A stretch of DNA of 32,680 nucleotides from Tahibacter caeni (GTDB taxonomy: Bacteria > Pseudomonadota > Gammaproteobacteria > Xanthomonadales > Rhodanobacteraceae): NCBI RefSeq assembly GCF_024609805.1, contig NZ_JANFVR010000019.1, positions 1 through 32,680 on the forward strand, written 5' to 3'. A program made the position numbers and the translations under genes. The notes under the pieces are model-generated. The model had not been told where the DNA came from. It did not search any database and saw nothing but the letters and a program-made list of their open reading frames with translations. The first letter of the stretch is position 1; each line of letters begins with the position of its first letter. Below are positions 1-32,680 of this stretch, one piece after another.

Positions 1-2409
1 GACGGCGGCAGCTACGCGGCGCTCGCGCAGGCGCCCGACGGCCGCATCTGGGTGTCCGACGTGAAGCTCGGTACGCGCGCGTTCACCGGCGCGGTCGATG
101 CCGCCGCGATGGCGGCCGAAACCGATACGTCCACGCCGATCCATTTCGCGCAGATGCGCTTCGACCGCTACGGCGTGTTCTGGGGCACCGACCGCAACAA
201 CCGCGGCATACGGCGCAGCGCGCGTCTCGGCGAGGTGCCCAGCGGCCGCGGCCTGCGCGACGCGGACTTCGACGGCGGCATCGACGAACACAACGGCCTG
301 AGTTCGAACAAGACCGTGCCGCTGCTGACCGATCGCGAAGGCAACGTCTGGGCCGGCACCAACCTCGGCCTGCATCGCTTCCGCTACAACAACGTGCGCA
401 TGCTGCGCGACGAACGGCTCGACCATCAGCTCGGCTACGCGATCGGCGCGAGCGAACGCTACGGCCTGCTGATCGCCAACCGCGGCACCGTGTACGCGCT
501 GCACGACGGCCCGCTGCAGCGCGTGGTCGACACGCCGGCGAACGCCATCGGCGGGCTTGCCGCCGGACGCGGCGACACGGCCTGGTTCACGAGCGGCGCG
601 GCGCTCTGGCGCTGGCAGGACGGCCGGCTCGTGCCCGTGCCACCGCCGGCCGGGACGATGGGACAGGCCAGCCTGATCGCCTACGACGGCGAGGACGGCC
701 TCTACGCACTGTGGCAGCCCGGCGGCCTGCAGCGCCAGGCGGGCGGACGATGGCAGCCCGTCACGCGCGCGCTCGATCCGCGCAATGCCGCGGTGCTCGC
801 GCGCGGCAGCGACGGCACCGTGTGGCTGGGCTACGGCGACAGCCAGCTGCTGCGTTGGCGCGACGGCGCCGAACGGCTCTATACCGCGGCCGACGGCCTG
901 CCGGCCGGCACGATCACGGCGCTGGCCGCCGTCGACGACGCCGTGCTCGTCGCCGGCGAAAACGGTGTCGCGCTGCTGCGCGACGATCAGGCGCGCGCGC
1001 TGGTCACCGAACCGCCGGAGCTGCTGCACGGCGTCAGCGGCATCGTCGCCGCGGCCGACGGCGAGGTATGGTTCAACGGCCTGCACGGCATCGTGCAGGC
1101 CAGTCCTGCGGCGCTGCGCAACGCCGCGGCGACGGGACAGCCGGCCGTGCTGCGCGTGTTCGACAAGGAGGACGGCCTGCGCGGCGTCGCGCTGCAGTTC
1201 CCCGCCTCGCCGTCGGCGGCGCGCGACGCGGACGGAAAGCTCTGGTTCGCGACGAACCAGGGCATCGCGCGCATCGATCCGGCGCGGCTCCACAGCAACA
1301 CCGCGGTACCGCCGGTCGCGATACGCGCGCTGCGCGCCGGCGGCCACGACTACGCGGTGCAGGCCGGACTCGCGCTGCTGCCCGGCACGCGCGACCTGCA
1401 GATCGACTACACCGCGCTGAGCCTGTCGGTGCCGCACCGCGTGCAGCTGCGCTATCGGCTCGCAGGCGTCGACGCCGACTGGCAGGACGCCGGCACGCGG
1501 CGGCGCGCGTTCTACACCAACCTCGGTCCGGGCGCATACCGCTTCGACGTGATCGCGGCCAACGACGGCGGCGTCTGGAACCGCACCGGCGCGACGCTGG
1601 ATTTCCGCATCGAGCCGCGCTTCGTCGAGACCGGCGTGTTCTACGCGCTGTGCGCGCTGGCCGCGGCCGCGACCCTGTTCGCGCTGTACCTGCTGCGCCT
1701 GCGCCAGCTCGCCGCACGCCTGCGCGCGCGGCTCGACGAACGGCATCGCGAGCGCGAACGCATCGCGCGCGAGCTGCACGACACCCTGCTGCAGGGCGTG
1801 CAGGGCCTGATCCTGCGTTTCCAGGCCATCGCGAACAAGGTGCCGCGGAGCGAGCCGCTGCGCGACGCGCTGGAGACGACGCTCGATCGCGCCGAAGCGC
1901 TCGTCGTCGAAGCGCGCGATCGCGTGCAGGACCTGCGCGCCGGCATCGCCGACGATCCGCTGGACCTGCCCGATGCGTTCGCGCGTACCGGCGCCGAATT
2001 GGCGGAGGCCTATCCGGCCGAATTCCGCGTCGTCGTCGAAGGCCATCTGCCGGCGCTGGACTCGCTGCGCCGCGACGAGATCTTCCGCATCGGCCGTGAG
2101 GCGCTGTTCAATGCGTTCCGCCATGCCCAGGCCCGGCACATCGAGGTCGAGATCGCGGCCGAGCGCGAGCGCCTGCGCCTGCGCGTGCGCGACGACGGCC
2201 GGGGCATCGAAGAGGCCATCCTCGATGCGGGCGGCAAGGCCGGCCATTGGGGCCTGTCGGGCATGCGCGAACGCGCGAACGGCCTCGGCGCGCAGCTCAA
2301 CATCTGGAGCCGCCGCGGTCGCGGCAGCGAAATCGAACTGCTGCTGCCGCTGCCGCGCGACGGCCGCTGGCAGCGGCTGGCCCGGCAGCTCGCGGCCGGA
2401 AAAACCTGA
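1..2409 (+). CDS. Propeller-type sensor histidine kinase (5'-truncated by window edge)
   Basis: The frame is open from base 1, and the first codons read like a propeller repeat (APDGRIWVSD), so the gene starts outside the window and the GTG at 52 is internal. The visible 802 residues contain Reg_prop-like beta-propeller repeats (for example DREGNVWAGTNLGLHRF and ADGKLWFATNQGIARID), a Y_Y_Y domain near residues 483-540, one membrane span near 547-567, a HisKA_3 dimerisation domain with the phospho-acceptor in ELHDTLLQ (His593), and a HATPase domain with N-box REALFNAFRHA, DDGRGIEEA and GHWGLSGMRERA. In this family the periplasmic propeller senses a ligand, often a carbohydrate or envelope signal, and the cytoplasmic kinase phosphorylates a NarL-type regulator. 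The regulator gene directly downstream fits as partner. The ligand cannot be told from sequence. Confidence 0.93.
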   Translation, partial: DGGSYAALAQAPDGRIWVSDVKLGTRAFTGAVDAAAMAAETDTSTPIHFAQMRFDRYGVFWGTDRNNRGIRRSARLGEVPSGRGLRDADFDGGIDEHNGLSSNKTVPLLTDREGNVWAGTNLGLHRFRYNNVRMLRDERLDHQLGYAIGASERYGLLIANRGTVYALHDGPLQRVVDTPANAIGGLAAGRGDTAWFTSGAALWRWQDGRLVPVPPPAGTMGQASLIAYDGEDGLYALWQPGGLQRQAGGRWQPVTRALDPRNAAVLARGSDGTVWLGYGDSQLLRWRDGAERLYTAADGLPAGTITALAAVDDAVLVAGENGVALLRDDQARALVTEPPELLHGVSGIVAAADGEVWFNGLHGIVQASPAALRNAAATGQPAVLRVFDKEDGLRGVALQFPASPSAARDADGKLWFATNQGIARIDPARLHSNTAVPPVAIRALRAGGHDYAVQAGLALLPGTRDLQIDYTALSLSVPHRVQLRYRLAGVDADWQDAGTRRRAFYTNLGPGAYRFDVIAANDGGVWNRTGATLDFRIEPRFVETGVFYALCALAAAATLFALYLLRLRQLAARLRARLDERHRERERIARELHDTLLQGVQGLILRFQAIANKVPRSEPLRDALETTLDRAEALVVEARDRVQDLRAGIADDPLDLPDAFARTGAELAEAYPAEFRVVVEGHLPALDSLRRDEIFRIGREALFNAFRHAQARHIEVEIAAERERLRLRVRDDGRGIEEAILDAGGKAGHWGLSGMRERANGLGAQLNIWSRRGRGSEIELLLPLPRDGRWQRLARQLAAGKT

Positions 2410-2432
2410 TCCGCCTTCCCTGCGAGGTATTC

Positions 2433-2516
2433 ATGCGTCATCGCCGCCCTTCCCCGTCACGGGCCGCGCCGCAAGCCGCCGCGCGGCCGCGCCGTTCGCG
2501 CAAGGTCCGTCCGTGA
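2433..2516 (+). CDS. Possible 27-aa leader ORF coupled to the response regulator start
   Basis: A short Arg/Pro/Ala-rich frame starts at an ATG behind GCGAGG and ends in a TGA (2514-2516) that overlaps the GTG start (2513) of the next gene as GTGA. That arrangement is typical of translational coupling. The peptide begins MRHRRPSPSR and has no recognisable domain; in GC-rich DNA such frames arise by chance. It may be only a ribosome-delivery leader, or nothing at all. Confidence 0.25.
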   Translation: MRHRRPSPSRAAPQAAARPRRSRKVRP

Positions 2517-3139
2517 GCGACGCGCCGATCCGTCTGCTCGTCGTCGACGACCATCCGCTGCTGCGCGAGGGCATCGCCGGCGTGCTCGACGGCGAGGACG
2601 ACCTGCAGCTCGTCGCCGAGGCGGCCGACGGCGACGAGGCCATCGCCGCGTTCCGCGCGCACCGCCCGGACGTGACCCTGATGGATCTGCAGATGCCGCG
2701 GCGCAGCGGCGTGGACGCGATCCTTGCGATCCGCGCCGAGTTCCCCGACGCGCGCATCATCGTGCTGACGACCTATGCCGGCGACGTGCAGGCGCTGCGT
2801 GCGCTGCAGGCCGGCGCGCAGGGCTATCTGCTCAAGAGCTCGCTGCGCAAGGAGCTCGTCGACACGGTGCGCAGCGTCATGGCCGGACGCCGGCGCATCG
2901 CGGCCGAGGTCGCCTGCGAGATCGCCGCGCACGCGGGCGACGCGCCGCTGAGCGCGCGCGAAATCGAGATCCTGCGCGGCGTCGCGGCCGGCAATTCCAA
3001 CAAGGTCGTCGCCGCGCGCCTGGGCATCAGCGAAGAAACCGTCAAGGCGCACATGAAGAGCATTCTTGCGAAACTCGGCGCGAACGACCGCACTCACGCC
3101 GTCACGATAGGCCTGCGCCGGGGGATACTCGATGTCTGA
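2513..3139 (+). CDS. NarL/LuxR-family response regulator
   Basis: This 208-residue protein starts at GTG 2513, preceded by AAGG about 7 bases upstream. No other in-frame start precedes the receiver domain. The receiver (about 1-120) has the acidic pair in VVDDHPLLREG, the phospho-acceptor Asp58 in VTLMDLQMP, and Lys108 in GYLLKSS. The C-terminal LuxR-type helix-turn-helix (about 145-208) carries LSAREIEILRGVAAGNSNK and EETVKAHMKSILAKL. It is the expected partner of the upstream kinase: phosphorylation should promote dimerisation and promoter binding. Its stop overlaps the start of the MFS gene (ATGTCTGA), so the two are probably translated together and the exporter may be part of its output. 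The targets are not visible. Confidence 0.95.
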   Translation: MSDAPIRLLVVDDHPLLREGIAGVLDGEDDLQLVAEAADGDEAIAAFRAHRPDVTLMDLQMPRRSGVDAILAIRAEFPDARIIVLTTYAGDVQALRALQAGAQGYLLKSSLRKELVDTVRSVMAGRRRIAAEVACEIAAHAGDAPLSAREIEILRGVAAGNSNKVVAARLGISEETVKAHMKSILAKLGANDRTHAVTIGLRRGILDV

Positions 3140-4784
3140 CCACGACAGCAACCGCCCCCGGGAAGCCGGCGCCTGGGCGCCGCTGCGCCATCCGACGTTC
3201 CGCTCGCTGTGGCTGGCCATCCTCGTCGGCAACATCGGCACCTGGATCCACGACGTCGCCGCGGCCTGGATCATGGCCGAGACCACGGGCTCGCCGCTGA
3301 TGGTCGCCGCGGTGCAGTCGGCGACGACCTTGCCGGTCGTGCTGCTCGCGATCGTCGCCGGCACCCTGGCCGACATCGTCGACCGGCGCCGCTATCTGAT
3401 CCTTGCGCAATTGTGGATGTTCCTCGCCGCGGGCACCCTGGCCGTGCTGGCCCAGCTCGGGCTGCTCGGTCCCTGGTCGCTGGTACTGCTGACCTTCGCG
3501 CTCGGCTGCGGCGCGGCGATGGCGATGCCGGCGCAGCAGGCGACCACGCCCGAGCTCGTGCCGAAACCGCTGCTCGGCAGCGCCGTCGCGCTGGGCTCGC
3601 TGAGCATGAACATCGCGCGCGCGACGGGACCGGCGATCGGCGGCCTCATCGTCGCGCAGACCGGTGCCGCGATGGCGTTCGCGATCAACGCGCTGACCTT
3701 TCTCGCGATCGTGTTCGCGCTGTGGCGCTGGAAACGCGCGCCGGCCGCGTCGGCCCTGCCGCCGGAATCCTTCGGCCTCGCGCTGCGCGCGGGCCTGCGC
3801 TATGCGAGCCAGGCCAGCGTGCTGCAGGCCGTGCTGATCCGCACCGGCGCGTTCTTCGCCTTCGCGAGCGCGCTGACTGCACTGCTGCCGATCGTCGTGC
3901 GTCAGGAGCTGAAAGCCAGCGCCGGCACCTACGGCCTGCTGCTCGGCTGCATCGGCATCGGCGCGATCAGCGGCGCCGTGCTGCTGCCGCGCCTGCGTCG
4001 CCGTCTCGATGCCGACCGATTGTTCCTGCTCGCCAGCCTGCTGTATGCCGGCTGCATCGCCGGCGTCGCGCTGCTGCGCGACCTGCGCGCGCTGTATCCG
4101 ATCTGCCTCGTCGCGGGCTTCGCCTGGCTCAGCGTGCTGTCGTCGCTGCAGATCGCCGCGCAGACCGCCGTGCCGGCCTGGGTGCGCGCCCGCGCGCTCG
4201 CGCTGTACATCGTCGTGTTCTCGGCCGGCATGGCGCTGGGCAGCCTCGGCTGGGGCACTCTGGCCCAGCGCTATTCGGTGCTGCACGCGCTGCTCGCCGC
4301 GGCGATCGGCACGGCGCTGGCCGCGCTGCTGACGCAGCGCTGGCGCCTCGGCGACGCCGCGCGCATCGACGTCACGCCGTCGGAACACTGGGCCGCACCC
4401 GTCGTCGCCGACACGTTCGACACCGACCGCGGCCCGGTGCTGATCACGATCGAATACCACGTGATCCCGGCGCAGCGCGCGGCGTTCCTGGCCGTGCTGC
4501 GCGAACTCGGCCGCAGCCGCCGCCGCGACGGCGCGATCACCTGGGGCATCGCCGAAGATACGGCCCTGCCCGGCAGCTTCCTCGAATATTTCAGCGTCGC
4601 CTCGTGGCTGGAACATCTGCGCCAGCACGAGCGCGTGACGAACGAGGAACGCCGCTTGCAGGAGAGCGTGCTGACCCTGCTCGAACCCGGCACGCAGCCG
4701 CTCGTGCGGCACTTCGTCGGCGCGGCCGCGGAGGGACTGAAGATCCTGGCCAAGCCGTCCGATGTCGACGGCGTGCTCGGCTGA
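3132..4784 (+). CDS. MFS exporter (MFS_3/EntS-like) with C-terminal extra domain
   Basis: This is a 550-residue inner-membrane major facilitator protein. The N-terminal about 400 residues hold repeated hydrophobic spans, with the loop signature GTLADIVDRRRYL after the second or third helix, like the GxLaDrxdRR motif of the MFS_3/enterobactin-exporter group. From about residue 415 on, a soluble domain follows (begins GPVLITIEYHVIP, includes WGIAEDTALPGSFLEYF and SWLEHLRQHERVT). It resembles the ABM/monooxygenase-like tail found in this MFS subgroup. The start ATG lies inside the 3' end of the response regulator gene (8-base overlap). The family exports siderophores, drugs or metabolites by proton antiport; the substrate here is unknown. 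Control by the adjacent two-component pair is inferred from gene order. Confidence 0.9.
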   Translation: MSDHDSNRPREAGAWAPLRHPTFRSLWLAILVGNIGTWIHDVAAAWIMAETTGSPLMVAAVQSATTLPVVLLAIVAGTLADIVDRRRYLILAQLWMFLAAGTLAVLAQLGLLGPWSLVLLTFALGCGAAMAMPAQQATTPELVPKPLLGSAVALGSLSMNIARATGPAIGGLIVAQTGAAMAFAINALTFLAIVFALWRWKRAPAASALPPESFGLALRAGLRYASQASVLQAVLIRTGAFFAFASALTALLPIVVRQELKASAGTYGLLLGCIGIGAISGAVLLPRLRRRLDADRLFLLASLLYAGCIAGVALLRDLRALYPICLVAGFAWLSVLSSLQIAAQTAVPAWVRARALALYIVVFSAGMALGSLGWGTLAQRYSVLHALLAAAIGTALAALLTQRWRLGDAARIDVTPSEHWAAPVVADTFDTDRGPVLITIEYHVIPAQRAAFLAVLRELGRSRRRDGAITWGIAEDTALPGSFLEYFSVASWLEHLRQHERVTNEERRLQESVLTLLEPGTQPLVRHFVGAAAEGLKILAKPSDVDGVLG

Positions 4785-4845
4785 AGCGCAGCCTGAGCAG
4801 CGCTCGGCGCATACCGTCGTGGTGGGCGCGGCCCCCGCGCGCACC

Positions 4846-4892
4846 CCGCCCCCCGCCCGCGCCCCCCCCCCCGCCCGCCCCCCCCCCCCCCC
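4846..4892. repeat. C-rich homopolymer tract (C11 and C15 runs)
   Basis: The spacer between the convergent MFS and EF-hand genes contains near-pure cytosine, including uninterrupted runs at 4862-4872 (11 C) and 4878-4892 (15 C). It is outside both coding sequences. Such runs slip during replication and during sequencing, so the exact length may be wrong or variable. On the other strand it is a G-run that could fold as a G-quadruplex. No hairpin-plus-T terminator is seen here. Confidence 0.9.
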
Positions 4893-4902
4893 ACGCCGGC
4901 GG

Positions 4903-5196
4903 TCAGCGCTGCTGCTTCTTGATCTTCTTGTGCTCGTCCCATTCCTTGCGCGAGACCTTGCCGTCGCCGTCGACGTCGACCTCGGCGAAGGTCACGTTCT
5001 CGGCCGTGGTGCCGCGGGCGAACTCGTCCTTGTCGAGCATGCCGTTGCCGTCGCTGTCGATCTGGTCGAATACCGGAACGTGTTCGCCGGTGGGCGTCTT
5101 GTCGCGGCTGAGCTTGTCGTCGTTGGCGACGCCGAGCAGCGGCGCCGCGGCGAACGCGAAGGCCAGGGCGGCGGCGAGTGCGGAATTCTTGGACAT
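4903..5196 (-). CDS. Small exported EF-hand calcium-binding protein
   Basis: The 97-residue protein starts at ATG 5196, behind AGGAGA 6-7 bases upstream. Longer in-frame starts lack a good ribosome site and would bury the signal peptide. Residues 1-25 form a Sec signal peptide (MSKNSALAAALAFAFAAAPL, probable cut after GVA). Two complete 12-residue EF-hand loops follow: 47-58 (Asp47, Asp49, Asn51, Asp55, Glu58) and 74-85 (Asp74, Asp76, Asp78, Ser82, Glu85). The tail is Lys/Gln-rich. The family includes small periplasmic calcium-binding proteins of proteobacteria with no defined enzymatic role; calcium buffering or sensing is inferred. It is divergent from the BON-domain gene and convergent with the exporter gene. 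Confidence 0.9.
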   Translation of the reverse strand: MSKNSALAAALAFAFAAAPLLGVANDDKLSRDKTPTGEHVPVFDQIDSDGNGMLDKDEFARGTTAENVTFAEVDVDGDGKVSRKEWDEHKKIKKQQR

Positions 5197-5549
5197 GGGT
5201 TTCTCCTGATGGCCGGAACGGCAGGACCACGGAGCAGGTTGCATGCCGGCGCCGCGCCCGATGCAAGTGCATGTCTTTGCGTGGCCGGCGACGGCATTTC
5301 GCGCGAGCGCCGCGCGCGGGCATGCAAGCTGCAAGGACGCGCCGCCGCCGCGTCACCGATGAAATTGCTACAGCGGCGCGGAAGGACTTTCCGTGCGCGA
5401 CGGACCGTCCGCGGCGCGCGGCGGATGCCAATCTCCGTCCCAGGCGGTCGCGAACGAATGTATAAAATTACCTCGGCGTGGCACATGTCTTGCTCCTCCA
5501 CAGCGGCCGCCGCGTCGGCGGCTGCACAAGAAATTTCGAGGAGAGACCC
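5197..5549. other. Divergent intergenic region with ATGCAAG repeats
   Basis: The 353-bp spacer between the two divergent genes has no convincing coding frame. It carries a short dyad, ATGCA-AG-TGCAT (5261-5272), and ATGCAAG recurs at 5322-5328, with a related TTGCATGC near 5239. These are possible regulator sites shared by both genes. The BON-proximal part holds an A/T-rich box at 5461-5468. Confidence 0.4.
5459..5468 (+). promoter_or_regulatory. Candidate -10 region for the BON-domain gene
   Basis: TGTATAAAAT stands out in otherwise very GC-rich DNA about 80 bases before the ATG at 5550. No good TTGACA-like box lies 16-18 bases upstream, so if it is a promoter it would depend on the extended -10 or on a stress sigma factor. 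BON proteins such as OsmY are typically RpoS-controlled, which is consistent but not proof. Confidence 0.4.
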
Positions 5550-6794
5550 ATGCAACGATACGATCGTGAGCGCGAGCCGCGCCAACAGCGCAACCGCGAC
5601 GTCGAGCGCTCCCAGTCCGCACGCAGCGACTACCGCAATGACGACCGCGAAGACGGAATGCGCGCCGGCTACGGCGAGCAGGACGACTGGCGCGAGTCCT
5701 ATACCGGCTACGACCAGGACGAAGGCTACGGCTCCGACTTCGCCCGCCAGCGCTACGGCCGCGGCTACGAGCCGCAGTTCGGCAGTCAGGACTATCAGGA
5801 CGAACGCGGCGGTTCGCGCGATACCTACGGCGCCGGCCGGCCCTACGGCAGCGCGAGCGGCTATCACGGCAATCCCGACTACGCCGGCCGCCGGCAGTCG
5901 CTGTACGGCGAAGGCTCGCGCGGCGGCGACGACCGCCGTTACGGGCCGACCGTCGCGCCGACCCATTACCCGCAGCAGCGCGGCTATGGCTCGCAGCAGT
6001 CCGGCTACGGCCGCGAAGGCGGCCGCTACGGTCAGGGCGGCCGGTCCGCGTGGCGCGACTACGACGACAGCGGTCAGGGCTATATCGGCGCGTACGGCAG
6101 CGACCTCGGCTACGGCAGCCGCGGCGGCCGCTACGAATACGGCCGCGGCGGCGAGGACCGCTTCTACGGCGACTACGCCGAGGGCGGCCGCCAGTACGGC
6201 TACGGCAATCGCATGGCGCAGGGCCGCGGCGGCTGGTACGGCGACGAGCGCGAAGACGCCTACGGCCGCAACCACGGCCAGGGCAACTATGGCCAGGGCG
6301 GCTACGGCCAAGACAATTATGGCCAGGGCGGCCAGGACTACCGCGGCCAGCAGGGCTACGGCGAAGGCTACGGCATGAGCGGCTACGGACAGGGCCGCAG
6401 CGAAAGCCAGGGCCAGAGCCTGCGCGGTCGCGGTCCGAAGAACTACATGCGTTCCGACGAACGCATCAAGGAAGACATCAATGAGCGGCTGACCGACGAT
6501 CCGATGATCGACGCCGGCGACATCAACGTCGAGGTCAAGAACGGCACGGTCACGTTGACCGGCAGCGTCGACTCGCGCCGCCTCAAGCATCGCGCCGAAG
6601 ACATCGCCGACGACTGCGGCGGCGTCAAGGGCGTGGAGAACCGGCTCACCGTGCGCAACGCAGGTACGGGCCAGAACCTCTCGGGCGCGTCGGGCGGCGG
6701 CAGCCTCAGCGCCGGCGCGCGCAGCGGCACCGGCAGCTCGGGCACGAGCGGCAGCACCGGCGGCACGATGGACGAGGCACAGAAGAAGCACTGA
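5550..6794 (+). CDS. Gly/Tyr/Arg/Gln-rich low-complexity protein with C-terminal BON domain
   Basis: The 414-residue protein starts at ATG 5550 behind CGAGGAGAG; an in-frame ATG at 5478 has no ribosome site. Residues 1 to about 300 are low complexity: hydrophilic, with repeated YG, GYG, YGQGG, RGG and GRGG units and many Asp/Glu-Arg pairs. A 30-bp imperfect tandem repeat (6284-6302 and 6314-6332) encodes NYGQGG. Residues about 303-370 form a BON domain: RSDERIKEDINERLTDDP, then NVEVKNGTVTLTGSV, then VKGVENRLTV. A Ser/Gly-rich tail follows. No signal peptide is seen, so a cytoplasmic location is likely, whereas OsmY-type BON proteins are periplasmic. BON domains bind membranes or other macromolecules, usually in envelope or osmotic stress. 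Homologues with a shorter Arg/Gly-rich lead-in before the same RSDERI start are common; the very long YGQ/RGG region is the unusual part. Confidence 0.9.
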   Translation: MQRYDREREPRQQRNRDVERSQSARSDYRNDDREDGMRAGYGEQDDWRESYTGYDQDEGYGSDFARQRYGRGYEPQFGSQDYQDERGGSRDTYGAGRPYGSASGYHGNPDYAGRRQSLYGEGSRGGDDRRYGPTVAPTHYPQQRGYGSQQSGYGREGGRYGQGGRSAWRDYDDSGQGYIGAYGSDLGYGSRGGRYEYGRGGEDRFYGDYAEGGRQYGYGNRMAQGRGGWYGDEREDAYGRNHGQGNYGQGGYGQDNYGQGGQDYRGQQGYGEGYGMSGYGQGRSESQGQSLRGRGPKNYMRSDERIKEDINERLTDDPMIDAGDINVEVKNGTVTLTGSVDSRRLKHRAEDIADDCGGVKGVENRLTVRNAGTGQNLSGASGGGSLSAGARSGTGSSGTSGSTGGTMDEAQKKH

Positions 6795-6804
6795 GTCCGA
6801 CGCG

Positions 6805-6829
6805 TGGCCCCGCCGCTGCGGCGGGGCCA
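6805..6829 (+). terminator. Strong hairpin after the BON-domain gene
   Basis: TGGCCCCGCCGC (6805-6816) is followed almost at once by its exact complement GCGGCGGGGCCA (6818-6829), about an 11-bp GC stem with a 3-base loop, 10 bases after the stop. Only a weak T-rich tail (CCGTCCTTG) follows. It sits between convergent genes and may serve both. Confidence 0.7.
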
Positions 6830-6900
6830 GCCGTCCTTGCGTCGTCGCGGTGCGGCGAGCCGCAATGTTGCGCGAGCGCGGCCGATCCGCGCATCGCAGC

Positions 6901-7449
6901 TCAACAGCGGCGCAGTTCCGCGACGAGCGCGACGAGCCGGTCGGCCTGCCGCGCGCAGAGCATGGCGAACCGGCTCGCCTCGGCCACCTCGCCGCGTTCG
7001 AGCAGGATCTGCACGACACCGGCCTGCAGGCTCAGCGCATGCGCGGCGTTGTTGAGTTCGTGCAACGGCTGCGGCGTGACGACGACGCCGCGCAGCGCCT
7101 GCGGCGCGCCGGCGTGCACCGCGAGCAGCAAGGCCAGCGGTTCGGCGAGCAGGACGACCGTGCGCCGGCTCGCGCGCCAGCGCACGGCCGCACAGCGCAA
7201 CTCGAGCTGGCCCAGCGATCGCCCACCATAGACCAGCGGCACCCGCCGCCGGGCGATCGATGCCGGACAGGGACGGCCCCACACGACTTCGCAACCGATC
7301 GTCGGCAGCGTACAGCGCACGGCCGTTCCGCCGCAGGCCGTGCTGAGCAGGCGCACCGTGCGCAGCGCCGCATGACGCGGGTCGGCCAGCGCACGCAGGC
7401 TGCGCAGCGGCGCCAGACGCAGCGCCGCCAGACGCTCAGGCGGCCGCAT
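6901..7449 (-). CDS. GAF/DHp-like protein with histidine H-box but no kinase ATPase domain
   Basis: The 182-residue protein starts at ATG 7449, overlapping the end of the upstream sigma-54 activator by 14 bases, so the two are probably translationally coupled. Residues about 65-115 (PLVYGGRSLGQLEL, then VVLLAEPLALLLAVHAG) resemble the last strands and helix of a GAF domain. Residues 129-180 look like a histidine-kinase dimerisation helix pair: LHELNNAAHALSLQAG with the conserved His at 130, then a second helix ending in RLVALVAELRR. The protein stops there: the N, G1 and G2 boxes of the ATPase domain are missing, and no frame in the 106 bp before the BON gene restores them. It may be a phosphotransfer or scaffold partner of the NtrC-type regulator, or a kinase remnant. 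Its intact coding frame and coupling argue against simple decay. Confidence 0.7.
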   Translation of the reverse strand: MRPPERLAALRLAPLRSLRALADPRHAALRTVRLLSTACGGTAVRCTLPTIGCEVVWGRPCPASIARRRVPLVYGGRSLGQLELRCAAVRWRASRRTVVLLAEPLALLLAVHAGAPQALRGVVVTPQPLHELNNAAHALSLQAGVVQILLERGEVAEASRFAMLCARQADRLVALVAELRRC

Positions 7450-8776
7450 CGTCGCTGTAGCGGGCGAGATGGTTGTAGACGGTCTTGATGCTGACGCCGA
7501 GCGCTTCGGCCGTGCGTACCTTGTCGCCGCCGAAATGGGCGAGCGTGCGCAGCAGCATCTCGCGCTGCACGAGATCCAGGCGCGTGCCGACCGGAAAGAC
7601 CAGGCAGCCGTCGAGCTCGTCGCGACGGCGGAACGCGTCGTGCAGCGGCGGCAGCTCGACGTCGGCGCCTTCGCTGAGGATGTAGGCGCGGTGCACGACG
7701 TTGCGCAGCTCGCGCACATTGCCGGGCCAGGAATAGCCGGCGATAGCCTTCCAGGTCCCGGCCGCGAAACGCTTGTCGACGCCGTAGCGCCGGTTCAGCC
7801 GTTCGAGCAGCGATTCGCCGAGCAGCTCCAGGTCGCCGCCGCGCAGGCGCAGCGGCGGCAGCTGCAGCACGAACTCGCCGAGCCGGAAGAACAGATCCTC
7901 GCGCAGCCGCCCGCCGGCCATCGCATCGTCCGGATGGCGGTTGGTCGCGGCGACGACGCGCACGTCGAGTTCGCGCTCGGTATCGCCGCCGACGCGGATC
8001 AACGTGCGCGTCTCGAGCACGCGCAGCAGATGTGCCTGCAGCGGCGCCGGCATCTCGGTGATCTCGTCGAGCAGGATGGTGCCGCCCTGGGCCTGCTCGA
8101 AATAGCCGCGGTGCTGGCGCACGGCGCCGGTGAAGCTGCCGCGCTCGTGGCCGAACAGATGGCTCGCGAGCAGCTCCGGCGCGACCGCGCCGCAGTTGAC
8201 CGCGACGAACGGACCGCCGCGGCCGCTGAGATCGTGGATCGCGCGCGCCGCGAGCTCCTTCCCGGTGCCGCTCTCGCCGACGAGCAGCACGTTGGCCGCG
8301 GTCGGCGCGATGCGGCGGATCTGCCGGTAGACGCTCTGCATGGCCGCCGACGTGCCGACGAAATCGCCACAGGGCGCGTCGTCGCCGGCGCCCGGCTGCT
8401 GCGCCGACCAATGCGCCTGGGCCTGCTCGAGCAGCGCATCGAAACGCGCGCGTTCGAGCGGCTTGATCAGGTAGTCGCTGACCGGCAGACGCACGGCGCG
8501 CGCGGCGCTCGCGATCGATGCATTGCCGGTGACCACGGCCACCGGACTGTGCAGATGCCCGATCTCCTCGACGAGATCGAAGCCCGAGCCGTCCGGCAGG
8601 TGCAAATCGACGAGCACCAGATCGAAGCGCCGCCGGCGCATCGCGGCGCGGGCGGCGCCGAGGTTAGGCGCGGCGCTCGACTCGAAGTTGTGCAGCTGAG
8701 CCAATGTCACGGCCGCTTCGACGAATCCTTCGTCGTCGTCGACCACGAGCAGGCTGGGCCGGCTTGATTCGTCCAT
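7436..8776 (-). CDS. NtrC-family sigma-54-dependent response regulator
   Basis: The 446-residue protein starts at ATG 8776 behind AAGGAA. The receiver domain (1-120) has acidic residues in VVDDDEGF, phospho-acceptor Asp57 in LVLVDLHLPDG and Lys105. The AAA+ domain (138-370) has Walker A GESGTGKE (167-174), the sigma-54 contact loop as GSFTGA (213-218, usual GAFTGA), Walker B TILLDE and VAATNRHPDDA. The C-terminal Fis-type helix-turn-helix reads GGDKVRTAEALGVSIKTVYN. Such proteins hydrolyse ATP to open sigma-54 promoters after phosphorylation. No complete kinase is next to it; the GAF/DHp-like gene overlaps its 3' end. Its targets are not evident here, since no clear -24/-12 GG/GC element was found. 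Confidence 0.94.
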   Translation of the reverse strand: MDESSRPSLLVVDDDEGFVEAAVTLAQLHNFESSAAPNLGAARAAMRRRRFDLVLVDLHLPDGSGFDLVEEIGHLHSPVAVVTGNASIASAARAVRLPVSDYLIKPLERARFDALLEQAQAHWSAQQPGAGDDAPCGDFVGTSAAMQSVYRQIRRIAPTAANVLLVGESGTGKELAARAIHDLSGRGGPFVAVNCGAVAPELLASHLFGHERGSFTGAVRQHRGYFEQAQGGTILLDEITEMPAPLQAHLLRVLETRTLIRVGGDTERELDVRVVAATNRHPDDAMAGGRLREDLFFRLGEFVLQLPPLRLRGGDLELLGESLLERLNRRYGVDKRFAAGTWKAIAGYSWPGNVRELRNVVHRAYILSEGADVELPPLHDAFRRRDELDGCLVFPVGTRLDLVQREMLLRTLAHFGGDKVRTAEALGVSIKTVYNHLARYSDDAAA

Positions 8777-8806
8777 CTGCCGTAGTTCCTTTTTTCAAGA
8801 CGGCAG
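8777..8806 (-). promoter_or_regulatory. Hairpin enclosing the regulator's ribosome site
   Basis: CTGCCGT (8777-8783) and ACGGCAG (8800-8806) are exact complements around a 16-base loop. On the minus-strand mRNA the loop carries AAAAAAGGAACT, the ribosome site of the sigma-54 activator, and the stem ends directly at its ATG. The structure could limit translation initiation. It could also be chance, as the stem is only 7 bp. Confidence 0.4.
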
Positions 8807-8835
8807 TGTCAGCCAGCAGCAATTAAGCCGGCGTC

Positions 8836-8852
8836 AAACGTACGCTACGTTT
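8836..8852. promoter_or_regulatory. Perfect dyad AAACGTA-CGC-TACGTTT
   Basis: A 7-bp perfect inverted repeat with a 3-base spacer lies between the dipeptidase stop and the sigma-54 activator start, in a locally A/T-rich patch. It could be an operator for a dimeric regulator of the activator gene, or a small hairpin ending the dipeptidase transcript. No run of T follows on the minus strand beyond the stem itself, which favours an operator slightly. Confidence 0.4.
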
Positions 8853-8884
8853 TATGCGCGAAGCGGACTGGGCCGCGGGACGGT

Positions 8885-10030
8885 TCAGCCCCAGACCTCG
8901 CTCATGACACGCGCGAAATTGCCGCCGAGGATCTTCGCGATGCGCGCGTCGGAATGGCCGCGCCTGGCGAGCATCGCCGCGAGCACCTCGAAGCGGTTGG
9001 CCATGTTCAGATCCGGAATGAAGATGTAGAGATCGGCCGGACGCCCTTTCTCGAAGATGCCGTCCTCGACCATGCCCTTCATGAATTCGCGGTTGTCCCG
9101 TTCGAACTCCGGCGTGCGCTCGGCCGGCGCGATGCCGCCGTCGGTGCCGATGCCGACGTGGTCCTCGCCGCAGACGTCGATCGCATGCTCGATGTGGCGG
9201 ATCACGTCGATCGCCATCGGCTGGGTGTCGGTGCGCAGGTAAGGCCAGAAGATGATGCCGGCCACGCCGCCGCGCTCGGCCATCGCGCGCAGTTCGCTGT
9301 CGTGCACGTTGCGCGGCAGGTCGGCGAGCGCGCGGCAGCCCGTGTGGCTGATCAGCATCGGTTTTCTGCAGGCCGCGATGCCTTCGCTGATCGTGCGCGC
9401 GGCGCCGTGCGCGAGATCGACGACCAGGCGGTTTTCCTCCAGCGCCTCGACCATCTGGTGGCCGTAGTTGCTGAGGCCCGCGTTGCCGGGCTCCATGCAG
9501 CCGTCGCCGACGAGGTTGCGCCGGTTGTGGGTCAGCTGCACGACGCGCAGGCCGAGTTCGCGGAACTCCTTGATGCGCGCGACGTCCTCGCCGAGCGCCT
9601 CGGTGCCCTGGAAGCCGAGGATCACGCCGGTGCGCGGGCCGCGGCGCTCGAGGCTGAGGTCGGCCGCGCTGCGCACGATGTACAGATGCTCCGGGTGCTC
9701 CGCGGCGATCGCGTTCCAGCGCTGCACCGTCTGCTTGGCGCGCGCATAGGCCGCGTCGTCGAGCCAGAAGCGTCCCTGCGGCGCGGCCGTCGTCAGCACG
9801 GCGCCGAGACCGCAGGCGCGCTGCACAGCGAGCTCCTTGCGAACGGCCTCGGCGTCTTCGCTGTAGATGAAGCCGAAGCTCGCCGCGCCGTCGATCGCGA
9901 AGGTCTTCGCATACGGCGCCCAGCGCAGCGCCGCTTCGGACTTGCCGCTTTTCGCGGCCGCCGCGACGCCGAACGCCGCCGACAGTCCCGCCACGCCTGC
10001 TCCGATCAACACTTCACGTCGGGTGACCAT
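8885..10030 (-). CDS. Exported M19 membrane-dipeptidase homologue lacking metal ligands
   Basis: The 381-residue protein starts at ATG 10030 behind GGAG. The N-terminus MVTRREVLIGAGVAGLSAAF is a twin-arginine-like signal peptide. The fold is that of M19 (renal-type) dipeptidases: VILGF, VVDLAHGAARTISE (His208), LISHTGCRAL (His229), LPRNVHDSEL (Arg240) and HVGIGTDGG (Asp297) all align. However, the usual DGHND ligand pair near the start is replaced by DGAAS (positions 47-51), and the bridging Glu of the EG motif is Gln141 (FQGTEAL). These residues normally hold the two zinc ions, so standard dipeptidase activity is doubtful. It may bind one metal, act on another substrate, or have lost activity. 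It is a single gene, upstream of and co-directional with the sigma-54 activator. Confidence 0.85.
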   Translation of the reverse strand: MVTRREVLIGAGVAGLSAAFGVAAAAKSGKSEAALRWAPYAKTFAIDGAASFGFIYSEDAEAVRKELAVQRACGLGAVLTTAAPQGRFWLDDAAYARAKQTVQRWNAIAAEHPEHLYIVRSAADLSLERRGPRTGVILGFQGTEALGEDVARIKEFRELGLRVVQLTHNRRNLVGDGCMEPGNAGLSNYGHQMVEALEENRLVVDLAHGAARTISEGIAACRKPMLISHTGCRALADLPRNVHDSELRAMAERGGVAGIIFWPYLRTDTQPMAIDVIRHIEHAIDVCGEDHVGIGTDGGIAPAERTPEFERDNREFMKGMVEDGIFEKGRPADLYIFIPDLNMANRFEVLAAMLARRGHSDARIAKILGGNFARVMSEVWG

Positions 10031-10351
10031 GCTTCGTTCTCCGCTGACGGCACCGCGCGGCAGTTGCCGGCGGCTGCCGGATGATTGCTGGTATCGGGAT
10101 GGCCGCGACGCAGGCCGCGGCCCGGCGATTCTGCATCAGCGCCGTAAAATACGAAATACAACGTACGACATTTCTGTCGCTGTCGTCGATGCTGCACGGC
10201 AGCAACGCGATCGATGCAGACCCGCATCGCGGACCGCCGTTCGCGCCGCCGCAAGTCCCGCGCGAAAAACTTGCCGTCACGTTCGTACGAAGAATTGCGT
10301 AGATGTGCGGCGATTGCTACGCTCGCCGCGCCTCGATGCCGGAGTACCTTC
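10031..10351. other. Divergent spacer between dipeptidase and M36 protease
   Basis: The 321-bp region must hold the promoters of both divergent genes. It has an A/T-rich core (10144-10175) with small dyads CGACA-TTTC-TGTCG (10166-10179) and the perfect palindrome TTCGTACGAA (10282-10291). No pair of boxes is good enough to call a promoter. A frame open from 10214 into the protease gene is Arg-rich and precedes the signal peptide, so it is taken as untranslated leader. Confidence 0.5.
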
Positions 10352-13300
10352 GTGAACTACGTATCATTGTGTCTGTTGGCCTTTGCCGGACTGTCGGTTT
10401 CTCCTCTCGCGCTCGCGCGCAACGCCGCCGAACCGCCGGCGCTGCGGCAGCAGCTGGACTGGCTCGACACGCTGCCTGCCGCCGCCAAGCGCGATCCGGA
10501 CGGCGCCGCGCTGCTGCAGAGCCGCTATCCGCAACTCCGCCACGTGGAGCTCCGCCGCAAGGCCGATCGCAGCCGCCGCATCGAACACTACCGCCCGGCC
10601 GTCGCCGGCATCGAGATCTACGGCGCGCGCCTGACCCTGCTGCGCGATGCGAACGGCACGGCACGCGCAAGCGGCGGCAGCCTGCCGGCCAAACTGCAGA
10701 ACGCCGCGCTGCCGGCCTTCGCGCTCGACGCGAAACAGGCGCTGCAGCAAGCCCTGCGAACTCTGGACATTCCGGCCACACCGGACGCCGCGGCCGCCAA
10801 GCGCAGCGACGGCGACTATCTGCGCATCGCATTGGCCGGCACCGGAGACTTCGCCGCGCTGCGCCCGGCGCGCGTCAAGCCGGTCTGGTATCCGACCGAG
10901 AACGGCCTGACCGCGGCCTACTACGCCGAAGTGCTCGGCCAGCGCCGCGGCGAGCCGCGGCCGCTGGGCCTCGCGCTCGTGATATCGGCCGAAGACGGCC
11001 GCGTGCTGCGCCGGCAGAATCAGGTCCACGACCTGCAGGCGTTCGACTACCGCGTGTTCGCCAATGCGCAGGGCTGGCCCTACGTCGATCCCTACGGCTT
11101 CACCAACCCGCATCCGACCGGCCAGGCCAACGGCTACAAACCCACATTGGCTGCGCCCATGAATCTGCTGTCGCTCAGCGACGCCGGCACCGGCGATCCG
11201 TGGCTCGCACCCGCGGCCGAGGAAACCCGCGGCAACAACGTCGACGCGTTCTTCAATGCCGATACCGTCGAAGAAGACTACTGCACGGGCGAAGGCTGGG
11301 GACCGGGCTTCAACGCCGCCGAAGGCGACTTCCGCGCGCGCATCACGGCGCCGCACCGCTTCGACTACGCCTACGACGTCGACACCACGCGGCTGGACTA
11401 TGACCAGTGCCGCGATGCGCTGGCGCCGATTCCGGTCGGCAATGTCGCGCTGAATGCGAAGATTGTGCAGGGCTTCTATGCGACGAACTGGCTGCACGAC
11501 CTGTTCTACCTGGCCGGCTACGACGAAGCCGCCGGCAACAGCCAGGCCGACAACTACGGCCGCGGCGGCCTGGCCGGCGATCCGCTGCTCGTGCATGCGG
11601 CGTCCCTGAGCACCTTCACCTACGCGCCGACCGACGGCGAGAGCCCGGCGCTGACGCTCGGCTACAACACACAGAGCCGCAGCCATCGCGACGTCAGTGC
11701 GTTCGACCTCGGCGTGCTCGCGCACGAATGGGGCCATACGATGTTCGGCCGCCTGACCACGTCGGACTACTACGGCCAGCCCGGCGCGATCAACGAAGGC
11801 ACGGCCGACTTCGTCGGCCTGTTCGTGACCGTGCGCGAGCAGGACCGTTGGGCCATGCCCGGCGAGCCCGCGTTCTCGGCCGCCTACGCGGTCGGCGCCT
11901 ACATGAATCTCGACTACGACTTCAGCGGCGACGACCTGCCCGTGGCCGGATCGCCGACGAATCCCGACAACAGCTACTACCACGGCATCCGCCGCTATCC
12001 GTATTCGAGCGATCTGAACCGCAATCCGCTGACCCTGCGCCACATCAGCCAGGACAACCCGGTGCCGGCCGGCAGCCAGCCGTTCGACTGGAAGGCGCGT
12101 TCGCTCGTCAACGCGGAAATCCATACGGCCGGCGAAGTCTGGACCACGGCGCTGTGGCATTGCGCGCGCAACGTGCTCGCGGCGACGGCGCCGGGACAGT
12201 CCGAGACGCGGCGCAACGACTTCCTGCGCTGGCTCGTCGGCGGACTGCAGCTGTTCCCGACCGATGCGACGTATACCGAGGCGCGCAACGCGCTGCTGTT
12301 CGCGATCCGCGCCGACAGCGAAGCGGACTACCGCCGCTGCCGCAGCGGCTTCGCCGAGCGCGGCTTCGGCGCCGGCGCGCTGTCGCCGCCGCGCAAGTCC
12401 TTCAGCCTGCGCGGCGTCGAGGAAAGCTTCCGCGACGTCGACCACGCGCTGAGCATCGTCGACCTGAGCCTGCGCGAGATCGGCGGCGACGGCGACGGCG
12501 TGCTCGACCGCGGCGAGGACGGCGAAGTGCGGGTCACCCTGCACAACAGCGGCTTCGCGCCGCTCGCCCGCATCACGCTCGCAGTGCCGCCGATTCCGGG
12601 TCTCTACGACCTGCCCGGCCAGGCCGTCGTCCAGGACGTCGCGCTCGCGCCGGAGGAAACCCGCGTGATCGCGCTGCCGCTGCGCGTGCGCCGCGGCCAC
12701 GGCCCGCTGACCGTGCCGGTGCAGGCCTTCGCCTGGGACGAGGCGCATCCGCTGGCTTTCGCGCTGCAGAGCCGGCCATTCGAGGTCAACTATGACCTGC
12801 GTCGCGATCGCAGCATCGACAGCCTCGCGCACCCGGCGACGTTCGCGGCGGACTGGATACGCGGTTTCGACGACTACCCGCACGGCTGCGCGCTGTATGT
12901 CTGCCTCGGCGCCGAGGGCGACGCGCTGGCCGACGTGCTCGACTGGCAGCGCCGCCGCTACAACGGCAGCTGGGCCTACGTCATGAGCGATCCGCAGCTC
13001 AGCCTGAACACCTGGCTCGCGACGCAGCCGTTCACGGTTTCGGCGACCGCGCCGCTGGAGTTCCTGCTGCGCCACGACTACGACTTCGACCGCTCGCCGA
13101 CCACGCCGGGCTACGGCCGCATCGAGATCCGCATCGACGGCGGCGACTGGCAGGACGCCGCGCCGCTGCTGACCGCCGGAAGCGCCGCGTTCGGCGGCAT
13201 CTCCGGCGGCTGGCGCGACGACAGCCTGCGCTTCGACGCGAGCCTCGCCGGCCGCCAGGTGCAACTGCGCCTGCGCACGCGCGTGATCAGCACCTTCCGC

Positions 13301-13387
13301 GCGAACGATGCGCACTGGGCGATCGCGCGCGCCGAAATCCGCGGCGCGGCCCAGCCGGTGTTCTCGTCGGTCGTCGCCGACCAGTAA
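10352..13387 (+). CDS. Secreted M36 (fungalysin-like) zinc metalloprotease
   Basis: The start is GTG 10352, with GGAG 8 bases upstream, because it places a clean Sec signal peptide ([20 protein letters not shown], cut near LALA-RNA) at the N-terminus of 1011 residues. A pro-region (FTP/PepSY-like, to about residue 240) precedes the catalytic domain, which carries the zinc motif HEWGH within [15 protein letters not shown] and the third ligand in [13 protein letters not shown]. After the catalytic domain comes a CARDB/APHP-like beta domain ([29 protein letters not shown]) and a C-terminal beta-sandwich ([27 protein letters not shown]) resembling domains in immune-inhibitor-A and MAM-like proteases. 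It is a presumed extracellular protease for protein degradation. It is monocistronic and followed by a strong hairpin. Confidence 0.93.
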
Positions 13388-13788
13388 TCGCGCACCGGCA
13401 CTCGTCGACACGCAAGGCCCGCTCCCCGAAGCGCAGACGCACTTCGGGGAGCGGGGTGATGAAAGAAAGAGCATCCCGCGAACACGAGGCGGGTCGGCGC
13501 AATGCCCGTGCCGCGAATGCGACGCCGGCCATCGGATGTGACGCCAGCCTTCCGCTTCTCCTCACTCGACCCTGTCCTCCGACGACGTCGCAAAAGACGG
13601 CGCGCAGCACCGGAACTCCTCGAAGATTGCCTGATCCTGCACACCTCCGGCGATCCGCCCGCCGCCAGGTTGACGGCTTTTTTGACCCAGCTCATGCTTG
13701 CGCGGCCGATCGCCGCGCCCGCCGTCTCGCTCGCCACCGCGCGCCGCTCGTCTCTCCTAGCCACCCTCACGGCAGCCGCGGAGTTCTC
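13388..13788. other. Spacer before the molybdenum hydroxylase operon
   Basis: The 401-bp region holds the protease 3' hairpin and, further on, TTGACG (13670-13675) inside a T-rich patch. That is a possible -35 box with a weak CATGCT 17 bases downstream (13693-13698). Open frames here are Arg/Ala-rich and show no domain or ribosome site, so none is called. Confidence 0.4.
13418..13455 (+). terminator. 14-bp hairpin after the M36 protease
   Basis: CCCGCTCCCCGAAG (13418-13431) and its exact complement CTTCGGGGAGCGGG (13442-13455) flank a 10-base loop, 30 bases after the stop codon. No T-run follows on the plus strand, so it may act as a 3' stabiliser or a rho-assisted stop rather than a classic intrinsic terminator. 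Confidence 0.6.
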
Positions 13789-14247
13789 ATGGTCAGCCTG
13801 ACGATCAACGGCAAGACGCAGCAATTCGACGTGCCCGACGACATGCCTCTGCTCTGGGTGCTGCGCGACGTGGCCGGGCTCACCGGCACGAAGTTCGGCT
13901 GCGGCATGGCGCAATGCGGCGCCTGTACGGTGCACGTCGACGGCGCACCGCTGCGCGCCTGTGTGATGCCGGTGGCGGCGGTCGCCGGCAAGTCGGTCAC
14001 GACGATCGAAGGCCTCTCGCCCGACGCGAGCCATCCGGTCCAGCGCGCCTGGGCCGAGCTCGACGTGGTCCAGTGCGGCTACTGCCAGTCGGGCCAGATC
14101 ATGTCGGCCGCGGCGCTGCTCAAGGCCAAGCCGACGCCGACCGACGCCGACATCGACGCCGCGCTCAGCGGCAATCTCTGCCGCTGCGGCACCTACCAGC
14201 GCATCCGCGCCGCCGTGCATCGCGCGGCGGAACTCGCCAAGGGCTGA
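13789..14247 (+). CDS. 2Fe-2S subunit of molybdenum hydroxylase (IorA-like)
   Basis: The 152-residue protein starts at ATG 13789 behind GGAG. The N-terminal plant-ferredoxin-type cluster is held by Cys38, Cys43, Cys46 and Cys58 ([13 protein letters not shown]). The C-terminal helical cluster domain is held by Cys96, Cys99, Cys131 and Cys133 ([23 protein letters not shown]). Its length and motifs match the small subunit of isoquinoline 1-oxidoreductase and periplasmic aldehyde oxidases. It passes electrons from the molybdenum centre onward. It has no signal peptide, so it is expected to be carried through the Tat system with the large subunit. A TCCGGA-GAGCGT-TCCGGA hairpin (14248-14265) directly follows the stop and may set transcript stability within the operon. 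Confidence 0.94.
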
Positions 14248-14373
14248 TCCGGAGAGCGTTCCGGACGTATGCGCAGTGCGGCTCCGATGCCGCTGCCGCG
14301 CTTCTCTCCGCCGGCCAACTCCAAGTCCCGCTTCATTCCGCGCTTCCCTCACGTTTTCCGCTGCGAGGTTCGC

Positions 14374-16527
<2,154 letters not shown>

Positions 16528-16537
16528 GGAGATCGCC

Positions 16538-17119
16538 ATGTCCCGCCTGCTGCCGCACAGCGTCGTTCTGTTGCTCCTGGCCGGCCTCGCCGGCTGCAAT
16601 TCCGGACCCGACCCGGCCCAGCGCCAGGCCGCCGTCGACGCGTTCGCGACGGTGCAGAAGGTGTTCCAGCACCCGCGCTGTCAGAACTGTCACATTCCCG
16701 GCGACCAGCCGCTGCAGTTCGACGAAGGACTGCCGCATGCGATGGGAGTCGTGCGCGGTCCGGCAGGCCACGGCGCCGAAGGCCTGCCGTGCTCGACCTG
16801 CCATGGCGAAGCCAATCCGCCGGCGAGCTACGGTCCGCATGCGCCACCGGGCGCGCCGCACTGGGCACTGCCGCCGCCACAGCAGCGCATGGTCACGATA
16901 GGCCTGAGCGCGCCGGAGCTCTGCCGCATGATCCAGGACAAGGGCCAGAACGGCAGCCGCGATTTCGCCGCGCTGCTCAAGCACGTCAGCGAGGACAAGC
17001 TCGTGCTCTGGGGCTGGAACCCCGGCGGCACGCGCGCGCCGGTGTCCGTGCCGCACGCGGAGTTCGTCGCGAAGTTCAAGACCTGGACCGACGCGGGCGC
17101 GCCCTGCCCGACCGGCTGA
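16538..17119 (+). CDS. Diheme lipoprotein cytochrome c, electron acceptor of the hydroxylase
   Basis: The 193-residue protein starts at ATG 16538 behind GAGGAG, 10 bp after the Mo-subunit stop. A lipoprotein signal peptide ends in LAGLAGC (lipid Cys20). Two heme c attachment sites are present: CQNCH (48-52) and CSTCH (85-89). The rest shows no known domain; possible Met/His sixth ligands are scattered. In comparable three-part periplasmic aldehyde and N-heterocycle oxidoreductases a cytochrome c takes electrons from the 2Fe-2S subunit and hands them to the respiratory chain. The lipid anchor would keep the complex at the membrane. The diheme form is shorter than the usual triheme cytochrome subunit. 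Confidence 0.88.
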   Translation: MSRLLPHSVVLLLLAGLAGCNSGPDPAQRQAAVDAFATVQKVFQHPRCQNCHIPGDQPLQFDEGLPHAMGVVRGPAGHGAEGLPCSTCHGEANPPASYGPHAPPGAPHWALPPPQQRMVTIGLSAPELCRMIQDKGQNGSRDFAALLKHVSEDKLVLWGWNPGGTRAPVSVPHAEFVAKFKTWTDAGAPCPTG

Positions 17120-17154
17120 CGTTCTACTCCGGCGCGCGGCGCAGATGCGCCTGC

Positions 17155-17183
17155 CACGCCGCGCGAACACGGCGCGCGGCGTG
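17155..17183 (+). terminator. Hairpin ending the molybdenum hydroxylase operon
   Basis: CACGCCGCGCG (17155-17165) and CGCGCGGCGTG (17173-17183) form an 11-bp stem with a 7-base loop, 36 bases after the cytochrome stop. A short TTTT lies about 14 bases further on. It is a likely operon end. Confidence 0.6.
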
Positions 17184-17251
17184 CATCCGGTGCGTGTTTT
17201 CGCGTATCAGTAGCGGGCCGCACTGCCGCGGCATCGGATCGGAGACAGTCC

Positions 17252-18292
17252 ATGCGGCCTCGCCTGCGCCGTTCGCTGCGGCTCGCCGCAACCCTGCTGC
17301 TGTTCGCCGGCCATGCACCGGCGGGCCGCGCGCAACAGACCGTGAGCGGCGGCAGCGGCGCCGACTACCAGCCGTCGGTGCTGCGCGCCGCCGACGGCAG
17401 TCTGCTGCTCGCATTCGAGCGGCTCGACGCGGGCCTGTCCGGCGATCTGTGGGTCACGCGCTCGACCGACGACGGCGCGAGCTGGAGTGTGCCGGCAGCG
17501 GTCGTCGCGAGCGCGGCGAACGAGCGGCATCCGGCGCTGCTGCAGCTCGGCGACGGCACCTTCGTGCTGTTCTATCTGAAAGGCACCGGCACGAGCGCGA
17601 GCTACCGGCTGTACCGCGCCACGTCGAGCGACGGCGTCACCTTCGCCGAGCAGGGCCAGCTGCAGCTCGGCTGGCCCGGCGGCGGCGAGGTCAATCCGCA
17701 CGTGATCCGCCATCCGGACGGCACCCTGACGATGAGCTACCAGCGCCTGGGCGGCGGCAGCTATCTGGCGCAGTCCGCCGACGGCGGCGCGAGCTGGGAC
17801 CAGTTGCGCACCGTGATCGCCGCGTCCAGCCAGCTGCCGCGCATCGCGTTCCGGCCGGCCGACGGCCGCTACCTCGCGACCTACCAGGTAGGCAGCTCGT
17901 CGTTGGACATCCAGGCGCGCACGACGACCGACCCGCGCGACTGGAGCGCCGCGGCCGTGCCGCTCGCCGTCGACGGCGACAACCATGACTCCCTGCCGGT
18001 GCTGATGCCCGACGGCGCGTTCGTCGTGTTCCAGATCCGGGCCAACGGCAGCCAGTACGACATCTATTCGCATCGCAGCCTCGACGGCGTCGCGTTCGAG
18101 CCGCGGCTGGTCCAGCACGAGAGCGCCGACGCCAGCGACGTGCAGCCGCATCCGCTGGTCGGCACCTCGACCGCTCGGGTGCAGCTCTACTGGGGTCGCG
18201 AAGCGCCGCCGGGTTCGGGCGACTACGACATCGTGCGCCTGGCGGCCGCGACCGTGGCCGACCGCGTATTCGCCGACGGCTTCGAGCCGTAG
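17252..18292 (+). CDS. Secreted sialidase/BNR-like beta-propeller protein with C-terminal GFE tail
   Basis: The 346-residue protein starts at ATG 17252 behind CGGAGA. Residues 1-28 form a Sec signal peptide (ends AGRAQ). The body has repeating propeller blades with Asp-box motifs STDDGASWS and SADGGASWD, plus HPDGTLTMSYQR and LPRIAFRPADGRYLATY, as in BNR/sialidase folds. The Arg triad and Tyr/Glu nucleophile of true sialidases cannot be confirmed, so no enzymatic activity is claimed. The last residues, VFADGFEP, match a short tail seen on many secreted proteins of Dokdonella-like bacteria (from memory), possibly a sorting or processing signal. It is monocistronic, 132 bp after the cytochrome gene and behind its hairpin. 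Confidence 0.75.
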   Translation: MRPRLRRSLRLAATLLLFAGHAPAGRAQQTVSGGSGADYQPSVLRAADGSLLLAFERLDAGLSGDLWVTRSTDDGASWSVPAAVVASAANERHPALLQLGDGTFVLFYLKGTGTSASYRLYRATSSDGVTFAEQGQLQLGWPGGGEVNPHVIRHPDGTLTMSYQRLGGGSYLAQSADGGASWDQLRTVIAASSQLPRIAFRPADGRYLATYQVGSSSLDIQARTTTDPRDWSAAAVPLAVDGDNHDSLPVLMPDGAFVVFQIRANGSQYDIYSHRSLDGVAFEPRLVQHESADASDVQPHPLVGTSTARVQLYWGREAPPGSGDYDIVRLAAATVADRVFADGFEP

Positions 18293-18516
18293 CCGATGAC
18301 GAAGACAGGCTCTGCCCGACTCCCGTCGAACGACGCGAGCGCCTCCGGCGCGTGATCGGCGCCCAGGTGGCGCGCCGGATCGACCGGGCCGGCGGCTCTT
18401 CACGACATGCGCGCTGCGCGTTGCGTACAAAGCGACTAATTGAATCCGTCGCAACCGGCTTCGTCTGTTGCACTGCCGCGCAGGAAACCGGGCTGCCGTG
18501 AATGCGGCGGCATTGT

Positions 18517-18522
18517 TAGAAT
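18517..18522 (+). promoter_or_regulatory. Candidate -10 box for the diguanylate cyclase
   Basis: TAGAAT, in the context TTGTTAGAATCGG, lies 50 bases before the ATG at 18572. The best upstream box at a 16-18-base spacing is weak (CTGCCG). The 279-bp spacer also holds a loose CCGGCGCG/CGCGCCGG pair (18345-18352, 18371-18378) that could end the preceding transcript. Confidence 0.35.
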
Positions 18523-18571
18523 CGGACCGCTCCCGAACGGAGACCTTGCGACCGCCACGCATGGAGCGCCG

Positions 18572-20968
18572 ATGAATGCGGGTTACGACATCGGGTTGAT
18601 CGGCAGCGAGGCCGTCATTCGTGCCGTCGGCACTCTCATGCCTACCGCCGGCCGTCTGCTGACGCTCGGCGACATCGATCATGCGTTGCGCGCGCTGCCC
18701 GCCGTCGCCTGCGACATCCTGCTCGTCGAAGCCAACGATCCGGACGCGCCGGGCTATGCGCGCCTGGCCGAGGTCGCTCCGTCGGCGGCGTGGATCGCGC
18801 TCGACGACGACGAAGACGTCGAGCGCGGGCGGCGCTGGATCGAGGCCGGTGCCTCGGCCTGGCTGGCTCTGCCGACGCTCGACGCGACGGCGCTGCAGCG
18901 CGTCATTTCGCAGACTCTCGCCCTGCGCACCGGCGTCAACGCGATGCGGCTGCAGCGCGACGACCTGCAGGCGATCTTCGACTACGCACCGCTGCCGATG
19001 TGGGTCTACGACAGCGTCAGCCTGCGCTTCCTCGCGGTCAACGACGCGGCGCTGCGCGCCTACGGCTGGACGCGCGAGGAATTCCTGCGGCTGGACCTCT
19101 ACGATATACGTCCGGACAGCGAGCACATCCGCTTCAGCACCGCGCTGAGCAAGCCGCCGCCGGTCATGGCCGAGCCGGAGATCTGGCGCCATCGCGACGC
19201 CGCCGGGCGCAGCTTCCTCGTCGAGATCACCGCGCGCGAGCTGCGCTACGGAGGCCGGCCCGCGCGCCTGGTCATGGCGCGCGACGTCACGGTGGAACGC
19301 CAGGCCATAGGCCGCATCGAGGCCAGCGAACGACGCTTCCGCGACCTGTTCGAGCAGAGCCTCGGCCTGATCTGCACGCACGACTTCGACGGCGTGCTGC
19401 TGTCGATCAATCCGGCCGCCGCGGCGGCGCTCGGCTATCGCGTCAACGAGCTCGTCGGCCGGTCCATGCAGGAAATGATTCCGCCGCCGCTGCGGCCGCG
19501 GTTCGACGACTATCTGCGGCGCATCGCGCGGCAACAGTCCGATTCGGGCCTGCTGTTCGTGCAGCACAAGGACGGCTCGCAGCGGATCTGGGATTACAAC
19601 AACCGCGTGCTCGACGACGCCGACGGCACGCCGTTCGTCATGGGCTACGCGCTGGACATCACCGAACGCCGCCAGGCCGAGCAGCGCCTGCGCGAACAGC
19701 AGGCCGAGCTCGAGGCGGTCAACGACGGTTCGCCGCTCGGCCTGTTCCGCGCCGGACTCGACGGCGCCTTCAGCTACGTCAATCGCGCGTTCGAACGCAT
19801 GGCGGGCCTGCGCAGCGACGAAGCTCGCGGCGGCGGCTGGCAGCAGGCCGTGCATCCGGACGACCGCGAGCGCGTCGTGGCCGGCTGGCGCGCGGCGACG
19901 GCCGAGCTGACGCGCTTCCACGCCCGCCTGCGCCTGCGCCCGGATCACAGCCAGACTGTCTGGGTCGCGGTGCAGGCCGCGCCGCTCGTCGTCGAAGGCG
20001 AAGTCATCGGCTACGCCGGCAGCGTCGAGGACGTGACCGCCCAGCACATCGCCGAGGAAAAACTGCGCCGCAACGAGCAGCGCCTGCGCACGATCGCCGA
20101 CGCCATGCCGGCGATGATCTCCTACCTCGATGCGTCGCTGCGCTTCCAGTTCGCGAACGCCGCGTACGAACTGCACTACGGCGGCGAACGCGGCCGCGTC
20201 GTCGGCCAGAACGCGCGCAACCTGCTCGGCGAAACGGTCTATCGGCGGCGCGAGCCTTACCTGCGGCAGGCCCTGGCCGGCCAGCGCGTCGTGTTCGAGG
20301 ACGAGGAACACCTCGGCGGCGGCTATTCCTGCCTCGAGATCGTCTACATCCCGCAGTGGGACGACGAGCGGCGGCAGGTGCTCGGCATCCACGTGATGGC
20401 GCAGGATGTGACCAGCCGCAAGGTCGAGCAGCAGCGCTGGATACAGGCAGCCGAGATGGACAGTCTGACCGGCCTGGCCAACCGTGCCGGCTTCCTCGTG
20501 CGGCTCGAGCGCGCGCTCACGCGCCGCGCCGACCAGCACTCCCTGCTCGTCGTCATGTATCTGGACATCGACCGCTTCAAGCAGGTCAACGACACCCACG
20601 GCCATGCCGTCGGCGACGCCGTGCTCAAGACCTTCGCTCAGCGGCTCGGCTCGGTGCTGCGCCCCTCCGACGTGATCGGCCGCCTCGGCGGCGACGAGTT
20701 CACCGTCATCATCGAAGGCATGCGCCGTTCGCAATACGCCGCGGCCGCCGCGGCCAAGATCGTCGCGGCGATGCGCAAGCCGTTCCTGCTGCCCGAGCAC
20801 GGCCTGACCCTGCAGCTCAGCACGAGCGTCGGCGTCGCGGTCGTGCAGAGCGACGCCGACGCGCCGAGCGCGGCGACCTTGCTCGAACGCGCCGACGCGG
20901 CGCTGTACGAAGCCAAGTCCGCCGGCCGCGACGGCTATCGCCTGCACGGCGGAGAAAAGACGGCCTAG
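18572..20968 (+). CDS. Diguanylate cyclase with pseudo-receiver and about four PAS domains
   Basis: The 798-residue protein starts at ATG 18572 behind GGAG; upstream in-frame codons lack conservation-like character. Residues 1-125 look like a receiver fold, but the phospho-Asp position reads ILLVEANDPDAPG (Glu/Ala/Asn instead of Asp), so it is probably a pseudo-receiver. About four PAS domains follow (near 128-250, 250-375, 380-500, 505-625), for example IFDYAPLPMWVYD and FEQSLGLICTHDFDG. The GGDEF domain starts at DSLTGLANRAGF. The active site is GGDEF (706-710), and RPSD (697-700) five residues before it is the product-inhibition I-site. It should make cyclic di-GMP from GTP under sensory control, with feedback. 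There is no EAL domain and no membrane span, so it is cytoplasmic. It is monocistronic. Confidence 0.93.
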   Translation: MNAGYDIGLIGSEAVIRAVGTLMPTAGRLLTLGDIDHALRALPAVACDILLVEANDPDAPGYARLAEVAPSAAWIALDDDEDVERGRRWIEAGASAWLALPTLDATALQRVISQTLALRTGVNAMRLQRDDLQAIFDYAPLPMWVYDSVSLRFLAVNDAALRAYGWTREEFLRLDLYDIRPDSEHIRFSTALSKPPPVMAEPEIWRHRDAAGRSFLVEITARELRYGGRPARLVMARDVTVERQAIGRIEASERRFRDLFEQSLGLICTHDFDGVLLSINPAAAAALGYRVNELVGRSMQEMIPPPLRPRFDDYLRRIARQQSDSGLLFVQHKDGSQRIWDYNNRVLDDADGTPFVMGYALDITERRQAEQRLREQQAELEAVNDGSPLGLFRAGLDGAFSYVNRAFERMAGLRSDEARGGGWQQAVHPDDRERVVAGWRAATAELTRFHARLRLRPDHSQTVWVAVQAAPLVVEGEVIGYAGSVEDVTAQHIAEEKLRRNEQRLRTIADAMPAMISYLDASLRFQFANAAYELHYGGERGRVVGQNARNLLGETVYRRREPYLRQALAGQRVVFEDEEHLGGGYSCLEIVYIPQWDDERRQVLGIHVMAQDVTSRKVEQQRWIQAAEMDSLTGLANRAGFLVRLERALTRRADQHSLLVVMYLDIDRFKQVNDTHGHAVGDAVLKTFAQRLGSVLRPSDVIGRLGGDEFTVIIEGMRRSQYAAAAAAKIVAAMRKPFLLPEHGLTLQLSTSVGVAVVQSDADAPSAATLLERADAALYEAKSAGRDGYRLHGGEKTA

Positions 20969-21189
20969 CGTCGACTTGCGCCCACGATGATCGCCGCTCG
21001 CCGCGAAAACCTTCGTCCGTGGGAGCAGCCGCGAGGACCGGGCAACTTTGCCGACACGTTGCCTGGGAGATTCCGCCCGCGCGCATCACCAGGAATTCGA
21101 AAGCGGGGGCCGCAGGTTCCCTCGTCAGGCGCAACAGCGCTGCCATGGCGGCGATGACACGCGCGGCTTTCGCATGCGGGGAGAAGGCC

Positions 21190-22095
21190 ATGTCAGTCAA
21201 CAACGAGTTCCAGACCCAGTTGTTCAAGCAATACGTCTGCGAGCTGATGCGGCTGCGCAGCAAGGGCGCGAATCTCGCCGCTGATGTCCAGGAGCTGATG
21301 AAACCCGCCGAGAGCGACCGCAAGGTCGACGTGCCCGAGCTTTACCTGCTCGAGTCGGCACTGCTCGAGCACCTCGGATCGCAGGATCTCAAGCTGCGTG
21401 TCGCCGGCTATCGCGACATGCTCTCCAATCTGCTGACTCCCACGTCCTTCGCCTGCATCGCCGCCCAATTCGTGAATCTGGAAACCGCGAAACACGAGGA
21501 ACTGCTGTCGGAAGCCCAGCATCTGGCAAGTCGCGTGCATCGGCGCTATGCCGCTGTGCCGACCGTGGAACGCCTGAGAGCGCGCCTGGCTAAGCGCATC
21601 TCCCTTTCGCTGATTGCGATATCGCTGCTGTTCGCAGCGACCATCGTCGGGCTTTGCTTCCTGCGCGCCGACGAGGCCGGGAATTTCGTGACGCTGAGTC
21701 TGACCATGCTGGCAGGCGCGGCCGGCGCGTCCGTCAGCACACTGACGCGGCTCTACAGCATCGACCCGCGGCATGAGCCGGGCAATACCTGGCTCAGCAT
21801 CGAAAGCGGCAAGGGAACCGTGCTGATCGCGCCGTTGCTCGGCATGGTTTTCGCGATCGTCATGTATCTGCTGATGCGCGGCGGACTGGTAGGTGGACAC
21901 GCGTTTCCCGACTTCTCCAATCCGGTCAGCCCCGTGGAGGCGCTGCTGCGCAACGACGACTCGGCAAGAAATCTCGCCAATCTGGCCAAGCTGCTGATCT
22001 GGGCCTTCATCTCCGGTTGGACGGAACGCCTGGTCCCCGACGTGCTGGACCGTCTGGCGCCGCAGGCCAGGAACGAGCCGAGCAAGTCGCCCTAG
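21190..22095 (+). CDS. Membrane protein of unknown function (3-4 spans, C-terminal GWTERLVPDVL)
   Basis: The 301-residue protein starts at ATG 21190 behind GGAGAAGG; in-frame ATGs further upstream have poorer ribosome sites. The first about 130 residues are soluble and helical, rich in Leu/Glu/Lys (YLLESALLEHLGSQDLKL, LETAKHEELLSEAQHLASR). Membrane spans follow near 137-158, 166-185 (containing GAAGASVSTLTRL) and 209-229, with a possible fourth amphipathic one near 265-277. The end carries SGWTERLVPDVLDRLA. I recognise no named family. The sequence uses more A/T-containing codons than its neighbours. The layout (soluble helical N-domain, then a hydrophobic bundle) could suit a sensor or effector, but nothing here shows a function. 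It is monocistronic, with a small dyad GTCGTG-GA-CACGAC just after the stop (22098-22111). Confidence 0.8.
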   Translation: MSVNNEFQTQLFKQYVCELMRLRSKGANLAADVQELMKPAESDRKVDVPELYLLESALLEHLGSQDLKLRVAGYRDMLSNLLTPTSFACIAAQFVNLETAKHEELLSEAQHLASRVHRRYAAVPTVERLRARLAKRISLSLIAISLLFAATIVGLCFLRADEAGNFVTLSLTMLAGAAGASVSTLTRLYSIDPRHEPGNTWLSIESGKGTVLIAPLLGMVFAIVMYLLMRGGLVGGHAFPDFSNPVSPVEALLRNDDSARNLANLAKLLIWAFISGWTERLVPDVLDRLAPQARNEPSKSP

Positions 22096-22226
22096 TCGTC
22101 GTGGACACGACCACGCGCCGCCGCAGCGTGCGCAACCCATCCGTCGTTCTGCTTGAAACAGCGCTTCTGCAAAGCTAGTGTCCTGCGGCTTGCGATCGGC
22201 AGGCATGCACCACTGCGGAGTTTCCG

Positions 22227-22886
22227 ATGCCGCTCGCGCTCTACGGCCACCCATTTTCCTCCTACACACAGAAAGTGCTGATCGCGCTGTACGAGAACGC
22301 GCTGCCGTTCGAGTTCCGCTGCATCGGTCCCGACACGCCGGAACACACGGCCGACTGGCTGCGGCGCTGGCCGCTCGCGAAGTTTCCGCTGCTGCTCGAC
22401 GGCGACCGCGAAGTCGTCGAGACCAGCATCATCATCGAATACCTGCAGCTCGCACACGCGGGGCCCGTGCGGTTGCTGCCGGATGAGGCGATGACCGCGC
22501 TGGACGTGCGCTTTCTCGACCGCGTCTTCGACCTCCATGTCATGAGCCCGGTGCAGCATGCGGTCAACGGCGCGCTGACCGGCGACCCGGTCAAGCGCCA
22601 GGAGGCGCACGCGTTCGCCGGGCAGAAACTCGAGCTCGCCTACGCCTGGCTCGATCGCCACCTGTCCGGCCGCACCTGGGCCTGCGGCGACGCCTTCACC
22701 CTGGCCGACTGCGCCGCCGCGCCGGCACTGTTCTATGCCGACTGGACGCACCGCATCGCCGGGCACTATCCGGTGCTGCGCAGCTATCGCGCGCGCCTGC
22801 TCGCGCGACCGTCCTTCGCGCGTGCCGTCGAAGAGGCGCGCCAATACCGCCCGCTGTTTCCGCTCGGCGCGCCGGACAGGGATTGA
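22227..22886 (+). CDS. Glutathione S-transferase family protein
   Basis: The 219-residue protein starts at ATG 22227 behind GGAG. The N-terminal thioredoxin-like domain begins LYGHPFSSYTQKVLIAL, with Ser/Tyr near the catalytic position, and has the cis-Pro FPLLLDGD and the glutathione-binding ETSIIIEYL. The C-terminal helical domain includes WACGDAFTLADCAAAPALFYAD, the N-capping-box region typical of GSTs. The family conjugates glutathione to electrophiles or reduces disulfides; the substrate is unknown. It is monocistronic. The neighbouring YbdK-type ligase belongs to a family related to glutamate-cysteine ligase, but a metabolic link is only suggestive. Confidence 0.92.
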   Translation: MPLALYGHPFSSYTQKVLIALYENALPFEFRCIGPDTPEHTADWLRRWPLAKFPLLLDGDREVVETSIIIEYLQLAHAGPVRLLPDEAMTALDVRFLDRVFDLHVMSPVQHAVNGALTGDPVKRQEAHAFAGQKLELAYAWLDRHLSGRTWACGDAFTLADCAAAPALFYADWTHRIAGHYPVLRSYRARLLARPSFARAVEEARQYRPLFPLGAPDRD

Positions 22887-23150
22887 CGCGCCGCTCCTCC
22901 GCTCGCCCGCGATCCGTCGCATCGGCAATCACACTGCCTGCTCGGTTTCGCCGCCCGCCTGTTCGACGGGGCAACGATGACAAACGTGCGCATCATGCCT
23001 TCCGATGCGTCCGCAACTGTCTTTGCTTAACGAAATGCTAATCGCGCGCGAATGAAGATACCGGCCTGTTGCTTTCATCACGGCTGATTTTCGCGGCGAG
23101 GTTCGCGAGCGCAGCGACGCTCCCATCGACTGGCATACACAGGGGCAACC

Positions 23151-24299
23151 ATGTCGAGCGACTACAGCATCGGCGTCGAGGAAGAGTTCTTCCTGACCGA
23201 AACGTCTTCAGGGCTGATCGTCCCGCACATGCCCGCAGGTTTCGTGCGCGCCTGCAACAGCCGCGTCGCCGGCGAAGCGACGTACGAACTCATGCAGTCG
23301 CAGATCGAAACCACGACGCCGGTCTGTCGCAACCCCGGCGAGTTGCGGCATGCGCTGACCGCATTGCGTTCGGGTCTGACCGACGTCGCCGGCGACTTCG
23401 GTCTGTCGCTGGTCGCCGCCGGCACGCATCCGCTCGGCGAATGGCGCGAGCAAGTGACGACGGCGGCGCCGCGCTACGAACGCCTGATCGAGGATTTCCA
23501 GATCGTCGGCCGGCGCAACCTGCTCTGCGGCCTTCACGTCCATGTCGCGCCGCCCTGCGGCGTGGATCGCGTCGACGTGATGAACCGGCTCGTGCCGTGG
23601 CTGCCGCTGCTGCTCGCGCTGAGCACGTCGTCGCCGTTCTGGTCGCGTCAGGACACGGGACTCGCGTCATACCGGCAGGCCGCCTATGACGAGTGGCCGC
23701 GCACCGGCATTCCGGACTACTTCGGCGGCCAGGCCGAATACGATACGTTCGTGCAGGGCCTGCTGACGGCCGGCGTCATTCCCGATCCGGGCCAGCTCTG
23801 GTGGGCGATACGCCCGTCGGCGCGCTTCCCGACCCTCGAGCTGAGGCTCTGCGACAGCTGCACGCACATCGACGACGCGCTCTGTATCGCGCAGCTGTTC
23901 CGCTGCCTGATCCGCGCGCTCGTGCGCCAGCCCGAAGTCGGCCGCGCGCGCACCCCGCTGACCCGCATGCTCGTCGAGGAAAACCGCTGGCAGGCCAAGC
24001 GCCAGGGCGTGCGCGCACAATTCATCGACGAAATCCACGGCGGCCGGCGCGAACCGATGAACGACGCGCTGCAGCGGCTGCTGGAGTTCATCGAACCCGA
24101 CATCGACCACTTCGGCTGCCGCGCGGACGTGCTGCACGCGCAGGTCATCGTCGAACGCGGCACCAGCGCGGACCAGCAGCGCGCCGTCTATCGAGCCCGC
24201 CGCGAAGCCGCCGCGCCGCGACGGGAAGCCTGTCAGGACGTGGTCCGCTGGCTGGCGGAAGCCACGCGCGTCGCCGCCGGCGTCAGTCGGGCGGCGTGA
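23151..24299 (+). CDS. YbdK-type carboxylate-amine ligase (GCS2 family)
   Basis: The 382-residue protein starts at ATG 23151 with GGGG 7 bases upstream. It has the family opening SDYSIGVEEEFFLTE (acidic ATP-metal site), then SQIETTTPVCRNPGEL, RRNLLCGLHVHV, LWWAIRPSARFPTLELRLCD, and ENRWQAKRQGVRAQF. The family makes a gamma-glutamyl bond to amines using ATP; E. coli YbdK shows weak glutamate-cysteine ligase activity, and the physiological substrate is often unknown. It is monocistronic, preceded by a 264-bp spacer (22887-23150) in which I see no gene and no convincing promoter. Confidence 0.93.
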   Translation: MSSDYSIGVEEEFFLTETSSGLIVPHMPAGFVRACNSRVAGEATYELMQSQIETTTPVCRNPGELRHALTALRSGLTDVAGDFGLSLVAAGTHPLGEWREQVTTAAPRYERLIEDFQIVGRRNLLCGLHVHVAPPCGVDRVDVMNRLVPWLPLLLALSTSSPFWSRQDTGLASYRQAAYDEWPRTGIPDYFGGQAEYDTFVQGLLTAGVIPDPGQLWWAIRPSARFPTLELRLCDSCTHIDDALCIAQLFRCLIRALVRQPEVGRARTPLTRMLVEENRWQAKRQGVRAQFIDEIHGGRREPMNDALQRLLEFIEPDIDHFGCRADVLHAQVIVERGTSADQQRAVYRARREAAAPRREACQDVVRWLAEATRVAAGVSRAA

Positions 24300-24416
24300 T
24301 GCCCGGACCGTCGTCGCTGCCCGGGAAGCCGGTCATTGCCCGGCCCGTCGGCGCGGTCGAAGCCGCCGCGCAGGCCGGCGCGCCCGCATCGGACTCCGGA
24401 GCGCCGGCCGTCGTGA

Positions 24417-24806
24417 TCAATGGGGTTTCTGCTCGACTGCGCTCTCGGTGTGCATGACGCAGCGCCAGTCGCCGCCGACCTTCACCCAGGTCGACGTGTC
24501 GTAGACGTCCATCTGCACCGGCTTGCCCTGCATCTCCATGCGCTGGTCCACCTGATACGTCGCGATGGCCACGTCGTCGCGCGGGAAGATCACGTCCATG
24601 TCCGAGATCGTGTAATCGACGAGCTTGTAGCGGTCGTCCCGGGCCATGCGCGTGTACGCCGCATGATCGAACTTGTTCGCGCCGTGGCCGCTGACCATGA
24701 CCGCCGGCTCGGTCAGCATGCCCGTGGCGATTTCCGGCTTGCCCGCGATCATGGAGTCCCAGAACGCCCGTTCGAGTTTCTCGATTTCACTCTTGCGCTT
24801 GTTCAT
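24417..24806 (-). CDS. NTF2/SnoaL-like (DUF4440-type) small protein
   Basis: The 129-residue protein starts at ATG 24806 behind GGGAGC. It has the cone-shaped alpha+beta layout of the NTF2-like superfamily: helical N-terminus EIEKLERAFWDSMIAGKPEI, then FDHAAYTRMARDD, and beta strands DVAIATYQVDQRM and STWVKVGGDWRCVMHTES. Members include ketosteroid isomerases, polyketide cyclases and many unassigned proteins. There is no signal peptide. It is on the minus strand, convergent with the YbdK gene and divergent from the small membrane protein. Its function is not assigned. Confidence 0.85.
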   Translation of the reverse strand: MNKRKSEIEKLERAFWDSMIAGKPEIATGMLTEPAVMVSGHGANKFDHAAYTRMARDDRYKLVDYTISDMDVIFPRDDVAIATYQVDQRMEMQGKPVQMDVYDTSTWVKVGGDWRCVMHTESAVEQKPH

Positions 24807-24851
24807 GGCATCGCTCCCATTGCGGAGTGCGGGATTCGATGGATAAATTCC

Positions 24852-24894
24852 GCGGCGTTAGCCGCCGGTGAAGACCGGAACAACGCCGCCTAAC
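24852..24894. repeat. Nested inverted repeat with attC-like core sequences
   Basis: GCGGCGTT (24852-24859) pairs with AACGCCGC (24882-24889), and inside them CCGGT (24865-24869) pairs with ACCGG (24874-24878). The outer edges read GCGTTAG and GCCTAAC, which resemble integron recombination-site cores; GCCTAAC fits RYYYAAC exactly, but GTTAGCC has one mismatch to GTTRRRY and the order is not that of a full attC. It lies between two divergent small genes. Confidence 0.4.
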
Positions 24895-24924
24895 AACCGA
24901 ACGACGAGCCTGGTCATCGACGCC

Positions 24925-25266
24925 ATGAACCGCGATTTCGCGCTCAGGACGGTCAAAGCGATCCACACGGCGATCTGGGCGTTCTTCGTCGCGTGCATCG
25001 TCGGCGCTCCTCTTGCCGCCCGGCTCGGCAACTTCAGGCTCGCGGCGCTGCTCATCGGCTTCGTCGGGCTGGAAGCGCTCGTGCTGCTGCTCAACCGCTG
25101 GTCGTGCCCGCTGACCGGCGTCGCTGCGCGCTACACCGAGCGACGCGACGCGAACTTCGACATCTATCTTCCGCTCTGGCTCGCCCGGTACAACAAGACC
25201 ATCTTCACGCCGCTGTATCTGCTCGGCGCGGCGTATACCGCGCACGTTTGGTGGCATCAGGCCTGA
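24925..25266 (+). CDS. Small integral membrane protein with NRWSCPLTG motif
   Basis: The preferred start is ATG 24925 (113 residues); a GTG at 24868 would add 19 residues but lies inside the inverted repeat region. There are about three hydrophobic segments: IHTAIWAFFVACIVGAPLAA, FRLAALLIGFVGLEALVLLL, and TPLYLLGAAYTAHVWW. Between the second and third is the hydrophilic stretch NRWSCPLTGVAARYTERRDA then NFDIYLPLWLARYNK. The CPLT element recalls DUF2784-type small membrane proteins, but the rest differs, so I make no family claim. Neither start has a strong ribosome site. Confidence 0.7.
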   Translation: MNRDFALRTVKAIHTAIWAFFVACIVGAPLAARLGNFRLAALLIGFVGLEALVLLLNRWSCPLTGVAARYTERRDANFDIYLPLWLARYNKTIFTPLYLLGAAYTAHVWWHQA

Positions 25267-25330
25267 AATCACGAGGCCGCGCCGCACGGAAAAGAGAACC
25301 ATGTGCGCATCGATCCGGCCGGGAGCCATC

Positions 25331-25620
25331 ATGAATCGCTCACTTCCTCTGCTGGCAATGCCTTGGCGTTGATCGGCTGCTTTGACGGCTCGTCTTCGAA
25401 CCTGGACGCTGCCCGGCAGTTCTTCGCCAAACGCAAGATCGGCTCATCCGCAGATCACGGGATCATCAGATCCGGCCATCCTGATGACCACGCCGTCACC
25501 ATTCACGGTCTCGCCGATGATGCGGCCAGCTGCAAGACGATAGCGGATGCGCTCGACGCCGATGCCTCAAGGAGACCGGCGGCGAGCAATGCGTTCTTCC
25601 GTATTCGTGCATTGCGCTGA
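25331..25620 (+). pseudogene. Small lipoprotein gene with a frameshift in the signal peptide
   Basis: An ATG at 25331, behind a good ribosome site (GGGAG, 25321-25325), opens a signal-peptide-like frame MNRSLPLLAMPWR that stops at once. The next frame continues ALALIGCFDGSSSNLDAA and on to 25620. Adding one base around 25358-25361 (for example a second G in AATGCC) would join them as MNRSLPLLAMALALIGC, a perfect lipoprotein signal with the lipid Cys in the right place, giving about 96 residues. The mature part (FFAKRKIGSSADHG, HAVTIHGLADDAASCK) has no recognised domain. A longer start at 25303 in the second frame has no ribosome site. Either the gene is broken by a one-base deletion, or this is a sequence error or programmed slippage. 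Confidence 0.7.
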
Positions 25621-25647
25621 ATCGGTAAAGCTGATTCGAGCAAGGTC

Positions 25648-26934
25648 CTACCGACCCCGCAAGTCGTTCCACCAGTCCACGGCCTGGTACCACCAGTAGC
25701 TCGCCTGCGCGCCGAGAAAGCCGGCCGGGCGCATTGCCGAGACGAGGCCGAACGGCGCGAAGCGCTGCCACGCCGTGTCGTCCTGCGCGATCGCCGCGGC
25801 GAGCAGTTCGCCGGCGACCGTCGTCGGCGCGACGCCGTGGCCGCCGAACGCCTGCGCATACCAGAGCCCGTTCGGCTTGCGGCCGATCTGCGGCATCTGA
25901 TGGCGCGCGTAGCTCATGAGGCCGGACCAGGCGAAGTCGACGTGCACGCCGGCGAGCTGCGGATAGACCTTCAGCAGATCGCGGTAGAGCAGATCGCGCA
26001 CGCGCGCGGGCGAACGGTCGCGGATCGAGATGCGGCCGCCCCAGAGCAGGCGCGAGTCGGGCAAGGGCCGGTAGTAGTCGAACGCGAAGCGCGTGTCGTA
26101 GATCGCCGCGCGCGTGTTGATGCATTCGCGCAGGCGCGGGCCGAGCGGCTCGGTGACCATGACGTAGGTCGCGATCGGCAGCACGGCGCGGTCGACCTGC
26201 GGGTCGAGGCCGGCGAGGTAGCCGCCGCAGCAGAGAACGACGTGTTCGGCTTCGATGTCGCCGCCCGTCGTGGTCACCCGCCAGCCTTCGCCGTGGCGCG
26301 CGAGCGCGGTGACCGGCGAGTGTTCGTGGACGGCGACGCCCTTATCGGCCGCGGCTTTCGCAAGTCCTATCGCGTAGTTCAACGGATGCAGATGCACCGC
26401 GTTGCGTTCCCAGAGCGCGTCGCTGTAGCGCTCGGTGCGCAGCAGTTCGCGCACGGTCGACTTCGGCACCCAGTCCCACTGCACGCCGAACTGCCCGGCG
26501 AGGAATTCCTGACGCTCGCGCAGGATGCGCGGATCGTGGAACCAGTTGGCCCAGATCACGCCTTCGTCGACCATCGCGCACGGAATGCGGTACTTGGCCA
26601 CGCGCGAACGGATCAGCTGCACGCCGCCGAGCGTGCTCAGGAACAGGGCTTTCGCCGTCTCCTGGCCGAGTTCGCGCACGAGCGCCTGCTCGCCGCGCGA
26701 ATAGCCCGCAAACACGAAGCCGCCGTTGCGGCCCGAGGCGCCGAAGCCGACGGTCTCACTTTCGAGCAGCGCGACGTCGCCGACGCCGCGCTCAGCCAGG
26801 CCGAGCGCGGTATTGAGACCTGCGTAGCCGCCGCCGATCACGACCACGCGCCTGGCATGGCGGCCCGCGAGCGGCGCGAAGCCGCCGTAGGCCGTCGCCG
26901 TCGCGCGGTAGTAGCTGGCGGGCAGCTCGGTCAT
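25648..26934 (-). CDS. FAD-dependent amine oxidase (PuuB-like DAO family)
   Basis: The 428-residue protein starts at ATG 26934, overlapping the previous gene's TGA as ATGA. The FAD-binding Rossmann motif VVVIGGGYAGLNTALGLAE lies at 30-48, followed by LLESETVGFGASGRNGGFV and a C-terminal FAD-contact region QAFGGHGVAPTTVAGELLA. The N-terminal SYYRATA is typical of gamma-glutamylputrescine oxidase-like proteins. The family oxidises an amine group with O2, giving aldehyde or imine plus peroxide. No other polyamine gene is nearby, so the substrate is uncertain. Coupling to the CpeT-like lipoprotein is clear from the overlap. Confidence 0.92.
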   Translation of the reverse strand: MTELPASYYRATATAYGGFAPLAGRHARRVVVIGGGYAGLNTALGLAERGVGDVALLESETVGFGASGRNGGFVFAGYSRGEQALVRELGQETAKALFLSTLGGVQLIRSRVAKYRIPCAMVDEGVIWANWFHDPRILRERQEFLAGQFGVQWDWVPKSTVRELLRTERYSDALWERNAVHLHPLNYAIGLAKAAADKGVAVHEHSPVTALARHGEGWRVTTTGGDIEAEHVVLCCGGYLAGLDPQVDRAVLPIATYVMVTEPLGPRLRECINTRAAIYDTRFAFDYYRPLPDSRLLWGGRISIRDRSPARVRDLLYRDLLKVYPQLAGVHVDFAWSGLMSYARHQMPQIGRKPNGLWYAQAFGGHGVAPTTVAGELLAAAIAQDDTAWQRFAPFGLVSAMRPAGFLGAQASYWWYQAVDWWNDLRGR

Positions 26935-27896
26935 TGCGCGCGCGTGTCACGCGCGGAGCTTTCCACTTCGAGACCGACCTGCAGCCAGCCGAGGCTCAGG
27001 CCGATGCGTCTGGCGTCGGGATCGGCCCAGACGTAGCTCAGCATGCGGCCGCTCGCGTCCTCGATGACGGCCAGACGCAGCACCTCGGTGTTGCTTTCGC
27101 GATAGGTCAGGCGCGCGAGCTCGAGCGAATAGCCCGACGCCGCGCCGTCGCGGTATTTCAGCGGCACGCGGCCGCCTTCGCTGTGCAGGCGCAGGTCGCG
27201 GCGCAGATGCCAGTCGTTGTTGTCCGGCGAAGCCTTGACGCCGCCGCCGTTGAGCGCGTCCCAGCCGGTGAACCAGCGCACGCGCTGCGACAGGGTCGCC
27301 GCGTCGACGCCGCGCGCCTGGTCGGCGACCATGACCACGCGCAGGCGGTCGTTGACGAGCTCGAAGCGCAGCGGCAGCAGCGCGGCCGTCGCGCCGATGC
27401 CGGGCAACAGCGCGCTGCAGGCGGCCGGATCGGCGGCGAAGGCCAGGCCGTTGCGCGTCGCCGCGGCTTTCAGCATGCAGGCGTTCAGCGGCGCCCACGA
27501 CTTGTCGTCGATGCGCACGTTCTTCGCCGGATTCAGGAACACGGCCTCGGCCTCGGCCGTCAGCGGCCGGTACGGCAGGAAGCCGTTGCCTTCGCTGACC
27601 AGCAGCCAGCGCGCTTCCTGCACCGGCGTCGTGTCCGGCAGCACGACGCGCCAGAGCAGCTGCTTGCGGTCGCCGCCCGGATGAGTCAGCCAGTGATGGA
27701 TGGCCGGCGCGGCGTTCGTCGAAGGCGCCTGCTTGCCGCCGGCCGATGCGTTCCAGCGCTCGGCGTGGTTGTCGTATTCGCCGGCCAGTTCCTGCGGCAC
27801 GGCCACCGTCGATTCGGACGTCGTGCGCGCCGGCAGCGCGCCGCAGGCGGACAGCAGCAGCGCGGAAGCCGCGAGCAGGCAGAACGGTAAGCGCAT
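26931..27896 (-). CDS. Lipoprotein resembling CpcT/CpeT chromophore lyases
   Basis: The 321-residue protein starts at ATG 27896 behind CGGAGGAAA, 26 bp after the PLP-enzyme stop. The signal peptide MRLPFCLLAASALLLSACG ends in a lipobox (lipid Cys18). ELAGEYDNHAERW, the region VQEARWLLVSEGNGFLPYR and the two-cysteine stretch LNACMLKAAATRNGLAF/DPAACSALL resemble the CpeT fold found as lipoproteins in non-photosynthetic proteobacteria. There the role is unknown; in cyanobacteria the family attaches bilins to phycobiliproteins. The C-terminal third (LHSEGGRVPLKYRDG, then ESNTEVLRLAVIED) looks like a separate beta-rich part. Confidence in the gene is high, in the family moderate. Confidence 0.75.
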   Translation of the reverse strand: MRLPFCLLAASALLLSACGALPARTTSESTVAVPQELAGEYDNHAERWNASAGGKQAPSTNAAPAIHHWLTHPGGDRKQLLWRVVLPDTTPVQEARWLLVSEGNGFLPYRPLTAEAEAVFLNPAKNVRIDDKSWAPLNACMLKAAATRNGLAFAADPAACSALLPGIGATAALLPLRFELVNDRLRVVMVADQARGVDAATLSQRVRWFTGWDALNGGGVKASPDNNDWHLRRDLRLHSEGGRVPLKYRDGAASGYSLELARLTYRESNTEVLRLAVIEDASGRMLSYVWADPDARRIGLSLGWLQVGLEVESSARDTRAQ

Positions 27897-27922
27897 GTTT
27901 CCTCCGAAAGCGTTGTGCAACC

Positions 27923-29107
27923 CTACACGCGATCCAGGGCCTGGGCGAGATCGGCGATCAGTACGTCGGCGTCTTCCAGGCCGATCGAAATCCGCACGAG
28001 ATTGACCGGCACCTGCCCTGCCCGCGCGTCGGTCACGCGCGTGTCCGGCGGATAGACGGCCGCGACCGGAAACAGCAGCGACTCGTAGCCGCCCCAGGAC
28101 ACGGTCATGAGGAACCGCTGCAGCGCATCGCAGAAACGCTCGACCGTCGCCGTCGTCTCGCCGCGCACGGTGAACGACAGCAGGCCGCTTGCGCCGGTGG
28201 TCTGCCGCAGGCTCAGGTCGTACTGCGGATCGCCGGCGTCGTGCGGATACCAGACGTGTCCGACCTTGGGATGTTCTTTCAGGAACGCGATGACGACCTG
28301 CGTGGTCTGCGCGATCTGGCGCAGGCGCACGGGCAAGGTCCGCAAGCCCCGGATCATCAACCACGCGTCGTGCGGCGACAGCATCGCGCCGAGCGTCATG
28401 TAAGGCCCCTGGAACACCTCGCGGATCAGCGCCTTGCTGCCGCAGAGCACGCCGGCGACGACGTCGCTGTGGCCGTTGAGGTACTTGGTCGCCGAATGCG
28501 CGACGAGGTCGATGCCCAGCGCGATCGCGCGCTGGTTCAGCGGCGTCGCGTAGCTGTTGTCGAGCAAGGTGCGGATGCCGCGGCGGCGCGCGAGCGCGGC
28601 GACGGCGGCGAGGTCCTGCTGCTCGTAGGTCATCGTGTTCGGGCTTTCGAGCACGATGAGCCGGGTCTGCGGGGTCAGCGCGGCCTCGATCGCGGCCGTG
28701 TCGCGCGCGTCGACGAACGCGTGGCCGACGCCGAACCGCGCGAGGAAGTCGCGCAGCAGGCTGCGCGTCCACGAGTACGGCTTCTGCACGCAGACCACGT
28801 GATCGCCGGACCTAAGTCCGGCCATTACGCCGGCCGCGATCGCCGCGGCGCCCGATCCGAACAGCAGCGCGTCGTCGGCGCCTTCGAGCGCGGCGAGTTT
28901 TTTGCGCAGGATCTCGACGGTCGGGTTGTTGCCGCGCGTGTACAGCGTGTTGTCGAGTTCGTCGCCGAAGGCCGTGCGCATCTGCGCGACGGTCTCGAAC
29001 GCGAAGATCGAGCTCTGGTAGATCGGCGGCGACACGGCGCCGCGATGGCGCGAGCGATCCTCCTCGCCGAGGTGGTTCAGGATGTAGCTCAGATCATGCT
29101 CGTGCAT
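27923..29107 (-). CDS. Cys/Met-metabolism PLP enzyme (cystathionine lyase/synthase-like)
   Basis: The 394-residue protein starts at ATG 29107 behind GGAAGG, 21 bp after galU. It has the family layout: PPIYQSSIF, TLYTRGNNPTVEILRKKLA, the phosphate-binding LFGSGAAAI, ESPNTMTYEQQD, LLDNSYATPL (Asp183 for the pyridine N), and the PLP lysine in HSATKYLNGHSD (Lys208). The usual YGGT in the substrate pocket is YSWT here, so it may not be a standard MetB, MetC or methionine gamma-lyase. The reaction is therefore left at family level: elimination or replacement at the beta or gamma carbon of sulfur amino acids. It is co-directional with the surface-sugar genes. Confidence 0.9.
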   Translation of the reverse strand: MHEHDLSYILNHLGEEDRSRHRGAVSPPIYQSSIFAFETVAQMRTAFGDELDNTLYTRGNNPTVEILRKKLAALEGADDALLFGSGAAAIAAGVMAGLRSGDHVVCVQKPYSWTRSLLRDFLARFGVGHAFVDARDTAAIEAALTPQTRLIVLESPNTMTYEQQDLAAVAALARRRGIRTLLDNSYATPLNQRAIALGIDLVAHSATKYLNGHSDVVAGVLCGSKALIREVFQGPYMTLGAMLSPHDAWLMIRGLRTLPVRLRQIAQTTQVVIAFLKEHPKVGHVWYPHDAGDPQYDLSLRQTTGASGLLSFTVRGETTATVERFCDALQRFLMTVSWGGYESLLFPVAAVYPPDTRVTDARAGQVPVNLVRISIGLEDADVLIADLAQALDRV

Positions 29108-29128
29108 CGCGGCCTTCCGTGCGCCTGC

Positions 29129-29998
29129 TCACTTGCCCGCGACGAACTCGCGCGTGGCCGCGGCCAGGGTCGGATCCTGCAGCGCGAAGTGCATGGTCGC
29201 CTTGACGAGGCCGAGCTTGTTGCCGCAGTCGAAGCGCTCGCCCTCGAAGCGATAGGCCAGCACGCGTTCCTGCTTCAGCAGCGCGTCGATCGCGTCGGTC
29301 AGCTGGATCTCGCCGCCGGCGCCGGGCTTGGTCGATTCCAGCAGCGAGAAGATGCGGCCGGGCAGCACGTAGCGGCCGACGACGGCTAGATTCGACGGCG
29401 CGTCTTCGGGCTTGGGCTTCTCGACCATGAGCTTGATCAGCGCGGCGCGCTCGTTGATCGGCGTCGCGTCGACGATGCCGTACTTGTTGGTCTGCTCGCG
29501 CGGCACCTCTTCGACCGCGATCACGCCGGAGTTCTCGAACGCGGCGAGGTCGGCCATCTGGCGCAAGGCGCTCGCGCCGCTGTTCCAGATCAGATCGTCG
29601 GGCAGGATCACGCCGAACGGTTCGTTGCCGACGACCGGTTTCGCGCACAGCACCGCATGGCCGAGGCCCAGCGCCTCGGGCTGCGTCACGAACACGCAGC
29701 GCACGTGCTTGGGCAGCACGTTCTGCACGAGCGACAGCAGCTCCTTCTTGCCGGCCTGCTCGAGCTTGGTCTCGAGCTCGTAGGCCTTGTCGAAGTAGTC
29801 GGCGATCGCGTGCTTGTAGCGGTTGGTCACGAAGATCAGCGTGTCGGCGCCGGCGTCGACGGCTTCGTCGACGGCGTACTGGATCAGCGGCCGGTCGAGC
29901 ACCGGCAGCATTTCCTTGGCCACGACCTTGGTCGCCGGCAGGAAGCGCGTGCCGAGACCGGCGACCGGGAAGACGACCTTGCGTAGACGTTGCGACAT
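29129..29998 (-). CDS. galU: UTP-glucose-1-phosphate uridylyltransferase
   Basis: The 289-residue protein starts at ATG 29998 with AGGAG 5-6 bases upstream; a frame start 24 bases earlier lacks one. The nucleotide-binding signature AGLGTRFLPATKVVAKEMLP, IQYAVDEAVDAGADTLIFV, GLGHAVLCAKP, VILPDDLIW, NKYGIVDAT and GGEIQLTDAID with GNKLGLVKA are those of GalU. It makes UDP-glucose from UTP and glucose-1-phosphate for lipopolysaccharide core, O-antigen and exopolysaccharide. It lies 115 bp after the WbpM-type gene and is followed closely by the PLP enzyme gene. Confidence 0.97.
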   Translation of the reverse strand: MSQRLRKVVFPVAGLGTRFLPATKVVAKEMLPVLDRPLIQYAVDEAVDAGADTLIFVTNRYKHAIADYFDKAYELETKLEQAGKKELLSLVQNVLPKHVRCVFVTQPEALGLGHAVLCAKPVVGNEPFGVILPDDLIWNSGASALRQMADLAAFENSGVIAVEEVPREQTNKYGIVDATPINERAALIKLMVEKPKPEDAPSNLAVVGRYVLPGRIFSLLESTKPGAGGEIQLTDAIDALLKQERVLAYRFEGERFDCGNKLGLVKATMHFALQDPTLAAATREFVAGK

Positions 29999-30113
29999 GC
30001 GGACTCCTAGCGGATCGGGCAATCAGGAAGTGAAGACGGAAACGGAGGCACCGCAGGCGGCTCGGCCGGCGGCGTGACGACGATGAACGTGGCCGGCAGC
30101 GACGCTTCCTCTC

Positions 30114-32006
30114 CTAGCGCTGCTGCGGTCGTTCGAACGCGACGACGGCAGCTTCTTCGGCCGTGCGCGCGAAATCCGGCAGCAGCGCGGCGACGCAGCG
30201 GCGCAGCGCGTCCTCGTCGAAGTCCTGCACGGCCTGCGCCGCGCGCGCGAGCTGCGCGTTCAGGAGCTCCCAGCTCATGCTGCGCGGCTGGGCCAGGAAG
30301 ATCTTCGCGTGCGCCGTATTGCGGTAGTTCTCCAGAGGATGGAACAGCTCCTCGAACAGCTTCTCGCCTGGTCGCAGGCCGGTATAGGCGATCTGGATGT
30401 CGCGGCCCGGGATCTTGCCGGTCAGCCGTATCATCTGCTCGGCGAGATCGCGGATGCGGATCGGCTCGCCCATGTCGAGCGCGAAGATCTCGCCGCCCTT
30501 ACCGAGCACCTCGGCCTGCAGGATCAACTGGCAGGCTTCCGGGATCGTCATGAAATAGCGCGTGATCTCCGGATGCGTCACGGTGACCGGGCCGCCGTTG
30601 CGGATCTGTTCGCGGAACAGCGGCACGACCGAGCCGGCCGAATCGAGCACGTTGCCGAACCGCACGGTGATGAAGCGCGTGCGCGAACGGCCGGCAAGGT
30701 TCTGGCAGTACAGCTCGGCGATACGCTTGGACGCCCCCATGATGCTCGTCGGGTTCACGGCCTTGTCGGTCGAGATCAGCACGAGGCATTCGACGTCGTG
30801 GCGGTCGGCGGTGTCGGCGACGCAGCGCGTGGCCAGCGAATTGTTGCGCACGGCCTCGCGCAGCTGCCCCTGCAGCAGCGGCACGTGCTTGTAGGCGGCC
30901 GCGTGGAACACGACCTGCGGCCTCGCCGCGGCGAAGACGTGCTCGCAGGTCGCCGGGTCGCCGGCGTTGCCGATACGCGCATCGAGGATCAGGTCGGGCC
31001 AGGCCGCACGCAGTTCCTGCTCGATGCGATAGAGGTTGTATTCGGACAGCTCCAGTATCGTCAGCGAACTCGCGCCGAGCCGCGCGACCTGGCGGCACAG
31101 CTCCGAACCGATCGATCCGCCGCCGCCGGTCACGAGTACGCGCTTGCCGGTCAGGCCGCTGCGTATCGCGGTCCAGTCCAGCTCGACCGGATCGCGGCCG
31201 AGCAGGTCCTCGATCGCGACTTCCTTGAGCTCGTTGAACTGCGAGCGGCCCGAGACCACGTCGTCCAGACGCGGCACGGTGCGGAACGCGAGGCCCGTGG
31301 ATTCGCAGAGCTCGACGACGCGGCGCATCTGTGCGTTGCTCGACGACGGCATAGCGATCAGCAGCATCTGCGCGGCGACTTCGGCGGCGATCTGCGGCAG
31401 CCGCTCCAGGGTGCCCAGTACCGGCACGCCGTGCAGCTTGGCGCCGCGCAGCTGGGCGTTGTCGTCGACGAAGCCGACGACGCGATAGCGGTTCTCGCGC
31501 TTGAGGTCACGCACGAGCGCCTCGCCGGCACGGCCGGCGCCGAGCACGAGCACGCGCTGGCTCGGACTGTCGTTGAACAGGTCCAGGCGCGAGTCCTTCC
31601 AGAAGCGGTAGCCCAGCCGCGGCGCGCCGAGGAACACGACGAGCGCGGCCGGATAGATCAGCAGCACGCCGCGCGGCACCGTCGCGAGGCGGTTGTAGAG
31701 GAACAGCGTGATCGCCACCAGCACCGCGCCAATTGCGCCGGCGCGCACGATGTTCCACAGATCCGGCAGGCTCGCGAAGCGCCAGAGCCCGCGGTAGAGC
31801 CCGGTCCACCAGAACACCGCGGCCTGCACCGCGAGCAGCACGATCACTTCGGGACCGAACCAGATCACCGGCTGCGGCTCGGGCAGCAGCGCGTTGCGGA
31901 TCGCGTACGTGGCGAGCCAGGCCAGCCAGACCATGGTCAGGTCATGGGCGACGACGGCGAGGCGCGGATGGATCAGGCCGATGCTGCGGCGCAGGAGGTC
32001 AGGCAC
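30114..32006 (-). CDS. WbpM/CapD-type UDP-sugar 4,6-dehydratase, membrane-bound
   Basis: The preferred start is GTG 32006 (630 residues), behind GGAG and overlapping the previous gene's stop by 8 bases. ATG 32057 would run deep inside that gene. Four membrane spans lie within about residues 15-130. Two Rossmann domains follow: VLVLGAGRAGEALV (153-166) and VLVTGGGGSIGSELC (290-304). The catalytic motif of the large inverting/retaining dehydratases is present as STDKAVNPTSIMGASKR, with Met423 and Lys427 (M-x3-K replaces Y-x3-K). DLLGRDPV is also typical. It converts UDP-GlcNAc to the 4-keto-6-deoxy sugar for surface polysaccharide. It forms the classic wbpL-wbpM pair with the upstream transferase. 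Confidence 0.95.
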   Translation of the reverse strand: MPDLLRRSIGLIHPRLAVVAHDLTMVWLAWLATYAIRNALLPEPQPVIWFGPEVIVLLAVQAAVFWWTGLYRGLWRFASLPDLWNIVRAGAIGAVLVAITLFLYNRLATVPRGVLLIYPAALVVFLGAPRLGYRFWKDSRLDLFNDSPSQRVLVLGAGRAGEALVRDLKRENRYRVVGFVDDNAQLRGAKLHGVPVLGTLERLPQIAAEVAAQMLLIAMPSSSNAQMRRVVELCESTGLAFRTVPRLDDVVSGRSQFNELKEVAIEDLLGRDPVELDWTAIRSGLTGKRVLVTGGGGSIGSELCRQVARLGASSLTILELSEYNLYRIEQELRAAWPDLILDARIGNAGDPATCEHVFAAARPQVVFHAAAYKHVPLLQGQLREAVRNNSLATRCVADTADRHDVECLVLISTDKAVNPTSIMGASKRIAELYCQNLAGRSRTRFITVRFGNVLDSAGSVVPLFREQIRNGGPVTVTHPEITRYFMTIPEACQLILQAEVLGKGGEIFALDMGEPIRIRDLAEQMIRLTGKIPGRDIQIAYTGLRPGEKLFEELFHPLENYRNTAHAKIFLAQPRSMSWELLNAQLARAAQAVQDFDEDALRRCVAALLPDFARTAEEAAVVAFERPQQR

Positions 32007-32680
32007 GGCGGCGCACTCCGGCGAGGACGGCCTGCCGCGCGCGCCACCAGAGCGCAACGCCGGCCGTGTAGGCGATCAGCACCGCAGCGACGGACGCACC
32101 CGGGTCGCGCTTCAACGCGACGAGCACGGCCAGCGGTGCGACCAGCAACAGATTCCACGCCATGTAGTAGCCCACGACCCGGGCATGCGAGCAGCCGCCG
32201 CGCACGAGCCACTGATAGAGATGTTCGCGGTGCGCACTATACCAGCGGCGTCCGCGCCAGATGCGCTGCAGCAAGGTCGCCGTCGCGTCGACGGCGAAGC
32301 TGCTGGCCAGCAACAGACCCGCGGCGAGCCAGCGCGGTTCCGTCAGCGCCGCACAGGCCAGCAGCGCGATGACGAGGAAACCCAGCGCGCCGCTGCCGAC
32401 GTCGCCGAGGAAGATCCGCGCGGACGGAAAATTGAACGGCAGGAACGTGACGCAGGCCGCCGCGAGCGCGGCCGGCACGGACCCGAGCCCGTGCGGCAGC
32501 GCGAACTCGCCGAGCAGCGCGAGCATCGCGAACACGAAAGCGGACTGGGCGGTCAGCAGGCCATTGATGCCGTCCATGAAGTTGTGCAGGTTGATCGACC
32601 AGGCCGTGGCGACGACGACCGCGGCCGCAGCGACGGCGCAGGCCCAGAGCGGCAGGTCGGCGCGCCACGACGCCGGGGCG
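31999..32680 (-). CDS. Glycosyltransferase family 4, WecA/WbpL-type (5'-truncated by window edge)
   Basis: The frame is open to base 32680, and the residues before the ATG at 32577 read INLHNF, continuing the family motif NLHNFMDGINGLL, so the gene begins outside the window. Other signatures are ARIFLGDVGSGALGF and the cytoplasmic loop HREHLYQWLV (HxEH-Y of WecA-type enzymes), with several membrane spans. The family moves a sugar-1-phosphate from a UDP-sugar to undecaprenyl phosphate, starting O-antigen or exopolysaccharide units. It overlaps the dehydratase gene by 8 bases; the two are co-translated. Confidence 0.94.
   Translation of the reverse strand, partial: APASWRADLPLWACAVAAAAVVVATAWSINLHNFMDGINGLLTAQSAFVFAMLALLGEFALPHGLGSVPAALAAACVTFLPFNFPSARIFLGDVGSGALGFLVIALLACAALTEPRWLAAGLLLASSFAVDATATLLQRIWRGRRWYSAHREHLYQWLVRGGCSHARVVGYYMAWNLLLVAPLAVLVALKRDPGASVAAVLIAYTAGVALWWRARQAVLAGVRRRA

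Follow-up and report, generated by a model that had tools for sequence, protein, structure and literature searches.

What is a bacterium doing with a protein that joins a tyrosine- and arginine-rich low-complexity region to a BON domain, and when does it make it? Eukaryotic Tyr-Arg low-complexity proteins of the FUS/EWS type follow a design of stickers and spacers, and few bacterial proteins are known to share the Tyr/Arg grammar established for FUS. One such protein, here called LC-BON for its low-complexity (LC) and BON parts, is encoded on the plus strand of the window, the 32,680-nucleotide stretch of the Tahibacter caeni genome (labelled G000) that we analysed. A sequence-only reading of this DNA had proposed a cytoplasmic condensate former with a membrane-binding end. 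A search of the open-licence literature found no studies on the LC-BON protein class. The features on which our argument draws are:

5379-5393, plus strand: perfect dyad CGGAA-N5-TTCCG, a candidate activator site that begins 100 nt ahead of the sigma-54 site
5479-5494, plus strand: sigma-54 (-24/-12) promoter match TGGCACATGTCTTGCT, perfect by pattern, 55 nt before the ATG
5538-5545, plus strand: Shine-Dalgarno-like GAGGAGAG, by direct reading; a good ribosome-binding site for the LC-BON gene
5550-6419, plus strand: lysine-free Tyr/Arg/Gly/Gln-rich low-complexity disordered region, residues 1-290 (composition, AlphaFold2)
6274-6332, plus strand: 30-bp tandem repeat inside the low-complexity region, 2.0 copies, 89% match (repeat detection)
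6420-6452, plus strand: conserved linker LRGRGPKNYMR, directly before the BON core (family signature RG[RK]GPKGYxRSDER)
6453-6659, plus strand: BON domain, residues 302-370 (Pfam PF04972, AlphaFold2; nearest solved structure OsmY)
6660-6794, plus strand: Gly/Ser/Thr-rich C-terminal tail and stop codon (sequence, AlphaFold2)
6901-7434, minus strand: open frame downstream of the regulator, start not settled, with an H-box-like stretch LHELNN (our own reading)
7436-8776, minus strand: sigma-54-dependent response regulator with receiver, AAA+ Sigma54_activat and Fis-type HTH domains (Pfam), convergent with the LC-BON gene

Protein layout and low-complexity composition

The LC-BON gene (5550-6794) runs from an ATG at 5550 to a stop at 6792-6794 and encodes 414 residues. 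We take the frame to be real because it has this start, the Shine-Dalgarno-like GAGGAGAG, a stop, and an ortholog in which it is kept with dN/dS below 1. About 290 low-complexity residues, one BON domain and a Gly/Ser-rich tail make up the product. The architecture proposed from sequence alone, a FUS-like region fused to BON across 5550-6480, was right, although its end at 6480 falls inside the BON domain. A Pfam scan returned nothing besides BON, which scored 72.6 bits against PF04972 (cut-off 27) and therefore belongs to that family. In an AlphaFold2 model built on 32 sequences, residues 1-213 and nearly all of 214-283 are coil with pLDDT below 50, whereas the BON domain folds confidently (pLDDT about 96) in the order H-E-E-H-E; residues 1-290 are thus predicted to be disordered, with no predicted fold, in support of the sequence-only reading. 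No signal peptide was found, in agreement with the sequence-only reading, and no hydrophobic N-terminus: the best 15-mer in the first 60 residues has a Kyte-Doolittle mean of -1.76.

Upstream of the gene, and divergent from it, 4903-5226 on the minus strand encodes a small protein with two EF hands (Pfam) that is retained at the locus of the closest ortholog and is probably exported from an inner start. A C-rich imperfect tandem tract of period 18 (4832-4897) separates it from an MFS gene.

Residues 1-288 comprise 24.3% Gly, 13.5% Arg, 13.2% Tyr, 9.7% Gln and 0% Lys, with 24 YG, 10 GYG, 6 GQG and 5 RGG motifs. The sequence-only description in terms of YG, GYG and RGG units and charged pairs survives in part. 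YG, GYG, YGQG and GQG exceed composition-preserving shuffles (24 YG was reached by 0 of 2000), but RGG (p 0.07), RG (p 0.77) and charged pairs (p 0.08) are not clearly above them. The 44 aromatics are spaced more evenly than under random placement (fraction 0.0015). The sequence features of phase-separating Tyr/Arg proteins, namely disorder, aromatic and arginine stickers and even spacing, are thus all found. The region would work like those of FUS and EWS, with Tyr/Arg stickers, Gly/Gln/Ser spacers, even aromatics and YGQ and RGG units. It is not homologous to them, and where they carry RNA-binding domains the window protein has a BON domain and mixed D/E/R charges.

Eukaryotic FUS-type proteins of similar composition bind RNA, and the 5 RGG motifs, 40 Arg and many Tyr of LC-BON could similarly bind RNA or the nucleoid in a stress ribonucleoprotein body. 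We consider this improbable: the net charge of the region is neutral (NCPR -0.02), RG motifs do not exceed shuffles, and BON is the only Pfam domain.

The closest ortholog, a 368-residue protein of the same genus (G002/L049), shows what is kept in the low-complexity region. It lacks residues 187-216, 241-246 and 258-260 of the window protein (bases 6108-6197, 6270-6287 and 6321-6329), as well as smaller blocks and 10 residues of the tail; 4+1 residues are found only in the ortholog. The larger gaps (30, 6 and 3 residues) lie within the repeat stretch or ahead of it, so that stretch changes length, as had been anticipated; the 30-bp repeat itself is present, but begins at 6274 rather than at the 6284 first assigned. 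Retention between the two proteins is 28/31 for Tyr, 30/34 for Arg, 3/3 for Trp, 2/2 for Phe and 8/19 for Ser. Across all 245 aligned residues of this one ortholog pair, Tyr, Phe, Trp and Arg together are retained at 63 of 70 positions, against 121 of 175 for the others (p 0.0005). Estimates of dN/dS are 0.41 for the low-complexity region and 0.20 for BON by Nei-Gojobori (NG86), and 0.31 and 0.07 by YN00.

The family and its BON domain

The window protein, with its signature linker, BON domain and disordered N-terminal region, belongs to a family that we traced by scanning one genome per species for the module RG[RK]GPKGYxRSDER plus BON. At least 562 matches were confirmed and the best 80 loci kept. 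By record title and our own sorting, these 80 of at least 562 comprise 50 alphaproteobacterial, 12 gammaproteobacterial, 13 Bacteroidota and 5 other loci, the last from Acidobacteriota, a Bdellovibrio and an unplaced proteobacterial assembly; the layout is therefore common to Gammaproteobacteria, Alphaproteobacteria, Bacteroidota and Acidobacteriota. It is nonetheless scattered rather than universal: 16 of 299 genomes drawn from the phylum match at E<=1e-12, and 9 of these exceed 79 bits, covering most of the module.

Among the window protein and the best 80 of at least 562, the N-terminal region is not a short linker but spans 95-456 residues (median 204.5) in 76 of 81 proteins, all of them above a threshold of 80 residues, as the sequence-only reading required. 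The other five (L067, L075, L089, L103 and L109), which with starts as called have fewer than 11 residues ahead of the linker, were excluded from composition counts. Export of LC-BON was rejected: the window protein has no signal peptide, and of the same 81 sequences only L104 has a strongly hydrophobic 12-mer at its N-terminus, which follows from a doubtful start codon.

Arginine is preferred over lysine in low-complexity parts of all these lengths. In the 76 members from the best 80 of at least 562, Arg:Lys is 2446:65 in the low-complexity parts and 695:197 in the BON parts. In the 11 Bacteroidota members it is 275:26, against 856:1196 in 52 neighbouring ORFs (p 2e-65), so GC content does not explain the bias. 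Aromatics are evenly spaced (fraction <=0.05) in 56 of the 76 and less evenly than random in 2. Even spacing is partly a consequence of repeat structure, since a minimum-gap null lowers 56 to 49, and because the members are kin these counts are not independent. Sticker/spacer-like composition is thus retained across phyla, again in line with the sequence-only reading. Composition and stickers look selected, judging from these comparisons, with exact sequence and length left to drift.

Could repeat slippage in GC-rich DNA instead have left the region as a functionless by-product? The gaps of 30, 6 and 3 residues in the ortholog and the very variable length among relatives are what such neutral drift would leave. 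But a dN/dS of 0.41 (NG86), conservation biased towards stickers, and a preference for Arg in Bacteroidota whose neighbouring ORFs favour Lys make this the least credible of the explanations weighed here.

A database entry, SWFGD/BON (NF033157 plus PF04972), describes proteins with the same plan: a YG/RG/DR-rich region, the RG[RK]GPKGYxRSDER linker, BON and an S/G/T tail. Layouts of this type like the window's occur in Alphaproteobacteria, Bacteroidota and Acidobacteriota among the matches listed. By pattern, an SWFGD-like motif precedes the linker in 47 of 76 members (best 80 of at least 562) and is absent from all 13 gammaproteobacterial sequences, the window's included; AlphaFold2 models it in L068 as a helix of moderate confidence. 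NF033157 (cut-off 35 bits) gave no match at E<=1 to the window protein, and 39.3 and 49.4 bits for two tested relatives. The name exists in databases, and our literature search on it found no related paper.

Several members depart from the common plan. A relative (L193, G005:C1:4434463-4436301; also L015) has a 597-residue open frame with many YGQGYGQGMGGQYGGQSHLG-like units, an extreme expansion of the low-complexity region. Two Microvirga proteins (L081 and L095) start with what reads as a CBS-pair-like stretch, and pairing of BON with CBS is on record (PMC7806268, excerpt). In L046, L047, L048, L054 and L085 an extra N-terminal helix-like segment (for example ELKAAIGELRQLATQLADASREWWQNRR) precedes the low-complexity region, seemingly from an upstream GTG start in L047 and L054. 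Elsewhere, excerpts describe an AlgU-linked, stress-linked BON gene, Avin_43670 (PMC10651043), and two BON genes that are up in a Rhizobium pssA mutant (PMC9860679).

The closest solved structure to the window BON is OsmY (profile match to 8rjx, E 4.3e-18; fold E 6.6e-6); DolP (7a2d) and, by fold, Kbp (E 0.04) also match. OsmY is, in the available part of PMC7806268, likewise a stress-induced BON protein, but it is a periplasmic protein that has a signal sequence and two BON domains and lacks a low-complexity region, whereas LC-BON has a single BON and no signal peptide. Accordingly the OsmY equivalog PRK10568 gives 40.4 bits against a cut-off of 174, with one BON and no hydrophobic N-terminus. 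Kbp (YgaU), osmotically induced according to the same excerpt, resembles LC-BON in having one BON and no signal sequence. It differs as a K+-binding BON-LysM protein; LC-BON lacks LysM and scores 21.7 bits against the Kbp equivalog cut-off of 134. As potassium is held by backbone carbonyls in Kbp (PMC9481166, excerpt), ion binding cannot be judged from the sequence. E. coli osmY and kbp mutants survive osmotic stress as well as their parent (PMC7806268, excerpt), so a stress-induced BON protein need not be required for survival.

The membrane-binding end had been suggested on the strength of the BON domain, and DolP offers the relevant precedent. In the available part of PMC7806268, DolP (YraP), an outer-membrane lipoprotein sharing the BON fold, binds anionic phospholipid through BON2 with W127 as key residue; its non-binding BON1 has an acidic helix alpha-1, and lipid binding is not a general property of BON domains. 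A condensate former tethered to membranes through BON would fit this precedent and the PLD-type and LPG-synthase-like genes near a paralog in G004. The window BON, however, has R305 at the W127 position, an Arg shared by every sequence in alignments of 11 and of 32, T315 at the L137 position, and an acidic alpha-1 (SDERIKEDINERLTDD) like that of BON1. Its nearest fold, OsmY, is likewise without the Trp. With an invariant Arg for W127 and an acidic alpha-1, we dropped membrane anchoring by BON as the leading idea and regard it as very unlikely.

Promoters, the neighbouring regulator and gene context

Nitrogen, motility and secretion are the usual topics of sigma-54 in Xanthomonadales. In the window, the sigma-54 promoter and the neighbouring sigma-54 regulator, both absent from the sequence-only reading, say most about LC-BON function. 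The perfect match at 5479-5494 is the only site of at least 11/12 within the window. In the window's 5.46-Mb genome the strict pattern TGGCAYRNNNNTTGCW occurs 8 times and its reversed control 0 times. Alongside this GG-N10-GC match, the genome encodes a single RpoN and sigma-54 activators, as sigma-54 dependence demands.

The association extends through the genus. We searched promoters in six of the seven other genomes, leaving out G003 (87% complete, with no LC-BON match), and all 10 confident LC-BON genes (E<=1e-19) have a perfect site upstream. In eight the site lies directly in front, at 52-77 nt (the window, G002 C12, G005 twice, G006 three times and G007), and in two it lies in front of an intervening DUF4142 gene (G002 C11 and G004). 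A second low-complexity gene of the window's genome (G000 C202) shares this DUF4142 arrangement; its BON is not seen because the contig end cuts the gene. The seven genomes hold 3-9 perfect sites each, 45 in all, and G001, which has no confident LC-BON gene, has 3, with 0 near an LC-BON gene. As the reversed control yields 1-7 sites per genome in the six relatives (20 in total against 37; 7 against 3 in G001), many lone sites there may be chance. A looser pattern, TGGCAYNNNNNTTGC, gives 31 sites against 6 reversed. Of the 12 gammaproteobacterial loci in the best 80 of at least 562, 8 carry a site scoring 11/12 or better, compared with 8 in 726 background windows; this count is not independent of the genus count because L042, L049 and L061 are G006 C78, G002 C12 and G006 C2. 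Four gammaproteobacterial loci lack one (L043, L058, L064 and L069), as do all 68 loci outside the class.

Downstream genes were inspected for 38 of the 45 strict sites, with Pfam on examples. Perfect sites precede otsA in four genomes (G000, G002, G004 and G006; Glyco_transf_20 by Pfam for G000), DUF4142 genes in three (G000, G002 and G004) and, in two, small hydrophilic peptides of 52 and 55 residues. Six genomes have one before a conserved HlyD-type membrane-fusion protein (424-425 residues, starting MIRDTSAQD), at L125, L163, L166, L168, L170 and L182 in G000, G002, G004, G007, G001 and G005, respectively. Other sites precede a hemerythrin, a glycine-zipper protein, a GspH/pilin-type protein, by our own reading an NRPS-like gene, and further genes whose meaning is not clear. 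That efflux, pilin-like and NRPS genes have the same promoter class counts against reading these sites as a stress regulon.

Alphaproteobacterial members carry a different signal. An EcfG-type motif, GGAAC-N15-18-GTT at 25-130 nt before the start, which we take to be the EcfG consensus, occurs in 28 of the 50 alphaproteobacterial members among the best 80 of at least 562, against 19 of 248 same-locus control genes (p 7e-14), and is absent from the other 22. A motif-free check on the same 50 returned GGAAC as the most enriched 5-mer (32 of 50 against 6.1 expected). Elsewhere among the 80 the motif does not occur: none of the 12 gammaproteobacterial, 13 Bacteroidota or 5 other loci has it, and the 13 Bacteroidota loci have no sigma-54 site either. 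Two lineages, Xanthomonadales and Alphaproteobacteria, thus appear to control one and the same architecture through alternative sigma factors that are unrelated to each other. Control of LC-BON by alternative sigma factors is well supported and, in our judgement, highly probable, and the promoter signals ahead of many LC-BON genes suggest that the protein is made in a stress response.

We found no regulator-binding site upstream of the sigma-54 sites by dyad and k-mer searches. The dyad at 5379-5393 is kept at equal distance in the G002 ortholog only. Allowing up to 1 mismatch and spacers of 3-7, dyads accompany 2 of 35 sigma-54 sites (the window and its ortholog) against 23 of 432 background windows, so we rejected it as a general activator site and treat it as a lead only. 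The k-mer search returned CATTCCGC/ATTCCG, weak after allowing for k-mer number.

The regulator at 7436-8776 is one of only seven strong sigma-54 activators (bEBPs) in the window's genome. Homologs at 46-92% identity occur in 7 of the 12 gammaproteobacterial LC-BON loci among the best 80 of at least 562, are missing from 5, and occur at that level in 0 of the 68 others, two Bacteroidota loci having a 31% match. In the genus, L189, L190, L196 and L197 have one, and L192, L193, L194 and L195 do not. The regulators adjacent to LC-BON in Lysobacter telluris and G004 both match the window regulator best (377 against 237 bits for the next, and 385 against 243), and we infer that it is the candidate activator of the window LC-BON gene. 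It was not filed under PrsR (PEP-CTERM) because its best NCBIfam match, TIGR02915, scores 324.8 bits, below the cut-off of 502.6.

The frame downstream of the regulator (6901-7434), which matches nothing in Pfam or NCBIfam, is a possible partial kinase partner. Short frames of 72-78 residues also adjoin a sigma-54 regulator in L196 (4077-4313; no Pfam match) and L046 (1868-2086), and in the three frames we read H-box-like motifs HELNN, HALNN or HDLRNELN; the short frames are possibly stand-alone phosphotransfer partners.

Candidate stress genes lie near LC-BON genes within the genus. By Pfam on picked proteins, L189 has a trehalose phosphatase, an endonuclease/exonuclease/phosphatase and a BON-MscS channel; L198 a KGG repeat protein; L196 Ku and an SDR; L190 Ku; and L197 PLD-type, LPG-synthase-like and DUF4142 proteins. 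The L189 channel (8217-9515), whose N-terminal BON scores 27.0 bits, at the cut-off, stands beside otsB in a stretch that also includes LC-BON and otsA. These neighbours point to osmotic or drying stress. The argument for a stress-gene island rests on the genus, because eight query proteins found few such neighbours in the best 80 of at least 562 loci: KGG in L061 and L069, PLD and LPG types in L061, SDR in L046, L052, L098 and L104 (28% identity), and no match for Ku, DUF4142, OtsA or OtsB. An excerpt of PMC10782981, which frames Xanthomonadales sigma-54 in terms of nitrogen, motility and secretion, reports that rpoN and trehalose genes are both up at 16 h in a Xanthomonas tssM mutant, a correlation only.

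An alternative role is that of a hydrophilin or LEA-like shield whose low-complexity half stays soluble and disperse, a flexible filler that protects proteins or holds water with no separate phase. The whole protein is 22% Gly with a mean Kyte-Doolittle value of -1.52, its promoter class is shared with otsA, KGG repeat proteins are encoded near LC-BON genes, and the low-complexity half is loose in length and sequence among relatives. Simple disordered filler, however, is usually rich in Lys and Glu, and such a filler would have no need of 13% Tyr, the near-exclusion of Lys, even aromatics, or conserved aromatic and Arg residues. A disperse shield is a possibility to be taken seriously, if on balance a doubtful one.

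A proposed role

We propose that LC-BON is a cytoplasmic osmotic- or desiccation-stress protein whose Tyr/Arg region self-assembles, a reading to which we give an even chance; self-assembly taken by itself is plausible to the same degree. Osmotic or drying stress would trigger a sigma-54 activator, for which the neighbouring response regulator is the likeliest candidate; this activator may in turn switch on, from the matched promoters, a small regulon made up of LC-BON, otsA, DUF4142 proteins and very small hydrophilic peptides. The low-complexity half, with evenly spaced Tyr/Arg stickers, Gly/Gln/Ser spacers and no Lys, would then form a dense phase or gel-like matrix with a presumably protective role, and BON would serve as an OsmY-like interaction head rather than a membrane anchor. 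In Alphaproteobacteria, a like protein would be made under the general-stress sigma factor EcfG.

More broadly, and more tentatively, LC-BON proteins may represent unstudied FUS-like condensate- or gel-forming stress proteins in several phyla, each under its lineage's alternative sigma factor, that with trehalose and hydrophilins build a cytoplasmic protective matrix. They would then be a separately evolved counterpart of eukaryotic Tyr/Arg condensates and part of a Xanthomonadales sigma-54 regulon for osmotic or desiccation stress. We put this wider picture somewhat short of even. The analysis outlines a possible sigma-54 stress regulon in Xanthomonadales that comprises LC-BON, otsA, DUF4142 proteins and small hydrophilic peptides. 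With a FUS-like grammar, members in several phyla, and promoter evidence of stress control in two large groups, the LC-BON family makes the existence of FUS-like stress condensates in bacteria a directly testable question.
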